Assembly: GCF_000381005.1 (NCBI RefSeq)
Contig: NZ_KB908385.1
Coordinates: 1-64,000 of the forward strand
Length of the DNA: 64,000 nucleotides
Origin: Selenomonas bovis DSM 23594
Lineage (GTDB): Bacteria > Bacillota > Negativicutes > Selenomonadales > Selenomonadaceae
Direction of reading: 5' to 3'
Numbering within the stretch: position 1 is the first letter of the stretch; every line of letters begins with the position of its first letter. The notes beneath the pieces were generated by a model. The model was not told the origin of the DNA, ran no database searches, and worked only from the letters and a program-made list of their open reading frames with translations. The position numbers and the translations under genes were made by a program. Shown here piece by piece: positions 1-64,000 of the stretch.

Positions 1-72
1 GTGACCGCCTGTTTCTTGTACTGTTTTTTATGCCATGATTATCGCCAGTGTCAGATGACCGTGATTGAGGTC

Positions 73-120
73 AAAGAAAACGGGGCTATCCGCACGAAAA
101 TGCTTTCGTGAGACAGCCCC
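73..120 (-). terminator. Rho-independent terminator after the SLH-porin remnant
   Basis: Read on the minus strand, GGGGCT and AGCCCC arms plus a CACGAAA/TTTCGTG inner stem form a hairpin followed by a T-rich stretch (TTTTCTTT). It lies directly downstream of the minus-strand remnant. I recognise nothing in bases 1-72. Confidence 0.7.
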
Positions 121-193
121 CTTCGCTTATGGTATGGCCTCCAGGAACCGCCCTGCGGAAAGAAACGCCTGCCGAATCATGGCGGGCAGCAGG

Positions 194-1729
194 TTACTTC
201 ACCGCATGGATATCATCGAAATACATGTGCGAATCCACAGGCGCATCGCCGATTGCGTTGCAGTAGACTGCGAAATGCTGCACGACGGATTTGTCGAACG
301 CCCCGCCGTTCTTGCCCTTGAACTGGCTGAACGGCAGCGTCACGAGCTGCGGCTCCGTTTTCTTCGCGAGCTCTGTGAGATCGACCTCGAAGTCCTCGCC
401 GTTGCTGTTCGTCTGGATGATGAGCTTCTGTCCCTTGCCGTCCGGCGTGATCCAGAACTGAATGGCATTGTAGTCCGACCAGTTGACACCCTTGAGGCTC
501 TTGATGACGCCCGCGTAGCCGCCCTTGTTAATCGTGTAGTGGAAGTCGAGTCCCGCCTCGCCGTTTTCACAGCGCTCCGAGAGCAGCGGCTCCGCCGCGC
601 AGCCAGCGCCGCAGTTCGTCGAGTACGCGCCTTTCAGCAGGCTGCCGTCGCCGTAATAGCTCTCGAAATCAAAACCCTTGATTCCCGGATGCTCGGCTGC
701 ATTGTCAATGCCAGACATAATCTGCGCATCAGATCCGAGATAGCGATAGCCGAACCATGCGCCCCAAGGCTTCTGGCCCCACTCACTGCCGTTGTACGTC
801 AGGCGGATGTCGTAGGCCTTGTTCTGATAGTGCTTGTTGCCATGGGAATAAAAACCGGAGAGATCGAGATTCGGGAGAAGTTTGCGCGAGAAGTTCACGC
901 CCACGATACCGAGTGTATCGCCGTTCTCATAAGCATCCGAATGCTTCAGTGCATAGTAGCCGATGCCTGCCGACGTGCGCCCATCAGATCGATACTCAAT
1001 GGACGTGCCCCAATTATCGAGTGCCAGGCCATGTCCAGTTGCGGAATCAGCACCGCCATTCAGTTCTGCACCGCCGCGGCGGAATGCACTCCACGTGCTC
1101 GCAAGATCGCCATACTTCCCATAGACGCGGCCGCCATAGACATGGAACTGCGTCTTGCCATTGTGATAGGAAAGCTTCGCACCCTTCGTACGAGCGTTGG
1201 AGATGTAGCCATTCTGCAGGCCAGGCTGGAAAAGGCCGAAAGTCAGGTCTGCGCCTTTGAAAATCGGTCCGGAAGCATTCAGCGTATAGAGCGAGAATGT
1301 CACATCGTGCTTATTGTCACTATTCCCTCCATACTGGTCGCCAGCATCACCTTCCAAGGGCTCTTCTTCATTGAAGCCTTTGCTCGTACCCCATTTCGTA
1401 TCAATACCGGAGTGTACGCCCCAGCCCTGGTCGTTCACTTTGGCATCGAGGCCGAGCCAGAGCTCTTTCTCCCACCAAGCAGTTGATCCCGTGCTGCCAA
1501 CGCCCCTGCCAATATTGTTATTCATATACTTCTGCGTGAAGGAACCCGACCAATGCACATTGTCGGCATTTTTCTCAAGATTTGCAACTCTCACGCCGAG
1601 ATTGTTGAGTTCCTCAGCGAACTCCGCGGCGAGCTTGTCGATCGCGCCCTTGCCATGTATTTGACGCCATCCGCTATTTTCTTCCCGCGTTGCCTGCAGA
1701 CGAGTGTCTGTTCTGAAAGTATACTCTCT
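194..1729 (-). pseudogene. 5'-truncated SLH/OmpM-type porin with a C-terminal CBM-like domain
   Basis: The open frame runs from a TGA at 1730-1732 to 194. The first usable start is a GTG at 1594, inside the linker 'LGVRVANLEK' that normally follows the S-layer-homology domain of Negativicutes porins. The 40 codons before it (ending GAIDKLAAEFAEELNNLG) are linker and a scrambled end of an SLH domain. No signal peptide or intact SLH domain is present and no ribosome site precedes the GTG. The next ~310 residues are Gly/aromatic-rich beta-barrel strands. The last ~135 residues (from 'GIKGFDFESYYGD' to 'YFDDIHAVK') look like a galactose-binding-like CBM11/CIA30 fold as found on glycosidases, replacing the usual barrel-closing strands. 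Intact family members anchor the outer membrane to peptidoglycan polyamines; this copy could not be exported as it stands. I read it as a chimeric remnant. Confidence 0.65.
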
Positions 1730-1766
1730 TCACCCGCAAGCTTGCAAAGGTTTGCGCCCTGCACGC

Positions 1767-1818
1767 AAAAACACCTCCACGAAGACACCAGGCGTTTCCT
1801 GGCTCTCCGTGGAGGTGT
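1767..1818 (-). terminator. Terminator of the ABC exporter gene
   Basis: On the minus strand CACCTCCACG and CGTGGAGGTG arms, with CCAGG/CCTGG inside, are followed by TTTTT. The exporter gene ends 83 bp upstream. The 1730-1901 gap otherwise holds only degraded sequence 5' of the porin remnant. Confidence 0.8.
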
Positions 1819-1901
1819 CGGTTGATCTATTCCCAGTTGCTCTGCTATTCTCAGTTACTCAGCGCAGGCATGCTATATAGGCCGGGCTTCAAGATCCGTT
1901 T

Positions 1902-3629
1902 TCAGGCGTCTGCCACCGCCGCAATGGCGCGCACATCCCAGCTGCCGTCGCCCGCGAGATGGAGCTCCTCGTCGTGCTGCGCGAAGAGTGTGGATCGGTG
2001 GCCGACGCTGACGATACTAAGTCCCGGCAGGCGCTCGCGCAGGAGGTCGTACATCTCCTGCTCGCGCGGCTCGTCGAGCGCCGAGGTGGCCTCGTCGAGG
2101 AAGACCCACTGCGGCTTCACGAGCAGGACGCGCGCGAACGCGAGGCGCTGCTGCTCGCCGAGGGAGAGGATGCGACTCCAGTCGTCCGTCTGGTCGAGGC
2201 GGCTCGCAAGCTGTCCGAGCCCGACGTCGTGCAGCGCGGCCTCCATCGCCTGCTGGCTGCCCGCCGCCGCTGCCGTCTGCGGATAGGCGAGCGCCTGCCG
2301 CAGCGTACCGAGCGGCAGATACGGGCGCTGCGGCAGGAAGAGGATGCGGCTGCCCGCGGGCAGCGTCACGCGGCCGCTGCCGTAGGGCCAGATACCAGCG
2401 AGCGTCCGCAGCAGCGTGCTCTTGCCGCTGCCCGAGGCGCCCGTCACGAGCACGCGGCTGCCCGCGGGCAGCGTGAGCGTGCAGTCGCGCATGAGGCGCC
2501 GTCCATCCGGCAATGCGACATCGAGCCCGCTGAGCGCGAGCGCATCCTTGCCGCCGCGTTCGCGCGCGACACCGTCCGTAAGCGACTGCGCCCGTTCCAT
2601 GTGCTCCGTGAAGCTCGCGAGACGGCGGATGACCGCGGCGAGCTGCGCGATGGTATCGTAGGAATCGACGAAGTAGGAAAGCGCATCCTGCACGCGCCCG
2701 AACGCGCTCACGGTCTGCATGAGCCCGCCGAGCTGCATCGCGCCGCCGAAATAGCGCGGTGCGGCGAGTACGAGCGGCACGATGATTGCGAGCTGACCGT
2801 AGCCGTTCACATAGAAGTTCAGGAGCTTCGTCCGGCGCATGAGCAGCCAGTAGTTCTGAATCACGCGCGCGAAGCGCTCCTTGAAGCCGACATCCTCTGC
2901 TGGCTCGCCGCGGTAGAACGCAACGCTCTCGCTGTTCTCGCGCACGCGCATCATGTTGAAACGGAAATCCGCCTCGAAACGCTGCTGGTCGAAATTCAGA
3001 CCGATGAGCCGCCGTCCCACGAGATGCGCGCAGAACGTGCCCGCGACGGAATAGAGGAACGAGAACCAGAACATATAGCCGTAGATCGTGAACTCATGGC
3101 TGCCGATGGGCACCGTGAGCGCCCCCGAGAGATTCCAGAGCACGACGCCGAACGCCGCGAGCGTCGTGAGCTGCTTGAGGAAGCCGAGCAGGAGCTGCAG
3201 CGTCAGCGTGACGAACTGGTTGATATCCTCGCTGATTCGCTGATCGGGGTTATCCGTGTCACTGCCGAGCACCTGCAGGCGGTAATAAACCTGATGCTTC
3301 ATCCAACCGGAAAGATACCGCTCCGTCATCCAAGTCCGCCACTTGATCTGCAGCATCTGCCGCAGATAGATAGCGTAGACTGCGATGATGATGTAGAGGA
3401 ATGCGAGTGCTGTGAACTCTCCGACGAGCGGCCAGAAACTCCCTGCCTGGTACGCCTGCAGCGCGTTGTAAAACTCATTGTACCAGCTGTTGATGCGCAC
3501 GAGCAGATAGACCGACGCGAAATTCAAGCCGATGACGAACGCGAGCAGCCCGCGCGCGCGCCATTTATGTTCCGAGCTCCAATAGCCGCGGAATAGATGC
3601 CAGAACGCTCTGGCAAAATTTTTCTTCAT
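1902..3629 (-). CDS. SbmA/YddA-type ABC transporter, fused permease-ATPase
   Basis: This 575-residue protein has the COG4178 layout: an N-terminal ABC_membrane_2 region with about six membrane segments (residues ~20-330) and a C-terminal ATPase. Walker A is GASGSGKST (~397-405), the signature is LSLGEQQ (~488) and Walker B is VFLDE (~509). The 'EDINQFVTLTLQLLLGFLKQ' stretch is typical of the SbmA/BacA/YddA family, which moves peptides, vitamin B12 or unknown substrates across the inner membrane as a homodimer. The ATG is preceded by GGGAGG. It stands alone, ends in a strong terminator, and has a repeat element behind its promoter region, so the substrate cannot be inferred from neighbours. 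Confidence 0.85.
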   Translation of the reverse strand: MKKNFARAFWHLFRGYWSSEHKWRARGLLAFVIGLNFASVYLLVRINSWYNEFYNALQAYQAGSFWPLVGEFTALAFLYIIIAVYAIYLRQMLQIKWRTWMTERYLSGWMKHQVYYRLQVLGSDTDNPDQRISEDINQFVTLTLQLLLGFLKQLTTLAAFGVVLWNLSGALTVPIGSHEFTIYGYMFWFSFLYSVAGTFCAHLVGRRLIGLNFDQQRFEADFRFNMMRVRENSESVAFYRGEPAEDVGFKERFARVIQNYWLLMRRTKLLNFYVNGYGQLAIIVPLVLAAPRYFGGAMQLGGLMQTVSAFGRVQDALSYFVDSYDTIAQLAAVIRRLASFTEHMERAQSLTDGVARERGGKDALALSGLDVALPDGRRLMRDCTLTLPAGSRVLVTGASGSGKSTLLRTLAGIWPYGSGRVTLPAGSRILFLPQRPYLPLGTLRQALAYPQTAAAAGSQQAMEAALHDVGLGQLASRLDQTDDWSRILSLGEQQRLAFARVLLVKPQWVFLDEATSALDEPREQEMYDLLRERLPGLSIVSVGHRSTLFAQHDEELHLAGDGSWDVRAIAAVADA

Positions 3630-3691
3630 GAAGAGCTCAACCTCCCAGGAAACAATTTCCTTATATTATATGCTTTTCCTTACCGTCCTTC

Positions 3692-3855
3692 AAGGAACTG
3701 CTGATTAAATGAAGTGCTCCGGATTTACGTGGATGCGCTGTATCTCTCTAGGAGACAAACTGCAGGCGTAGCCAAAGCTACGCCTGCGGTTTGTCGACAA
3801 CGAGAGGACAGTGCAGACGCGTGAAGAGGGAGTGCTGAATTAATCAGTGGTTCCT
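3692..3855. repeat. MITE-like repeat, copy A (full length)
   Basis: About 164 bp with terminal inverted repeats, AAGGAACTGCTGATTAA at the left and TTAATCAGTGGTTCCT at the right. A central palindrome GCAGGCGTAGC-N4-GCTACGCCTGC makes a strong hairpin. The same element occurs at 8863-9028 and, inverted, at 49676-49839; a deletion form is at 23005-23094. It encodes no protein. The rest of the 3630-3943 gap is AT-rich upstream sequence. Confidence 0.85.
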
Positions 3856-3943
3856 CAAGCAGGAGAACCGCCCGCTCCTTTACGCCGCGGCCTGCCGGTG
3901 CTAGAATACTAGAGAAAACACATCGCCATCTAGGAGGGAACTC

Positions 3944-4603
3944 ATGCTCGTCTATCTTTTCGCCCTTTTGCTCCTCGCACTCCTCGTGCTCCTCTACCGC
4001 TATCTCCCGAACCGGTGCGCTTTCGCGTGCTTCTGTCTCACGCTCGCCCTCGCCGGTCTCATCACCTATACTTGTTGGCCGGGGACGCAGCCTGCGGCCG
4101 AGCTCAGTGAGGAGCAGCGCTACGATATCCAGCAGCAGCAGCAGATTTTCGCTGTCTGGTACGGAACATACCAGAAGAATCTCAAACAGCTCGACCACAA
4201 CTGGCGCTGGTATCATCAGATTCTCGAAGAATTCAAGGAAGACAACATCAGCATCCAGACGGCCCATGTGCGGCTCAAGCAGCTCGAAGAGGAAGAAAAG
4301 GCGCTGACGGCTGCCATCGCGAACGACGCACCGCCACTCGCGCTGCACGATGCCTGCTACGACCTCGCCACGGCCGTTTTCGAGAAGACGAAGGCCTATG
4401 CCGCCGCCCAGCAGAATGCCATCACACTCACGCGCGCCGCGAGCGAGCCGCGCTTCCTCCCCTCCGACGACCAGGAGGAACAGAGCCGCGCCCTCCAAAC
4501 CGTCATGGAGAAAGAGTCCCCCGTCGGATTGTTCACTGCGGGCGAGATCAAAGAGATCCAACAGCTCCTTTCCCTGCCGGAGGGCGAGGGAAGCGATGCC
4601 TGA
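3944..4603 (+). CDS. Hypothetical membrane-anchored protein
   Basis: A 219-residue protein of no family I recognise. Two short hydrophobic segments (residues ~2-18 and ~25-46) are followed by a soluble, Gln/Glu-rich helical region (~55-150, with a QQQQQ run and 'RLKQLEEEEKAL') that is likely coiled coil and probably lies outside the cytoplasmic membrane. The start is supported by TAGGAGGGAACTC just before the ATG. It is the only plus-strand gene here, converging on the GntR gene with a shared bidirectional terminator. Function unknown. Confidence 0.7.
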   Translation: MLVYLFALLLLALLVLLYRYLPNRCAFACFCLTLALAGLITYTCWPGTQPAAELSEEQRYDIQQQQQIFAVWYGTYQKNLKQLDHNWRWYHQILEEFKEDNISIQTAHVRLKQLEEEEKALTAAIANDAPPLALHDACYDLATAVFEKTKAYAAAQQNAITLTRAASEPRFLPSDDQEEQSRALQTVMEKESPVGLFTAGEIKEIQQLLSLPEGEGSDA

Positions 4604-4620
4604 CGACCTGAGAAAGTCAC

Positions 4621-4674
4621 AAAGCTACATGCACCAACGTCCACTTTGTGGACATTGTGCGCCCGCCCTTAGAG
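4621..4674. repeat. 52-bp palindromic repeat, copy 1
   Basis: The core is GCACCAACGTCCACTTTGTG continuing into GACATTGTGC, so GTCCAC and GTGGAC pair around TTT. It is framed by AAGCTACA on the left and CGCCCGCCCTTA on the right. Closely related copies lie at 13731-13783 and 17914-17966. Confidence 0.7.
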
Positions 4675-4729
4675 GATTTCCAGCCAATCACGCTGCGCCT
4701 GCGGCTTGCGCTCTTGGGGATTTACATAG

Positions 4730-4764
4730 AAAAAGCTGCCTCCCAAAAAGGGAAGCAGTTTTTT
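4730..4764. terminator. Bidirectional terminator between convergent genes
   Basis: AAAAAGCTGCCTCCC and GGGAAGCAGTTTTTT flank a five-A loop. A-tract and T-tract on the two sides let it end both the plus-strand hypothetical gene and the minus-strand GntR gene. Confidence 0.85.
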
Positions 4765-4788
4765 ATCCATGTGAGCCTCACCCACACG

Positions 4789-5499
4789 TCAGCGGATGCT
4801 TACGGAACGGAATACATTCCGATCGCCGCGATGACGTGCGATGGAGAACTCGAACGGACGACCGTCATCGAGAAAGGCGACCTGCGTCACCTCTAGAAGG
4901 GGCAGGATCCCCTTGATATCGAGTTCCTGCTTCTCCTCATCCGTCGGCATAACCGCGCGCACCGTGCGGTGCGCCGACTGGATCTTGAGCTTCAGATCTT
5001 CCTCGATATAACCGTAAATGGAATGCTCGAGCACCTGCCGCTTGATGCCCGGGATGAGCTGGATGGGCATCTGCGTATACTCGACAACGATTGGTTCATC
5101 ATCCAGTGAACGTACACGCACGATGTCATAGATAAAATCATCGACACTCATCTGCAACTTCGCCGCGACCTCCTCCTCCGGGTGAACGATGTCAAAGCGC
5201 AGGACTTTTGTTCCGACCTTGCGCCCTTTGAAGGTCGCCGCAAAGCCGTTGAACTGATTGGCCATACTGAGTTCTTTGACATCCTCATCCTCAAGGGATT
5301 TTACGAATGTCCCAGAGCCCCGGCGCTTGACCACGAGCCCTTCCTTGACGAGCTCGTCGACGGCACGCTTGATGGTGATGCGGCTCACATTGTACTGAGT
5401 GCACATCTCTTTCTCGAGGGCCAGTTGTTGCCCAGGTACAAAAACGCCATCCGTGATCTGCTTGCGCAGATCTGATGCGATTGCCTCGTATTTTAGCAT
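4789..5499 (-). CDS. GntR family (HutC/UTRA) transcriptional regulator
   Basis: A 236-residue regulator with an N-terminal winged helix-turn-helix (residues ~1-70, including 'YNVSRITIKRAVDELVKEGL' and 'RRGSGTFV') and a C-terminal UTRA ligand-binding domain (~90-235). Members such as YydK and TreR sense a phosphorylated sugar or amino-acid derivative and repress neighbouring uptake/catabolic genes. I chose the ATG at 5499 because AGGAAGAAGG sits correctly before it; a TTG eight codons upstream has no ribosome site. A TATAAT box lies ~35 bp upstream at 5534-5539. Its neighbour is a broken GH1 beta-glucosidase gene, so its natural target may be lost or may extend to the manA/ROK pair. Confidence 0.88.
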   Translation of the reverse strand: MLKYEAIASDLRKQITDGVFVPGQQLALEKEMCTQYNVSRITIKRAVDELVKEGLVVKRRGSGTFVKSLEDEDVKELSMANQFNGFAATFKGRKVGTKVLRFDIVHPEEEVAAKLQMSVDDFIYDIVRVRSLDDEPIVVEYTQMPIQLIPGIKRQVLEHSIYGYIEEDLKLKIQSAHRTVRAVMPTDEEKQELDIKGILPLLEVTQVAFLDDGRPFEFSIARHRGDRNVFRSVSIR

Positions 5500-5593
5500 G
5501 TACGAACCTTCTTCCTGAATCAATGTCGATATTATTATACACGGAATTTCGATAAAATACTATTGTCAGTTCTTATGATTCAGGAAAAGATGT

Positions 5594-6736
5594 TCAAAAT
5601 CCATGATTCGCAATGACATCGCGGATCCAATAGCCTGATTTTTTAATGGTTTTTTCCTGTGTTTTGAGGTCGAGCGCGATGAAGCCGTAGCGGTTCTTGT
5701 AAGCGTTCGACCAGGACCAGCAATCAATCGGCGTCCAGAGATGATAGCCGAAGCAGTTCGATCCCTCCGCGATGCCCTTGTGTAGCCATTCGAGATGTTC
5801 CTTGATGAAGTCGATGCGGTAGTCGTCCTCGATGAAGCCGTCGGCGTTGCGGTATTTCTCCTCTCCCTCGACGCCCATGCCGTTCTCGGAAATGTACCAG
5901 GGGATGTTGCCGAGACGATCGCGCACGTTGATGGCGATATCGTAGATGGCCTTCGGATAGATCTCCCAGCCGCGATACGGGTTCATACGGCGGCCCGGCA
6001 TCTCGTAGCTTTCAAAATGCTTCTCCGGCAGCCAGCCGCAGCTCGCGTCGAACGGCGTTTCGCGCGCCTTCGCGCGGAACGGCTGATAGTAGTTGATGCC
6101 GAGGAAGTCGACCGTATGGTTCTTGATGATTTCAAGTTCCTCCGGCGTCGACTCCCAGAGCACGCCGTCCTCCGCGAGCACCTTGACGAGATTCTCGGTG
6201 AACGTGCCGTGCACAGCCGGATCGAGGAAGGAATTATTCTTGTAATCCTCCGCGAACTTCGCCGCGGCGACGTCCTCCGGCGCGTCGGAACGAGGGTAGG
6301 CTGGCGTGAGGTTCAGCACGATGCCGATGCGGCCGCCGAGCTTCGCGCAGTCGGACGCATGGAATACCTCGATGGCTTTCGCCGAGGCGAGGTTGAGGTT
6401 GTAGAGCACCTGGCAGGCTTTCTTCCCGTCAACGAGCTTCGGATAATGGAACTCGTAGAGATACTCGCCCTCGACGACGACCATCGGCTCGTTGAACGTG
6501 ACCCAGTCCTTGACGCGATCGCCGAAGAGCTCGAAGCAGCGCTTCGCGAAGATGGTGAAGAGGTCGACGACGTGCTTGGACTCCCAGCCGCCGTATTTTT
6601 CATAGAGCTCGACGGGCAGATCGAAGTGATGGAGGTTCAGGATAGGGCGGATGCCCTGCTTGAGGAACTCATCGATGACGGCGTTGTAGAACCGCACGCC
6701 GTCGAGTTCTACTTTGTCAATAAAATGATATGACAA
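5594..6736 (-). pseudogene. GH1 beta-glucosidase / 6-phospho-beta-glucosidase, N-terminally truncated
   Basis: The frame encodes 380 residues of a glycoside hydrolase family 1 barrel, with acid/base motif TFNEP and nucleophile motif YISENGMG both intact and the usual C-terminus. Family members are ~460-480 residues; here the first ~90 (including the conserved first strand and the RISFAW-type motif) are missing. The frame opens at a TTG directly after an in-frame TAA, in AT-rich sequence without a ribosome site. The matching 5' part is not found upstream. Loss of the first beta-strand should abolish folding, so I call it a pseudogene. It probably belonged with the GntR regulator on one side and ManA/ROK kinase on the other in a beta-glucoside utilisation locus. 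Confidence 0.75.
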
Positions 6737-6821
6737 ATTTTAAAATTTTTATATCACCTATCACCGCTTCCCTCGGCGTGCACACATAGGCATCGAAGAG
6801 CAGCTGCTTACAAATTTCCAC

Positions 6822-6857
6822 AAAAACATCGGCACGACAGCGCTGTCATGCCGATGT
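6822..6857 (-). terminator. Terminator of the manA/ROK operon
   Basis: On the minus strand ACATCGGCATGACAG and CTGTCGTGCCGATGT form a near-perfect stem followed by TTTTTG, ten bases past the manA stop. Confidence 0.85.
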
Positions 6858-6867
6858 TTGTAATATC

Positions 6868-7836
6868 TCAAAGCTTGCTGAGGATGATCTCCGCCTGGCC
6901 CTTGAGCTTGTAGCGGCCAAGTCCTGCCGGGAGGAAGACCGTCTCGCCCTTGGTGAGCTCTACCTTGTGATCCGCCTCATCCTTGATGACGAGACTGCCG
7001 TCGAGGACGGTGAAGCTCTGGAAACTGTCGTCGCCGCAGAAGAGCGCACTCTTGCCGTCGACGGTGATATGGTACGTCGTGAAATACTCGCAGGAAGCGA
7101 GCAGGCGCGCCTTCGCCCCCGCGAAGATATCGATGTCGCAGGCGAGCGTCGGATGCGCCTTGGGCGACTCGAGCTTCGTCACGTCGAGCGCTTTCTGCAC
7201 ATGGAGCTCGCGCGGCTTGCCGTCCTTGCCGACGCGGCCGTAGTCGTAGATGCGGTACGTCGTGTTGGAGTTCTGCTGGATCTCGCAGATGAGGATGCCC
7301 TTGCCGATGGCATGGAGCGTGCCGCTGTCGATGAAGAATACGTCGCCCTTGTGCACGGGGACGCGGTTCACGACATCGAGGAGCGTGTTCTCCTTGATGC
7401 GGCGCTCGAATTCCTTTTTCGTGATCTTCTTCTTGAAGCCGTAAAGCAGGCTCGCGCCCGGCTCGCAGTCGACGATGTACCACATCTCCGTCTTGCCGTA
7501 CTCCCCCTCGACGCGCTGCGCGTAGTCGTTGTCCGGGTGCACCTGCACAGAGAGGTTATCCTTCGCGTCGATGAGCTTGATGAGCAGCGGGAAATAGGGG
7601 AAGTTCTCGACATGCTTGCCGAGAACTTCCTTCCCCTGCTTCGCGAGCCAGTCCTCGAGCGTCTGTCCCGCGGCCTCGCCGTTGGCGATGATGCTCTTGC
7701 CGTCCTTGTGGCAGGCGAGCTCCCAGCTCTCAGAGACCTTGTCGAGATCCGTCTTCTTGCCGTACTCTTCCTTGAGCCGCGTACCTCCCCAGATATAGTC
7801 CTTGAGCGGTGCGATGAGTTTCATGGGGTATAGCAT
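6868..7836 (-). CDS. manA: Mannose-6-phosphate isomerase, class I
   Basis: A 322-residue cupin-type phosphomannose isomerase interconverting mannose-6-phosphate and fructose-6-phosphate in the cytosol. The zinc ligands are visible: Gln and His in 'SVQVHPDNDYA', Glu in 'GKTEMWYI', and His in 'DSGTLHAIGKG'. Length matches the short bacterial type. The ATG at 7836 follows AAAGGACGG; a second in-frame ATG lies four codons later. It is the second gene of an operon with the ROK kinase, whose stop lies only 37 bp upstream, and is followed by a terminator. It links mannose or GDP-mannose metabolism to glycolysis and could supply the mannoside cluster next door. Confidence 0.93.
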   Translation of the reverse strand: MLYPMKLIAPLKDYIWGGTRLKEEYGKKTDLDKVSESWELACHKDGKSIIANGEAAGQTLEDWLAKQGKEVLGKHVENFPYFPLLIKLIDAKDNLSVQVHPDNDYAQRVEGEYGKTEMWYIVDCEPGASLLYGFKKKITKKEFERRIKENTLLDVVNRVPVHKGDVFFIDSGTLHAIGKGILICEIQQNSNTTYRIYDYGRVGKDGKPRELHVQKALDVTKLESPKAHPTLACDIDIFAGAKARLLASCEYFTTYHITVDGKSALFCGDDSFQSFTVLDGSLVIKDEADHKVELTKGETVFLPAGLGRYKLKGQAEIILSKL

Positions 7837-7873
7837 GATGATCCGTCCTTTCGATACAATATCCTGCGTTATA

Positions 7874-8758
7874 TCAGCGGTCTTGCTTGTTGAGCAGCGC
7901 GCGCACGGCGCCGAGCAGGTTCGCGTCGTTGCCGAACTGCGCCGGCCTGATGATGGGGCGGATGCGCGCCACACCAACATCCTTCAAGATGACATCGACG
8001 CGCTTCCCGATCTCCTCCGCAAAGCCGGGACGCTCGCTCACCGCGCCGCCGAGTACGAAAATCTCCGGGTCGATGGCATACTGGAGATTGTAGATCGCCA
8101 TGGCGAGGGCCTCATACATCGCCGATACGGCCTGCAGCGCGTCCGCATCCCCCGCATCGGCGAGTGCGAATGCCTTGCGCCCGTCCATCTCCTCGCGCGG
8201 AAGCCCCTTGGCGTCAGCGACGCGCTCCGCGAGAATGCGGGTAGACCCCATATCGCTAAGGATGCGGTGCGAGGCGTCAGAGACCATGTAGCCGAACTCA
8301 CCGCCGTGCAGGTGCTTGCCGTGATGGATGCGCTTCCCCTTGACGACGGCACCGCCGATGCCCGTGCCGATGACGAGGAAGACAAGATCCTCGTGTTCCT
8401 TGCCGACGCCGAGCCACGACTCGCCGAGTGCCGCGCAGTTCGCGTCATTTTCCAGAGCCGCCGACAGGGAGAGGCGGCGTTCCAGTTCCTGACGGATTGG
8501 GAAATCATGGATATAGGGAAGCGCACTCGAGCCGCCGATGACGCCAGAGACATCATCCACCGCACCGGAGAAGCTGAACCCAGCTCCCTCGATCGTATAA
8601 GCCCTCTGATAAGACGCCGCGACGTTTTCGATCAAGCGGAAGAACGCCTCCTTCTCCTGCGGCGTCGTTTTCTTGCCCTTGGCGAGAATCTTGCCCGTTT
8701 TCTCGATCACAGCGTATTTCACGCTGCTGCCACCGATGTCGAAACTCAGTATGGCCAT
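7874..8758 (-). CDS. ROK family sugar kinase
   Basis: A 294-residue ROK kinase with the ATP motif 'FDIGGSSVKYAV' at the N-terminus, the catalytic 'ENDANCAALGE' and the phosphate motif 'VIGTGIGGAVV'. The zinc-binding Cys cluster (CxCGxxGCxE) of typical ROK glucokinases is absent; the corresponding stretch is 'HGGEFGYMVSD', as in beta-glucoside kinases (BglK) and related enzymes. It likely phosphorylates a sugar or disaccharide in the cytosol; glucose, mannose or a beta-glucoside all fit the context. It is the first gene of the manA operon, with a good promoter at 8810-8838 and GAAAGAGAG before the ATG. Confidence 0.85.
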   Translation of the reverse strand: MAILSFDIGGSSVKYAVIEKTGKILAKGKKTTPQEKEAFFRLIENVAASYQRAYTIEGAGFSFSGAVDDVSGVIGGSSALPYIHDFPIRQELERRLSLSAALENDANCAALGESWLGVGKEHEDLVFLVIGTGIGGAVVKGKRIHHGKHLHGGEFGYMVSDASHRILSDMGSTRILAERVADAKGLPREEMDGRKAFALADAGDADALQAVSAMYEALAMAIYNLQYAIDPEIFVLGGAVSERPGFAEEIGKRVDVILKDVGVARIRPIIRPAQFGNDANLLGAVRALLNKQDR

Positions 8759-8809
8759 GGTATCAGCTCTCTTTCAAAAAATATATCTTTTTCATATATA
8801 GCCTCTACC

Positions 8810-8838
8810 ATTATATACATTTCAAGATTGTTTCGCAA
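8810..8838 (-). promoter_or_regulatory. Sigma-70 promoter of the ROK-manA operon
   Basis: On the minus strand TTGCGA, a 17-bp spacer and TATAAT lie ~55 bp before the kinase ATG. Confidence 0.8.
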
Positions 8839-8862
8839 GGATTTTCCATCTGCGCAACGCTC

Positions 8863-9028
8863 AAGGAACCGCTGATTAAATGAAGTGCTCCGGATTTACT
8901 TGGATGCGCTGTATCTCTCTAGGAGACAAACCGCAGGCGTAGCCGAAGCTACGCTGAGGATGGCAGGGCGACGAGAGGACAGTGCAGACGCGTGAAGGCG
9001 GAGTGCCGAATTAATCAGTGGTTCCTTA
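8863..9028. repeat. MITE-like repeat, copy B; overlaps the stop codon of the next gene
   Basis: About 166 bp in the same orientation as copy A, with AAGGAACCGCTGATTAA and TTAATCAGTGGTTCCTTA ends. The central hairpin's right arm diverges ('GCTACGCTGAGG'), as in copy C. The TAA stop of the minus-strand gene beginning at 10204 lies inside the right terminal repeat. Confidence 0.85.
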
Positions 9029-10204
9029 AGGCAACATGCAGGCAAGTCCCCAGGCAATCTGGCTCTCCGCGCCGAGGTTGGCGTTCGGCCCGTCCGGCGT
9101 GAGCCCGTCGAAGCAGCCGCCCGTCTCCTCGTCGATGAGAGGAACGCCCGCGAGGTTGCGCCCCGTATACCAGGAGAACGCCGCATCCTCGAAGCGGCGG
9201 TACTTGTCCTCGTGCAGCAGGTTCTCCGCCGTGCGGCAGGCGGCGATCATCTCATAGGCCTCGAGGGGCTGCTGGTCGTAGAGTGCGCCCTCCGCCGCGC
9301 CTTTCGGCCACCATCCCTGGCAGCCGACGGGAACGAAGATGCCGTCGCGCATGGTATGCGCCGCAAGGAAGTCGAGGGCGCGCACGGCTGCTCTGCGCGC
9401 TTTCGCGGCGAGTGTGCATGCCGCATCATCTGCCAGATCCGCCCAGGCAGTCGTCTGTGCTCCGCCGCCCTCCTTCCTCATCCTTCGAACCTCCTCCGGC
9501 AGGCGGCTCGCGAGCAAGAGTGCCCAGGGAACGAGTGCGTTGCTGTAGGTGATCTGCGGCTCGAACCACTGCCAGTCACCGTCGCGCTCCGCCTCCCAGG
9601 CGGCGAGCAGATGCTCCGTGAGCTGGCGCACGAGACGGGCGAGCGCCTCCTCACGCACCGCGTCGCCCGCGGCGAGGCGGCGCTCCGCCGCGCGGGTCGC
9701 CTGGCCGCGTCCAGGACGCGCGAGCGCGAGCGTCGCCGCGCCGAGCAGCGCATACGCCTGCGCCTTGACGAAGTGCAGCCGCCCCGCCTGCGGCAGCGCC
9801 ACCCGCAGCATCGCGAGCAGGGCCGCGCGCAGCCCCGCGGGCAGCGCTGGAACCGCGCTCGCCGCGCCGAGTCCCCAGACACAGCGGCCGAGCGTATCCT
9901 CTGAGCCGACCGCGTCGAGCCAATGCCTGTCATAGCCGAGGAAATTATGGAACCGCCCGTCTGGCAGCTGCGCGTAGCGCAGGAAGCGCGCATAGCGAGC
10001 CGCCGCGTCAAGGTAGCGCCTTTCCTTTCGCCGCGCGTAGAGCTCCGCCGCGAGCAGCAGCGCCCGCGCGTTGTCGTCGGCCGAGTAGCCGTGCTGCGGA
10101 TCCGGCAGGCTGTATTTGCTATGCTGGATGAGGCCCGTGTCATCTGTGAGGGCGAGCAGCGCGTCCGCGCGGTAGACGCCGCTCGCTGCGTCCGTCTGTC
10201 TCAT
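9026..10204 (-). CDS. Putative glycan-processing protein of (alpha/alpha) barrel type
   Basis: A 392-residue Ala/Arg-rich cytosolic protein with no signal peptide. Motifs such as 'HGYSADDNARALLLAAELY', 'DGRFHNFLGYDRHWLD', 'EDTLGRCVWGLGAA' and 'QQPLEAYEMIAACRTAE' are those of the glycosyltransferase-associated proteins found beside GT4 enzymes and GH130 phosphorylases, related to alpha/alpha-toroid glycosidases. A precise reaction is not known to me. It is last in a four-gene unit, 21 bp after the GT4 gene, with GGAGGGAGG before its ATG. Its stop codon lies in the terminal repeat of a MITE-like element, so the native C-terminus may have been altered by that insertion. Confidence 0.7.
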   Translation of the reverse strand: MRQTDAASGVYRADALLALTDDTGLIQHSKYSLPDPQHGYSADDNARALLLAAELYARRKERRYLDAAARYARFLRYAQLPDGRFHNFLGYDRHWLDAVGSEDTLGRCVWGLGAASAVPALPAGLRAALLAMLRVALPQAGRLHFVKAQAYALLGAATLALARPGRGQATRAAERRLAAGDAVREEALARLVRQLTEHLLAAWEAERDGDWQWFEPQITYSNALVPWALLLASRLPEEVRRMRKEGGGAQTTAWADLADDAACTLAAKARRAAVRALDFLAAHTMRDGIFVPVGCQGWWPKGAAEGALYDQQPLEAYEMIAACRTAENLLHEDKYRRFEDAAFSWYTGRNLAGVPLIDEETGGCFDGLTPDGPNANLGAESQIAWGLACMLP

Positions 10205-10225
10205 GGTATCCTCCCTCCCTGCCGC

Positions 10226-11437
10226 TCAGCCGACAGCGCGCGCCTGCACCGCCGGCAGGACGGCGCGGAACATCTGCTCATAATGACGCGCGACCTGATC
10301 CCAGAACATGCCGCGGCCGAGCGCGCGCATCTTTTCCTCCATCCGCCGCGCCTCCTGCGGATGGTCGAGGATGCGCTCGACCGCCGCGGCGATCGAGCCG
10401 GCATCGCGGAACGCCGCGAGGAGACCGCGCCCGTCCGCGAGCATCTCTTCCGCATAGCGGTAAGGCGTCGAGACGATGGCCTTTCCGGAGCCTGCGGCGT
10501 AGGCGAGCGTGCCGCTCACCGCCTGATCCTTGCCGAGGTACGGCGTGAGATAGATGTCTGAGAGCGCGAGGTAGTCGACGATCTCCTGTTTCGTGAGGTA
10601 GCGGTTGACGAAGCGGACATTCCGCTCGATGCCATACTCGTGGACGAGCGCCTCGAGCCGCTCGCGGTAACGCTCGCCCTCCTGCGCGACGACATTCGGG
10701 TGCGTCTTGCCGAGCACGAGGTAGCAGAGCTCCGGATGACGCTTCGCCACCTGCGCCGTCGCCTCGATGCCGTACTCGATGCCCTTGCCCGCGCTCAGGA
10801 GGCCGAACGTGCTCATGACGCTGCGGCCCGCGAGGCCACAGCGCTCCTTGAGCGCCTGTTTTGCTGCCGACGGCTTCAACAGCGGCACGCCGTGCGGAAT
10901 GACCTCGATGCGCTCCCCGCCGATGCCATAGACGGTCTCGAGGAGTTCCTTGCTGCGCGCCGCCATCGTCACGATGCGGCTGCTCAGGCGGCCGAGCTCC
11001 GTGAGGATGCGGCGCTGGTTCGCCGACGGCTCGGGCAACACCGTATGAAGCGTCGTCACGAGCGGCTTCTCGAGGGCGCGCGCGAAATCGAGGATATACT
11101 CGCCGTCCGCGCCGCCATAGATGCCATACTCATGCTCGATGACGACGACATCCGCTTTGCTCTTGTTGAGGCGCTGTGCCGCGCGCACATAGTCCGCGCG
11201 CTCCTGTTCGCGGATGGTGAAGCGCACGCGCAGCCCGTACTGCAGCGGCTCCCGTTCCATCGCCACGACTGAGGGCGCGGCGATGTCCGGCACCTTCTCG
11301 AGCTCGCGCACGAGATCCTGCGTGAACGTCGCGATGCCGCAGGCACGCGGCGGATATGTGCTGAGGAATACCAGCCGCAGGTCGTCCTCAGCTGCTGTTT
11401 CCTCTTCCTGTATGCTATGATGTTTCCTATCCTTCAT
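10226..11437 (-). CDS. GT4 family glycosyltransferase
   Basis: A 403-residue GT-B fold glycosyltransferase. The N-terminal domain contains 'LSTYPPRACGIATFTQDLV' and 'VVIEHEYGIYGG', both typical of GT4 enzymes paired with GH130 genes. The C-terminal nucleotide-sugar domain has 'TFGLLSAGKGIEYGI' and the E-x7-E-like 'AVSGTLAYAAGSGKAIVSTPY'. It probably transfers a sugar, plausibly mannose from GDP-mannose, to a cytosolic acceptor. No signal or membrane segment is present. The gene sits between the nucleotidyltransferase (20 bp) and the barrel protein (21 bp), with AGAGGAGAG before the ATG. Donor and acceptor remain unproven. Confidence 0.85.
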   Translation of the reverse strand: MKDRKHHSIQEEETAAEDDLRLVFLSTYPPRACGIATFTQDLVRELEKVPDIAAPSVVAMEREPLQYGLRVRFTIREQERADYVRAAQRLNKSKADVVVIEHEYGIYGGADGEYILDFARALEKPLVTTLHTVLPEPSANQRRILTELGRLSSRIVTMAARSKELLETVYGIGGERIEVIPHGVPLLKPSAAKQALKERCGLAGRSVMSTFGLLSAGKGIEYGIEATAQVAKRHPELCYLVLGKTHPNVVAQEGERYRERLEALVHEYGIERNVRFVNRYLTKQEIVDYLALSDIYLTPYLGKDQAVSGTLAYAAGSGKAIVSTPYRYAEEMLADGRGLLAAFRDAGSIAAAVERILDHPQEARRMEEKMRALGRGMFWDQVARHYEQMFRAVLPAVQARAVG

Positions 11438-11457
11438 AATGCTCTCCTCTTTCCTTC

Positions 11458-12498
11458 TCAGCCTGCCTGCTCCTCATCCTCCGGCTTGCCCGTGAGGATG
11501 GCGTGCGCGTACTCTCCCGCGGGGATGGACGCGTCAGCGACGACGATGGCATCGCGCGCCTTCGTCTCCGGCGCGAGCCGCGCGCCCGGCCAGAGGATCG
11601 CGTGATCGACTTCCGCGCCCTCACCGATGACCGCGCCCTCCTCGACGACGGCATACGGCCCGACGACGGCATGTGCCTTGACGACAGCGCCCGGCGCGAT
11701 ATACGACGGCGCGATGATGGTCGCCTCAGGACTCGTGACCGCGCCCTTGCATACGCCGTAGAACATCTTCGAGAGCCCGCCGAAGACCGGCAGTTCCTCG
11801 TCGAGCAGGTCGCTGGTGAACGCGAGGTAGTCGCGCGGCGTGCCGAGATCGCGCCAATACGCCTCTTCATGGTAGACCGCCATGCGGCAGCCCGCGGCGA
11901 GCAGCGCCGGATACGTCTCGCGCTCGACGGAGACAGGACGCCCCGTGGGGATATGCGCGAGCACAGACGGCTCGAACAGATAGATGCCCGCGTTGATGAG
12001 GTGTGAGTCCGTCTCGCCCGGCTGCGGCTTTTCCTTGAACGCGCGGATCATCCTCTGCGCGTCGTACTCGATGACGCCGTAGGCCGATGGATCCTCCACG
12101 TACGTCGCCGCGATCGTCACCTCCGCCCGGTGCGCCTTGTGGAACGAAAGCATGCGGCCGAGGTCGATGCCGCTCACGATGTCGCCGTTGAAGACGAGGA
12201 ATGTGTCGTCGAACTTCGCCGCCGCGTTGCGGATCGCGCCGCCCGTACCGAGCGGCGTCTCCTCGTGCACATAGTCGATCTTGATGCCGAGGCCGCTGCC
12301 GTCGCCGAAATAATCGCGTATCTTATCCGGCATATAGCAGGTGCTCAGGACGACCTCGTCGACGCCGAACTCCTTGAGGCGCGCGATATTGCGCGCCAGA
12401 AGCGGCTTGCTGAAAATCGGGATCATCGGCTTCGGCAGCTGTTTCGTCATCTCGCGCAGCCGCGTCCCCATGCCGCCAGCCAAAAACAATGCTTTCAT
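11458..12498 (-). CDS. Sugar nucleotidyltransferase (mannose-1-phosphate guanylyltransferase-like)
   Basis: A 346-residue NTP transferase with the signature 'LAGGMGTRLREMTKQLPKPM' cut at its N-terminus, metal/sugar motifs 'VFNGDIVSGID' and 'NAGIYLFEP', and a C-terminal left-handed beta-helix of hexapeptide repeats (~250-340). This two-domain layout is that of mannose-1-phosphate guanylyltransferases and some glucose-1-phosphate enzymes. GDP-mannose is the likeliest product because the neighbours are a GH130 mannoside phosphorylase (which releases mannose-1-phosphate) and a GT4 enzyme. The ATG at 12498 follows GAGGAGATTTCG. It is the second gene of the unit, 99 bp after GH130. Confidence 0.82.
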   Translation of the reverse strand: MKALFLAGGMGTRLREMTKQLPKPMIPIFSKPLLARNIARLKEFGVDEVVLSTCYMPDKIRDYFGDGSGLGIKIDYVHEETPLGTGGAIRNAAAKFDDTFLVFNGDIVSGIDLGRMLSFHKAHRAEVTIAATYVEDPSAYGVIEYDAQRMIRAFKEKPQPGETDSHLINAGIYLFEPSVLAHIPTGRPVSVERETYPALLAAGCRMAVYHEEAYWRDLGTPRDYLAFTSDLLDEELPVFGGLSKMFYGVCKGAVTSPEATIIAPSYIAPGAVVKAHAVVGPYAVVEEGAVIGEGAEVDHAILWPGARLAPETKARDAIVVADASIPAGEYAHAILTGKPEDEEQAG

Positions 12499-12597
12499 CG
12501 AAATCTCCTCCTCTTCATCGCAGCGGAGCCGCCGCCCCGCCATGTTGCCATGTTACCGTTTCGCCGCGCGGCGTCCGGACTTTCGGGCGTCGTCTGC

Positions 12598-13596
12598 TCA
12601 TGCCTCCGGCACCGGGCAGGTCTTCAGATAGTCGAGCAGCGCCCTGCGCGTCGTGACCGCGAGCGCGATGCAGGTATCGGCGCCGCCGTAGTACATCTTG
12701 ATCTCATCCGTCGCCTTGTCGTAGACCCAGCCGCAGGGGAACACAACATCCGCCACATCGCCCTTGCGCTCGTACTCCTCGCGCGGGCCGAAGATCCACT
12801 CGTCGCTGCGCCGCAACACCTTCATCGGATCCGCGTGGTCGAGCAGCGCGAGTCCGAGGCGGTAGATCGCGCCCGCGCACGTCGTGCGCACGCCGTGGTA
12901 GAGCAGCAGCCAGCCCTCCGGCGTCTCGAGCGGCGGCGCAGCGAGGCCGATCTTGTTCGCGTCCCACCAGCCGCCCTTGCGCGCGAGCAGCAGCGGCTCC
13001 GGCTCGCCCCAGTAATGCATATCCGGCGACTTCGACACCCAGATATGACAGCCCGTGCCGTCCGTCATCGGACTGACCGGGCGATGGATGAGCCACCATT
13101 TCCCGTCGATGCGCCGCGGGAACAGCGCCGCGTCCTTGTCATCCGGCGTCGTGACCGGTCCGAGCCGCTTGAAATGATGGAAGTCCTTCGTGAGCGCGAG
13201 CGATACGAGCGGCCCGCCGCCTGAGTACGAGGTGAACGTCACAGCGTACTCCGCAAGCTCCGGCAGATAGGTGATGCGCGGATCCTCGATGCCCCATTTA
13301 TCCTCGGGGAAATGCTCCGGATCCGCCTCGAGCGTCGGCTCCTCATCAATCTTCCAGTTGCGGCAGCCGTCGGCGCTCACGGCCTTCGTCAGGTGCGACA
13401 TGCCGCGCCGGTCCTCGACGCGCGCGAGCAGGAGCACCTTGCCGTCATAGAGCGTCGCTGCCGGATTGAACACCGTATTGACCGGGTACGGCCAATCATG
13501 CGAAGAAAGAATCGGGTTGTCCTCATAGCGGCGGAACAACTCATCGTACTGCCGCTGGCCATCCCCAGCCAGCTTCGTCTGAAAACGCTTGGACAT
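12598..13596 (-). CDS. GH130 family beta-mannoside phosphorylase
   Basis: A 332-residue five-bladed beta-propeller protein of glycoside hydrolase family 130, without a signal peptide. Visible family features are 'NTVFNPAATLYDGKVLLLARVEDRRG', shown here only in part as 'NPAATLYDG' and 'LLARVEDRRG', then 'WGIEDPRIT' with the catalytic Asp and the phosphate-contacting 'HRP' and 'YHGV' motifs. These enzymes cleave beta-mannosides with inorganic phosphate, giving mannose-1-phosphate, or run in reverse. Which linkage (1,2 or 1,4) and which reducing sugar are not visible. It is first in a four-gene unit, with AGGAGTGAGCGCT before the ATG (a GTG three codons upstream is less well spaced) and a strong promoter 50 bp upstream. 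Confidence 0.88.
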   Translation of the reverse strand: MSKRFQTKLAGDGQRQYDELFRRYEDNPILSSHDWPYPVNTVFNPAATLYDGKVLLLARVEDRRGMSHLTKAVSADGCRNWKIDEEPTLEADPEHFPEDKWGIEDPRITYLPELAEYAVTFTSYSGGGPLVSLALTKDFHHFKRLGPVTTPDDKDAALFPRRIDGKWWLIHRPVSPMTDGTGCHIWVSKSPDMHYWGEPEPLLLARKGGWWDANKIGLAAPPLETPEGWLLLYHGVRTTCAGAIYRLGLALLDHADPMKVLRRSDEWIFGPREEYERKGDVADVVFPCGWVYDKATDEIKMYYGGADTCIALAVTTRRALLDYLKTCPVPEA

Positions 13597-13646
13597 AGCG
13601 CTCACTCCTCTTCTATATTCATAGTTTTATTTTATAGTATATTTTT

Positions 13647-13674
13647 ATTATACCGCTTATAGTCAAAATGTCAA
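13647..13674 (-). promoter_or_regulatory. Sigma-70 promoter of the GH130 gene cluster
   Basis: On the minus strand TTGACA and TATAAT are separated by 16 bp, about 50 bp before the GH130 start. It would drive all four genes to 9026, as no other promoter or terminator is seen between them. Confidence 0.8.
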
Positions 13675-13730
13675 TAAGGCGAATAGTCAATCATTTTCTC
13701 ACACCCCAGAAAGCGCGCTTTCCCCACACG

Positions 13731-13783
13731 AAGCTACAGGCACAAAACGCCACTTCGTGGACATTGTGCGCCCGTCCTTGCAA
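13731..13783. repeat. 52-bp palindromic repeat, copy 2
   Basis: AAGCTACAGGCACAAAACG is followed by CCACTTCGTGG and ACATTGTGCGCCCGTCCTT. It matches copies at 4621 and 17914, with a C in place of T in the left arm of the core. Confidence 0.72.
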
Positions 13784-13784
13784 T

Positions 13785-13823
13785 AAAAAGGCCGCCCCAC
13801 GAACCAGCGTTCGTGGAACGGCC
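13785..13823 (-). terminator. Terminator of the amino-acid permease gene
   Basis: On the minus strand GGCCGTTCCACGAAC and GTTCGTGGGGCGGCC form a long stem followed by TTTTTATT, 33 bp after the permease stop. Confidence 0.85.
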
Positions 13824-13855
13824 GTAATGGCTAATAACTGTGGAAACGCCCCGTC

Positions 13856-15235
13856 TCAGTGCGCCGCGTGTGCGGCGAGCGCCTTGCGCCGCAGGGCGCG
13901 CAGACGGTACCAGCACATGGGCAGAACGAGCATCGGCACGCCGGCCAGCAGCGCGTCGCGCAGATCAGGCGTAAACGCCATGACCACGAGGCAGAACACC
14001 TGCGCCCAGATGCCGAAGAGCGTCACATAGGGGAAGAGCGGCGTGCGGAACTTCAGCGCCGCGTCCGCGCCCGTCTTCATGAGCAGGCGGCGGCGGCGGT
14101 ACTGACTCCAGCAGATGGAGATCCAGGCGATCGCGCCTGTAAATCCCGAGACGGCGAGCAGATACGTGTAGACGGCGGAATCGGGATCGACGCTGTAGAG
14201 CAGGATGACGGCCCAGCAGGTGCAGATCGAGAGCAGGATGGCCTTGGACGGCATGCCGTTCTTGTTGATCTCGCCGAGGAAATGCGGCGCCATGTCGAGA
14301 CGCGCGAGCGAATACATCGCGCGCGCCGCGCCGTAAAGTCCGGAGTTCGAGCAGGAAATCGCCGCCGTGAGGATGACGAAGGCAAAGAACGAGGCAAGCC
14401 CTGTCATGCCGTAGTTTGCGAGCGCCGCTGCGAAGACGCTCTCATCGAGTCCCGCCTGATCCCAGGGCAGGATGGAGATGAGCAGCGAAATCGGGATGAT
14501 GTAGAGCGCGATGATGCGCCACGTCACGTTGCGCACGGCGATGGGGATGCTCTTCTCCGGGTTCTTGCACTCGCCCGCCGCGAGCCCGATGATCTCCGTG
14601 CCCTGGAAGTTCACGAGGATGATGACCATCGTGAGGACGATGGACCAGTAGCCGTTCGGCGCAAAACCGCCGCTGCCGAGCAGCACGCGCGTGCCGATGT
14701 AGCCCTGATCGCCGATGAGGCCGAGGCAGATGAGCCCCGCCACGACGCTGAACGCGACAAGCGCCACGATCTTGAACAGGGCGAGCCAGAACTCGCTCTC
14801 ACCGAACTTGTCCACATGGAACAGGTTGATGACGGTCACGAGCAGACCGAAGAGCACCGCCCACCAGAGCTGACTGACGGCCGGCACGAAATTGCTCATG
14901 ATGATGCCCGCGGCAATCATCTCCGACGGCACATAGGCCACCCAGGTGATCCAGTAGGCCCAGCCGACGCCGCAGGCCCAAGTAGAGGAAATGTTCTCCT
15001 TGGCATACATGACGAAAGAACCCGAGACGGGCTTCTCCACCGCGAGCTCCGCGAGACAGAGCATGACGCAGAGCACGATGACGCCGCCGAGCAGATAGGC
15101 GAGGATCGAGGCCGGGCCGGCCTTCTCGAGGACATAGCCCGTACCGAGGAAATAACCGCTGCCGATGACACCTCCGAGGGAGATGAGCTGCAAGTGACGG
15201 TTCTTGAGCCCCCTGTTCATCTTGTTTTCATTCAT
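13856..15235 (-). CDS. Amino-acid permease, APC superfamily
   Basis: A 459-residue integral membrane protein with 12 predicted membrane segments. The first segment 'LISLGGVIGSGYFLGTGYVL' carries the GxIGxGxF substrate-binding motif of the AAT family (LysP, GabP, AroP), so it is probably a proton-coupled amino-acid importer of the inner membrane. Substrate is not visible. The ATG at 15235 gives the canonical N-terminus (MNENKMNRGLKNRHLQ); the purine-rich GGGAAGG is rather far upstream (~16 bp), leaving some doubt. It is monocistronic, with its own terminator. Confidence 0.85.
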   Translation of the reverse strand: MNENKMNRGLKNRHLQLISLGGVIGSGYFLGTGYVLEKAGPASILAYLLGGVIVLCVMLCLAELAVEKPVSGSFVMYAKENISSTWACGVGWAYWITWVAYVPSEMIAAGIIMSNFVPAVSQLWWAVLFGLLVTVINLFHVDKFGESEFWLALFKIVALVAFSVVAGLICLGLIGDQGYIGTRVLLGSGGFAPNGYWSIVLTMVIILVNFQGTEIIGLAAGECKNPEKSIPIAVRNVTWRIIALYIIPISLLISILPWDQAGLDESVFAAALANYGMTGLASFFAFVILTAAISCSNSGLYGAARAMYSLARLDMAPHFLGEINKNGMPSKAILLSICTCWAVILLYSVDPDSAVYTYLLAVSGFTGAIAWISICWSQYRRRRLLMKTGADAALKFRTPLFPYVTLFGIWAQVFCLVVMAFTPDLRDALLAGVPMLVLPMCWYRLRALRRKALAAHAAH

Positions 15236-15440
15236 GGCGCTTGTAACACAACCTTCCCGCGCTGCACCGATTCGCCAGCGGATCTCCCGCACACCTGGAC
15301 AGCGCTCTTTTCGTACATCAGGCATTTCAGGAAGCGACGCAGATCGCCCAGTCAGATTCTTTCCTGATGTCTTCTAAAGAATACCACGGAACGATACCCC
15401 TGTCTACGAAAAAAACACGCGTGAACATGAGAAATTTTCA

Positions 15441-15469
15441 TTGCCAAACGACGCACCTTTCGCTATAAT
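15441..15469 (+). promoter_or_regulatory. Sigma-70 promoter of the HMA-domain gene
   Basis: TTGCCA, 17 bp, TATAAT; the ATG lies 50 bp downstream behind AGGAAAGGATGATG. Confidence 0.8.
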
Positions 15470-15518
15470 GAAAGCGTCGTATGAATGATTGTTCATATAT
15501 AGGAAAGGATGATGCCCC

Positions 15519-15737
15519 ATGAAGAAATCGTACAAGATCGAAGTCGACTGCACCAACTGCGCGAGCCGTATGGAGGACGCCGCGAAAAAAATAGAAGGCG
15601 TCAAAGACGCCTCCGTGAATTTCATGCTGCTGAAGATGAAGGTGGAGTTCGAGGACGGCGCCGCACCCGCCGATGTCATGCCGCGCGTGCTCGCCGCCTG
15701 CCGCGACATCGAGCCGGACTGCGCCATTGATTTCTAG
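15519..15737 (+). CDS. Heavy-metal-associated (HMA) domain protein, CopZ/ATPase-N-domain-like
   Basis: A 72-residue single ferredoxin-like HMA domain. The metal loop is 'VDCTNCASRME', i.e. CxxC with Asp-Cys-Thr-Asn-Cys rather than the MxCxxC of copper chaperones; this loop resembles the N-terminal domains of cadmium/zinc-type P1B ATPases. 'KIEGVKDASVNFMLLKMKVEF' follows the family pattern. It may shuttle or buffer Zn, Cd or Cu in the cytosol. No metal ATPase or repressor is next to it in this window. It has its own promoter and converges on proC. Confidence 0.85.
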   Translation: MKKSYKIEVDCTNCASRMEDAAKKIEGVKDASVNFMLLKMKVEFEDGAAPADVMPRVLAACRDIEPDCAIDF

Positions 15738-15741
15738 TATC

Positions 15742-16524
15742 TCATTTCTCCATAATCGCGTCCACTGAACGGATGCAGGCACTCCGGAAGCCCTCGCGCT
15801 CAAGCGCGGCGACGCCACGGATCGTCGTGCCCGCGGGCGAGCAGACATTGTCCTTGAGCACGCCCGGATGCAGGCCCGTCTGGAGCTGGAGCTTCGCCGA
15901 GCCGAGCACCATCTGGCTGATGAGGCGGTAGGCGTCGCTGCGCTTCATGCCGTACTTGACCGCCGCGTCGCCGTAAGCCTCGAGAAAGAGGTCAACGAAC
16001 GCCGGGCCGCAGCCCGTGACCGTGCCGCCGATGCCCATGAGCGAGGACGGCAGCTCCTGCACGAGGCCGACGGAGGCGAAGAGGCGGACGGCCGCCGCGT
16101 GCTCCTCCGCTGTGAGCGAGTTCGTCTCCTCGAAGAGCAGCACGCCCTCCGCCACCATCGCAGGCGTGTTCGGCATGATGAACTGCACGCGCGTGCTCGC
16201 GGGCAGCACCGCCTGGTAGCGCGCGTAGTCCCAGCCCGCGGCGATGGAGAGCAGCGCCTTGCCTGCGAGCTTCTCACCGAGCTCGGCGACGACCGCCTCG
16301 ATCTGATACGGCTTGCACGCCATGACGAGCGTATCGCAGGCACCCGCGAGCTCCGCAAGCGACCCCAGCGGCGTAAAGCCGATGGTGGCCGCATTTTTTT
16401 TGAGCTTGTCCTGATGCGGGGCATAGGCGAACACATTCTCCTTCGCGATGCTGCCCGAGCGGATAAAGCCAAGCGCAAGCGCCTGCGCCATATTTCCCAT
16501 GCCAATGAATCCTAGTCTCTCCAT
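15742..16524 (-). CDS. proC: Pyrroline-5-carboxylate reductase
   Basis: A 260-residue enzyme reducing 1-pyrroline-5-carboxylate to proline with NAD(P)H, the last step of proline synthesis. The Rossmann motif 'GFIGMGNMAQAL' opens the protein. The conserved C-terminal block 'VCSPAGTTIRGVAALE' and 'TVTGCGPAFVDLFLEA' are intact. The ATG at 16524 follows GGAGGTACATC. Its stop is four bases from the stop of the convergent HMA gene. No other proline genes are nearby. Confidence 0.95.
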   Translation of the reverse strand: MERLGFIGMGNMAQALALGFIRSGSIAKENVFAYAPHQDKLKKNAATIGFTPLGSLAELAGACDTLVMACKPYQIEAVVAELGEKLAGKALLSIAAGWDYARYQAVLPASTRVQFIMPNTPAMVAEGVLLFEETNSLTAEEHAAAVRLFASVGLVQELPSSLMGIGGTVTGCGPAFVDLFLEAYGDAAVKYGMKRSDAYRLISQMVLGSAKLQLQTGLHPGVLKDNVCSPAGTTIRGVAALEREGFRSACIRSVDAIMEK

Positions 16525-16597
16525 GATGTACCTCCTGCACAAATTTTATCTATATTCTACTATAATATACAGCGGTTGGAAAGCGAAACTTTTTCAG

Positions 16598-16626
16598 TTG
16601 ACTTTAGGAGCAGGTATTAGTAATAT
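16598..16626 (+). promoter_or_regulatory. Sigma-70 promoter of the GltD-like gene
   Basis: TTGACT, a 17-bp spacer and TAATAT lie ~47 bp before the ATG at 16673, with AAAGGACG as ribosome site. Confidence 0.8.
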
Positions 16627-16672
16627 GAAAGCTAGAAATCCGCACATGTAATCTGAAAAGAAAGGACGTACT

Positions 16673-17899
16673 ATGGCTGTACATGTTATCAACGAGGCGC
16701 GCCGCTGCCTGCAATGCAAGAAACCGCTTTGCCGCCTCGCGGGCTGCCCCGCGCAGACCAACATCCCTGAGATGATCCGCCTGTTCCTCGCGGGCAAGAG
16801 CCGCGAGGCGGGCGCGATGCTCTTCGCGAACAATCCGATGAGCGTCGTCTGCTCCCTCGTCTGCGATCACGAGGCACAGTGCGAGGGCCACTGCATCCAG
16901 GGCCGCAAGGGAAGCCCCGTACAGATCTCGAGCATCGAGCACTACATCTCCGACGCCTATCTCGACTGGGCCGTGCTCGAGCGCGAGCCAGCGAAACGCC
17001 AGCAGGTCGCCGTCATCGGCTCGGGCCCCGCGGGCATCACCGTCGCCGTGCGCCTCGCGCAGCAGGGCTACGACATCACGATCTTCGAGCGCAAGGACAA
17101 GATCGGCGGCATGATGCGCTACGGCATCCCGGAGTTCCGCCTGCCGAAGTCCATCCTCGAGCGCTACCAGACGAAACTGCAGGCGCTCGGCATCCAGATC
17201 CGCCCGAACACGACGATTGGCGAGGCGCTCCACCTCGACGACCTCTTCGCGGACGGCTTCGACGCGGTCTTCATCGGCTCCGGCGCCTGGAAGGCGCGCC
17301 GGCTCAATGTCAAGGGCGAGAGCCTCGGCAACGTCGCCTACGCCGTCGACTACCTGCAAAACCCTGAGGTCTACGAGCTCGGCGACCGCGTGGCCGTCAT
17401 CGGCGCGGGCAACTCCGCGATGGATGTCGCGCGCACAGCCGTGCGCATGGGTAGCCAGCATGTGACCATCTACTGCCGCGGGCAGAAGGCGCGCGCGAGC
17501 CAGCGCGAGATCGACTACACGCTCGCCGACGGTGTCGAGATCGAGTACGGCCTCGGCGTCGCGGAGCTCACGCCAGACGGGCCGCTCTTCCGCGAGCGCA
17601 CATTCGACGAGGAGGGACACGTCACGAGCGAGGGCGAGCCCGCCCTCTACCCCGCCGACACGACCATCATCGCCGCGAGCCAGACGACGAAAAGCAAGAT
17701 CGTCAACACGACGACAGGCCTCGACCTCAACGACAAGGGGCTCATCGCCGTCCACGGCAACGGTGAGACGAGCCGCGCGGGCGTCTTCTCCGGCGGCGAC
17801 GTCGTGCTCGGCCCCTGGAACGTCATCCAGACGGTCAAGAACTCCAAGCTCGTCGCCGAGGCGATGGACCGCTACCTGACCGCAAAGCGCCAGGGCTGA
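16673..17899 (+). CDS. GltD-like NAD(P)-dependent FAD oxidoreductase
   Basis: A 408-residue protein of the glutamate-synthase small-subunit family. The N-terminal Fer4_20 domain has cysteine clusters 'CLQCKKPLCRLAGCPA' and 'CSLVCDHEAQCEGHC' for Fe-S clusters. The FAD site is 'GSGPAGITVA' (~120) and the NAD(P)H site 'GAGNSAMDVAR' (~245). Members pass electrons from NAD(P)H to a partner such as GltB or another flavoenzyme. No glutamate synthase large subunit, PreA or NfnB partner is encoded nearby, so the partner is unknown. It is somewhat shorter than typical GltD (~460-490). It is transcribed from its own promoter with the GltD-family C-terminus intact. Confidence 0.85.
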   Translation: MAVHVINEARRCLQCKKPLCRLAGCPAQTNIPEMIRLFLAGKSREAGAMLFANNPMSVVCSLVCDHEAQCEGHCIQGRKGSPVQISSIEHYISDAYLDWAVLEREPAKRQQVAVIGSGPAGITVAVRLAQQGYDITIFERKDKIGGMMRYGIPEFRLPKSILERYQTKLQALGIQIRPNTTIGEALHLDDLFADGFDAVFIGSGAWKARRLNVKGESLGNVAYAVDYLQNPEVYELGDRVAVIGAGNSAMDVARTAVRMGSQHVTIYCRGQKARASQREIDYTLADGVEIEYGLGVAELTPDGPLFRERTFDEEGHVTSEGEPALYPADTTIIAASQTTKSKIVNTTTGLDLNDKGLIAVHGNGETSRAGVFSGGDVVLGPWNVIQTVKNSKLVAEAMDRYLTAKRQG

Positions 17900-17913
17900 C
17901 CGCGCTTCTCTGC

Positions 17914-17966
17914 AAAGCTACAGGCACAAAGTCCACCTCGCGGACATTGTGCATCGTCCTTACAGT
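17914..17966. repeat. 52-bp palindromic repeat, copy 3
   Basis: AAAGCTACAGGCACAAA then GTCCACCTCGCGGACATTG and TGCATCGTCCTTACA. Arms GTCC-GC pair around the short loop. It runs into the -35 region of the next promoter. Confidence 0.72.
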
Positions 17967-17989
17967 AAATGTCCTTGGCAAACTATAAT
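17960..17989 (+). promoter_or_regulatory. Promoter of the FMN reductase gene
   Basis: TTACAG, 18 bp, TATAAT. The -35 is the end of the palindromic repeat, so the repeat may have supplied part of the promoter. Confidence 0.6.
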
Positions 17990-18026
17990 TTTCATGGCAT
18001 ATCATAGTGACAAAGGAGGTTTTCCC

Positions 18027-18590
18027 ATGAAGGTTTTACTCTTGAACGGCAGCCGCCGCGAAAAAGGCTGCACATATACGGCGCTTTCCATCGTCGCCGA
18101 GGCGCTTGGAAAACACGGCATCGATACGGAGATCATCCACGCGCTCCCCACGGATGATGCCGTGAGCGAGGTCGCGGAGAAGCTCAAGACGGCGGACGGC
18201 GTCGTCTTCGGCTCGCCCGTCTACTGGGCCTCGCCGTCCGGCGAGATGCTCTATTTCCTCGACCGCCTCGCCGGCAAGGCAGGCGCGCTGCTCGCGCACA
18301 AGGCGGGCGCCTGCGTGACATCAGCACGCCGCGCGGGCACGACGGCTACGCTCGACGTGCTCAATAAATACGTCGCCTACCATCAGATGGTCGGCGTGAA
18401 CGCAAACTACTGGCCGATGGTGCACGGCAGCACCCCCGACGATGTGCGCCGCGACGAAGAAGGCGTCCAGATCATGCGCACGCTCGGCGAGAACATGGCC
18501 TGGGTGCTCCAGTGCCTCGAGGCTGGGAAGAAGGCCGGCATCGAGCCGCCCGCTGCCGAAAAGAAGGTCTTCACGAATTTCATTCGCTGA
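18027..18590 (+). CDS. NADPH-dependent FMN reductase / flavodoxin-family protein
   Basis: A 187-residue flavodoxin-fold protein. 'LLLNGSRREKGCTYTAL' is the FMN phosphate loop and 'VVFGSPVYWASPSGEM' the second flavin contact of the NADPH-dependent FMN reductase / iron-sulfur flavoprotein family. It is a cytosolic oxidoreductase reducing FMN, quinones or another electron acceptor; the physiological substrate is not visible. The ATG at 18027 is preceded by CAAAGGAGGT. It is monocistronic between a repeat-associated promoter and a hairpin at 18680. Confidence 0.85.
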   Translation: MKVLLLNGSRREKGCTYTALSIVAEALGKHGIDTEIIHALPTDDAVSEVAEKLKTADGVVFGSPVYWASPSGEMLYFLDRLAGKAGALLAHKAGACVTSARRAGTTATLDVLNKYVAYHQMVGVNANYWPMVHGSTPDDVRRDEEGVQIMRTLGENMAWVLQCLEAGKKAGIEPPAAEKKVFTNFIR

Positions 18591-18631
18591 AAGCAGCGGC
18601 AGCAGACGGCTGCCACGAAACGGTCGGCGAT

Positions 18632-18658
18632 AGGAACGGCTGATTCATAGCGATTCCT
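18632..18658. repeat. Minimal derivative of the MITE-like repeat (terminal repeats only)
   Basis: AGGAACGGCTGATTCAT faces ATAGCGATTCCT. It retains only the terminal inverted repeat sequence of the larger element with its interior lost. Confidence 0.4.
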
Positions 18659-18679
18659 ATGGAAATGAAAGCAAAACAA

Positions 18680-18726
18680 GCAGCGGAGCTGCGGCACATC
18701 ATCTTTGCCGCAGCCCCGCTGCCTTT
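18680..18726 (+). terminator. Terminator after the FMN reductase gene
   Basis: GCAGCGGAGCTGCGGC and GCCGCAGCCCCGCTGC pair around an 11-base loop, followed by CTTTCG. The T-tract is weak. Confidence 0.6.
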
Positions 18727-18777
18727 CGTATGGTTATAAGGGTGCCGCCCAAGCAGCACCGCAGAAAGGATGATCCT

Positions 18778-19962
18778 ATGCAGGAAGAGAAACTCTGGAC
18801 ACCGGAATTCATCGGCATGAGCGGCAGCAATCTGCTGCTTTTCATGTCGCAATATATCATGGTCGCCGCGCTCCCCATCTTCATCATGGAGACGCTCGGC
18901 GGCGGCGAGGTCGAGGCTGGCATGGCGATGACCGCGTTCCAAGCGGGCGCCGTCACCTGCCGCCCGCTCGCGGGCAAGCTCATCGATGCCGTGCAGAAAC
19001 AGCGCCTCCTGCTGCTCGCGTCACTCGCTTTCCTGCTCATCATGCTCGCATTCTGTTTCGCGCACGCGCTCGGCGCCATCTACGCTTTGCGCCTGCTGCA
19101 CGGCTGCATCTTCGCGCTCGCGACGACGGCGGCCGCGGCGATGGCTGCCCTCGTGCTGCCGCCCGCGCGCAAGGGCGAGGGCATCGGCTATTTCGCGCTC
19201 TCGACGAATCTCGCGATGGTCGCGGGTCCGCTCGTCGGCCTGCTCATCATCGACCACCTCGGCAGCCGCGCGCTCTTCCTCTTCCTCACGGGGCTCGCGG
19301 CGCTCACACTGCTCGCGGCGGGCGCGCGCCGTCTGCCGCGCGCGGTCACAGCGCCCGCGCCTCAGCGGAAGCGTGGCTTCTCGCTGACGGATTTCATCGA
19401 GCCGCGCTCCCTCGCGCCCTCGCTGCTCGGCGGCCTCGTCTTCTTCGCCTACGGCGGCATCCTCACGTTCATCCCGCTCTACGCGAAGGGCCTCGGCCTG
19501 CAGCAGGAGACGAGCCTCTTCTTCGTCGTATTCGCCCTCATCATCATCCTCACACGTCCCCTCATCGGCCGCCGCTTCGACCAGAAGGGGCCGGACGCCA
19601 CCGTCTATCCGGGCTTCGCCGTCTTCGCGCTCGGCATGCTGCTCTTCAGCCAGGTGAGCGGGCTCGCCCTCCTGCTCGCCGCGGCCGCGCTGCTCGGCTG
19701 CGGCTTCGGCGCGCTCTCGCCCGCGTTCCAGACACTCGCTGTGGAGAGCGCGCCGCCCGCGCGCGCCGGCGTGGCAACGGCGACTTATTTCTGGTCGCTC
19801 GACATCAGCGTCGGCCTCGCGGCCCTGCTGCTCGGCGGCGTCGCCGCCCGGTTCGGCTACGCGTTCATGTACGGCACGGTCTGCACGCTCGTCATCCTTC
19901 TGACCGCCGCCTGCTACTGGCTTTGGCAGCGACATCGCCACCCAAAAGCATCCGCCCGGTAA
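18778..19962 (+). CDS. MFS transporter
   Basis: A 394-residue major facilitator with 12 hydrophobic segments. After TM2 it has 'RPLAGKLIDAVQKQRLL', a form of the MFS motif A, and the second half repeats it as 'RPLIGRRFDQKGPDA'. It resembles the YfcJ/YhhS-like drug/metabolite exporter group; substrate unknown. The start is at 18778, where AGAAAGGATGATCCT precedes the ATG. It stands alone between a hairpin upstream and a bidirectional terminator downstream. Confidence 0.85.
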   Translation: MQEEKLWTPEFIGMSGSNLLLFMSQYIMVAALPIFIMETLGGGEVEAGMAMTAFQAGAVTCRPLAGKLIDAVQKQRLLLLASLAFLLIMLAFCFAHALGAIYALRLLHGCIFALATTAAAAMAALVLPPARKGEGIGYFALSTNLAMVAGPLVGLLIIDHLGSRALFLFLTGLAALTLLAAGARRLPRAVTAPAPQRKRGFSLTDFIEPRSLAPSLLGGLVFFAYGGILTFIPLYAKGLGLQQETSLFFVVFALIIILTRPLIGRRFDQKGPDATVYPGFAVFALGMLLFSQVSGLALLLAAAALLGCGFGALSPAFQTLAVESAPPARAGVATATYFWSLDISVGLAALLLGGVAARFGYAFMYGTVCTLVILLTAACYWLWQRHRHPKASAR

Positions 19963-19977
19963 TGCCATCGGAACAAC

Positions 19978-20013
19978 AAAAAGGAGTCCTGCACAAGCGC
20001 AAGACTCCTTTTT
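19978..20013. terminator. Bidirectional terminator after the MFS gene
   Basis: AAAAAGGAGTC and GACTCCTTTTT flank a short loop. It can stop transcription from either side. Confidence 0.85.
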
Positions 20014-20050
20014 CCGTTCCCTACGGGGATAGCACTAATGACATAACAGA

Positions 20051-20106
20051 AGAGCCGCCTCCTGGAGGTTTCCCATGGGGAATCCTGCCAAGAGGCGGCT
20101 CTTTCT
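20051..20106 (-). terminator. Long nested hairpin downstream of the chemoreceptor gene
   Basis: Outer arms AGAGCCGCCTC and GAGGCGGCTCT (11 bp, perfect) enclose a second smaller palindrome around CCCATGGGG. On the minus strand it is followed by TCTGTT. It probably terminates the chemoreceptor operon. Confidence 0.6.
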
Positions 20107-20168
20107 GCCAGACATCCCAAGGCGTCTCTCTCCCGCGAGAACTTGCCCGCCCTTCTCTGGCTATGCGC

Positions 20169-21875
20169 TTACACTTTGAACCGCTCGACCTGCGCCTTGA
20201 GCTTGTCGGCGCCCTCCTGCGAGGCGTGAACCTTCGCGAGGATAGCATTCGCCTTTTCCGCGACCTGCGTGACTTTCTCGGCGACGGTCGTGTTGCCTGT
20301 CGCCTCTTCCTGCGTCGCCTTGGCGATCTCGCCCATGGCGTTGTTCATTGTCGCGACGTCGTCTGCGAGCTCCTGCGACGAGGCGTTGCTCTTGCGCGCG
20401 AAATCGCGCAGGTAGTCGGCATCATCGCGGTACTGGTCCGCGGTCTTGTTGATGAGCTCGTAGTCCTTGCTCACGTTCTGTTCCATGAACTGCAGGAGGC
20501 CGAACGCGCCCTGGGAGAGATCCTGCACCGAGCCGGTCACGCGGCCCGTGAGCGACTGGATCTTCTCCGCCGTCTGCTGGCTCTGCTCAGCGAGCTTGCG
20601 CACCTCTTCGGCAACAACGGAGAAGCCGCGGCCCGCCTCGCCCGCGCGCGCCGCCTCGATGGCTGCGTTGAGCGCGAGCAGGTTCGTCTGCTCGGCGATC
20701 TCCGTGATGTCGTTCGTGAGCGCCTCGATGTGGTCGACGACCTTCGCCGCCTCAATGGCCTGCTCGACTGACGATTTCGTGGAGTTATAAACGCCCTGGG
20801 CGCTCGCCTGTGCCGCGTCCATCTTCTTCTTGAGCTCGTTCGCGCGCGCGGCGACCTCGTTCGTGTAGCTCTCGCTCTTCTTCGCGTCCTCCGCCGAGGC
20901 GAGGATGCTCTGGCTCACGGTGTCGGAGAGGTGCTGGAGGTTCGAGGTCGAGGCCGCCGTCTCCTCCATGCCTGCCGCCATCTCCTCCGTCGCGGCGGAC
21001 ATATCCTGCGCGCCGTCGTTGAGCTCGCCGACGAGGCCCTGGACCTCCTCGACCATCGCGGCGCTCCGCTCCGCCTCCGTGCGCACATCATGCAGGAAGG
21101 AGCGCAGGGACCGCTGCATCTTGTCGAGCGCGGCGATCATCGTGCCGATCTCGTCGCGGCGCTCCGCGAGCTCCTGCGACACCTCGCGCGTGAGGTCGCC
21201 GTCCGCCACAGCGTCCAACAAATCGACCGATTCGCCAAGCGGCCCGGCGATGCCGCGCGCGATCACCCGCGCTACGACCACGCCGATGACGAGGCCTGCG
21301 AGAAGGATTGCGAGGAAAATCTTGATTGTGCGGTCATAGACGACATTGCTCGCCTCGAAGAGCTGCTTGCCCTGCTGTACGTTATCCGGCGTAAGCTCAG
21401 AGAGACCCGCGTTGATGGCTTTCGCCTTTTCAAGGTTCTGCAGCAGCTTTGCCTTGTCCTCCGGAGATGTGCCGAGTCCCTCCGACGCCTGGATGCCCGC
21501 GAGGAACGCGTCGCTGCTCTCCGCGATGCCCTCAAGCGCTTTCTGCGCGCGCTCGCTGCGGTCAATGTCCTTGATCTTATCCATATCCGCTTGGATGGCT
21601 TTCGTCTTTCCCGTCATGTCATCCAGGAGGATTTTCCGATTCTCCTGCGGATACGTCGCAAGCAAGAGATAGTTGATATCGCTCTCGATATATCTCATCT
21701 GCGTCGTCGCATCATTGAGATACTGCGTCGTCATGAGATTGTAGTGATACATATCATCAACCGCCTGTTTCGACTGATGATTGGAGAAAATGCCGACCGC
21801 GGCCACGATGCAGGTGATGACGAGCATGATAGCGGCGAGCAGCAGAACCTTGATCCTGACACTGAGATTCTTCAA
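20169..21875 (-). CDS. Methyl-accepting chemotaxis protein
   Basis: A 568-residue transmembrane chemoreceptor. TM1 (residues ~8-30) and TM2 (~187-207) enclose a four-helix-bundle sensor domain. A HAMP domain (~208-260) precedes the coiled-coil signalling domain, whose hairpin tip reads '[22 protein letters not shown]'. It signals through CheW/CheA. I place the start at a TTG (21875) because AGGAGG lies 8 bases before it; an in-frame GTG three codons earlier would sit directly on the ribosome site. It is 16 bp downstream of a sugar-binding lipoprotein gene, so the two are probably co-transcribed and the lipoprotein may present ligand to the sensor domain. Confidence 0.92.
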
Positions 21876-21891
21876 CAGACACACCTCCTGC

Positions 21892-22827
21892 TCACTTCAC
21901 GAACTGGGCGACATTCGCCTTCGTGATCTCGATGAACGGCACCTTTTCGTCATCCGTCACCTGGCCGCCCTGCAACATCTTCTGCAAGAGGTCTACGATG
22001 ACGACTGCCGACGCATCCGCATCCTGCTTGATGGTCTGCGTCATTTCACCGGCAGCGACAGACTTCACCGCATCGTCGCTCGCATCGACACCTGAAATGA
22101 GGATATCGCTGCGATAGCGGCCCGCCCCCTTCATTGCAGCGAGTCCGCCAAGCGCCATGTCGTCATTGCCTGCAATGATCGCGTCAATCTGTGGGAAAAC
22201 ACTGAGCCAGAGCGTCATGTCTTTCATGGCCTCCGTCTTGCTCCAGGCGGCATCCGTAGAGGCGAGCAGCTCGATATCCGGGCGCTTGTCAAGGCAAGCC
22301 TCCTTGAAGCCCTCCCAGCGCTCATGTGCCGCCACCAACGTGGTGTCGCCAAAGAAATAGACGATCTTCGCGCCCTGCTTGAGGTGCTTCGCCATATACT
22401 CGCCCTGCAGGCGCCCCGCCTGCCGCTCGTCTGAGTGCACCTGCGCCGTCTTGCCGCCCGCGATGTCGCGGTTCGTCACGAGCACGGGGATGCCCGCCTT
22501 GTTCGCCTTCTCGACTGACGGTGTCAGCGCCGCCGCATCGTTCGGCAACAGGATGATGGCCGCCGGCTTCTTTGCGATGACCTCATTCATCCGGTCGATC
22601 TGGGCACTGGTATCCTGGTTGCCTTCATAAAAGTCGATCGTAAGACCGCTCTTTTCTCCCGCGGCCCTGACCGCCTCGTAGAGCACGCTCGTAAAGCCCG
22701 TCTGCTTGTCATGCGCAACATAAGCAATCGTTTTCCCATCATTGCCACCGCTGCCGCCGCAACCTGCTGCAGCGAGCGCCAAAACACCCGCGCACACGAG
22801 CAGGAAAACTGTCTTCCATTTTTTCAT
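21892..22827 (-). CDS. Sugar-type periplasmic substrate-binding lipoprotein
   Basis: A 311-residue Peripla_BP_4 (ribose/galactose-binding-like) protein. The N-terminus '[20 protein letters not shown]' leads to the lipobox AAGC, so it is lipid-anchored. Domain I has '[20 protein letters not shown]' and '[15 protein letters not shown]'; the hinge/ligand region includes '[18 protein letters not shown]'. It most resembles MglB-type binding proteins. No permease or ATPase gene accompanies it; instead an MCP gene follows 16 bp later, pointing to a sensory rather than transport role. The ATG at 22827 follows GAGGGAGTTGTTGGC. Confidence 0.88.
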
Positions 22828-23004
22828 GCCAACAACTCCCTCAATTCCATACACTTCATATAATCGCCCCATCACAAACCGCGACTCCCCAACAGCCTGC
22901 GGCTCTCCACGGGACATTTCTTTCTTCTTTAGTATTATTCGCTCGAACTTCCCAAAATCCTTCAAACGAAAATAAAAAACGCTGCCTGCATTATCTCCTG
23001 CATT

Positions 23005-23094
23005 AAGGAAACACTGATTCATTCAGTACCCTGTCTTCACGCGCATACAGCACATCCGCGCAAATCCAGGGCACTTCATTGAATCAGCGCTTCC
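23005..23094. repeat. MITE-like repeat, internal deletion derivative (copy D)
   Basis: About 90 bp. The ends AAGGAAACACTGATTCATT and TTGAATCAGCGCTTCCT and the flanking interior match copy C at 49676, but the central ~75 bp including the internal hairpin are missing. Confidence 0.75.
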
Positions 23095-23124
23095 TAAAAT
23101 CTTTTCATTGATGATTTTTCCAAA

Positions 23125-23160
23125 ATTATATTTGACAAAATCTATTTTATCAAATATAAT
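23125..23160 (+). promoter_or_regulatory. Consensus promoter inside a 36-bp operator-like dyad
   Basis: ATTATATTTGA (23125-23135) and TCAAATATAAT (23150-23160) are perfect inverted repeats; continuing inward, 16 of 18 base pairs of the dyad match, centred at 23142.5. TTGACA (23132-23137), 17 bp and TATAAT (23155-23160) form a perfect sigma-70 promoter inside it, so a bound dimer would cover both boxes. It would drive the small ORFs, rubrerythrin and glutathione peroxidase. The repressor is not identified; PerR/Fur-like or the OhrR/MarR protein at 24720 are candidates. Confidence 0.75.
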
Positions 23161-23173
23161 AAAGCCATACGAT

Positions 23174-23317
23174 ATGAAGTAGCCAAAGAAAGTCGGCCGC
23201 GTCGAAAAGGACAATTTCTACTGCCGCGGCCAGTTCAAGCTGCTGCACAGAGGACGCCCCAATACGGCAGACATCGAGGACGCCTACGCGTTCGCCAAAC
23301 GAATCCTACTGAGATAA
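23174..23317 (+). pseudogene. Small ORF with an in-frame TAG at codon 3
   Basis: Fourteen bases after the -10 box, an ATG opens a 48-codon frame: Met-Lys-stop, then PKKVGRVEKDNFYCRGQ and, further on, HRGRPNTADIEDAYAFAK, ending at TAA 23315-23317. Apart from the TAG the frame looks coding (GC-rich third positions). No GTG/TTG start with a ribosome site follows the stop. I recognise no family. It may be a freshly inactivated small gene, a leader, or the 3' remnant of a larger one. Confidence 0.4.
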
Positions 23318-23344
23318 CCGCGCAAAAGGCGCTGGACAGGAGAA

Positions 23345-23455
23345 ATGATGTATGCTATGAAGAAACCAATCCTCCAGAAAGACGTCATCATCATCGGTGC
23401 CGAGGAGTACATCATCCATTTCAGCGCAGGCGCCTTCAGCCAGCCGGAGAACTGA
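23345..23455 (+). CDS. Possible 36-residue small protein
   Basis: ATG at 23345 is preceded by GGACAGGAGAA, a fair ribosome site, and the frame MMYAMKKPILQKDVIIIGA ... SAGAFSQPEN ends at TGA 23453-23455. It lies between the nonsense-bearing small ORF and rubrerythrin under the same promoter. No family recognised; coding status uncertain. The gap to rubrerythrin carries only fragments resembling the MITE terminal repeat (CAGTGCTTCCTTAAGG). Confidence 0.35.
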   Translation: MMYAMKKPILQKDVIIIGAEEYIIHFSAGAFSQPEN

Positions 23456-23514
23456 GACAGCGTCTCCCAGTGCTTCCTTAAGGAGAGCAATACGAGTATA
23501 TAGGAGGAAAAATC

Positions 23515-24060
23515 ATGAGCATTTTTAACATCGCCAAAGGAACAGAATTCGAGGATCTCGCACGGAACATGATGCAGGCCGAGGCCAACGGCACGATGAT
23601 GTACTACGCGCTGGCGCGTCTCGCGAAGGAACAGGGCTACGATGACATCGCGCCCATCTTCATCGAGGCTGCGAACCAGGAGGCCGTGCATGCCGGCTTC
23701 TACGCAACGCTGATCGGCAAATACCCTCAGAACTTCTGGAGCCTCGTGCGCGCCCTCGAGAAGGCTGAAACTTGCGGTGAGGCGAAGATCCAGGCCATCG
23801 CGGACAAGATGCGCGCAGCCGGTCTTTCGGAGGCAGCCGATGAGATGGAAGTCTTCGCGCGCCAGGAGGGACATCACGGCGTCATGATGCGGGAGATTCT
23901 CGACAAATATCCGCAGTTCTCAGAGCCCGCCAAGGCGAAGAAAACCTACATCTGCCCCGTCTGCGGCTATGAGCACGAGGGGGACATCAACGAGGAGCCG
24001 GACGACTACGTCTGCCCCATCTGCGGCCAGCCCAAGAGCGTTTTCAAAGAAAAGAAATAA
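23515..24060 (+). CDS. rbr: Rubrerythrin
   Basis: A 181-residue non-haem iron protein that reduces hydrogen peroxide in anaerobes. The N-terminal ferritin-like diiron domain shows '[13 protein letters not shown]', '[13 protein letters not shown]' and '[11 protein letters not shown]', supplying Glu and ExxH ligands. The C-terminal rubredoxin-like domain has CPVCG and CPICG for the Fe(SCys)4 site. It is cytosolic and takes electrons from NADH oxidoreductases or rubredoxin. AGGAGGAAAAATC precedes the ATG. It is co-oriented with glutathione peroxidase 22 bp downstream, behind the operator-like promoter at 23125. Confidence 0.95.
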
Positions 24061-24082
24061 GGAAACATAAGGAGGTACTCTC

Positions 24083-24640
24083 ATGAGCATCTATGATTTC
24101 ATCGTCAAGACGAACAAGGGCGAGGAAAAATCCCTCGCTGACTACCGCGGCCAGGTTCTCGTCATCGTGAACACCGCCAGCAAGTGCGGGTTCACGCCGC
24201 AGTTCAAGGAACTGCAGAAGCTCTACCTGAAGTACAAGGACAAGGGACTCGAGATCCTCGGCTTCCCCTGCAACCAGTTCGCCGGGCAGGAGCCGGGCAG
24301 CAACGCGCAGGTGCAGGAATTCTGCCGCCTGAACTACGGCGTCACCTTCCAGATTTTCGCCAAGGGCGATGTGCGCGGCGAGAACGCGCAGCCGCTCTTC
24401 CAGTACCTCACAGAGCAGCAGGGCTTCCAGGGCTTCGATCCCGCGCATCCCTATACGGAGATGCTCACGAAAGCCCTCAAGGAGAACTTCCCCTCCTACC
24501 TCGAAGGTGACTCCATCAAATGGAACTTCACGAAGTTCCTCGTAGACCGCGAGGGCAACGTCGTCGCGCGCTTCGAACCTACGACGGCGATGTCCGAGGT
24601 AGAGGCAGGCGTCGCGGCCTGCCTGAAGACCGCGCCTTAA
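24083..24640 (+). CDS. Glutathione peroxidase-family thiol peroxidase
   Basis: A 185-residue thioredoxin-fold peroxidase. The catalytic motif '[12 protein letters not shown]' carries Cys rather than selenocysteine; '[14 protein letters not shown]' provides the Gln of the active site and the second Cys, and '[10 protein letters not shown]' the Trp/Asn. Such bacterial enzymes usually use thioredoxin to reduce lipid and other hydroperoxides. Its TAA stop falls in CTTAAGGAACCGCT, which matches the MITE terminal repeat. It forms a peroxide-defence unit with rubrerythrin and converges on an OhrR/MarR regulator gene. Confidence 0.93.
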
Positions 24641-24660
24641 GGAACCGCTTCCTACCGTGA

Positions 24661-24711
24661 TAACACAGGGCCGGTGCCATGCTCTTCGTGCGTGGCACCG
24701 GCCCTGTGTTA
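24661..24711. terminator. Long perfect hairpin between convergent genes
   Basis: A 19-bp perfect stem (TAACACAGGGCCGGTGCCA and its complement) encloses a 13-base loop. The T-tract is poor (ATGCTTCTTT), so termination efficiency is uncertain, but the position between converging genes fits. Confidence 0.65.
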
Positions 24712-24719
24712 TGCTTCTT

Positions 24720-25172
24720 TCAGCGAAGCCCCTCGAGAATCTTATAGAGCTCTGCCTTCATCGCCGTAACCTCCTCCGGCGTGAGAACGACGCCGGACTC
24801 CGCCAGGTGGCAGCCCATCTCCTCAGGGACGCTTGCGGCCTTTTGCTTGAGCTTCTGCCCCTTCTCCGTGAGGATGGCGAGGACGACGCGCTCATCCTCC
24901 GTGCTGCGGCGGCGCTCGATATAGCCGAACTGCTCGAGCTTCTTGAGCACCGGCGTGAGCGTGCCGGAGTCGAGGTAGAGGCGCTGCCCGAGATCGTGGA
25001 CGGAGACGGTCTTCTTTTCCCAGATGACCATCATCGTCACATATTGCGTATACGTCAGGCCGACCTCCTTGAGGAAGGGATGATAGGCCGCGACAATCTT
25101 GCGCGCGCAGGCGTAGATGGGAAAGCAAAGCTGCTTATCCAGCAGCAGCAGGTCTTCTTTTTCTTTTGCCAT
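24720..25172 (-). CDS. MarR family regulator, OhrR-like
   Basis: A 150-residue winged-helix repressor. The N-terminal 'LLLDKQLCFPIYACARKIV' contains the Cys (LCF) that senses organic hydroperoxides in OhrR; the helix-turn-helix and wing are 'LYLDSGTLTPVLKKLEQFGYI' in part and 'RRRSTEDERVV'. OhrR repressors bind dyads and release DNA when that Cys is oxidised. Here the adjacent peroxidase is a glutathione peroxidase rather than Ohr. Upstream (25173-25330) is AT-rich with AAAGATA/TATCTTT inverted arms around a possible promoter, consistent with autoregulation. The ATG follows GGAAAGG. Confidence 0.88.
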   Translation of the reverse strand: MAKEKEDLLLLDKQLCFPIYACARKIVAAYHPFLKEVGLTYTQYVTMMVIWEKKTVSVHDLGQRLYLDSGTLTPVLKKLEQFGYIERRRSTEDERVVLAILTEKGQKLKQKAASVPEEMGCHLAESGVVLTPEEVTAMKAELYKILEGLR

Positions 25173-25325
25173 AGAGGATTCCTTTCCAGCGCATCAGCGG
25201 AAAGTACTGATACGGATTCTTATTTTTATTCTATACTGCTTTTATTTTAGCAAAATAAGGAACGTCCGTAAAGATAATTTCTGAAAATTATATTGTATAA
25301 AACTATCTTTGTATACTGACCGCCC

Positions 25326-25366
25326 AAAACAAAGACGCCGCACAGTCATGTTGACTGCGCGGCGTG
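25326..25366 (-). terminator. Terminator after the small hypothetical gene
   Basis: On the minus strand a CGCCGC(G)CAGTCA/TGACTG(T)GCGGCG stem with a 3-base loop is followed by TCTTTGTTTT, 24 bp past the stop at 25390. Confidence 0.75.
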
Positions 25367-25389
25367 CGATAAGGAAGTGAAACAAAACC

Positions 25390-25749
25390 TCAGGCACTCG
25401 CCGTGTCCCTGCGGAAATAATCCTCGACGAGGCGATCCCAGCCGCTCTCGCAGATGGTCTGTTCTCCGCATTCGTCCTGATAGAGTGAAAGGGCGATATT
25501 CATGAGGGAGTCGGCGATATAGGCGTCCTCCGCCATGCCGAAAGCTCCGTAGCTCTCAGCGAGCGCTGCGACCTGCGAGGCGAGGCGCTCGCTCGGCAGT
25601 GCATCGAGAATCTCGTACATTGCGCGCGCGTACTCCGCTGTCTCCCGCTTGTACGCCTCCGGCGTCCTCGCCGCCGCCTCGATGAGCTGGCGCGTCCTGC
25701 TCAGCGCGATGATCCGCACGCGCTCAGCGCGCATTTCCTCTCCCTGCAT
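25390..25749 (-). CDS. Hypothetical helical protein
   Basis: A 119-residue acidic, all-helical cytosolic protein without recognised domains, signal or membrane segment. Alternating charged/hydrophobic stretches ('VRIIALSRTRQLIEAAARTP', 'EILDALPSERLASQVAALAE') suggest a helical bundle. The ATG at 25749 is preceded by GGGAGGAAACATC. It is monocistronic between two terminators. Function unknown. Confidence 0.65.
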   Translation of the reverse strand: MQGEEMRAERVRIIALSRTRQLIEAAARTPEAYKRETAEYARAMYEILDALPSERLASQVAALAESYGAFGMAEDAYIADSLMNIALSLYQDECGEQTICESGWDRLVEDYFRRDTASA

Positions 25750-25832
25750 GATGTTTCCTCCCTGCGTTTTCCGTTTGAGGACTATTATATGGCAGGCAGA
25801 GAAAAATTGCAAAGATTATTCTGTATACATGT

Positions 25833-25861
25833 AAAGGGCTGCCGATGCACGGCAGCCCTTT
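25833..25861. terminator. Terminator between serA and the hypothetical gene
   Basis: AAAGGGCTGCCG and CGGCAGCCCTTT around a 5-base loop, symmetrical; it can end serA on the minus strand. Confidence 0.75.
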
Positions 25862-25916
25862 GACATTATCTGGATGATATTTGCTGTTTTCTACCTATTT
25901 AATATAGGAGCCTTTC

Positions 25917-27500
25917 TCAAACGGCGTAGAAGTTGACGAGCTTTGCGTCGAAGATGCCGTCGAGCGCCTTGATGGAGGCGAGGACTTTCTCGGGGATGTC
26001 GTCGTCGATTGTGAGCACCATGAGATTCGTCTCCTGATCCTTCGTGCCGCCGACCTGCATACCGGAGATGTTGATATGGGAATTGCCCATGATGGAGCCA
26101 ATCGTGCCGATGACGCCCGGGCGGTTGATGTGCGGCATGACGAGGATGCGCGCGTGCGGGTCGACGTCGACGCGGAAGTCGTTGATGGTCACGATGCGTC
26201 CCTCATCGCCGAAGAGCGTGCCCGCGACGGCGACTTCCGTATCGCCGGACTTCGCCGTGACGGTGATGAGATTGGCGAAGCTGCCCGCGTCCTTTTCCTT
26301 TTTCTCGGAGACTTTGATGCCGCGCTCCTTCGCGAGGCTCGGCGCGTTGACGTAGTTGACCTCGCCCTCCATGACGGGGTTGAGCATGCCCTTGATGGCG
26401 GCCGTCGTGACGAGGTTCGTATTGACCTCCGTGATGTCGCCTTGGTATTTGACCTCGACGCTGTCGACGGGGCCTGCGGCGAGCGAGGTGACCGTGCAGC
26501 CAAGACGCTCCGCGAGGTTGAGGTACGGCGAGATGACCTTCATGACCTCCGGCGAGACCGGCGCCATGTTGACGGCCGTCGCGACCGGCTCGCCGTGGAG
26601 CGCCGCGAGGATGCCCTTCGCGACGTCGACGGAGACGCCGATCTGCGCCTCGACCGTCGAGGCGCCGAGATGCGGCGTGAGCACAATGCCCGGTACGCCG
26701 ACAAGCGGATGATCCTTCGTGACCGGCTCCTTCGTGTAGACGTCGATGGCCGCGCCCGCGACGATGCCCTGCTTCACGGCCTCCGCGAGATCCTCCTCGA
26801 CGATGATGCCGCCGCGCGCGCAGTTCACGAGGCGCACGCCCTTTTTCATCTTCTTCATCTGCTCCATGCCGATCATGCCCTTCGTATCCGGCGTGAGCGG
26901 CATGTGCACCGTGATGAAGTCGGCGTTTTCGATGACCTCGTCAAACGTCGCGACCTTGACACCGAGCGCCTGCGCGCGCTCCTCGTTGATGTAGGGATCG
27001 TAGGCGAGCACGTTCATCTCGAACGCGAGCGCGCGCTTCGCGACGCCCGAGCCGATGCGGCCCATGCCGATGACGCCGAGCGTCTTGCCGCGCAGCTCGA
27101 CGCCGACATATTTCTTGCGGTTCCACTCGCCCTTCTGCATCGTCTCGTTCGCGATGGGGATGTTGCGGGACATCGCGAGCATCATGGCCATCGTGTGCTC
27201 CGTCGCCGCGATTGTATTGCCGCCCGGAGAGTTGATGACGATGATGCCGCGCGCCGTCGCGGCGGGGATATCGATGTTGTCGACGCCGACACCGGCGCGG
27301 CCGATGATCTTGAGGTTCGTCGCGCGGTCAATGACCTCCTTCGTCACCTTGGAGGCAGAGCGCACCATGATGGCATCGAACTGCGGGATGATTTCGAGCA
27401 GCTCCTCGGCGGGGAGCTTGTCCTTGACGACCACCTCGAACTCCTTCTGCAGGAGCTCGATGCCTTTCGGGGAAATACCATCAGCTGCTAAAACCTTCAT
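25917..27500 (-). CDS. serA: D-3-phosphoglycerate dehydrogenase
   Basis: A 527-residue enzyme for the first step of serine synthesis, oxidising 3-phosphoglycerate with NAD. The substrate domain flanks a Rossmann domain with 'GVIGMGRIGSGVAKRA'; the catalytic His lies in 'LTPHLGASTVEAQ'. The long form has an allosteric-substrate-binding domain (~320-440) and a C-terminal ACT domain (~455-527, 'INRPGVIGTIGSIMGN') that usually binds serine. ATG at 27500 follows AAAGGAGAG; the TTG two codons upstream is too close. A T-box leader precedes it, so expression answers to uncharged tRNA, while the ACT domain can give feedback on activity. Confidence 0.96.
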   Translation of the reverse strand: MKVLAADGISPKGIELLQKEFEVVVKDKLPAEELLEIIPQFDAIMVRSASKVTKEVIDRATNLKIIGRAGVGVDNIDIPAATARGIIVINSPGGNTIAATEHTMAMMLAMSRNIPIANETMQKGEWNRKKYVGVELRGKTLGVIGMGRIGSGVAKRALAFEMNVLAYDPYINEERAQALGVKVATFDEVIENADFITVHMPLTPDTKGMIGMEQMKKMKKGVRLVNCARGGIIVEEDLAEAVKQGIVAGAAIDVYTKEPVTKDHPLVGVPGIVLTPHLGASTVEAQIGVSVDVAKGILAALHGEPVATAVNMAPVSPEVMKVISPYLNLAERLGCTVTSLAAGPVDSVEVKYQGDITEVNTNLVTTAAIKGMLNPVMEGEVNYVNAPSLAKERGIKVSEKKEKDAGSFANLITVTAKSGDTEVAVAGTLFGDEGRIVTINDFRVDVDPHARILVMPHINRPGVIGTIGSIMGNSHINISGMQVGGTKDQETNLMVLTIDDDIPEKVLASIKALDGIFDAKLVNFYAV

Positions 27501-27554
27501 TGTCAAATCTCTCCTTTGGTGGACATTGCGGGAGGCGCCGCGCGGCGTCTTATC

Positions 27555-27782
27555 AAAAAAAGCCCCGCCCCATTGGGGCGAAGCTTCGCTTCACGGTACC
27601 ACCCAGTTTACATGCAACAATGCAACTCATCTCCGCTGTAACGGGCGGTCCCGTCCGGCTCCTCGCCGACCGCTTCAAGGCGGAACGATCTGGTCGCGCC
27701 ATCGGCTCGCACCTGCCGCCGACTCTCTTGAGACGTTTCCAGACGTTTCCTCTGCATCGCGCTTTTGCTGTGTATCTTGAAT
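27555..27782 (-). promoter_or_regulatory. T-box riboswitch leader of serA
   Basis: On the minus strand the leader holds AGAGAGTCGG and GTGCGAGCCGA (stem I elements), the T-box core GGGTGGTACCG at 27594-27604, and then a terminator hairpin GCCCC-AAT-GGGGC with TTTTTTT at 27555-27561. The core pairs with an uncharged tRNA 3' end to favour the antiterminator. The specifier is probably serine; a TCC triplet at 27684-27686 is in a plausible position but I could not fold stem I to prove it. Confidence 0.85.
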
Positions 27783-27788
27783 ACATTT

Positions 27789-27817
27789 ATTATATGTCAT
27801 CCGTTTTGAGCCGTCAA
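27789..27817 (-). promoter_or_regulatory. Promoter of the serA T-box transcript
   Basis: Minus-strand TTGACG, 17 bp, TATAAT, directly upstream of the leader. Confidence 0.8.
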
Positions 27818-27853
27818 GTGTGCGCATGAAAAAAACATCTTTTGTCTGAATGC

Positions 27854-27882
27854 TTGCTTTTCCCATTCTTTCGCGCTAGAAT
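27854..27882 (+). promoter_or_regulatory. Promoter of serC
   Basis: TTGCTT, 17 bp, TAGAAT, ~73 bp before the serC start and divergent from the serA promoter. No T-box lies on this side. Confidence 0.65.
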
Positions 27883-27954
27883 AGAACAAACTGACAGCCG
27901 GAGATTCCACCGTGTCTCCGCTCCATCTCTATTCATACTGAGGAGGTTTTTCCC

Positions 27955-29046
27955 TTGGAAGCAAATCGTATCTACAACTTCAACCCGGGGCCTGCGACGC
28001 TGCCCCTGCCCGTGCTCAAAGAGGCGCAGGCGGAGTTCCTCAATTTCCGCGGCAGCGGCATGTCCATCCTCGAGATCAGCCACCGTGCGAAGGAGTATGC
28101 CGCCATGCAGGCGGAGGCCAAGGCTGACATCAAGGAACTCATGGGGCTCGGCGATGACTACGAGGTCCTCTTCATGACGGGCGGTGCGAGCACGCAGTTC
28201 GCCTTTCTCCCGCTGAACTTCGCTTCCAAGGAGCATCCGGGCAGCTACGTCCTCTCCGGCAGCTTTGCCGAAAAGGCTTACAAGGAGGCCGAGCATCTCG
28301 GCGTCGGCGAGATCGTCGCCTCGAGCAAGGAGGGCGGCTACCGCCACATCCCGACGCAGGACGAGCTCAAAATCGATGAGAACGCCGCCTACGTCCACCT
28401 CTGCTACAACAACACCATCTACGGCACGGAGTACCACTACATCCCGGACACGAAGGGCGTGCCCCTCTTCGCTGACATGTCGAGCGACATGCTCTCGCGT
28501 CCCATCGACTTCTCGAAATTCGATTTCATCTATGCCGGCGTGCAGAAGAACCTCGGCCCCGCGGGCGTGACGCTCGTCGTCGCGAAGAAATCCTTCCTCG
28601 AGAAGAGCCCGGAAAAGCTGCCGACGATGTTCAAGTACGAGACCTTCTTCAAGAAGGATTCCCTCTACAACACACCGCCGGCCTTCAACATCTACATGGT
28701 CGGCAAGGTCGCTGCCTGGATCAAGTCCGAGGGCGGTCTCGCGGAGATGGCGAAGCGCAACAAGAAAAAGGCCGACCGCCTCTATGGCGTCATCGATGCC
28801 TCGAACGGTTTCTATCGCGGCCATGCGGAAAAAGAAAGCCGTTCGTTTATGAACGTAACATTCAGGCTGCCGAGTGAAGAGCTTGAAAAAACGTTTGTGG
28901 CCGAGGCGCTCGCGCAGGGTCTCGGCGGCGTCAAGGGCCACCGCAGCGTCGGCGGCATGCGCGCCTCCATCTACAATGCGATGACCTATGAGGGCGTCGA
29001 CCAGCTCGCATCCTTCATGGAAGATTTCCAGAAAACGCACGCCTGA
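27955..29046 (+). CDS. serC: Phosphoserine aminotransferase
   Basis: A 363-residue PLP-dependent class V aminotransferase converting 3-phosphohydroxypyruvate to phosphoserine with glutamate. 'YNFNPGPATLPLPVL' is the family N-terminus, 'FMTGGASTQFA' the phosphate/PLP loop and 'FIYAGVQKNLGPAG' carries the Schiff-base Lys. It starts with TTG, well supported by AGGAGGTTTTTCCC. Divergent from serA, it completes two of three steps of serine synthesis; no serB is seen. Unlike serA it has a short leader without a T-box, so the two are controlled differently. Confidence 0.95.
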   Translation: MEANRIYNFNPGPATLPLPVLKEAQAEFLNFRGSGMSILEISHRAKEYAAMQAEAKADIKELMGLGDDYEVLFMTGGASTQFAFLPLNFASKEHPGSYVLSGSFAEKAYKEAEHLGVGEIVASSKEGGYRHIPTQDELKIDENAAYVHLCYNNTIYGTEYHYIPDTKGVPLFADMSSDMLSRPIDFSKFDFIYAGVQKNLGPAGVTLVVAKKSFLEKSPEKLPTMFKYETFFKKDSLYNTPPAFNIYMVGKVAAWIKSEGGLAEMAKRNKKKADRLYGVIDASNGFYRGHAEKESRSFMNVTFRLPSEELEKTFVAEALAQGLGGVKGHRSVGGMRASIYNAMTYEGVDQLASFMEDFQKTHA

Positions 29047-29090
29047 TGGTCATAAAACGACTATTTTCCTAAAAATAGAAAGCAGTCCAG

Positions 29091-29139
29091 AACAAGGAAA
29101 GAGTTTCTCCACAGAGACCGCTCTTTCCTTGTTTATTTG
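29091..29139 (+). terminator. Terminator of serC
   Basis: AACAAGGAAAGAG and CTCTTTCCTTGTT are perfect arms around a 17-base loop, followed by TATTTGCG. Confidence 0.75.
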
Positions 29140-29157
29140 CGCCTTTTTTTGTATAAT
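29129..29157 (+). promoter_or_regulatory. Promoter of the DeoR regulator, overlapping the serC terminator
   Basis: TTGTTT at the end of the terminator stem, 17 bp including a run of seven T, then TATAAT, ~36 bp before the ATG. Confidence 0.7.
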
Positions 29158-29192
29158 AATGTTAGTTATATGCAGGAAAGGGTGATTATATC

Positions 29193-29966
29193 ATGCATAT
29201 AAGACAGACAAAATTACTCGATATCGTCAACCGCAAACAGAAGGTTTCTGTGACGGATCTCGCGGAAGCGCTGAATGTCTCAGAGGTCACAATCCGCAAA
29301 GACCTCACCGCCTTGGAGCAGAAGGGGCTGCTTCATCGGGAGCATGGATACGCTGTCATGAGTGTTTCAAACAAAGCCTTGCATCAACTGTCTTTCAATT
29401 ATGAACGAAAACGACGGATTGCGGTTCGTGCGGCAGAGTCCGTCAAAAATGGTGAGACTGTCATGCTGAGTTCTGGTGCCTGCTGCACTTTACTGGCCGA
29501 AGAGCTCGCAATCCATAAGAACGATGTGACCATCATCACGAACTCCGCGTTCCTAGCTGATTTTATCCGCAAATACCCGAAGACACATGTCATCCTGCTC
29601 GGCGGCGACTACCAGAATGATGCGCAGGTGCTCGTCGGGCCGCTCGTCAGGGCATGCGCCTCCCAGTTCAGTGCCGACAAGATTTTCGTCAGCTCGGATG
29701 GCTTCGGTGAGCAGGGCTCCATGTCTGCGGACCTCATGCGGGCGGAGGCCATCCGCGCCATGGCGGAAAGCGCCGACAAGATCATCCTGCTTGCCGAGGC
29801 AGCCACGCTCGAGCGCAAGAGTCTCGTGCAGGAGTTCCCACTCGATAAGATAGACTGCATTTATACGGATGAACGGCCGCACTGCAGCACGCTCAAGCAA
29901 CTCGAGCAGCATGGGGTACAGATTGAGATGGCCCCCGCGTCCCCAAGGACTCACACGGAGTCATAA
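29193..29966 (+). CDS. DeoR family transcriptional regulator
   Basis: A 257-residue DeoR/GlpR-type repressor. The N-terminal helix-turn-helix (~5-58) reads 'VSVTDLAEALNVSEVTIRKD', and the C-terminal domain (~75-235) is the sugar-isomerase-like DeoRC sensor with 'ITNSAFLADFI', 'HVILLGGDY' and 'KIFVSSDGFGEQGSM'. Such proteins sense phosphorylated sugars and repress sugar operons. No sugar operon adjoins it here, so its target must be elsewhere or itself. Own promoter and a bidirectional terminator; AAAGGGTG precedes the ATG. Confidence 0.88.
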   Translation: MHIRQTKLLDIVNRKQKVSVTDLAEALNVSEVTIRKDLTALEQKGLLHREHGYAVMSVSNKALHQLSFNYERKRRIAVRAAESVKNGETVMLSSGACCTLLAEELAIHKNDVTIITNSAFLADFIRKYPKTHVILLGGDYQNDAQVLVGPLVRACASQFSADKIFVSSDGFGEQGSMSADLMRAEAIRAMAESADKIILLAEAATLERKSLVQEFPLDKIDCIYTDERPHCSTLKQLEQHGVQIEMAPASPRTHTES

Positions 29967-29996
29967 CACTAGCAAAAGCAAGACATCATCATAAAT

Positions 29997-30034
29997 AAAA
30001 ACGCAGCTGCGGAGATGTCCGCAGCTGCGTTTCT
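29997..30034. terminator. Bidirectional terminator
   Basis: AAAACGCAGCTGCGGA and TCCGCAGCTGCGTTTCTT around GATG, between the convergent DeoR and DUF4127 genes. Confidence 0.85.
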
Positions 30035-30072
30035 TATGGAAGCACTGATACCTTGGGTGCTCCCTTGTATTG

Positions 30073-31665
30073 TTATTTCCCCAGCGTGATATCCGCCTCG
30101 AACATGCGGTTCCACGGGAACGATACCGTAAGATCCGCGAGACCGTCAAGCGGCGGCAGATTCTCCTCTGCGAAGCGGATCAGGAAGCGCCGCGCACGGC
30201 TCTCGACTGCCTCGCGCTTGCTGTCGAGACTGCCGTAGACGCCCTCCCCGCGCAGCCAGGCGAGCTGGCGCGCGAGGACGTTGCGCACGTTGGCCTGATA
30301 GGCCCAGTCATCGAGATAGCGCGTGAGCAGGAGATCATCGATGGCGTCATCTTTCATGCGATGCGTGAGCATACCCTCGCCGAGCACGAAGCCCGTGCTG
30401 TTCGTCGCCGTGTTCCAACCCGCGTAGGCACGGAGCTTGAAGAGCAGTCCGCGCGATTTAAGCTCCTGCATGAGCGCATTGTCGGCGCCGTTCGCGTAGG
30501 CGATATCCGCGACGCCGACGGGATAGCCCGCGTTCACATAATCCTCGACGATGCTCGCCATGAACTTCGTGCCCTCGCGCGCCGTTCCGTCGTTCGCGCG
30601 GTCATTCGCCTCATACGTCTTGCCATTCGGATTCGTGTTGACCATCAGCACGAAGTCAGCCTTAGCAGGTGCATCGACCGCCATGCCGCCCGCCGCGGCG
30701 ACGGCATCGGCGATGGACGCACTGATGGGCTCGTCGGAGTAGGATGGGACGGTCGCGCCGCCGCGTCCCCAGTTATAGCGCACGAAGACGAACGGCACCT
30801 GGCGCTCGATGTCATTGACGGCACGCGTCAGAAGCAGCATGCCGATCTCATCGATGCCTGCCATGGCCTGATAGCGCGTCTTGCCGAGATCCTTGCCATA
30901 GTCTGCAAGGTGACGGCTCTCGAGATGTGTCTGCGAGTACGGCGCATTGTCGTCACGGCCGAGCACGAAATAGTTAAAATCATTTGCGCGCGTGAGGTCG
31001 ATGAGACGCTTGTTCGCGTCGAAATTCTTCGCGCGGCGCCCCAGCCAATCCGCGAGGGATTTCTGCGGGATGAGCTTCTCGAGGAACGCGTATTCCTTCT
31101 TCTCGCGACGCGTGAGACCCTCGACCTCGCTCTTGTCCTTGAGCACAGTATAGCGGAAGATATCTGCGCCGTAGTTCCGATAGTAGCCTGGCTCTTCGTG
31201 GCCCGAGGCCTCGCCGGAACGCGGCGTACGCATGATAGAGCCGAAGACGTAGAGCGAGAGCTTCGGATTCTCCTTGCGGAACACCGCGAACCTCTCTGCG
31301 CGCGCGAGGATCTGCTCCTCCGTGTACTCGTGCTTGCGCGAGCCGACGAGACTGCCGTAGAGCATGGCGTCCGATGAGATGACGGCCGCTCTAGCATCCT
31401 TGGCGTTCTCATCGAGCCACTGCCAGAGCTCGTCTGGATGACCAAGATTCTGACGGCTGCCGAGCAGCTCGTCCGGCGGTACAACCACATCGTAGCCGAG
31501 CTTCTCGACGGCGGCCGCCGTCTGCTTATCAGAAATCGGCCGGTTGTCGTGCGGGATGAAGATGATTTTATCCGGCGCTTTCTCCTTGTGGCGCGCGTCC
31601 GCGCTGGGCACCGCGGCGAACAGCACGCAGAGCAGCACGCAGAGACATCTGAGCCATCGTTTCAT
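30073..31665 (-). CDS. DUF4127 family secreted protein
   Basis: A 530-residue exported protein: 'MKRWLRCLCVLLCVLFAAVP' begins a cleavable signal peptide. The remainder is DUF4127, recognisable by 'IIFIPHDNRPISDKQTAA', 'LLGSRQNLGHPDELWQWL' cut, 'LYGSLVGSRKH' and 'GRDDNAPYSQ'. The biochemical function of the family is not established to my knowledge; its motifs suggest an alpha/beta hydrolase- or deacetylase-like enzyme acting outside the cytoplasm. ATG at 31665 follows GGGAGGTACCT. The next gene upstream ends 27 bp before it, so the two are probably one transcript. Confidence 0.82.
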   Translation of the reverse strand: MKRWLRCLCVLLCVLFAAVPSADARHKEKAPDKIIFIPHDNRPISDKQTAAAVEKLGYDVVVPPDELLGSRQNLGHPDELWQWLDENAKDARAAVISSDAMLYGSLVGSRKHEYTEEQILARAERFAVFRKENPKLSLYVFGSIMRTPRSGEASGHEEPGYYRNYGADIFRYTVLKDKSEVEGLTRREKKEYAFLEKLIPQKSLADWLGRRAKNFDANKRLIDLTRANDFNYFVLGRDDNAPYSQTHLESRHLADYGKDLGKTRYQAMAGIDEIGMLLLTRAVNDIERQVPFVFVRYNWGRGGATVPSYSDEPISASIADAVAAAGGMAVDAPAKADFVLMVNTNPNGKTYEANDRANDGTAREGTKFMASIVEDYVNAGYPVGVADIAYANGADNALMQELKSRGLLFKLRAYAGWNTATNSTGFVLGEGMLTHRMKDDAIDDLLLTRYLDDWAYQANVRNVLARQLAWLRGEGVYGSLDSKREAVESRARRFLIRFAEENLPPLDGLADLTVSFPWNRMFEADITLGK

Positions 31666-31691
31666 AGGTACCTCCCTCCGTTTCTCTCGTA

Positions 31692-32372
31692 TCACTTCAC
31701 AAGTTCAAGCAGCGATGCCTTTACATCGTCCGGCACATCGAGCCGCGTCTCGAAGAGGATCCCCCCCTCCTGCGGCGTCGCGCTCTTGATCTCTACCATA
31801 TCGAGCAGGCGATGGCCTCGCACCTCGGTCTGGCCGAGACGCGAGGCCGCGAGAACGTCGCTGTAATCGACGAAGATTGTATTATGCTTGATCTTCACAG
31901 GCAGATCCTCCGGCATCTCGAGATGGCCGACCATGCGCTCTGCCATCGAGAGTGAGATGCGCGAAAAGACCCAGCTCATGAGCCCGTGCTGCGGGATATT
32001 CTTCTCTCGCACGCGGAATTTCATATAGGACTTATCCCCATCGTGCACGAAGTCCTCGATGGTGCCTGTAAGCTCGACAGGGCCTACCTTGCGCGTGTCC
32101 GCCGTGATCTTCAGACGGCCGTTCGCGAGCGACTGGAGCCTGAGCCCCTTGACAGGCGCCGTGTCGCCTGCGTCCGCGAGCGACTTCGCGATGGCATCGT
32201 TCATCATCTCATCCGAGACGAAGAGCTTTCCATCCGCGATTTCCTCGAGTGTCGCACGGTCCCAGGTATCGCGTACCACCTGGATGGCCGGTCCGTAGTC
32301 CTTGACAGCCTGTTCGACCTTCGCGATGTCGATTTTCGCGAGCGCCTGCTGCCAGCTTGCCGGCATATCCAT
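31692..32372 (-). CDS. Hypothetical protein, possibly DUF2993-like lipid-binding
   Basis: A 226-residue protein lacking a signal peptide. The middle (~75-215) has alternating strands ('KGLRLQSLANGRLKITADTR', 'VELTGTIEDF', 'SYMKFRVREKNIP') and a short amphipathic helix 'WVFSRISLSMAERMV', reminiscent of DUF2993/LmeA-type lipid-binding folds; this is a pattern impression, not a firm match. The ATG is preceded by AGGAGGAGGTAGCTTT. It lies 89 bp downstream of the DUF2225 gene and 26 bp upstream of DUF4127. Confidence 0.65.
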   Translation of the reverse strand: MDMPASWQQALAKIDIAKVEQAVKDYGPAIQVVRDTWDRATLEEIADGKLFVSDEMMNDAIAKSLADAGDTAPVKGLRLQSLANGRLKITADTRKVGPVELTGTIEDFVHDGDKSYMKFRVREKNIPQHGLMSWVFSRISLSMAERMVGHLEMPEDLPVKIKHNTIFVDYSDVLAASRLGQTEVRGHRLLDMVEIKSATPQEGGILFETRLDVPDDVKASLLELVK

Positions 32373-32461
32373 AAAGCTACCTCCTCCTTATGAAAGCATG
32401 CAGATCGTGTGCCCCGTGTCGTCCCGCCGGGTCTCGCACCGATGAGAGACTGCCGCGTGCC

Positions 32462-33148
32462 TCAAGCCTCCGCTGCGTCTTTTTTCTCACGGATCTCCTG
32501 CCAGAGATCGCGCGCATGGTCGTAGATTTTCGGATCCATGACGCGCAGATTCTGGTCGCCGATGATACGGGAGAGATATTGCGTCGCCTTCTCCATCTCA
32601 CCGAGCCGATAATAGATGGCACCGATGAGATAGATGACCATGTTGTCCGTCATCGCGCCCTGCGGGTAGTGCTCTTTCATGATGGACTGGTCATAGAGCT
32701 CCGCCGCATGCCGCATCGCTTCCTGCTCATGCGCCTCGTCTCCTGCCGAGCGATAGACCCAGCCGAGATGCAGGTAGAGCCCCGCTCGGTGCGCGAGCGA
32801 AGCGTCGATGAGCTCCGCATAGTAGATGGCGAGCTTATAGGAGGCGACGGCCTCCGGCACGCCGCGCACCGGTGTGAACTCGAGCGCGAGTTGACGCTTG
32901 CTCAGGAACTCGCGGATCTTCTGCTTATTGCGCGCGGGGAGCGGCGTGAGGAAATGCTTCTCGTCCGCCGCGAAGCCGCAGTGCTCGCAGAACCAGATAT
33001 GATAATAGTAGGGATTGATGCCCTTATAGTGAACGCAGAAATCCTCGTCCGTCTTCTCCGCGATGATCCGCGATTTCAGCTTGATGACGCGAGTTGTTTC
33101 ACCGCAGATCGGACATGGCTTATCAACGACAAATGTATATTCCCCCAT
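32462..33148 (-). CDS. DUF2225 domain protein with zinc-ribbon motifs
   Basis: A 228-residue cytosolic protein. Two CxxC pairs, 'PCPICGETTRV' and 'FCEHCGFAADE', form a zinc-ribbon-like N-terminal part, followed by TPR-like helices (~95-220: 'AIYYAELIDASLAHRAGLYL', 'LIGAIYYRLGEMEKATQYLS'). This is the DUF2225 family, common in Firmicutes; no biochemical role is established. I chose ATG 33148 (GGAAGGAG at the right distance) over an ATG ten codons upstream. First of a three-gene run with the next two minus-strand genes. Confidence 0.8.
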   Translation of the reverse strand: MGEYTFVVDKPCPICGETTRVIKLKSRIIAEKTDEDFCVHYKGINPYYYHIWFCEHCGFAADEKHFLTPLPARNKQKIREFLSKRQLALEFTPVRGVPEAVASYKLAIYYAELIDASLAHRAGLYLHLGWVYRSAGDEAHEQEAMRHAAELYDQSIMKEHYPQGAMTDNMVIYLIGAIYYRLGEMEKATQYLSRIIGDQNLRVMDPKIYDHARDLWQEIREKKDAAEA

Positions 33149-33198
33149 GCATGCATGCTCCTTCCCTAGATGTTCCATTATCGTATCATAGATTCCTT

Positions 33199-33230
33199 AA
33201 AAAGAAAAGAGCCGTGCGCTCGCACAGCTC
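33199..33230 (-). terminator. Terminator of the glycogen operon
   Basis: Minus-strand GAGCTGTGCG-AGCG-CACGGCTC arms followed by TTTTCTTTTT, ~90 bp after the GH13-GH77 stop. Confidence 0.8.
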
Positions 33231-33318
33231 CTTCCCCTTGCGCTGATGACCTATGAGCCATCGCACAGAGCACATGGTTCTCGGTGACGTATGTCTCGGA
33301 CCGTATGCCACGCCGCCG

Positions 33319-36300
33319 TCAATAGCGCCCATACTCCTCCGCGAGCGCACGAAGCGCCTTCGCGTCGAGCGCCATGAGGTAGTCCGGCTTCAGGCACCAC
33401 TTCCAGTTGAGACCGATGGTGCCCGGCGTATTCATTCGTGCGCGGCTGTCGAGGCCGAGCAGATCCTGCATCGGCACGATGGCCAGGCGCGCGCGCGACG
33501 CGTAGGCGAAGCGGATGAGCTTCTTCGTGACGTCCTGCGGGTTTTCCTTGTCCGCGCCGATAAGCTGCGCGACGGCTGCCTGCGTCGGCTCGTTGATGTC
33601 CTTCGTGAACCAGCCGACCGTCGTGTTGTTATCGTGCGTGCCCGTGTAGATGACGCTGTTCTCCGGCGCGACAAAGCCAATGCGTCCCTTGTCATTGAGG
33701 AAGAGCGTGAAGTGAAGCACCTTCATGCCCGGGAAACCGCAGTCGTCGCGCAGCTTCTCGACCTCGTCGGTGATGATGCCGAGGTCCTCCGCCACGATGG
33801 GCAGGTCGCCGACCGCAGCGCGCACGGCATCAAAGAGCTCCTTGCCCGGCCCTTTTACCCAGCGGCCGTTGACGGCGGTCTTCGCCTTGCCGTCGATCTC
33901 CCAGAACGCTTCGAAGCCGCGGAAGTGGTCGATGCGCACGATGTCGACGAGCGAGAAGAGCTTGCGGAAGCGCGCAATCCACCAGCCGTAGCCCTCGTCC
34001 TTCATCGCCTGCCAGTTGTACTGCGGGTTGCCCCAGAGCTGGCCCGTCGCGCTGAAGTAGTCGGGCGGTACGCCCGCGACCGTCTTGGGCGTGCCGTCGA
34101 TGTTGAGGTCGAAGAGCGGCTGATGCGCCCAGACATCGGCGCTGTCCTGCGAGAGGAAGATCGGCATGTCGCCGAGGATGCGGATGCCCTTCTTGGCCGC
34201 GTAGTCGTGAAGACGCTGCCACTGCGCGTCGAAGAGGAACTGCATGTATTTCGCAAAGCCCACATGCTCCTCGAGACGCGCCGCGAGTTCTTCGAGGGCC
34301 TTCGGCTCCCTGCGCTTCACGGCCTCTGGCCATTTCGTCCAATCCTCATGCTTGAAATCGGCCTTCGCCGCGACGAAGAGCGCATAGTCGTCGAGCCACG
34401 CCGCCTCTCGCGCGCAGAACGCCTGGTATTCCGGCAGTTCCTCACCGCCCGCCTTGAGGAAACGCGCGTACGATTTCTTCAGGCACTTGTGCTTGAACGT
34501 CCAGACGCGCGTGAAGTCGACGAACGAGCCGCCGCCCTGGTAGAGCACCTTCGTCTCCGCGGCCTGGAGCCAACCCTTCTCCACGAGGTCGTCGAGGTCG
34601 ATGAGCATCGGGTTGCCCGCGAAGGCCGACGGCGACTGATAGGGCGAGTAGCCAAAGTCCACGGGGCCGAGCGGCAGGATCTGCCAGACCTTCTGCCCCG
34701 CCTCCGCGAGGAAATCGAGGAACGCATAGGCCTCCTTGCCGAGGTCGCCGATGCCGTATTTCGTCGGCAGGGAAGTCGGATGCAGGAGCACGCCCGCCGC
34801 GCGCTCGTAGCGCTGCGACTCGACCTGCTCGCGCAGCAGCATGCCGTGCAGCGGCTTCACTGTCACCGTGACCTGCCCGCGCACGACATCGTAGCGGCGC
34901 TCGGGATGGAACGCGTCGACGAAGGCGCCCTCCGCGAAGTCGCCGACATCGAGCGTCACGGTCCTTTCCTCGCTGCGGTGGCGATTGAAAATCGCGATGT
35001 AGGCATCGTTTTCCGCCTTCGCCCCGAAGACGTCATGACCGCTGCGGATGAGGCGCGCGAACGCGAGGAGATCGCCGTCGCCATAGAGCGGCAGGAGCTC
35101 GCCCGTCTGGAGCGCTGTATGCTCGTTGCGCTCCTTGATATAGCGGCGGTACCGCGACTGCACATAGGTATCGCCGTGCTCCCAGTTGTAGGGGCGGCGG
35201 TTGTAGGGATCCTTGAAGCCCTGCATCGCAATCTCGTCGCCGTAGTAGACGGAGGGAACGCCAGGATACGTCATCTGGAAAAGCACGGCCATCAAGAGGC
35301 GCGCCGTACCGAGATTATAGTGGTCGTCATCCATGTGGTAGCGCGACTGCTCGACGGCCGGCATGCCGTCGTAGAACGGTGCCTCGCCGAGGAACGTGAG
35401 CGCGCGCACGACATCGTGACTGCCGATGAGGTTCATCATCGCGTAGAAGTTTTCCTTCGGATAGTTCTCGCGCAGGCTCTCCATGCGGCGCATAGCGAGG
35501 CCGCCGTCGATGTAGCCCATGAGGAAGTCAAAGAGATGCTTGCGCAGCGGGTAGTTCATCGCAGAATCCATCTCGTGGCCGCAGAGGTACTCGCGCTGCT
35601 GCCCATAGGCGACCTTGTGCGAGGCGTCCTCCCAGACCTCGCCGATCATCACGGCGTCGGGATCCGTCGCCTTGAGCTCCTTGTAGAACGCCTGCGAGAA
35701 GGACGCGGGCAATTCGTCGATGACGTCGAGGCGCCAGCCGCTGATGCCCTCGCGCATCCAGTGGTGGAGCACGCTGTCCTCGCTGTGGATGATGAAGTCC
35801 ATGTAGGAAGGTGTCGTCTCCGTAACATCGGGGAGGGTGTTGAAATTCCACCAGCACTCGTAGTCGTTCGGAAAGTTGCGGAAGTTATACCACTCGTAGT
35901 ACGGCGAGTCCTTCGACTGGTAGGCGCCGACCGTATCGTACTGTCCCTGCCGGTTGAAATAGCGGCTGTTGCTGCCCGTATGACTGAACACGCCGTCGAG
36001 CAGGATGTGCATACCCTGCTTCTTTGCCGTATCGACAAGATGGCGGAAATCCTCGTTCGTGCCGAGGATCGGGTCGATCTTCAGATAATCGCCTGTATCG
36101 TAGTGGTGGTTGCTCTCAGACTCGAAGACCGGGTTGAGATAGATGGTGTTGATGCCGAGTTCCTTGAGATATGGCAGCTTCGACTCGATGCCCCGGAGGT
36201 TACCGCCGAAGAAATCATAGGCGACGATTTCCTTTGTATCTGGGTCCTTGTAGTAGCATGGATCGTCCTGCCAGGAGGCATGGTAGACCGCGCCGCGCTT

Positions 36301-36777
36301 CTCGATGAGCTTATCGCCTACCCGGCAGAAACGGTCGGGGAAGATCTGGTACATGACGGCGTGCTTGAACCAGTCCGGGGTCTTCGCACCCTTATCGTAG
36401 ACGGTGATCTGAAAAGACGGCGGTGCCTGATCGTAGAGCGCGCCCTCGCCGCCGAGCTGTTCCTGATTGTTCCCATAAAACTGCGTGCCCGTCGAGGTCA
36501 CGATGATGAAGTAATACCAGAGCAGGCAGCCCGTCTCCGGCATGGGAACCTTGGTCTTGTAGAACTTCTCCTCCGCCTCCATATCGGCGTCCGTCGTGAG
36601 CGGGTAGAGCTTTTCGCCCTTCCCCTCCTGCCAGAGGCGCAGCAGCACCTGGCGGATGTCCTCGCGCGTCTTGAGTCTCAGCCCCAGCTGCAGGATGCTG
36701 CCGGCCTCGACAGCCCCGATGGTGGAACGGTAATAGATATTCTGGGAATTATGCTCTGCCTGCTCTCTCTCAATCAT
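33319..36777 (-). CDS. Fusion of GH13 alpha-amylase/debranching enzyme with GH77 4-alpha-glucanotransferase
   Basis: A 1152-residue bifunctional cytosolic enzyme. Residues ~30-650 are a GH13 amylase of neopullulanase/cyclomaltodextrinase type, with an N-terminal starch-binding-like domain, nucleophile Asp in GWRLDVIDE (~351), acid/base Glu in IGEVWE (~380) and stabiliser Asp in GSHDVV (~455). From ~658 a complete GH77 (MalQ) follows, with 'LHPTSLPTKYGIGDLG', 'VRIDHFRGFEAFW' (nucleophile), 'AEDLGIIT' (acid/base) and 'TGTHDNNTT'. Together they would hydrolyse branch stubs or maltodextrins and rearrange linear glucans during glycogen turnover. ATG 36777 follows AAGGGGAGAG. A terminator-like hairpin separates it from glgA, so it may be made in lower amount. 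Confidence 0.92.
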   Translation of the reverse strand: MIEREQAEHNSQNIYYRSTIGAVEAGSILQLGLRLKTREDIRQVLLRLWQEGKGEKLYPLTTDADMEAEEKFYKTKVPMPETGCLLWYYFIIVTSTGTQFYGNNQEQLGGEGALYDQAPPSFQITVYDKGAKTPDWFKHAVMYQIFPDRFCRVGDKLIEKRGAVYHASWQDDPCYYKDPDTKEIVAYDFFGGNLRGIESKLPYLKELGINTIYLNPVFESESNHHYDTGDYLKIDPILGTNEDFRHLVDTAKKQGMHILLDGVFSHTGSNSRYFNRQGQYDTVGAYQSKDSPYYEWYNFRNFPNDYECWWNFNTLPDVTETTPSYMDFIIHSEDSVLHHWMREGISGWRLDVIDELPASFSQAFYKELKATDPDAVMIGEVWEDASHKVAYGQQREYLCGHEMDSAMNYPLRKHLFDFLMGYIDGGLAMRRMESLRENYPKENFYAMMNLIGSHDVVRALTFLGEAPFYDGMPAVEQSRYHMDDDHYNLGTARLLMAVLFQMTYPGVPSVYYGDEIAMQGFKDPYNRRPYNWEHGDTYVQSRYRRYIKERNEHTALQTGELLPLYGDGDLLAFARLIRSGHDVFGAKAENDAYIAIFNRHRSEERTVTLDVGDFAEGAFVDAFHPERRYDVVRGQVTVTVKPLHGMLLREQVESQRYERAAGVLLHPTSLPTKYGIGDLGKEAYAFLDFLAEAGQKVWQILPLGPVDFGYSPYQSPSAFAGNPMLIDLDDLVEKGWLQAAETKVLYQGGGSFVDFTRVWTFKHKCLKKSYARFLKAGGEELPEYQAFCAREAAWLDDYALFVAAKADFKHEDWTKWPEAVKRREPKALEELAARLEEHVGFAKYMQFLFDAQWQRLHDYAAKKGIRILGDMPIFLSQDSADVWAHQPLFDLNIDGTPKTVAGVPPDYFSATGQLWGNPQYNWQAMKDEGYGWWIARFRKLFSLVDIVRIDHFRGFEAFWEIDGKAKTAVNGRWVKGPGKELFDAVRAAVGDLPIVAEDLGIITDEVEKLRDDCGFPGMKVLHFTLFLNDKGRIGFVAPENSVIYTGTHDNNTTVGWFTKDINEPTQAAVAQLIGADKENPQDVTKKLIRFAYASRARLAIVPMQDLLGLDSRARMNTPGTIGLNWKWCLKPDYLMALDAKALRALAEEYGRY

Positions 36778-36843
36778 GGCTCTCTCCCCTTGTCTGGAAT
36801 GAATTTCTTCCTTCGTATCCTGGTGCAGATCATGAACTTCCAT

Positions 36844-36872
36844 GAAGAAAGCCCGGCAACAAGTGCCGGGCC
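36844..36872 (-). terminator. Intrinsic terminator/attenuator between glgA and the GH13-GH77 gene
   Basis: Minus-strand GCCCGGC-ACTTGTT-GCCGGGC followed by TTTCTTC, 19 bp after the glgA stop and within the operon. No clear promoter follows it, so partial read-through is likely. Confidence 0.7.
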
Positions 36873-36890
36873 TTCTGACCTGGCAACTTT

Positions 36891-38327
36891 TTACTTTGCG
36901 GTCAGTCTTTTATAGAGTGCTTCGTATTCTTTTGCCGAACGCTTCCAGCTGAAATCAGACTGTACGGCGTTGAGCTGGATCTTGTGCCAGATCTCATAGT
37001 TGCCGTAGAAGCTCAGCGCCCGCTTGAGCGCGTACATCATCTCATGGGCATTGTAGTTATCGAAAACGAACCCATTGCCCTCCTGCGTATACTTGTTGTA
37101 CTGCTGGACGGTATCCTTGAGGCCGCCCGTCTGGCGCACGACAGGAATCGTACCATAGCGCAGCGCGATGAGCTGGCCGATACCGCACGGCTCGTAGTTC
37201 GACGGCATGAGGAAGATGTCCGCACCTGCGTAGATGCGCTGCGCAAGCTCGTTGGAGAAATAGATGTTGACAGAGACCTTCTTCGGATAGCGCCATGCGA
37301 GGCCCTTGAACCAGTCCTCATAGCGCTTCTCACCGGTGCCGAGCACGACGAGCTGGATGTCCTCATGCTGGAGAATCTCATCCATCATGCGCACGACGAG
37401 GTCCATGCCCTTCGGCTCGACGAGACGCGAGACGATGGCGATGAGAGGCACCTTGCGGCGCTCGGGCAGGCCGAGCGACTTCTGCAGTTCCGTCTTGTTG
37501 TCGAGCTTGCGATCGAGACTCCCCTCGTCATACGTCTCAAAGATGTACTTGTCCGTGCGCGGATTGTAGACGTCATAGTCGATGCCGTTCACGATGCCCG
37601 AGAGATCCTGCTCGCGGCTCCGCAGCAGGCCATCGAGATGCTCGCCGAAATACGGATACTGGATCTCCTTCGCGTATGTCTTCGATACCGTCGTAACAGC
37701 ATCGGCATAGATGATGCCGCCCTTCATGAAGTTCACGGCATCGTAGAACTCGAGATCGCCGTTGTTGAAATACTTCCAATCGAGGCCGAGCACATCAGGC
37801 ATGACATCCTTCGGAAAGACGCCCTGATACTTGAGATTGTGGATGGTGTAGACGGTCTTGATGCGCTCGTAGCGCGCATCCCCCATATGCTCGAGCTTGA
37901 GAAACACATTCACGAGTCCCGCGTGCCAGTCATTCGTATGGATGACATCCGGCCAGAAATCCATCTCTGGCAAGAGGTCGAGCACCGCGCGGCTGAAGAA
38001 GGAGAAACGCTCCGCGTCGTCGTCGTAGCCGTAAAACCCTTCGCGATTGAAATATTCCTCGTTGTCGACGAAGTAATACGTCACGCCGTCGAGCTCGTAC
38101 TTGTCAAGGCCGACGTATTTCTTGCGCCAGGCCACGGGGAGCTCGCCGTCATAGACGTGCTCCATCGCGTTCCTGTACGCCTCGGGAATCTTGCCGAACT
38201 TCGGCATGATGACCCGCACATCCACGCCATCGGCCTTGAGTGCCTTCGGCAAGGAGCCTGCAACATCTGCCAGTCCCCCCGTCTTGGCAAACGGCACAGC
38301 CTCTGCTGCAACATAAAGAATCTTCAT
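36891..38327 (-). CDS. glgA: Glycogen synthase (ADP-glucose type)
   Basis: A 478-residue GT5 enzyme extending alpha-1,4-glucan from ADP-glucose. The N-terminus 'MKILYVAAEAVPFAKTGGLA' contains the KTGGL ADP-glucose motif, 'TIHNLKYQGVFP' is typical of bacterial GlgA, and the C-terminal GT-B half has 'PSNYEPCGIGQLIALRYGT' with the catalytic Glu and 'RQTGGLKDTV'. ATG at 38327 sits nine bases after AGGAGG; upstream in-frame ATGs overlap the ribosome site. It starts 14 bp after the glgB stop, so the two are translationally close. Confidence 0.96.
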   Translation of the reverse strand: MKILYVAAEAVPFAKTGGLADVAGSLPKALKADGVDVRVIMPKFGKIPEAYRNAMEHVYDGELPVAWRKKYVGLDKYELDGVTYYFVDNEEYFNREGFYGYDDDAERFSFFSRAVLDLLPEMDFWPDVIHTNDWHAGLVNVFLKLEHMGDARYERIKTVYTIHNLKYQGVFPKDVMPDVLGLDWKYFNNGDLEFYDAVNFMKGGIIYADAVTTVSKTYAKEIQYPYFGEHLDGLLRSREQDLSGIVNGIDYDVYNPRTDKYIFETYDEGSLDRKLDNKTELQKSLGLPERRKVPLIAIVSRLVEPKGMDLVVRMMDEILQHEDIQLVVLGTGEKRYEDWFKGLAWRYPKKVSVNIYFSNELAQRIYAGADIFLMPSNYEPCGIGQLIALRYGTIPVVRQTGGLKDTVQQYNKYTQEGNGFVFDNYNAHEMMYALKRALSFYGNYEIWHKIQLNAVQSDFSWKRSAKEYEALYKRLTAK

Positions 38328-38341
38328 CTCACACATCCTCC

Positions 38342-40744
38342 TCACTCATTCGCGGCCTGAGCTGCCGTGTTCCTCCTTGTCGTCCGCGTCGTGCGCTTGC
38401 GGGCAGTCTCTGTTGCTTCTGTTTGCTCACTCTTTTCCGCTTTGTCCGCCATCTTTTTCGACGCTGCGCGCGTGCGCTTCACGAGAGGCTTTTTCGCTGC
38501 CGTTTCCCCTGCGTCAGCTGCCTTCTTGTGCGTCGTACGCGTGCGCGTTTTTTTCTCTGTATCTTTTGCTGCTGCCTTTTTTGCGACAGCAGCACCGGCG
38601 GTCTTTTCCTCTGCTACCGGCTTGGCAGACTTTGTCACCGCCCGTTTCTTGGCCGTTTTCGCGGTCGTCTTAGCGCTCTTGGCTGTCTTGACAGTTCTCG
38701 TCGCCTTGGCGGACTTTGTCGTCTTGGCGGCAGTGCGGCGCTTGGGCTTTGCCGCGGCGGCAACCGTTTTTGCCTCGGATGCCTCCTTGCTCTCGCCCTT
38801 GGCCTCGACCTCCTCAGGGACAGATGCACCCCCACGGCCCGCGGCGGCCGTGCCGCGCAGGCGCAGGTAGACGGTCGCGAGCGGCGGCACCGTGAGTGCG
38901 ATGGACTGCGAGCGATTGTGCCATGGCACGTCCTCACTCGCGAGATCGCCGTTCTTCACGCCGCTGCCGCCATAGGCCTCGTCGTCACTGTTGAACACCT
39001 CGTAGTAGACGCCCTTCTTCGGCACGCCGATACGGTAGCCATGACGCACCTCCGGCGTGAAGTTGCAGACGGCGATGAGGAAGTCGTCGCCATCCTCCGC
39101 CTTGCGGATGAAGGAGATGACGCTGTTCTCATTGTCATCGGGATCAATCCACTGGAAGCCGTTCCAATCGAAATCGACCTGCCAGAGCGCCTTGTTCTCG
39201 CAGTAGAACTTGTTGAGCGCGCGGCTGTACTCGAGCATCTTCGTATGCATCGGGTATTTCTGCACGAGGTGCCAGTCGAGGCTGTCGTCGTACTTCCACT
39301 CGATGAACTGCCCGAACTCGCCGCCCATGAAGAGCAGCTTCTTGCCCGGATGCGCCATCCAGTAACCGAAAAAGGCGCGCAGGTTCGCGAACTTCTGCCA
39401 GTAGTCGCCCGGCATCTTGCCGATGAGCGAGCATTTGCCGTGCACGACCTCGTCATGCGAGAGCGGCAGCACGAAGTTCTCGCTGAACGCGTACATGAAC
39501 GAGAACGTGACCTTGTCGTGGTTCCACTTGCGGTAGATGGGATCGAGGCTCATGTACTTGAGCATATCGTTCATCCAGCCCATGTTCCACTTGTAGTTGA
39601 AGCCCATGCCGCCCATGTAGACGGGGCGGGAGATCAGCGGCCAGGCCGTCGACTCCTCCGCGATCATGAGCGCCTGCGGATGATACTTGAACACCGTCTC
39701 GTTGAGCTTCTTGATGAAGTCCATCGCCTCGAGGTTGCCCGTCTCGCCGTATTTGTTCGGCGTCCACTCGCCGTCCTTGCGGCCGTAGTTGAGGTAGAGC
39801 ATGTTCGCCACGGCGTCGATGCGCAGCCCGTCGATATGGAACTCCTCGAACCAGAAGAGCGCGTTCGAGATGAGGAAGCTCTGCACTTCCGTGCGGCCGT
39901 AGTCGAAGTTCGTCGTGCCCCACTCCCAGTTCTCCGCACGCTGCTCGTTATCCGACTCGTAGAGCGTCATGCCGTCGAAATGGCGCAGGCCCTGCTCATC
40001 CTTGCAGAAATGCCCCGGCACCCAGTCCATGATGACGCCGATGCCCGCCGCATGCGCCTTGTCGACGAGGTAGCGGAAATCGTCCGGCGTGCCGTAGCGG
40101 CTCGTCACCGCGTAGTAGCCCGTCGCCTGATAGCCCCACGAGCCGTCGAAGGGATGCTCGCAGAGCGGCATGAACTCGATGTGCGTGTAGTGCATCTGCT
40201 TGACATAGTCAACGAGCTGATCCGCGAGATCGCGGTAAGAGAGATACTCGCCGTCGAGCGTCCGCCGCCACGAGCCCGCGTGCACCTCATAAGTGAGCAT
40301 CGGTCGCTCGTAGCTGGACTCCGTCTTTTTTTCTTCCTGCCAGGCTCCATCCTGCCACGCGTAATGGTTGAGGTCGTAGAGACGCGACGCCGTGTTCGGC
40401 TTTTTCTCCGCGTAGAACCCGTAGGGATCCGCCTTCATGATGTGCGGACCGCCCCACTGTGGCTCAATGGCGTACTTGTAAATGTCGCCCTCCTGCAGTC
40501 CCTCGATGAAGACCTCCCAAATCTCGCCGTCGCCGATGCGCTGCATCGGATGGCGGCGCGTGTCCCACTCGTTGAAATCGCCGACGACGCTCACGGATTT
40601 CGCGTGCGGTGCCCATACGGCGAAGCGCACACCATCCTTGCCGTCCTGCGTCATGAAATGCGCGCCGAGCATCTCATAAGCGTGATAGTTCGTTCCCTGA
40701 TGAAAAAGATACAGGTCGAACTCACTCAAATCTGATGTCTTCAT
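38342..40744 (-). CDS. glgB: Glycogen branching enzyme with a histone-H1-like C-terminal tail
   Basis: An 800-residue GH13 enzyme making alpha-1,6 branches. Residues 1-631 are a standard short GlgB: CBM48-like N-domain ('FAVWAPHAKSVSVVGDFNEW'), barrel with nucleophile Asp310 (GLRIDAV), acid/base Glu363 (IAEEST), stabiliser Asp431 (LSHDEV), and the C-domain ending 'ATVYLRLRG'. After it comes a ~169-residue tail (38345-38851) with no Trp, Tyr or Phe, built of AK, TK and KK steps; I count about 44 Ala, 32 Lys, 28 Thr and 14 Arg. The tail is basic and disordered-looking, like histone H1 or HU-tail sequences. GGGGGAGTCCT precedes the ATG. Third of the catabolic/anabolic set, between glgP and glgA. 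Confidence 0.95.
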   Translation of the reverse strand: MKTSDLSEFDLYLFHQGTNYHAYEMLGAHFMTQDGKDGVRFAVWAPHAKSVSVVGDFNEWDTRRHPMQRIGDGEIWEVFIEGLQEGDIYKYAIEPQWGGPHIMKADPYGFYAEKKPNTASRLYDLNHYAWQDGAWQEEKKTESSYERPMLTYEVHAGSWRRTLDGEYLSYRDLADQLVDYVKQMHYTHIEFMPLCEHPFDGSWGYQATGYYAVTSRYGTPDDFRYLVDKAHAAGIGVIMDWVPGHFCKDEQGLRHFDGMTLYESDNEQRAENWEWGTTNFDYGRTEVQSFLISNALFWFEEFHIDGLRIDAVANMLYLNYGRKDGEWTPNKYGETGNLEAMDFIKKLNETVFKYHPQALMIAEESTAWPLISRPVYMGGMGFNYKWNMGWMNDMLKYMSLDPIYRKWNHDKVTFSFMYAFSENFVLPLSHDEVVHGKCSLIGKMPGDYWQKFANLRAFFGYWMAHPGKKLLFMGGEFGQFIEWKYDDSLDWHLVQKYPMHTKMLEYSRALNKFYCENKALWQVDFDWNGFQWIDPDDNENSVISFIRKAEDGDDFLIAVCNFTPEVRHGYRIGVPKKGVYYEVFNSDDEAYGGSGVKNGDLASEDVPWHNRSQSIALTVPPLATVYLRLRGTAAAGRGGASVPEEVEAKGESKEASEAKTVAAAAKPKRRTAAKTTKSAKATRTVKTAKSAKTTAKTAKKRAVTKSAKPVAEEKTAGAAVAKKAAAKDTEKKTRTRTTHKKAADAGETAAKKPLVKRTRAASKKMADKAEKSEQTEATETARKRTTRTTRRNTAAQAANE

Positions 40745-40890
40745 AGGACTCCCCCCTGCTTCCGTCCCCAGACAACGGAACATTCATCTGTCATATCATC
40801 ATACCCAAGAGCCGTCAGCCTCGGCGATACCGACAGCCAGCGGCTCCCTTGCCGCGCAGGTATCCCGCGCGGTACATCTCCTTTGGCGGC

Positions 40891-43356
40891 TCAGCCGATG
40901 ACGACCGGCTTGACCTGCCAGATCTCCTTCGCGTATTCTTCAATCGTGCGATCGGAGGAGAACCCGCCGGAATTCGCGATGTTAACAGCCGAGCTCCTGA
41001 GCCAGTGATAACGATCCTTATAGCGGCGATAGACCTCCTCATGCGCCTTCGCATACGCTCGAAAATCCTTAAGGATGAAGAACTCATCATTTTCATGTAC
41101 AAGATAGTCGAAGAGCGAGTGGAAGTCACCGTAAGTACCGTCTGTAAGCTGATCGACCACGAAGTGCACATCCGGGTCGGTATTGTACTCATCCCACGCA
41201 GAGTAGGTGCCCGTCGCGTAGTAGTTCAGGACCTCCTCCGCCTTGAGCCCGAAAATCACGCAGTTCGCATCGCCGCCAACCGCCTCGCGAATCTCGACAT
41301 TCGCGCCGTCGAGTGTGCCAAGCGTGATCGCGCCGTTCATCATGAACTTCATATTGCCCGTGCCCGAGGCCTCCTTCGATGCCGTCGAGATCTGCTCAGA
41401 GACATCGGCCGCCGGATAGACGAGCTCGCCGATGGAAACACCGAAATTCTCGATGAATACGACCTTGAGCGTCTTATTCGTCTCTGGATCGGCGTTGACC
41501 TTCGCCGCGACGGCGTTGATGAGACGGATCGTCTCCTTCGCGATGAAATAACCGGGTGCCGCCTTGCCGCCGAAGAAATACGTCGTTGGCAGCATCGTGA
41601 ACGTCTTGTCCGTCTTGAGCCTGTGGTACTGGTACATGATGTGCAGGATATTCATGAGCTGGCGCTTGTAGGAATGGATGCGCTTGACCTGGATATCGAA
41701 AATCGTATCGGGATCCACGCGAATGCCGTTGTGCTTCTCGATATAAGCGGCGAGCGCCGTCTTGCGGATTTTCTTGATTTTTTCTAATTCCGCGAGGAAC
41801 GGCTTGTTATCTACCATATCGTTCAGGATATCCATCTGCTCCGGATGGCGGTGCCAACGGTGGCTGCCGATCGTCTTGTCGATGAGCGCCGAGAGTTCCG
41901 GGTTCGCGCCCATGAGCCAGCGACGGTGCGTGATGCCGTTCGTCTTGTTGTTGAAGAGGCGTGGATTGTACTCATAGAAATCATGCAGAGTCGTCGACTT
42001 CAGGATGTCCGTATGGATCTTTGCGACGCCGTTGACACTGTGGCTGCCGACGATGGCGAGGCGCGCCATATGAACCATATCATCCTGGATGATGGAGAGC
42101 GCATGCACCTTGCCCTCGTTCTCCGGATAGCGCTCGCGCACATCGATGAGCCAGCGGCGGTTGATTTCGTCGACAATCATGTAGATACGCGGCAGCAGCG
42201 TCTTGAACATCTCGACCGGCCACTTCTCAAGAGCCTCCGGCATGATCGTGTGGTTCGTGTACGCCATCGTGTTCTTCGTGATGGCCCACGCCTCGTTCCA
42301 CTCGAGCCCCTCCTCATCGACGAGGATGCGCATGAGCTCTGCGACACAGAGCGCCGGATGGGTATCGTTGATGTGGATGGCGATCTTCTTCGCGAAATCG
42401 TGGATGTTGAGCCCCGCCTTCTTGTAATGGCGCACGATGCTCTGCACACCGGCGGAGACGAGGAAGTACTCCTGGATAAGACGCATGCGGCGCCCGTCGT
42501 AGGTGCTGTCGTCCGGATAGAGGAACTGCGTGATGGACTCGACGAACTCACGGTACTCGCTCTTCTTCTTGCGCTGCTCCTTTGTGAGCATGCCGTAATC
42601 GGAGAAATCACGATTGACCTCCGCGTTCCAGAGGCGCAACGTGTTGACCGTACTGTTATGATAGCCGACGATCGGCACATCGTAGGGCACAGCCATGACT
42701 GTGAGCGGATCCTCATAGACGACTTGAAGCGAGCCATCGTCCATCTTCTTCATGTAGGCGTTGCCGTTGAACTTGACGTCGATGGCCTTATCCGGCTTGC
42801 GATACTCCCAGGCGAAACCATTCTTGAGCCAGTTATCAGGGATCTCAACCTGGTTGCCGTCGACGATCTTCTGCTCGAAGAGGCCGTACTGGTAGCGGAT
42901 GCTGCAGCCATGTCCCGGCAGGCGGTGCGCCGCCATAGAGTCGATGAAGCAGGCCGCGAGGCGGCCGAGTCCGCCGTTGCCGAGTCCAGCATCCGGCTCC
43001 TCCTCATACGTCTCACTCAGGTCGATCTTGAGGCCTGCGAGCACATCCTCCACGGCATCCTGGATGCCGAGGTTCATGAGGTTTGACTTCAGCAGGCGGC
43101 CGAGCAGGAACTCGATGGAGAAATAGTAGACCTGCTTTTCTCCCCGCTCCATATACGCACTATTCGTCTTGATCCAATTCTCCGTAATGAACTGCTTCGC
43201 TGTCGCAGCCACGGTCTGGTAGACTTCGTTCTTGGTGAGCTCGTTGATCTCCCGCCCCCACATCACATGCGCGGCATTGATGAAACGGCGGCGGAGCGAC
43301 TCCTTGAGCGCCTCATACTCTCTATCCTTGCGAACGTCCTTTTTCTCCCTTGCCAA
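40891..43356 (-). CDS. glgP: Glycogen phosphorylase
   Basis: An 821-residue GT35 enzyme releasing glucose-1-phosphate from glycogen. The PLP Lys motif 'EASGTGNMKFMMNGA' near the C-terminus, 'GLGNGGLGRLAACFIDS' and 'IHINDTHPAL' are intact. I place the start at the TTG 43356 (giving AREKKDVRKDREYEAL after Met), because GGGGAGTG lies ~9 bases before it and the length then equals the family norm; the frame stays open further upstream but would add hydrophobic, non-conserved residues. It follows glgD by 76 bp; that spacer holds a CCGCTGGGAG/CTCCTGGCGG hairpin. Confidence 0.95.
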   Translation of the reverse strand: MAREKKDVRKDREYEALKESLRRRFINAAHVMWGREINELTKNEVYQTVAATAKQFITENWIKTNSAYMERGEKQVYYFSIEFLLGRLLKSNLMNLGIQDAVEDVLAGLKIDLSETYEEEPDAGLGNGGLGRLAACFIDSMAAHRLPGHGCSIRYQYGLFEQKIVDGNQVEIPDNWLKNGFAWEYRKPDKAIDVKFNGNAYMKKMDDGSLQVVYEDPLTVMAVPYDVPIVGYHNSTVNTLRLWNAEVNRDFSDYGMLTKEQRKKKSEYREFVESITQFLYPDDSTYDGRRMRLIQEYFLVSAGVQSIVRHYKKAGLNIHDFAKKIAIHINDTHPALCVAELMRILVDEEGLEWNEAWAITKNTMAYTNHTIMPEALEKWPVEMFKTLLPRIYMIVDEINRRWLIDVRERYPENEGKVHALSIIQDDMVHMARLAIVGSHSVNGVAKIHTDILKSTTLHDFYEYNPRLFNNKTNGITHRRWLMGANPELSALIDKTIGSHRWHRHPEQMDILNDMVDNKPFLAELEKIKKIRKTALAAYIEKHNGIRVDPDTIFDIQVKRIHSYKRQLMNILHIMYQYHRLKTDKTFTMLPTTYFFGGKAAPGYFIAKETIRLINAVAAKVNADPETNKTLKVVFIENFGVSIGELVYPAADVSEQISTASKEASGTGNMKFMMNGAITLGTLDGANVEIREAVGGDANCVIFGLKAEEVLNYYATGTYSAWDEYNTDPDVHFVVDQLTDGTYGDFHSLFDYLVHENDEFFILKDFRAYAKAHEEVYRRYKDRYHWLRSSAVNIANSGGFSSDRTIEEYAKEIWQVKPVVIG

Positions 43357-43432
43357 ATGAAACACTCCCCACTTGCTGATACAAAAAACGTAGAAGACCG
43401 CCAGGAGCCATACCTCCCAGCGGCCCATGTCT

Positions 43433-44539
43433 TTAGATTACCACGTTTTTCGTCACAATCAAAGGGTAATTCGGCGCTCCTTTGAGCCATTTATCCTTAG
43501 AAATGGTAACATTTTTGTCACAAATTACATTCTCGACGAGCGAGCCATCCTGGATGTCGCCTTTCTGCATGATGATGGAGTTCTTGATCTTCACGTCCTT
43601 GCCGACGGTCACGCCGCGGAAAAGAATGCTGTTCTCCACCTCGCCGCGGATGATACAGCCGTTCGCTACGAGCGAGTTCCTGACCTCCGCCGTCTCCTTG
43701 TACTGCACGGGTACCTCATCCTTGACCTTCGTGTAAATGGAGTTCTCGCCCATGAAGAGTTCCTCCCAGACCTCCGGCTGCAGGATGTCCATATTTGCCT
43801 TGTAGTAGGCCGCCGTAGAGTCGATGTGCGCGACATAGCCATCATGTTCATAAGCGTAGATCGTATACTCGTTCGCACGGCGGATGATGCCGTCCATGAG
43901 GAGATCCTGCCCGCCGTGCTCGTAGGTATAGCGCACCATCTCGACGAAAACCTTTTTCTCCATGAGGTAGATCGAGAGCGAGACCTTCGAGCCGTCGTAG
44001 ACGGCAGGCTTTTCGGAAATATCCTCTACGAGCCCATTGTCCGCTGTCTCAAGCACGACGTTCTTGCCGATGGACTCCTCTGCCGCCGTATGATAGACCA
44101 TCGTGATGTCCGCCCCCGTGTTCTGGTGGAAGCGCAGGACGGGATTAAAGTCCATATTGTAGACGAAACTGCCGCGCGCGAGCAGCACGTAGCGCTCCTT
44201 GCTGTGCTCGATGTAGTCGAGGTTGTGGTAGAAATTCTTGAGATCCCCCTTGCGCTGATCCTCGTCGTCCTTCGCATACGGGAGGTAGAACAGCCCCTCG
44301 TGACGGCGGGCGAGATCCCAGTCCTTGCCCGAGCGCAGATGGTCGAGCACGGAACGCGGCTCGTCCGGAAGCATGATGCCGACGTTCCGTACGCCGGAAT
44401 TCACCATGCTCGAAAGCGCAAAATCTATAAGGCGGTACCGCCCCGCGAAAGGAATCGACTCGACCGCTCTTTGATCCGCGAGCTCGCGGATCAGGCTTTT
44501 CTTCTCCTGAAGATCGACAATTCCCATGACCGTTTTCAA
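43433..44539 (-). CDS. glgD: Glucose-1-phosphate adenylyltransferase subunit GlgD
   Basis: A 368-residue GlgC paralogue found in Firmicutes. The nucleotidyltransferase domain begins 'MGIVDLQEKKSLIRELADQR', where the GGxGxRL loop of GlgC is replaced, so it is a regulatory rather than catalytic subunit; 'FAGRYRLIDFALSSMVNSG' and a C-terminal beta-helix are kept. It pairs with GlgC to form the active ADP-glucose pyrophosphorylase. A TTG start (44539) gives the family N-terminus and follows GGGGTG. It lies 49 bp after glgC. Confidence 0.93.
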   Translation of the reverse strand: MKTVMGIVDLQEKKSLIRELADQRAVESIPFAGRYRLIDFALSSMVNSGVRNVGIMLPDEPRSVLDHLRSGKDWDLARRHEGLFYLPYAKDDEDQRKGDLKNFYHNLDYIEHSKERYVLLARGSFVYNMDFNPVLRFHQNTGADITMVYHTAAEESIGKNVVLETADNGLVEDISEKPAVYDGSKVSLSIYLMEKKVFVEMVRYTYEHGGQDLLMDGIIRRANEYTIYAYEHDGYVAHIDSTAAYYKANMDILQPEVWEELFMGENSIYTKVKDEVPVQYKETAEVRNSLVANGCIIRGEVENSILFRGVTVGKDVKIKNSIIMQKGDIQDGSLVENVICDKNVTISKDKWLKGAPNYPLIVTKNVVI

Positions 44540-44588
44540 TGTCGTCACCCCACTTAGAAATCTCATCCTCACAGCCGACGCGGCTTGC

Positions 44589-45743
44589 TCAGCCCGCTTG
44601 CTTGGAACCGGCTTCCGACTGGACGGACTCGCCCTCCGCGACCACCGTGATGGCTCCCTTCGCGCCCTCGACGCGCGCCTCCGCCGCGATCTCGCAATTC
44701 TGCGCTACGATGGCGTAGTCGACAACGGCGTTCTCCCCAACTGTCGTATAGGGCATGATGACGGAGTTCTTGACCTTTGCGCCCTTGCCGATGCGCACGC
44801 CGGGGAAGATCACGGAGTTTTCCACCTCGCCGAGCACCATCGACCCCTCGCTGACCATCGAGTTCTTGATCTTGGCGTCCGGACCGACATAATGCGGCGG
44901 CATCGAGGCGTTCGACGAATAGATTTTCCACTCGCCGTTGAGCTCGAACGGCGGCTCATCCTGCAAGAGATCCATATTGGCCTGCCAGAGGCTCTCGATC
45001 GTGCCGACATCCTTCCAGTAGCCCTCGAAAGCGTAGGAGTAGAGGCGCGCCTTGTCCGCGAGCATCTTCGGGATGATGTTCTTGCCGAAGTCATGACTCG
45101 ACGTCTCATCCTTCGCATCCTCGATGAGGTATTTCTCGAGGAATGCCTTGTTGAAGATATAGATGCCCATCGACGCGAGATTGCTCTTCGGCTGTGCTGG
45201 TTTCTCCTCGAATTCCTCGATGCGGCCCTCTTCATCCGTATTCATGATGCCGAAGCGGGGCGCTTCCTCCCACGGCACCTCGATGACGCCGATGGTCGCC
45301 TCGGCCTTGTTCTTCTTGTGTGCCTCGAGCATCCAGGAGTAATCCATCGTATAGATGTGGTCGCCCGAGAGGATGAGCACATACTCTGGATCCGCGAGAT
45401 CGATGAAGTTGAGGTTCTGATAGATCGCGTCCGCCGTGCCGCGGTACCAATCCGCGCCCTTGTCGCGCGCGTATGGCGGCAGGATGAAGATGCCGCCGTC
45501 TTTTGTGTCGAGATCCCACGAACTGCCGGAGGCCAGGTAGTTATGCAGTTCCAGCGGGCGGTACTGTGTGAGCACGCCGACCTTGTCGATGCCGGAGTTC
45601 GCGCAGTTGCTGAGCGGGAAGTCGATGATGCGATACTTGCCGCCGAACGGCACCGCTGGCTTCGCGATGTTCTTCGTCAGCGCTCCCAGACGGCTTCCCT
45701 GGCCGCCCGCCAAAATCATTGCCAAGCATTCAGTCTTTCTCAT
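44589..45743 (-). CDS. glgC: Glucose-1-phosphate adenylyltransferase, catalytic subunit
   Basis: A 384-residue enzyme making ADP-glucose, the committed step of glycogen synthesis. '[20 protein letters not shown]' holds the nucleotide loop, '[20 protein letters not shown]' the substrate site and '[10 protein letters not shown]' the metal site; the C-terminal left-handed beta-helix carries allosteric contacts. ATG 45743 follows GGGGGGTAATTGTT. It is the first gene of the operon glgC-glgD-glgP-glgB-glgA-(GH13-GH77), behind a long AT-rich leader. Confidence 0.96.
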
Positions 45744-46233
45744 AACAATTACCCCCCATGGTATCAAAAGCAATGTGCTGCGGCACATCGTTTTCTGCAC
45801 CTTTACGAACATGGACATCTTTGACACTATCAAAGCAGATGATGCGTGAAAAGTACACACATCTTTGCAAATATTATCAAATCCAGCTACATTCGTTCAC
45901 ATTCTGTTACATCCATCGCTGCATCATCTCGTAATTTTCTGTCAATTGCAAAAATCACGAAGAAAGATACCATCCCGCGGCCTCTCAGAACCACCCCAAC
46001 AGATGATACATGCCATCCTGAAAATGTCTCTGCATTTCCCTTTATGTTTTTATATTTCTACAATGACCGAAAATTTCCTTCTTATTTTCTATAAAAAATT
46101 ATCGTCTTCGCAAAAATATACGAAAATTAAATAGAAGGCATAGAAAGCCTGGCGCAGAGACGCAGCGCCGCTTCTGAGGGAATCATCGCCGACATCCCGC
46201 CGTTCCCGTGCGACAACATGACTCCATATCGAC
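45744..46233 (-). promoter_or_regulatory. Long upstream/leader region of the glycogen operon
   Basis: This 490-bp AT-rich gap carries no convincing gene. A dyad CTTTGA-N5-TCAAAG lies at 45819-45835, ~76 bp before the glgC ATG, and may be an operator. Candidate promoters on the minus strand are weak: TGTGAA-17-GATAAT near 45870-45900 and TTGCGA-18-GAAAAT near 46090-46115. I see no known riboswitch. Confidence 0.45.
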
Positions 46234-46277
46234 AAAAATCCCGCCGTGCAGCCGAATTGCTTCGGCTGCACGGCGGG
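46234..46277 (-). terminator. Terminator of the recA-recX-DUF805 transcript
   Basis: Minus-strand CCCGCCGTGCAGCCGAA and TTCGGCTGCACGGCGGG form a 17-bp perfect stem followed by ATTTTTG, just past the DUF805 stop. Confidence 0.9.
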
Positions 46278-46287
46278 ATGATTCCTC

Positions 46288-46779
46288 TCAGGCGACGGTA
46301 TGCGCCAAAGGATCTTTTCCGTACTGGTTGTCCCCCTGCACGCCCCGCAGAGCCATGAGACAGATTTGGAAAACCATCGCAGCAAGGCAGACGAGCTCAT
46401 AGGCGACGACCGGCGCGCTGTCAGGCTCGAGTCCCTCGAGGAAGCGGCCGGCAACGCTCTGCCCCAAACCGTAGACGAGATAGACGACACCGATGGTCTT
46501 GCCATAGCCGAGATCGTGCAGACGCCGCACGACGAGCGTGTAGACGGCGACCGTCTCGAGCACGGAGACGGAGGACGTGATACCTGCCGCCGCGGTCTTG
46601 TCGCCCGTCGCGTAGAAAACAATAGAATAGACGAAGAGCGCGAGGATGAGGCAGATGACAGAGACCGCAAGGAAGCGCTCAATATAGCGCCTGCGGTTCA
46701 GCCTGCCCTCGCAGCTGAAAAATCCCCGGCGGATGTTCTCCATCGTGATGTCACTGCGCGTGATATTGTAAAGTGCCAT
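46288..46779 (-). CDS. DUF805 family membrane protein
   Basis: A 163-residue inner-membrane protein with four hydrophobic segments. Family landmarks are 'CEGRLNRRRYIERFLAVSV', 'RRLHDLGYGKTIGVV' and the C-terminal 'RGVQGDNQYGKDPL' (G-x-N-x-Y/F-G). DUF805 proteins (YhaH/YhaI) have no assigned biochemical role. ATG 46779 follows AAAGGAGAACCTA, which lies inside the end of recX; recX stops at 46790, so only 10 bp separate them. Confidence 0.82.
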   Translation of the reverse strand: MALYNITRSDITMENIRRGFFSCEGRLNRRRYIERFLAVSVICLILALFVYSIVFYATGDKTAAAGITSSVSVLETVAVYTLVVRRLHDLGYGKTIGVVYLVYGLGQSVAGRFLEGLEPDSAPVVAYELVCLAAMVFQICLMALRGVQGDNQYGKDPLAHTVA

Positions 46780-46789
46780 AGGTTCTCCT

Positions 46790-47302
46790 TTATGCAAAGC
46801 CCTCAGCTTCGGCGTATTCCTCGACGGCCGCGCGGCAGACCGCGCTCACAAAGCCTTTCTGATAGAGGTTCGCCATCATCTTGCGCGGCTCAGCACTGCG
46901 TTTATACTTGAGCGCGAGCACGCGCAGTGCCGCCGCTTTCTCCCGCTCGTAGGTATCCGCGGGCACGCAGGCCTTGACGAGTTCGCTCGGAAAGCCGCGC
47001 TGCAGGAGCTTCATGACAATCTGCCGCACGGAGCTGCGGCTCTCGTTGTAGAGATAGGCGAACTGGCGCGCACAGGCGTCCGCGTCGTTTAGGTAGTGCT
47101 TCTCGACGAGGCGCGCAATGGCGGCCTCTGTCTCCTCCTCTGCGTAGCCCTTGCGCAGGAGCTTTTCCCGCAGCTTCGCGCTGCTATGCTCCTGGCGTGC
47201 GAGGAGGTCGACGGCATACATGAGCGCGGTCTTTTTCGCGCGAGGCTTCCTCGCGGTCTTTGCTTCCGCCGCCTGCTCACCCGGCAGCATTTCACTCATC
47301 AT
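46790..47302 (-). CDS. recX: RecX, regulator of RecA
   Basis: A 170-residue all-helical protein binding the RecA filament and limiting its activity. Three tandem three-helix repeats are visible ('[20 protein letters not shown]', '[20 protein letters not shown]', '[20 protein letters not shown]'), preceded by a basic N-terminal tail. It overlaps the 3' end of recA by 11 bp, a coupling that keeps RecX synthesis tied to RecA. Confidence 0.93.
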
Positions 47303-48353
47303 GTGTCACAGCGGCTGATGCCTGCGCCTTTTCCTGTTGCTGCCCCGTCGCATCTTCCGCCGGCTGCTGGCTCTCGATGAGCTTCGCGCGGATCTTGCCC
47401 TCGATCTCTTCCGCGAGCTGCGGATTGTCCTTGAGGGACTGCTTCGCGTTCTCCTTGCCCTGTCCGAGACGGTTGCCGTCGTAGGAGAACCAGGCGCCGC
47501 TCTTGTCGACGATCTCGAGCTCGACGCCCATATCAATGATACTCGAGAGTTTCGAGACGCCCTCGCCGTACATGATGTCAAACTCCGCCTGCTTGAACGG
47601 CGGCGCGACCTTGTTCTTGACGACCTTGATGCGCGCGCGATTGCCGATGATCTCCTGCCCCTGCTTGAGCGTGTCGATCTTGCGCACGTCGAGGCGTACA
47701 GAGGAGTAGAACTTGAGCGCGCGGCCGCCCGTCGTCGTTTCGGGGCTGCCGAACATGACGCCGACCTTCTCGCGGATCTGGTTGATGAAGACAACGACGG
47801 TGCGCGTCTTGCTGATGATGCCCGTGAGCTTGCGCATGGCCTGGCTCATGAGGCGCGCGTGGAGGCCGACGTGGCTGTCGCCCATCTCACCCTCGATCTC
47901 CGCCTTCGGCACGAGCGCCGCAACGGAGTCGACGACGACGATATCGATGGCGCTGCTGCGCACGAGCGCGTCGACGATGTCGAGCGCCTGTTCGCCGCTG
48001 TCCGGCTGTGAGATCAGCAGGTTGTCGATGTCGACGCCGAGCTTCTGCGCGTAGACGGGATCGAGCGCGTGCTCCGCATCGATGAAGGCCGCGATGCCGC
48101 CGTTCTTCTGTGCCTCCGCGATCATGTGCAGCGTGACGGTCGTCTTGCCGGACGACTCCGGGCCGTAGATTTCAATGATGCGGCCGCGCGGAACGCCGCC
48201 GACGCCGAGCGCGACATCGAGCGGCAGGATGCCCGTCGGTATGACCTCGATATTCATGTTCGCCTTGGCGTCGCCGAGGCGCATGATGGCACCCTTGCCG
48301 AAGTCTTTTTCAATTTTCTTCAGCGCATTGTCCAATGCTTCATTTCTGTCCAT
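47292..48353 (-). CDS. recA: Recombinase RecA
   Basis: A 353-residue recombinase for strand exchange and SOS signalling. Walker A 'GPESSGKTT', Walker B '[10 protein letters not shown]', loop '[13 protein letters not shown]' and the family C-terminal acidic/Gln-rich tail are all present. The only ~22 bp between the permease stop and recA contain no promoter or obvious LexA site, so recA is probably transcribed from further upstream, through the permease gene. Confidence 0.97.
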
Positions 48354-48375
48354 ATTTCACTCTCTTTCTATCCTA

Positions 48376-49656
48376 TCAGAGATAACGGATGTATACGTAG
48401 ACGCTCGAAATCGCGACCGTGAGCACCATGACGGGAAACGCGATCTTCATGAAGCCGAGGAAGGAAATCTGCTTGCCGCGCTGCGCCGCCATCGAGGCAA
48501 CGACGACGTTCGCGCTCGCGCCGATGAGCGTGCCGTTGCCGCCGAGGCAGGCGCCGAGTGCGAGGCTCCACCACATCGGGTCGAGGTTCGTGAGACCGAG
48601 CTGGCCCATATCCTTGATGAGCGGGATGAGCGTCGCGACGAACGGGATGTTGTCTATGAACGCGGAGGCGAAGGCGCTCATCCAGAGGATGAGCATGGCC
48701 GTCGCGTTGACGCTGCCGTTCGTGAGCTTGATCGCCTCGACGGCGAGCATCTTGATGACACCTGTCTCGACGAGCGCGCCGACGAGCACGAAGAGACCCG
48801 CGAAGAAGAAGATGGCCAGCCACTCGACCTTCGAGAGGACCTTCGCGATCATCGACTCGTTGCGCGTGTAGGTGATGAGCAGCAGCAGTCCCGCGCCAGA
48901 GAGCGCAGCCGTCGCCGTCTGCAGGCCGAGCGTACCGTGTAGCACGAACATCGAGATCGTGACAGCGATGACGAACAGGCATTTCTTGAGCAGCGCGGGA
49001 TTCGCGATCTGGCTCCGCTCGTTGAGGCGCATGACCTTCTCCTGCAGTTCCGGCTGCGTCTTGAGCGCCTTCCCGTAGATGGCGATGAGCAGCGCTTCGA
49101 CGACGATGAAGATGAAGATGCAGAGTCCCGTGAGGTTCCAGACGAAGTCCATGAAGTTCAGGCCGACCGCGCTGCCGATCATGATGTTCGGCGGATCGCC
49201 GATGAGCGTTGCCGTGCCGCCGATGTTCGAGGCGAGGATCTGCGATATGAGGTACGGCTTGACATCGACCTTGAGCTGCGCCGTGATGCTGAACGTGATG
49301 GGCACGGTGAGGAGCACCGTCGTCACGTTGTCGAGCAGGGCCGAGCAGACCATCGTGAGCGCCGAGAGCGCGACGAGCAGCGCAATCGGACGCGCCTTGA
49401 CCTTTTTCGCCGCCCAGATGGCGAGGAAATTGAAGAGCCCCGTCTCACTCGTGATGTTGACGATGATCATCATGCCGATGAGCAGGCCGAGCGTGTTGAA
49501 GTCGATATGGCCGATGGCTGTCTGCTGGTCGATGACGCCGCAGAGGATCATGAGCATCGCGCCAAAGATGCCGACAATCGTCCGGTGAACTTTTTCCGAA
49601 ATAATCAGCGCGTACGCCGCCACAAAGATGATGACGGCGATCGTCGTTGTACTCAT
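48376..49656 (-). CDS. ArsB/NhaD-like (CitMHS/IT superfamily) permease
   Basis: A 426-residue inner-membrane protein of the ion-transporter superfamily with ~11 segments. 'SALLDNVTTVLLTVPITFSI' and 'ASNIGGTATLIGDPPNIMIG' in the first half are repeated as 'ASAFIDNIPFVATLIPLI' and 'CLGGNGTLIGASANVVVAS' in the second; these re-entrant loops are typical of ArsB/NhaD/YbiR-like transporters. It could exchange sodium/protons, anions or dicarboxylates; the substrate is not visible. AGGAAGTG precedes the ATG. A MITE-like copy lies immediately upstream. Confidence 0.87.
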   Translation of the reverse strand: MSTTTIAVIIFVAAYALIISEKVHRTIVGIFGAMLMILCGVIDQQTAIGHIDFNTLGLLIGMMIIVNITSETGLFNFLAIWAAKKVKARPIALLVALSALTMVCSALLDNVTTVLLTVPITFSITAQLKVDVKPYLISQILASNIGGTATLIGDPPNIMIGSAVGLNFMDFVWNLTGLCIFIFIVVEALLIAIYGKALKTQPELQEKVMRLNERSQIANPALLKKCLFVIAVTISMFVLHGTLGLQTATAALSGAGLLLLITYTRNESMIAKVLSKVEWLAIFFFAGLFVLVGALVETGVIKMLAVEAIKLTNGSVNATAMLILWMSAFASAFIDNIPFVATLIPLIKDMGQLGLTNLDPMWWSLALGACLGGNGTLIGASANVVVASMAAQRGKQISFLGFMKIAFPVMVLTVAISSVYVYIRYL

Positions 49657-49675
49657 CTCTTACACTTCCTATTCC

Positions 49676-49839
49676 TTGAGGAACCACTGATTCATTCGGC
49701 ACTCCGTCTTCACGCGTCTGCACTGTCCTCTCGCCCTCGACCATCCTCAGCGTAGCTTCGGCTACGCCTGCGGTTTGTCTCCGAAGAGTACAGCGCATCC
49801 ACGTAAATCCGGAGCACCTCATTTCATCAGCGGTTCCTT
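49676..49839. repeat. MITE-like repeat, copy C (inverted relative to A and B)
   Basis: About 164 bp, reading GAGGAACCACTGATTCATT at the left and TTTCATCAGCGGTTCCTT at the right, with the internal palindrome around GCGTAGCTTCGGCTACGC. It lies between the permease start and the small hypothetical gene, in the likely promoter region of the permease-recA transcript. Confidence 0.85.
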
Positions 49840-49894
49840 GACTTTTCCCGCAGGGCGTCCTGGCGTCCTGTGTCATAATGCCGCATTTTCAGCG

Positions 49895-50203
49895 TTATTT
49901 TTCCTTATATTTCGGTGTGATAAGGATGGTCTCCCCATCCTTTTTGACCTTGTAGGTGAACTTCGTGACGCCCTTCATGGCGAGCTGGAGCTTCAGCTCC
50001 GTGAGCGCCTTGCCGAGATCCTCCGTGAGCTTCGGCGTGAAGCCCGCGCGCCCGAGCTCGGCGGGCGGCTCGATGCCGGCCTGCGCACGCCGCCGCGCGT
50101 CGGCGGCCTTCTCCGCCTGGAGGAACTTGTCCTCCATCGTCTCTTCCTCCACCCAGTCCCGGAACATATCCTTGTCCGTGAGATTCTTCGGTATCTTTGG
50201 CAT
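49895..50203 (-). CDS. Small hypothetical protein (glnS operon)
   Basis: A 102-residue, charged cytosolic protein. The N-terminal half is helical ('FRDWVEEETMEDKFLQAEKA'), the C-terminal half ends in likely strands ('VTKFTYKVKKDGETILITPK'). No family recognised. GGAAGGAGTGACAG precedes the ATG and its start is 28 bp after glnS, so it is likely co-transcribed. The 3' side is only a MITE-like element. Confidence 0.7.
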   Translation of the reverse strand: MPKIPKNLTDKDMFRDWVEEETMEDKFLQAEKAADARRRAQAGIEPPAELGRAGFTPKLTEDLGKALTELKLQLAMKGVTKFTYKVKKDGETILITPKYKEK

Positions 50204-50231
50204 TGCTGTCACTCCTTCCGAGACGCCTGTC

Positions 50232-51887
50232 TTATTTTTTCTTCGCCTTGGCCCAGCTGTCGCGCAGGCCGACGACGCGATTGAACACGAGGTGCTCAGG
50301 CGTCGTATCGGGATCGACGACGAAGTAGCCCTCGCGCAGGAACTGGTAGTGCGTCCCCGCCGCCGTATGCAGGAGCGACGGCTCGACGAACGCATGCTCG
50401 ATGGTTTCGAGCGAATGCTGATTGAGCGCCCCGATGAAGTCCTTCGGCACGTTACCGTCCGCATCCGTCTCGATGAGGTAGTCGTAGAGACGCACCTCGG
50501 CGTCAAGTGCCGTCTTTGCGGCCACCCAGTGGATCGTGCCCTTGATCTTGCGGCCAGCCGTCTTGCCACCCGTCTTGGAGTCGGGATCTACCGTGCAGCG
50601 GAGCTCTGTGATGTTGCCATCCGCATCCTTGACGACTTCCTCGCACTTGATGATGTAGGCATGCTTGAGACGCACCTCGCCGCCCGGCTTGAGGCGGAAG
50701 AACTTCTTCGGCGGCTCCTCCATGAAGTCCTCCTGCTCGATGTAGAGCACGCGCGAGAAGGGCACATAGCGCGCGCCGCCGTGCATCGGATTGTTGTCCG
50801 CGCGCAGCCACTCCTCCTTGTCCTCAGGGTAGTTCGTGAGTACGACCTTCAGGGGATGCAACACGGCCATCACGCGGTCGGCGTGCTCATTCAAGTCCTC
50901 GCGCACCGCGTGCTCGAGCATCGCAACATCGACGAGGCTGTTCGCCTTCGCGACACCGATCTCCTCGCAGAAGCTGCGGATGGCGGCCGGCGTATAGCCG
51001 CGGCGTCGCAGGCCGGAGATGGTCGGCATGCGCGGATCGTCCCAGCCGCGCACATAGCCCTCCTCGACGAGTTGGCGCAGCTTGCGTTTGCTCGTGACCG
51101 TATTCGTGAGATTCAGGCGCGCGAACTCGATCTGGCGCGGGCGCGTCATCGGATCGAAATCGAGCGCATCGAGCAGCCAGTCGTAGAACGGACGGTGTTC
51201 CTCGAACTCCAGCGTGCAGACAGAGTGCGTGATGCCCTCGATGGCATCGGAGAGCGGATGCGCGAAATCGTACATCGGATAGATGCACCATTTGTCGCCC
51301 GTGCGGTGATGATGGGCATGTGCGATGCGGTAGATGACCGTGTCGCGCATGACCATGTTCGGCGAGGCCATGTCGATCTTCGCGCGCAGCACCTTCTCGC
51401 CGTCCGCGAACTCGCCCGCCTTCATGCGGCAGAAGAGGTCGAGGTTTTCGCTGACGCTGCGGTTCCGGTACGGGCTTTCCTTTCCAGGCTCCGTGAGCGT
51501 GCCGCGGTAGGCCTTGATCTCCTCGGCCGAGAGGTCATCAACGTAGGCGAGACCTTTCTCGATGAGCTTCTCCGCGAATGCGTAGAGCTGGTCGAAGTAA
51601 TCGGAGGCATAGAACTTGCGATCTCCCCAGGAAAAGCCGAGCCACTTGATGTCCTCCTGGATGGAGTCGACGTACTCCGTGTCCTCCTTCGTCGGGTTCG
51701 TGTCGTCAAAGCGCAGGTTGCAAAGGCCGCCGTTCGCTTCGGCCAAGCCGAAATTCAGGCAGATGGATTTTGCATGCCCCACATGAAGGTACCCGTTCGG
51801 CTCCGGTGGGAAGCGCGTATGGATGCCCTCCGTGTATTTCCCGTTCTTCAGGTCTTCCTCAATCGCATTCTGTATGAAATTTACCAT
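50232..51887 (-). CDS. glnS: Glutaminyl-tRNA synthetase
   Basis: A 551-residue class I synthetase charging tRNA-Gln directly. The '[20 protein letters not shown]' HIGH region, the KMSKS-equivalent '[11 protein letters not shown]', and the two C-terminal anticodon-binding beta-barrels are complete. Most Firmicutes use the GatCAB amidotransferase instead; possession of a full-length GlnS is a trait known in Negativicutes and proteobacteria. No ribosome oddity; GGGGTTATTGTCATC precedes the ATG. HD-domain gene upstream, 16 bp away. Confidence 0.96.
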
Positions 51888-51903
51888 GATGACAATAACC
51901 CCT

Positions 51904-52755
51904 TTATTGAGATATTCTTTCTATATCAGGGAGGCGATGCTCCCGCACAGCCATTTCGCAGGACACAGGCACATCCTCCTGCGCGCATTTCGCCGCCACA
52001 TAGGACTTGACGCGCACGAAGCCAAGCGTGAGCTCTCTGCCGTGCGGCAGGGCATGGATGACCTTGTCGATGTAGCCCTTCCGCGCGATCTCGCGCATCG
52101 TCCAGCTGAAATAGATGTCGTAGACCCAGAGCAGGCGCACGACCTTGCGGTCGCCGTGCGTGCGGATGGCGTGATAGTCGGCCTGCCGCCCCTCGACGAG
52201 CGCGCGCACGAAGGCGGGGCTCACATCCTGGCTCCGCAACGACGCGACGAAGTTCGGTGCCGCCTCCGCGCCGCTCGCGGAAAGATATGGCGCGAGCACG
52301 CGGTAGATATCGAGCTTGTCCGCATCGCGCAGCATCTTCGCAAAGAGGAGAGATCGCGCGTCCTCCGTCGGCTCGATGGCCTTCTTGTTGTGGTTCTTGA
52401 TGGCGAAGCGCACGAGCGCGCGATCCTCCGCAGCAAGACGCCGCATGAGCGGCAGCTCCGCGAGCACCTTGAGCGCGAGCGCCGCGTGATCCTCTGACTG
52501 CGCGTCGTTGAATGTCTTGTAGAGACTGTATTGGCGAAACCGCCCGACATCATGGAAGAGTCCCATAATCTCCGCGAGCTGCCTCCCATGCGCGTCGAGC
52601 CCGAGATGTTTCGCGAGCGCCACCATGTTCGCCGTCACATAACCCGTATGTGTTTCCTTGATGAGAATGCCCTGCATGACTTCCTTGTCCGCCGTGTAGA
52701 ACGACTTCATATAGGCCGTCATCCAGGTATGCATTTCCCGCAATAACTGCTGCAA
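51904..52755 (-). CDS. HD-domain phosphohydrolase
   Basis: A 283-residue cytosolic protein with an HD metal-dependent phosphohydrolase domain: His in '[11 protein letters not shown]', HD in '[13 protein letters not shown]', '[11 protein letters not shown]' and Asp in '[13 protein letters not shown]'. Substrates of such stand-alone HD proteins (nucleotides, phosphoesters) cannot be told from sequence. The start is a TTG at 52755 with AAGGAGCG at the right distance; the next ATG is eight codons later. Likely first gene of the HD-glnS-small protein transcript. Confidence 0.82.
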
Positions 52756-52966
52756 AAAGAACGCTCCTTTTCCGCCAGGAAAGCGCTGAATGAACCAGTG
52801 AATCCCCCGGGCATTCCGCCCTCCGGTATTGCCGCGCAGACTGCACCGCTATACCGCCTATTATACTACGTTACTCTTTTCGCGTCTATGCTTCGCGCGC
52901 ATCCTCGTCCCGGCATCGCCTCACACCATGCCAGCTCCGGCGGCGCTTCCTCAGCGCTACCAGAGC

Positions 52967-53497
52967 TCACGGCTCATCTGTGGCAGGCGGCGCGAGCAAG
53001 CCCGCGCGTGCGAGCGCCGCGCGGATATCCGTCACCGCCGCGTCATCTGGTGCCTCAATCGTATGGAGATGCACACCATCCGTGAGCAGGGAGAGCGGCG
53101 GCGCGGCCATCTCCTCCATCTGCCGCAGGAAGGCCGCCACGTCCCTGCGGCTCTCTAGCATGAGATCCGCGCGCAGCTCGCCGTAGACGGGATGCGCGAC
53201 AACCACATCGCGTACGCAGGCGCCACCGTCGACGATGATATCGAGTTCCTCGCCCATCCTCGCCGCCGTGTGACAGCAGGCAAGCGTCGCCATCACCCCC
53301 TGCCTCTCCCGCCGCGGCAAGAGATAGCCGCGCGGCGTCGCGAGAATGGCTGCGCCCTCGGCGCGCAGGATGCCGATATCCCCCACGATGATCTGTCGGC
53401 TCACGCCGAACTTCCGCGCGAGCGCGCTGCCCGTCAATGGTTGCTGCGCCTGCGTGAGCAAGGCGTAGAGCTGCGCCCGCCGCTCCTCCGTCGTCAT
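52967..53497 (-). CDS. niaR: NiaR-type niacin-responsive repressor (HTH_11 + 3H domain)
   Basis: A 176-residue regulator. The N-terminal winged helix (~5-60) has 'LTGSALARKFGVSRQIIVGD' and 'PRGYLLP'; the C-terminal 3H domain (~65-165) carries its histidines in 'CCHTAARMGEELDIIVDG', 'VAHPVYGELRADL' and 'DGVHLHTIEA', which bind metal and nicotinic acid. NiaR represses NAD synthesis/salvage and niacin uptake genes. None of those genes lies in the window. GAGGGATTTTCC precedes the ATG. The spacer downstream to 52756 shows only a degraded MITE-like stretch (~52785-52870). Confidence 0.88.
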   Translation of the reverse strand: MTTEERRAQLYALLTQAQQPLTGSALARKFGVSRQIIVGDIGILRAEGAAILATPRGYLLPRRERQGVMATLACCHTAARMGEELDIIVDGGACVRDVVVAHPVYGELRADLMLESRRDVAAFLRQMEEMAAPPLSLLTDGVHLHTIEAPDDAAVTDIRAALARAGLLAPPATDEP

Positions 53498-53515
53498 GGA
53501 AAATCCCTCCTCATC

Positions 53516-53544
53516 AAAAAAGCTCCGAGGAAACCTCGGAGCTT
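53516..53544 (-). terminator. Terminator of the tRNA transcript
   Basis: Minus-strand AAGCTCCGAGG-TTT-CCTCGGAGCTTTTTTGA, ten bases past the tRNA-Arg CCA end. Confidence 0.88.
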
Positions 53545-53553
53545 GTCTGCAAA

Positions 53554-53630
<77 letters not shown>

Positions 53631-53633
53631 GGC

Positions 53634-53710
53634 TGGTCGGGATGACAGGATTCGAACCTGCGACATCCTGCTCCCAAAGCAGGCGCGCTACCAAACTGCG
53701 CTACATCCCG
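53634..53710 (-). tRNA. tRNA-Pro (anticodon TGG)
   Basis: 77 bases on the minus strand. Acceptor CGGGATG pairs with CATCCCG; anticodon arm CCTGC-TTTGGGA-GCAGG gives TGG; T-arm GGTTCGAATCC; CCA encoded. First of the two-tRNA transcript, three bases before tRNA-Arg. Confidence 0.95.
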
Positions 53711-53741
53711 GTGATCGTTGGCTGCATAAATCACAACGAAT

Positions 53742-53770
53742 ATTATACACATTCAAAAAGATGATGTCAA
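53742..53770 (-). promoter_or_regulatory. Perfect sigma-70 promoter of the tRNA operon
   Basis: Minus-strand TTGACA, 17 bp, TATAAT, ~32 bp before tRNA-Pro. Nothing recognised between 53771 and 53919. Confidence 0.9.
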
Positions 53771-53919
53771 GAAAGGACTGTCACAAGCAAATCCGCCCTG
53801 TGCACCACCTGCTTCCCTTACCGCCCACGCGGCAGTTCTGAACGCAGTTTCGTCTCAGACGCGCCGCCGTGCCAGCCGGGGCACCTTGGCAAACCGCGCC
53901 TGTCAGAGTCCCCATCTCC

Positions 53920-54711
53920 TCAGCCGTCACTCCCCACGAGCTGGCGGCGCATCATCTCCTGCATGAGCTCGATGGCACCGCGCCCGACGCCGGTCTCCCG
54001 GGCGACATCTGCAGGCGACCAGCCTGCGAGGAGCAACGCGCGCACATGTGCTGCACTTGCACTCGTGTCCTGTACACTTTCCGCCCCTTGCGGCGCAGTT
54101 GTGTCCTCTGCTTCCTTCGGATGAACAGCCTGCGCGAGATGCGCTGCCTGCTGGATCGCCTCCGAGGACGCCCGATAAGTCGCAGGCGCGGTTCGCCCCT
54201 CGAGCTGCCGCTCTTCATCGCGCGCGATGGAATGCCTGAGGACGCTCGTGAAATCATCAGCATCGACGCGCTCGACAGGCGCAGGCAGTGCCGCGCCGCG
54301 CGCCGCCGCAGCACCGGCCGCCGCCGCCCGCAGCTCTCCCATGAGCTGCGAAACGAACTGTTGCTCGCGCCGCGCCTCCTGCTCAGCCGCCCGCAGTTCC
54401 TCTGTCTGCGCGTCCAGCGACTGCGAGAGCGTGTGCAGTTCCGTCAGGCGGTGATCGAGCGTATCCGCGCGCCGGTCAGCCTCCCGGATCAGCGCCTCCA
54501 AGCGTTCGACATGCTCGCCGAGACGCCCGATGATTTCGCTGCCGGAGCGCTCGAGTTCCTGCTTGAACTGCAATGTAGAACGCTCTATGTCTTCCTGCTC
54601 TTCCTTCTGTCGATAGGGCAGCTGCTTGCGCCGCTGAAGGAACTTCGACAGGCCGACAAGGGCCGCGCCCACAAGAATCAGAAGCGCCATAAGGTACGTC
54701 ATCAAAATCAT
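53920..54711 (-). CDS. Membrane-anchored coiled-coil protein with C-terminal helix-turn-helix-like segment (DUF6115-like)
   Basis: A 263-residue protein. One N-terminal membrane segment (~2-22), then a long coiled coil (~30-125: 'RLGEHVERLEALIREADRRA'), an Ala/Glu-rich variable stretch, and a C-terminal motif 'VRALLLAGWSPADVARETGV' that resembles a helix-turn-helix. This layout is seen in DUF6115-type proteins encoded at the end of flagellar/chemotaxis operons in Firmicutes; function unknown. Start uncertain: ATG 54711 lies four bases after GGGAG. Confidence 0.65.
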   Translation of the reverse strand: MILMTYLMALLILVGAALVGLSKFLQRRKQLPYRQKEEQEDIERSTLQFKQELERSGSEIIGRLGEHVERLEALIREADRRADTLDHRLTELHTLSQSLDAQTEELRAAEQEARREQQFVSQLMGELRAAAAGAAAARGAALPAPVERVDADDFTSVLRHSIARDEERQLEGRTAPATYRASSEAIQQAAHLAQAVHPKEAEDTTAPQGAESVQDTSASAAHVRALLLAGWSPADVARETGVGRGAIELMQEMMRRQLVGSDG

Positions 54712-54939
54712 CAAACTCCCATCACGTCAGGAACGGCCGCTTGCCAGGCTAGCGATGCGCAGCGAACCGCTCCATACTGCAACGATGCGGAAAGAACCGC
54801 TATGCCTCGAGAAAATATCGTCGCGCAACGTTTGTCACGCCTCGGCGCAAATGCCAAACAGAACCAGCTTGCGGAAGGAACGGCATTCTCCTTCCGTCGA
54901 CACGCATTTCCTCAGCGTACCATTTTCTCGGCGTATTTT

Positions 54940-55266
54940 TCAAAGCGAGATATCGAGGTGGTGTCCACGCGCAGGATCGACGGCGAACGCTTCCTCCTGC
55001 GCCTCATCTTGCTCTTCTTCCTGCCTGTCCTGCCGGCCGCTGTAGCCACCCTGCCCACGTTGCCGGTCGGGATTCTCCTTGATCTTCCCATCCTCGGCAT
55101 GATTCTTCGTGCGGACCTGTGTTTCCTTCCGTTTGGCATCCGCCTTCTCGCGCAGCGCCTCAAAATCCTGTTGCATGGCGGATGCCTGGTTGAGGTTATG
55201 TTGCACCTGCTGGGCATCTGAGACGCGCGGCACTACCATCTGCATGCTGAGCGGCGTGACATCCAT
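54940..55266 (-). CDS. Small charged protein of the flagellar operon
   Basis: A 108-residue hydrophilic protein rich in Gln, Asp, Glu and Arg. It begins 'MDVTPLSMQMVVPRVSDAQQ' followed by a helical segment 'QASAMQQDFEALREKADAKR' and a disordered tail. No domain recognised; similarly placed small proteins occur after the FapA-like gene in related flagellar operons. AAGGAGGAATGGCGT supports the ATG. The 228-bp gap to 54711 holds a GGAAGGA/TCCTTCC hairpin (54872-54896) without T-tract. Confidence 0.6.
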   Translation of the reverse strand: MDVTPLSMQMVVPRVSDAQQVQHNLNQASAMQQDFEALREKADAKRKETQVRTKNHAEDGKIKENPDRQRGQGGYSGRQDRQEEEQDEAQEEAFAVDPARGHHLDISL

Positions 55267-55336
55267 ACGCCATTCCTCCTTCTCCTCTGCGCGCTGCTCC
55301 CACTGCGCGCAGCCGCCTGATCCTGCATTGGCTGCA

Positions 55337-57007
55337 TCAATAAGGACCGATGGTCACCTCATCATCCTGCACAGTAAGCGTGCAGCCGCGCGCCTCCGTC
55401 TGGAAGCTCCGCTTGATGGAATTGACAGAGACACTGACGCCAGGATAAATGATATCTGCGACGCGAATCTTGCCGTCTTCCATCTTTCCGAGTTCCTCTT
55501 GCAGTTCCTCTATGAGCTTTTCCTCGCGCTTGATCTTCCCCGCAAGAGGAAACTGCGAGCGCGTGAGCGCCGCAATCTGCGCGATGCGGTTCTCTGGCAG
55601 ACGCGAAGTATCGATCTTGGAGAACGTATTGAGCATCTGCGTGATCTGCGAGAGGCGCTGCTTGTCCTCCTTGTACTCGCGGCATGCCTGCTGATAGCGC
55701 TGCGAGAGTGCGGGATTCACGCCGACGACAAGCTTCGTCACGACGAATGCCTGATTGCCGACGACCTTCGCGCGAATCTCCTCGCCTGCCGCGATATAGC
55801 CACCTGTAATCAGGCCGCGGCGATCCTCGACAACCACCTTCTTACCCGCCTTGATGGTTGAATGCAGGACGGCGTCAGCGATGTAAATATCGCGTCCGGC
55901 CTCCACGAGCGCATTCTCCGCAAACGCAGCGCGGACATCTTCCTTCGCAGTTATCTTGCCGCGCCCCTGCCCCGTGATACCACCTGAGATGAATACGTTG
56001 CGTCCCTCGACATCCGCCCCGCTCACAAAGCCTGAGACCTCGACATCGCCCGTCGCCTTGACGACGAAGCCGGCGTCGATATTGCCAGAGACCTGGACAC
56101 TGCCCACAAAATCTATGTTGCCCGTACCTACACCGACACTGCCGGAAATCGAGAGATGCGGATCGATGCCGATGCGCTTGCCGTCCTCAACGATCTGACC
56201 GTCGATGAGCGCGTAAATCTTGTTCTCCTCACGAATCTCTGCGTTTTTCCCGACCGTGAGCGGAATGGGCTTGCCGTTGCGCGCCGGTACAGGAAAACCG
56301 AAGACATCCTTGCCTTCCTGCCCATGCGTCTGCGGAATACGCTCCGCAAGCAGCTGGCCGGCCTTCGCGAGCACGAAGAGATTCATATCCTTATAGTCCA
56401 CACGATCCGACTCGATGATGCGCGGGCGTCCCTTATAACTGAGGTCGTATTTCTTCTCGATATGGGCGTCTGCTCCATTGACTGGCGCTACGCCGCGCGC
56501 TGCGACGAAACTGTCGAGTGACTGCGCTCCCTTTTCGATGGCAGCCTCATCGATACCGTAGACAACGCCCTTCTCCTTGAGCGCCTGCCGCACCATGTCG
56601 GCTGTGGGACAACGCGTGCCTTTCTTGAGGTCGAATCTGATGGTCGCCGTAATCTTGTCACGGCTGACATCGACATCGATGCCCGCATATTCCTCCGCGG
56701 CATCATGTGTCGGCAAGATGGCCTTATTGTTGACCTCAGCTTCGCTGGCAATCCCGTCGCTGCTCACGACGCGGCTCGAAAGTTTGACCGGCACGCCGTC
56801 TGCCTTACGCACCGTCTTGGCCAGCGTCAGGATATCATAATCATCGACTCCGTAGTCCGCGAGTATCTGCCTCATGTCAGAGAGCTCGTAGAGAATGGAG
56901 CTTCCCGTCGTCGGGCAGACGGTAAAGTAGACACCATCCGGACGAAATTCAAACAAATAACCTGCCTTTTCACTGCCTACGGCGGGGTAATGCTTTTCTT
57001 CCTCCAT
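55337..57007 (-). CDS. FapA family protein (DUF342)
   Basis: A 556-residue cytosolic protein with the DUF342/FapA fold: an N-terminal alpha/beta region, then a right-handed beta-helix of repeated turns ('ISGSVGVGTGNIDFVGSVQV', 'GDVEVSGFVSGADVEGRNVF', 'GRDIYIADAVLHSTIKAGKK') at ~290-430, and a coiled coil at ~450-530. The family is related to MinC/bactofilin-like polymers and commonly follows fliA in Firmicutes flagellar operons; its exact role is unclear. ATG 57007 follows GGGGGTAGG. It is 70 bp after fliA. Confidence 0.85.
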   Translation of the reverse strand: MEEEKHYPAVGSEKAGYLFEFRPDGVYFTVCPTTGSSILYELSDMRQILADYGVDDYDILTLAKTVRKADGVPVKLSSRVVSSDGIASEAEVNNKAILPTHDAAEEYAGIDVDVSRDKITATIRFDLKKGTRCPTADMVRQALKEKGVVYGIDEAAIEKGAQSLDSFVAARGVAPVNGADAHIEKKYDLSYKGRPRIIESDRVDYKDMNLFVLAKAGQLLAERIPQTHGQEGKDVFGFPVPARNGKPIPLTVGKNAEIREENKIYALIDGQIVEDGKRIGIDPHLSISGSVGVGTGNIDFVGSVQVSGNIDAGFVVKATGDVEVSGFVSGADVEGRNVFISGGITGQGRGKITAKEDVRAAFAENALVEAGRDIYIADAVLHSTIKAGKKVVVEDRRGLITGGYIAAGEEIRAKVVGNQAFVVTKLVVGVNPALSQRYQQACREYKEDKQRLSQITQMLNTFSKIDTSRLPENRIAQIAALTRSQFPLAGKIKREEKLIEELQEELGKMEDGKIRVADIIYPGVSVSVNSIKRSFQTEARGCTLTVQDDEVTIGPY

Positions 57008-57077
57008 GAGTGACCTACCCCCTTTCTGATGTAGCACATCATCCTTCCCTCTACAGCGTCTTGTCCGCATTGTGCAG

Positions 57078-57860
57078 CTACAGAAGGTTCGCCTTCATGC
57101 GGGCCAGCGAGCCGCGCAGTCGGAAGACCGCCTTCGAGTGCAGCTGAGAAATCCGCGCCTCTGTAAGATGCAGGATCTTGCTGATTTCCTTGAGCGTCAA
57201 CTCATCATAATAATAAAGCGAGACGACGATGCGTTCCTTCTCGGGCAGCCGGTCAATAGCCGCCGCCAGTGTCTCTTTGATCTCCGTCGCTTCAAGTTGC
57301 GCGCTCGGGCCACCGTCTTCTGCAGCCTTTTCCCCGCCGCCCGCCAGATAATCATCGAGAGGAATGAGTGTTGCTGCACCGAGTTCACGGAGCATCACGC
57401 GGTACTCTTTTTCGCCGATGCCCATGCGCTCGCGAATCTCCTCGTCGGTTGCCTCTCGGCCCAGTTCGCTCGCAAGCTGGGCTGAAACATCGCTGTACTT
57501 GCGGATACGCTGACGCATCGTCACAGGCATCCAATCCTTCGCCCGCAGGTAATCGAGCATCGCGCCGCGGATGCGTACACCCGCATATGTCTCGAACTTG
57601 TTCCTGCGCGTCGGATCGTAGCGCTCGATCGCATCGAGCAGGCCGAAGAAACCGCTCGACAGCAGGTCATCACGATCCACATGGCTTGGCAGACCGATGG
57701 CCAGCCGCCCCGCCACGAGACGCACGAGCGGCAGGTAGTGCTCGATGAGCGCATTGCGCTGCTCGATGTCTTGCTCCTTCTTATAAGACGACCAAAGGGC
57801 TTCGATATCCGCCACAGCTTTTGACGCCGAAGACGCCTCTTGGCTCACAGTCTCTCCCAT
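57078..57860 (-). CDS. fliA: RNA polymerase sigma-28 factor (FliA/SigD)
   Basis: A 260-residue FliA/WhiG-type sigma factor directing late flagellar and chemotaxis genes. Region 2 includes 'LLSSGFFGLLDAIERYDPTR' and 'FETYAGVRIRGAMLDYLR', region 3 'EATDEEIRERMGIGEKEYR', and region 4 'LTLKEISKILHLTEARISQL'. ATG 57860 follows GGAGGTGTGCGAGAG. No flgM anti-sigma gene is in the window. It lies within the chemotaxis operon, after a small membrane protein gene. Confidence 0.95.
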   Translation of the reverse strand: MGETVSQEASSASKAVADIEALWSSYKKEQDIEQRNALIEHYLPLVRLVAGRLAIGLPSHVDRDDLLSSGFFGLLDAIERYDPTRRNKFETYAGVRIRGAMLDYLRAKDWMPVTMRQRIRKYSDVSAQLASELGREATDEEIRERMGIGEKEYRVMLRELGAATLIPLDDYLAGGGEKAAEDGGPSAQLEATEIKETLAAAIDRLPEKERIVVSLYYYDELTLKEISKILHLTEARISQLHSKAVFRLRGSLARMKANLL

Positions 57861-58014
57861 CTCTCGCACACCTCCCCTGCTGCATAGAAACCGCGTAGAA
57901 ATTCCTCTAGCACGCACCCTCAGAAATGCAAGTCAGAATCCTTGCGTAGACAAGCGCCGCGGTCGGCATGCAGATGAACCAGCGATTCTCTAACATATTC
58001 CCTAGTGTTTCCCG

Positions 58015-58434
58015 TCAGCCAGCTGTCTTTCCTTCTTCCGGTACCGTCTCTATATGTGTCAGTCCATCCGCCGTGAGCGGCTGAAACGAGGCTGTCTCCG
58101 CGTCAGATATCTCCTCTGCCTCCTGCTGCGGTGCGGGGCGTTCTTCCGGCGCGCCATCGTCCTCCTCAGGCGCATCGGTGCGCTCCTCTGCAGCAGCAGA
58201 TGGCGCAACGTCTTTCTCCGGCAATTCCAGATTGCGATCGAAGCCCACAATCCCCTTGGCCTCCAGCAGGAAGAGCACGAGCCAGGAAACAGCCCCCGCG
58301 AGGAAGAAACCGACGAGGCTGCGCAGGAAAACCGTGCTGATGCGCGCGTCACTGACAAGCGCCGCAAGGAAGACGACGAGCGCCGCAATGACAGCCAGCA
58401 CGAGAGACATACCTACCTTGAACAAACTTCTCAC
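58015..58434 (-). CDS. Small two-TM protein of the chemotaxis operon
   Basis: A 139-residue protein with two hydrophobic segments (~5-27, ~36-58) forming a membrane hairpin, then an acidic, Pro/Glu-rich tail ('PEEDDGAPEERPAPQQEAEE') likely cytosolic and disordered. No family recognised; such proteins often sit between cheD and fliA in related operons. The GTG start at 58434 lacks a clear ribosome site; a Met nine codons in is the alternative. The gap 57861-58014 holds nothing beyond a MITE-like fragment (GATGAACCAGCGATTC). Confidence 0.6.
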   Translation of the reverse strand: MRSLFKVGMSLVLAVIAALVVFLAALVSDARISTVFLRSLVGFFLAGAVSWLVLFLLEAKGIVGFDRNLELPEKDVAPSAAAEERTDAPEEDDGAPEERPAPQQEAEEISDAETASFQPLTADGLTHIETVPEEGKTAG

Positions 58435-58506
58435 CTACACATTTCCCAAAGCCGACAGCGCTCCGCGCTCCAGTGATTCCGTGCGTGGAGGCTGAAGGAT
58501 GCCCCA

Positions 58507-58992
58507 TCAGATTTCCTTTTCGCCCTTATCGATGGTCTTGACGTGATAGCTGCCGCTCTCGAGATTGATGGAGACCGTGCGGCCATAGGTGCCGCCCGTA
58601 TCCTCAGCGACGATGGGGATACCCAGCTGTCCCAGCACTTCCTTTGCGGCCGCGGCATTGCGCGCGCCGACGCGCATGATATCCGTCGCATTCGCGAAAG
58701 CAAACATCTGTGCACCCCCCGCCATCTTTGCAACGAGACGTTTTTTCACCGCTCCGAGCGCGAGGACATCCTTCAACATGAGTGGCAAACCTGTATCAGC
58801 GAATTTGGCGGGGTTGTCAGATGGACGTGCCTGCTTGCTGTCCGGCAGCATGATATGCAGGAGCCCTCCGACCTTTGCCTGCGGGTCGTAGAGGGATATG
58901 CCGATACAGGACCCCAGTCCATAGCTGATGATCGTCGCTGGACTGCGGCCGACTTTGTAATCGGCCATCCCAACCCTGATTAATTCGGCCAT
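58507..58992 (-). CDS. cheD: Chemoreceptor glutamine deamidase CheD
   Basis: A 161-residue enzyme deamidating Gln residues of chemoreceptors and binding CheC. The catalytic triad is visible: Cys in 'GLGSCIGISLYD', His in 'GGLLHIMLPD' and Thr in the following segment. ATG 58992 is preceded by TAGGAG at nine bases, inside the end of cheC, whose stop is two bases away, so translation is coupled. Confidence 0.95.
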   Translation of the reverse strand: MAELIRVGMADYKVGRSPATIISYGLGSCIGISLYDPQAKVGGLLHIMLPDSKQARPSDNPAKFADTGLPLMLKDVLALGAVKKRLVAKMAGGAQMFAFANATDIMRVGARNAAAAKEVLGQLGIPIVAEDTGGTYGRTVSINLESGSYHVKTIDKGEKEI

Positions 58993-58993
58993 G

Positions 58994-59608
58994 TCATTCA
59001 ACTCCTACTGCTGCGATTAGTGTCTCCAGAGATCCGGGATCCGGTACGAGGAAGAAATGGCCGTTGATGCCGTCGTCCTCCGCGAGGAACTCCGTCTCCA
59101 TGACGAGTGCCTGATCGCCCATCTGTCCGAGCTGAACGAGTACGACATTCAGGATCGCGCCTGCCATATCCATTGCCAGTGCCGGTATTGACGGAAGCAT
59201 GGAAATCTGCGTGAACGTATAGAACGCATTGAGATACGCTCCCGAGAGGATGTTGCCGATCTCCATGAGAGCAGACCCATCCATGTAGTCGAGTTTCACC
59301 GTCTCTCCATGCTTCTTCCCCATGAGCGTATCCACGAGATAGTAGGCGCTCTTCTGCGGCAGCAGGAAAAGGATGTTGCCTGGTGCCTTGCCGTAGACGC
59401 GCAGGAAGATACCGACGACGATCGCATCCGGGCCGCCGACGAGGTCAGGCACCTGGTCGAGCGGGACCATCGAGACGCGCGGCACATTCATATCGATACG
59501 CCGGTTGATGATCTGGGAAAGCGCCGTGGCGGAATTGCCTGCGCCGATGTTGCCGATTTCGCGCAACGCATCGATCTGAGCGGGGGATAACTTGATTTCA
59601 TCAGACAT
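58994..59608 (-). CDS. cheC: CheY-P phosphatase CheC
   Basis: A 204-residue CheC/FliY-type phosphatase. The two D/S-x3-E-x2-N active-site helices appear as 'ALREIGNIGAGNSATAL' and 'ALMEIGNILSGAYLNA'. It dephosphorylates CheY-P and stimulates or is stimulated by CheD in receptor adaptation. ATG 59608 follows GAGGTG. It lies 27 bp after cheW. Confidence 0.94.
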   Translation of the reverse strand: MSDEIKLSPAQIDALREIGNIGAGNSATALSQIINRRIDMNVPRVSMVPLDQVPDLVGGPDAIVVGIFLRVYGKAPGNILFLLPQKSAYYLVDTLMGKKHGETVKLDYMDGSALMEIGNILSGAYLNAFYTFTQISMLPSIPALAMDMAGAILNVVLVQLGQMGDQALVMETEFLAEDDGINGHFFLVPDPGSLETLIAAVGVE

Positions 59609-59635
59609 AGAACGACACCTCATCTATACACTGGC

Positions 59636-60106
59636 TCATTTTCCTTCTTTAGGCAGGCCGATGATCTCCTCCAGGTTCAGCATAATGATGAGCCGTCCGT
59701 CAATGTTGCCGATGCCGCTCAGGAAGCGCGTGAGCTCCTTGCCGTTGATAGCCTTCTTGGCATCGATGGGTTTCGCCGTGAGCGTGAGAACCTCTGTAAC
59801 AGCGTCGACGAGCATGCCGACATGGAGGTCGCCCACCGTGACCGTCACGATGCGCGTATCCTGCGTATACGGCGTCTCCTCGAGACCAAGACGCTCCTTG
59901 AGGTCGATGACCGGCAGCACGCTGCCGCGGAGATTGATGACGCCCTTGATGAAATCCTGGGCAAACGGCACACGCGTGATGTCCGTGAGATTGCGGATCT
60001 CCTGCACATTGAGGATGCTCACGCCATACTCCTCATTGCGGAGCTTGAAAGCAACGACCTGCAGGCTTTCCTCGGTCGCGACGTTATTGTTCTCGTTGTT
60101 AGCCAT
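59636..60106 (-). CDS. cheW: Chemotaxis adaptor CheW
   Basis: A 156-residue adaptor coupling receptors to CheA, made of one double-SH3-like CheW domain: 'VVAFKLRNEEYGVSILNVQE' and 'FIKGVINLRGSVLPVIDLKE' with the conserved receptor-contact Arg. AGGTAACAACATG-type leader (GGGGAGGTAAC) supports the ATG. It lies 14 bp after cheA. Confidence 0.96.
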   Translation of the reverse strand: MANNENNNVATEESLQVVAFKLRNEEYGVSILNVQEIRNLTDITRVPFAQDFIKGVINLRGSVLPVIDLKERLGLEETPYTQDTRIVTVTVGDLHVGMLVDAVTEVLTLTAKPIDAKKAINGKELTRFLSGIGNIDGRLIIMLNLEEIIGLPKEGK

Positions 60107-60120
60107 GTTGTTACCTCCCC

Positions 60121-62166
60121 TTACTGCATCATCGTGGCGACATCAAGAATGAGGGCGACACGGCCATCGCCGAGGACGGTTGCACCCGAGAACATCTTGA
60201 GTCCTGTGAACAGGCTGCCAAGCGTCTTGATGACGATCTCCTGCTGGCCGATGAGATTGTCGACGACGATGCCAGCTTTCGCATCGCCTGTATGTACGAC
60301 GACGACGAAGGTTTCATCGGAGTCCTTGACATGCGGGACCTGGAGCATCTTCTCCATGCGGATGATCGGAATGATCTCGCCGCGCAGGACGATGACCTCC
60401 TTGTTCTGGACGGTCTTGATCTCGCTCTCCTGGATATTGATGGTGCTGTCGATGGAGCCGAGCGGGATGGCGTACATCTCTTCCTGCACCTTGACGAGCA
60501 TCGCCTGGATGATGGCGAGCGTAAGCGGCAGCTTGATCTTGAAGACAGAGCCCTCATCGATCTTCGTCTCGACATCGACGTGTCCGGAGAGCGCCTCGAT
60601 CTTGCTGCGCACGACATCCATGCCGACGCCGCGGCCAGAGATGTCAGAGATGTGGTCCGCCGTGGAGAAGCCCGGCAGGAAGACGAGGCGCACAGCGTCC
60701 GCGTCGTCCATCTTGTCGGCTTCCTCCTGGGAGATCATGCCTTTCTCGACAGCCTTGGCGCGGATTTTCGCGGCATCGATGCCGGCACCGTCATCCGTGA
60801 CCATGATGACGACATTGTTGCCCTCGTGGCGCGCGATGAGGCCGACCTCGCCTGCACGCGGCTTGCCTTTCGACTCACGCACATCAGGCTCCTCGACGCC
60901 GTGGTCGCAGGAGTTGCGCAGGAGGTGCATGATCGGATCGCCGATCTCATCGATGACGGTACGGTCGAGCTCTGTCTCCTCGCCCTCGATGGTAAGGTTG
61001 ATTTCCTTGTTGAGTTCTTTTGCGATGTCGCGCACCATGCGCGGGAAACGGTTGAACACCGAGCTCACCGGCACCATGCGGACTTTCATGACGATATTCT
61101 GGAGGTCTGTCGTCACGCGGTCCATCTGCTCGAGCGTCTCTGTGAGGTCCGCGAGCCTGTGCGTCTGGCCGATCTGCTCGAGACGCACCTTGTTGATGAC
61201 GAGCTCTCCCATGAGGTTCATGAGCGTGTCGAGCTTCTCGATGTCGACGCGCACGGACTGGCTGTGATGTACCTTCTTCGCAGGAGCAGCAATCGCCTTT
61301 TTCGCTGGCGCAGGCGCTGCCTTCTTCGCAGTCGGCGCGGGCGCTGCAGCCTTGGGCGCAGGTGCAGCAGCGGTAGCCGCTGCCGCTTTCTCCTCCGCCG
61401 CGAGGTCGATGACATTCGTCTCGACCTTGGAGATTTCGGAGATAGAGTTCACGGCGTCCTGCACGGCTTTCTCCTCAGCAACCGTGATGATGATGACATC
61501 GAAACTGTGGTCGAACTTCTCCTGCTCGAGATTCTCAGCGCTCGGCACGGATTTGATGACATCGCCGAGCTCGTCGAGTGCGTTCATGACCATATAGGAG
61601 CGCGCGGACTTCAGCAGACAGGTCTCCGCGAGTGTCACGCGCACGTGGATGGCCTGCATGCCCGTCTCTCGCGCCTGCTTGATGACATCCTTGTCGACGT
61701 CTGTGAGCTCGATGGAGATCTTGTTTTCCGCAGGTGCTGCGGCAGCCGCAGCCGCCGGTGCAGCCGCCTGTGCCGCGGCCTGATCCGGCTTCGAGATCGA
61801 ACTGAGTTTCTTGACGAGGTCGGAGACATCGACGACATCCTCTGCCTCGCCGTTGCCGACGCTATCGATCATCTGTCCGAGCGAATCGACGCACTTGAAG
61901 AGCGTGTCGATGATATCCTCGTTGAGCTTGAGCTGTTCCTTGCGGATGAGGTCGAGTACATCCTCCATCTCATGCGTGAGCTCAGCGATCTTGTTGAAGC
62001 CCATCGTCGCCGACATGCCTTTGAGCGTATGCGCGTTACGGAAAATCTCATTGACGACGGAGGTATCCTCCATATTGTCCTCAAGGCTCAGGAGTCCATC
62101 GTTGAGCGACTGCAGATGCTCGTGCGACTCGTCGAGGAACATGTCCATGTACTGATTCGTATCCAT
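60121..62166 (-). CDS. cheA: Chemotaxis histidine kinase CheA
   Basis: A 681-residue kinase with all five domains: P1 Hpt with phospho-His in 'FRNAHTLKGMSATMG' (~45), P2-type CheY-binding domain (~165-270), Ala/Pro/Lys linker (~275-330), P3 dimerisation, P4 ATPase with 'LLRNSCDHGVEEPDVR', 'VTDDGAGID' and 'GRGVGMDVV', and a C-terminal CheW-like P5. The linker repeats (PAPAKKAIAAPAKK) are longer than usual. AGGGGGAGTAC precedes ATG 62166. It starts 19 bp after cheB. Confidence 0.96.
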   Translation of the reverse strand: MDTNQYMDMFLDESHEHLQSLNDGLLSLEDNMEDTSVVNEIFRNAHTLKGMSATMGFNKIAELTHEMEDVLDLIRKEQLKLNEDIIDTLFKCVDSLGQMIDSVGNGEAEDVVDVSDLVKKLSSISKPDQAAAQAAAPAAAAAAAPAENKISIELTDVDKDVIKQARETGMQAIHVRVTLAETCLLKSARSYMVMNALDELGDVIKSVPSAENLEQEKFDHSFDVIIITVAEEKAVQDAVNSISEISKVETNVIDLAAEEKAAAATAAAPAPKAAAPAPTAKKAAPAPAKKAIAAPAKKVHHSQSVRVDIEKLDTLMNLMGELVINKVRLEQIGQTHRLADLTETLEQMDRVTTDLQNIVMKVRMVPVSSVFNRFPRMVRDIAKELNKEINLTIEGEETELDRTVIDEIGDPIMHLLRNSCDHGVEEPDVRESKGKPRAGEVGLIARHEGNNVVIMVTDDGAGIDAAKIRAKAVEKGMISQEEADKMDDADAVRLVFLPGFSTADHISDISGRGVGMDVVRSKIEALSGHVDVETKIDEGSVFKIKLPLTLAIIQAMLVKVQEEMYAIPLGSIDSTINIQESEIKTVQNKEVIVLRGEIIPIIRMEKMLQVPHVKDSDETFVVVVHTGDAKAGIVVDNLIGQQEIVIKTLGSLFTGLKMFSGATVLGDGRVALILDVATMMQ

Positions 62167-62185
62167 ATTTGTACTCCCCCTAAAT

Positions 62186-63382
62186 TTATCGTTCGACTGC
62201 GGCAACAATCGCACGTGCGATGTCAGTGACCGGCCGGATCTCATCAGCGAGTCCGGCGTCTACCACGGACTTCGGCATACCGTAGACGACGGAAGTGCTT
62301 TCATCCTGGGCGATGGAATAGCCGCCCTCGGCCTTGATCTTCTTCATTCCTTCTGTGCCATCCGAGCCCATCCCCGTCATAATGACGGCGACGAGACGCC
62401 GCCCGATGGGAGCTACGGAATCAAACAGCACGTTGACTGCCGGCCGATGGTTCCCAACGGGGGGATCCTGGCCGAGCACGATCTTGCGCGCGCCGCCGCT
62501 CACGCTCACGCGCATATGATAATTCCCCGGTGCGATATAGACACAGCCGGATCGGATGATATCGCCATCCTCCGCTTCCTTGACATGGACAGCGGACAGG
62601 GTATCGAGCCGCTGTGCCAAGGATTTCGTGAATCCCGGCGGCATGTGCTGGACAACGACGACACCGCAGGGCAGGTCTTTCGGCAACCGCGTAATCACGC
62701 TCTGGAGCGCCTGCGGTCCTCCGGTCGACGTGCCGATGGCCACGAGTTTCCCGCCAGCTGCTGGCGAGGCCGTCTCTACAGGCGGCGTACCACGCGGCGT
62801 AAGCACCTTGGCACGCGGCTTGAGAAGCGGATTCTCTCGCTTGCCCGAAACAAAAGGTGATGTCTGCCACCGCGGCGTTCCCCCTGGCATTTCATGCGAC
62901 GCGTGCCTCGGCAGATCAATATGCCGCATGACAGGTTTCTGCTTCTCGCGTTCCTTTTCCGCGCGCGCGCTCGCCACGGCTGACCTGACATTCGCTTTGG
63001 CCGCCGTACGGCATTTCGCGAGGATATCCGCCTCGATCGTATCGATGCGGGAAATCGAGCCGCCCGCCTTCGAGATGAAATCAACAGCGCCTAGCGAGAG
63101 TGCGCGGATGGTCTCATCCGTTCCTTCCTTCGTCAAGCTCGAGAGCATGACCACAGGCATCGGATGAATCTCCATGATGACGGCGAGGGCATTGAGCCCA
63201 TCCATGACCGGCATCTGCACATCCATCGTCAGGAGATCCGGATCATACTGCTTGACCTTCTCGATGGCATCCCTGCCGTTGATGGCCGTACCGACGACCT
63301 CGAAGTCCGACTGTGCCGCGAAAAGATCCGATAATACCTTCCGCATGAACGCAGAATCGTCAGCAATCAATATTCTGATCAT
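62186..63382 (-). CDS. cheB: Chemotaxis methylesterase CheB
   Basis: A 398-residue response-regulator methylesterase. The receiver domain holds 'ILIADDSAFMRKVL' and phospho-Asp in 'DLLTMDVQMPVMDG'; after a ~70-residue Arg/Pro-rich linker the esterase domain has Ser in 'AIGTSTGGPQAL', His in 'VVVQHMPPGF' and Asp in 'MTGMGSDG'. It removes receptor methyl groups and can deamidate Gln. ATG 63382 follows AAGGGGTGGG. The linker is longer than in E. coli CheB. Confidence 0.95.
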   Translation of the reverse strand: MIRILIADDSAFMRKVLSDLFAAQSDFEVVGTAINGRDAIEKVKQYDPDLLTMDVQMPVMDGLNALAVIMEIHPMPVVMLSSLTKEGTDETIRALSLGAVDFISKAGGSISRIDTIEADILAKCRTAAKANVRSAVASARAEKEREKQKPVMRHIDLPRHASHEMPGGTPRWQTSPFVSGKRENPLLKPRAKVLTPRGTPPVETASPAAGGKLVAIGTSTGGPQALQSVITRLPKDLPCGVVVVQHMPPGFTKSLAQRLDTLSAVHVKEAEDGDIIRSGCVYIAPGNYHMRVSVSGGARKIVLGQDPPVGNHRPAVNVLFDSVAPIGRRLVAVIMTGMGSDGTEGMKKIKAEGGYSIAQDESTSVVYGMPKSVVDAGLADEIRPVTDIARAIVAAVER

Positions 63383-63453
63383 CCAGCCCACCCCTTAGAA
63401 AACCACTGCTGTATCCGTCTCCGCAGATGTGGAGGCTCATGCAGCCAGCGGCC

Positions 63454-64000
63454 TTAGATGCTTCCATTGAGTCCCTTGGCAATCGCCCGGCGCTGCTCAC
63501 TGAACAGGTAGCGCACGATCGCGTTGAGCGTGCGCCGTGACAGATGCTCCAGGAACAGGCCGACATGGTAGACGGCATGCTCCTCATCGAGCATCACGCA
63601 CTGACAGCGGGCCACACGCCCCATGATTTCCAAAGTACCGACATTCGGGATGTCGAAGATCTCGAGCGCCATCTGGCTGTCCACTTTGACCGCCTGCGAC
63701 ATCACGATCGCGATGCCATTGCCCGAGAGATTGAGAGAGCGCGTCTCTATGGCATCGCCAATCGATCCATCCTCCGCGACGAGCCGCGCACGGACGCGCA
63801 GGTCGACGCGCACACGCACGAACTCGCGGTTCTGATGCCGCTCGACAGTCTCCGGACGCGAAACGAGCCAGACGGGAAGCCTCCCATCCTGACGCGCCGT
63901 GCCGAGATATGTCGCGAAGAAACGATAACGGCATTGCTCTCCCACCGCCAGTGCATACACCTTGCTGCCCTTGCGCGGGATGACGGGCACACGCTGTTTG
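63454..64000 (-). CDS. PilZ-domain flagellar regulator (YcgR/DgrA-like), 5' end outside the window
   Basis: The frame is open to the window edge, so the start lies beyond 64000. The visible ~180 residues comprise the end of an N-terminal YcgR-type domain and a C-terminal PilZ domain binding cyclic di-GMP: RxxxR in 'RHQNREFVRVRV' and the (D/N)xSxxG motif in 'SLNLSGNGIAIVM'. YcgR homologues slow the flagellar motor when c-di-GMP is high. It is the first visible gene of the che operon, with 71 bp to cheB. Confidence 0.87.
   Translation of the reverse strand, partial: KQRVPVIPRKGSKVYALAVGEQCRYRFFATYLGTARQDGRLPVWLVSRPETVERHQNREFVRVRVDLRVRARLVAEDGSIGDAIETRSLNLSGNGIAIVMSQAVKVDSQMALEIFDIPNVGTLEIMGRVARCQCVMLDEEHAVYHVGLFLEHLSRRTLNAIVRYLFSEQRRAIAKGLNGSI

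Follow-up and report, generated by a model that had tools for sequence, protein, structure and literature searches.

The glycogen branching enzyme (GlgB) of Selenomonas bovis DSM 23594 continues in frame beyond its normal end into a long extension that is best explained, from its composition and predicted disorder, as an intrinsically disordered polycation of the histone H1 type joined to an enzyme that sits on glucan. Comparisons across genomes show that the tail is conserved in composition, is under selection, and recurs on GlgB and on glycogen synthase (GlgA) of near and remote anaerobes, but not on the glycogen phosphorylases (GlgP) tested. We propose, giving the idea just short of an even chance, that the GlgB tail binds nucleic acid and would tether growing glycogen to the nucleoid, in the manner of PhaF, PhaM, and AlgP. 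The stretch of DNA analyzed (hereafter, the window) comprises the first 64,000 nucleotides of contig NZ_KB908385.1 of assembly GCF_000381005.1.

The glycogen operon and the GlgB tail

On the minus strand of the window, the glycogen operon has the order glgP, glgB, glgA, and a large ORF (33319-36843), the presumed glgP and glgA being named from their sequences. The large ORF (minus strand, 1174 residues) presumably joins a GH13 enzyme of the amylase/pullulanase type to a MalQ-type glucanotransferase, and frames of about 1150-1190 codons are also found near glgB in several relatives. The features relevant to the tail are as follows.

40891..43428, minus: glgP, glycogen phosphorylase, no tail (ORF)
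38342..40783, minus: glgB, glycogen branching enzyme (ORF, 813 codons counted from the first ATG)
40742-40744, minus: ATG, probable true start of glgB, inferred from alignment of relatives
40418..40669, minus: CBM48 (glucan-binding) domain, residues 39-122 (Pfam PF02922, E = 2.4e-24)
38858..39151, minus: Alpha-amylase_C beta domain, residues 545-642, the normal GlgB end (Pfam PF02806, E = 4.2e-26)
38783..38857, minus: near-neutral linker, the first 25 tail residues (the first 20-mer with net charge of at least +5 starts at tail residue 26)
38345..38782, minus: polycationic, Lys/Ala/Thr/Arg-rich tail, predicted to be disordered (composition, charge per 20 residues, AlphaFold2)
38336..38343, minus: GAGGAGGA, Shine-Dalgarno-like sequence of glgA, overlapping the glgB stop codon (read from the sequence)
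36891..38345, minus: glgA, glycogen synthase, no tail (ORF; likely ATG at 38325-38327)

The start that is conserved in relatives (Met at 40744, MKTSDLSEF...) is more likely to be used than the first ATG. At the other end of the gene, the stop codon TGA (38342-38344) overlaps GAGGAGGA, which precedes the glgA ATG (38325-38327).

By curated models GlgB is a branching enzyme (GH13), with NCBIfam matches spanning the whole core (PRK05402, 955 bits; PRK12313, 945 bits; cut-offs 741 and 577, respectively) and a Pfam domain set of CBM48, amylase, and Alpha-amylase_C; glucan binding is established for CBM48 and for the branching-enzyme family, both of which are represented in the protein. The core is shared in full, from CBM48 to Alpha-amylase_C, with ordinary short-form GlgB (PRK12313/PRK05402), but these two best models stop at residue 641-643, whereas the S. 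bovis protein runs on in frame for 171 residues after ...ATVYLRL. Ala (25.7%), Lys (18.7%), Thr (16.4%), and Arg (8.8%) make up 70% of this tail, which also contains 8.8% Glu and no Phe, Trp, or Tyr. The preliminary description of this locus had reported a tail of 169 residues with about 70% Ala, Lys, Thr, and Arg and no aromatic residues, figures that we reproduced (171 residues by our recount from ...ATVYLRL). The tail carries a net charge of +29 (pI 10.75), compared with -31 (pI 5.18) for the core, and past its first 25 residues the charge per 20 residues is positive overall but weaker in two stretches.

An AlphaFold2 model was built from a 14-sequence alignment; its catalytic part is poor (mean pLDDT 48), and it serves only to contrast the C-terminal beta domain with the tail. 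From model residue 641 of 799 the tail is predicted to be all coil with pLDDT of 21-29 per ten-residue block, compared with 84-92 for the beta domain (model residues 551-630). Among 54 ORFs of at least 100 codons that a greedy script extracted from the window, some of which may not be genes, GlgB stands apart, with 70% Ala, Lys, Thr, and Arg (AKTR) in its last 100 residues against 39% for the runner-up and a median of 27%. The tail had no match in Pfam or NCBIfam.

Distribution in Selenomonadaceae

We searched for GlgB in 60 relatives, 56 of which matched at E ≤ 0.001 (in some cases the sole hits were other enzymes of the amylase type), and in 136 family genomes that were at least 85% complete, 128 of which matched at 1e-150. 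Tails were read at 131 loci from 29 genera, comprising these 128 and three less complete genomes. A tail of at least 60 residues was present at 73 of the 131 loci and in 18 of the 29 genera; all 73 were net positive, 69 of them at +10 or more. Tails of 20-59 residues were found at a further 17 loci, two of which run off contigs, and 41 loci had fewer than 20 extra residues (29 in genus g13 and six in g7), so that a genome can have glycogen genes without the tail. A recount in which every frame was ended at its stop codon gave the same GlgB figures, both here and in the Clostridia described below. Genus g13, with 29 of its 30 loci untailed, offers a natural contrast to tailed relatives.

All seven genomes of the window's own genus (g1) are tailed, with 106-175 residues; the similar tails of the six congeners bear out the preliminary description in treating the extension as real. 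Tailed relatives known by name include Mitsuokella sp. oral taxon 131, Selenomonas artemidis, and Anaerovibrio (L051, L053, L055, and L056), and the locus labelled Selenomonas ruminantium (L061) has a tail of 45 residues with a net charge of only +1. Tail length and sequence vary widely among neighboring loci. Tail length is not explained by GC content among family loci (Spearman 0.12, p = 0.18), and more acidic cores go with more basic tails (Spearman -0.52 between core and tail net charge, 127 family loci), a correlation that ignores descent.

Selection and specificity

The median dN/dS was 0.20 for the tail and 0.03 for the core in 77 usable pairs, drawn from 99 within-genus pairs with core dS of 0.02-0.9 and defined by gaps below 25% and tail dS above 0.05. 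The tail ratio leans low because protein alignment of low-complexity sequence maximizes identity. Where gaps were at most 5% and tail dS exceeded 0.05 (among the 45 pairs listed), tail dN/dS ranged from 0.05 to 0.51. Judged by these ratios, the tail is evolving quickly yet under selection. In one pair of genus g22 (L178 and L179), synonymous divergence was 0.50 in the tail compared with 0.027 in the core, and these tails seem to have been exchanged or shuffled through recombination between repeats.

Neither of the flanking glycogen genes is extended in the family. None of 127 family loci (of the 131) had a GlgP extension of 30 residues or more, the largest being 16, and GlgA ran at most five residues past the end of the window's GlgA at 30 of 30 loci, the window's included. 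We considered whether such tails are a general habit of the proteome, an idea that family GlgP and GlgA and the other ORFs of the window (the next at 39% AKTR) do not support.

Across the S. bovis genome, a codon pattern encoding [AT]K[AT][AT]K matched 26 times, as often as its reversed control (26), and the sole two hits less than 1 kb apart lie within the GlgB tail. The 20 of these 26 sites that were read revealed, besides GlgB, three further K/A-rich frames, and GlgB therefore need not be the sole protein of this kind. In the first (L429, G000:C2:6740-6754, minus), a K/A-rich stretch with 65% AKTR and net +16 lies in the same frame just before KKTLVVVESPAKAKTIEK, which we take to be the start of DNA topoisomerase I (TopA), so that this TopA may carry an H1-like N-terminal extension. 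The second (L427, G000:C1:256352-256366, minus) is a presumed ClpB ending in an A/K/G-rich tail (48% AKTR, net +6), and the third (L431, G000:C2:174994-175008, minus) is a candidate frame of 110 codons near the pattern hit (77% AKTR, net +19). A search of the genome with the GlgB tail found only the tail itself, HMMER composition filters weakening the search.

Tails on GlgB and GlgA beyond the family

In a first draw of other Negativicutes families, all 15 GlgB loci had at most 20 extra residues (G057, with a frame of 832 codons, was left out). Among loci picked later, L379, from another family, has a GlgB tail of 74 residues with net +24, and most loci of family f15 have basic GlgB tails of 18-68 residues.

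A class-wide draw around genome G162 comprised 147 genomes, which we infer to be Clostridia, 97 of them with GlgB at 1e-180; 100 GlgB copies were read after one truncated match (G215) was dropped. At least 30 extra residues were found in 16 copies, 12 of which had net charges of +8 or more, and the other 84 fell below 30. Without the two copies of G162, which was chosen because it is tailed, 14 of 98 copies were tailed, 11 of them strongly basic. Five of six genomes reached via tailed Clostridial loci also encode a second GlgB-like enzyme, 38-44% identical, for which the match stops at or before residue 647 in a frame of 605-666 codons. Many Ruminococcus- and Oscillospiraceae-type records were tailed among the best 80 of 589 loci retrieved with a query that contained the tail. 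On a FastTree phylogeny of 238 rows, with the tailed state defined as at least 30 residues and net charge of at least +8, tail state changed at least 20 times, 13 times within the family and seven times outside it, gains and losses being inseparable.

Of 200 genomes of the window's class that were searched for GlgA, 130 matched, and 20 loci were taken for their long frames or for kinship to such loci. At 14 of 15 loci of family f15, GlgA is extended by 65-222 residues, the second half of the extension being basic (that of L371 runs off its contig), and at L377 it has no extension; the charge of the whole tail is often near zero because its first half is acidic. A Succiniclasticum locus (L067) has the same GlgA tail as the f15 loci, and L378-L382 have no basic GlgA tail. 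Seven loci, all of genus g76, end GlgA in the AT-hook-like KKRGRKPG[ST]K, and RGRKPG occurred seven times in the 24 GlgA loci tested compared with none in 500 shuffles, all in that one genus.

H1-like GlgA tails of 75-182 residues were also found in nine of 12 Clostridial genomes, which had been chosen from 112 with GlgA for frames of at least 577 codons. Four genomes (G208, G286, G241, and G217) combine a tailed GlgA with a clear basic GlgB tail and a fifth (G305) with a weaker one (net +5). The best-scoring 30 Clostridial GlgA loci had no extension longer than six residues, L334, L335, L388, and L406 had no GlgA tail when the frame was ended at its stop codon, and the GlgA frame of L415 has only 494 codons. 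The H1-like GlgA tails sit in L363-L376, of another Negativicutes family, and among L413-L423, of some Clostridia.

AT-hook-like and histone motifs

The AT-hook core RGRP occurred 13 times in 11 of the 73 long family tails (genera g11, g23, g26, g17, and g22), compared with a mean of 0.1 and a maximum of 2 in 300 shuffles; these counts are not independent because sequences share descent within genera. RGRP always stood in the basic setting [KR]RGRP[KRP], in several cases followed by MTEEEKAAAKAKREA-like sequence. AT-hook-like motifs favor the DNA minor groove. RGRP is absent from the window's own tail, which therefore lacks the AT-hook signature of this core with basic flanks, and no Pfam AT-hook match was reported in the tails scanned. 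HC2 (PF07382), a chlamydial histone H1-like nucleoprotein, resembles the GlgB tail in composition. A AAKKPAAKKAAPAKK-like tail on a Clostridial GlgB (L326) matched the HC2 model at E = 2.4e-5, at 25 bits below the curated cut-off of 40, and the window's tail had no match to it.

A possible tether between glycogen and the nucleoid

Histone-like tails position storage granules of other polymers, as described in excerpts of the articles cited here. PhaM of R. eutropha and PhaF of P. putida sit on the polymer with their N-terminal part and bind DNA with a histone-like C-terminal part, placing PHB granules along the nucleoid (PMC13052382). Whereas these are granule-associated proteins, the tailed GlgB is the polymer-building enzyme itself, and the phasin model TIGR01837 had no match in the S. 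bovis genome. In Pseudomonas aeruginosa, the KPAA tail of AlgP is needed for the spacing of polyphosphate granules (PMC9239181). AlgP resembles GlgB in joining an H1-like, Lys/Ala-rich disordered C-terminal tail to a storage granule, but has KPAA tandem repeats, a different N-terminal domain, and another polymer; DNA binding is reported for peptides derived from the AlgP tail. By its composition, low pLDDT, and predicted coil, the GlgB tail is of the type found on these three tethers. E. coli cells accumulate their glycogen at the old pole, and this glycogen displaces the nucleoid, a shift that accompanies asymmetric division (PMC12706056, in excerpt).

A polycation that is present on glycogen-building enzymes and missing from the phosphorylase tested fits a growing particle attached to a polyanion, and because of this fit, the PhaM, PhaF, and AlgP precedents, and the polar glycogen of E. 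coli, we regard nucleoid tethering as the most likely of the readings considered. In this mechanism, the body of GlgB (CBM48, catalytic domain, and C-terminal beta domain) would hold the growing glycogen particle while the tail gripped nucleic acid, most likely the nucleoid, by many weak contacts of Lys and Arg with phosphate, aided in some genera by AT-hook-like motifs. Glycogen particles would then be kept on the nucleoid or spread along it, and daughter cells would share them rather than accumulating them at a pole. We infer DNA binding, tethering, and partitioning from these comparisons. Tethering sits less easily with the lack of RGRP and Pfam matches in the window's tail, with the restriction of RGRP to just 11 of 73 family tails, and with the absence of a tail (fewer than 20 residues) at 41 of 131 family loci and its shortness (below 30) in 84 of 100 Clostridial copies. 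Of the functions raised in the preliminary description, nucleoid tethering is the best supported, by the tails of known tethers, the AT-hook-like motifs of relatives, and the tails of GlgA, and polyphosphate as an obligatory partner is disfavored.

Taken more broadly, at least two bacterial classes may have repeatedly fused H1-like DNA-binding tails to glycogen-building enzymes, so that glycogen would have a system of its own for nucleoid tethering and partitioning, as PHA has in PhaF and PhaM and polyphosphate in AlgP. In Selenomonadaceae the tail would be borne by GlgB, in another Negativicutes family mainly by GlgA, and in Clostridia by one of the two or by both. We put this joint reading forward tentatively, as a possibility that falls appreciably short of an even chance.

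Alternative explanations

The tail might instead bind RNA, ribosomes, or polyanions generally, so that glycogen-making enzymes would form condensates or be crowded together without nucleoid tethering. Composition alone does not tell whether the partner is DNA, RNA, or another polyanion, tails of Lys, Ala, and Thr being polycations without specificity, and the AT-hook core is confined to 11 of the 73 family tails. Where AT-hook-like motifs are present, however, they point to the DNA minor groove, as, more weakly, does to DNA the K/A-rich stretch before the putative topoisomerase I, a DNA enzyme of the same genome. We consider this explanation unlikely, though worth keeping in mind.

It is improbable, in our estimation, that the tail serves as a glue or colloid stabilizer, cross-linking or charging glycogen beta-particles (e.g., into alpha-particle rosettes) or gathering acidic glycogen enzymes. 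S. ruminantium is listed as a glycogen storer (PMC10395257, a review, in excerpt), and glycogen alpha-particles are reported for it in part of a second review (PMC8116748); such a glue would explain them equally well, as it would the correlation of acidic cores with basic tails (Spearman -0.52, 127 loci), which ignores descent. However, the S. ruminantium-labelled locus L061 has a 45-residue tail with a net charge of no more than +1, and charge balance alone leaves the AT-hook-like motifs unexplained.

Equally improbable is drift, in which the 3' end of glgB would grow by low-complexity repeats of Lys, Ala, and Thr codons that have no function and are simply tolerated. This would suit the wide differences in tail length and sequence between neighbors, the synonymous divergence that can exceed that of the core many-fold (0.50 vs 0.027 in L178/L179), and the one whole genus without a tail, but it is at odds with dN/dS well below 1, near-gapless pairs included, with positive charge kept in 73 of 73 long family tails, with family GlgP and GlgA that remain untailed, and with the recurrence of tails in distant lineages.

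Other proteins bind polyphosphate through Lys-rich tails, and the S. bovis genome itself encodes polyphosphate kinase PPK1. PPK1 was found in 49 of the 136 family genomes; it was missing from 41 of the 67 with a long basic tail (at least 60 residues, net charge of at least +10), among them all 14 genomes of genus g9 and 17 of the 18 of g17. PPK2, present in five of the 136 genomes, always accompanied PPK1. Polyphosphate is thus not required, and, although the tail may bind it, the partner suggested in the preliminary description is very improbable as an obligatory one.

The same description had named absence of the tail from close relatives and a frameshift as sequence-level grounds for rejecting it; both were looked for and neither was found, and because six of six congeners searched and 18 genera carry the tail and the glgB stop codon is placed in the ribosome-binding site of glgA, the chance of an assembly error or frameshift in the S. 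bovis genome is negligible.

Implications

Among the matches listed in the open-licence literature, we found no account of GlgB or GlgA with a tail that is Lys-rich or histone-like, so that for glycogen enzymes the preliminary description was right to name no precedent; for the principle there are precedents, PhaF, PhaM, and AlgP having such tails on other storage granules. In a 2025 review of how organelles are positioned, the table covers carboxysomes, magnetosomes, PHB, and polyphosphate granules, and the text lacks the word glycogen (PMC13052382); the words "histone", "disordered", and "Selenomonas" are absent from the excerpted text of a 2024 review of prokaryotic alpha-glucan enzymes (PMC11046441). 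If nucleoid tethering is true, DNA-coupled glycogen synthesis would be a way round nucleoid displacement of the E. coli type, evolved several times, and the tail would provide a ready-made module to place glycogen in engineered cells.
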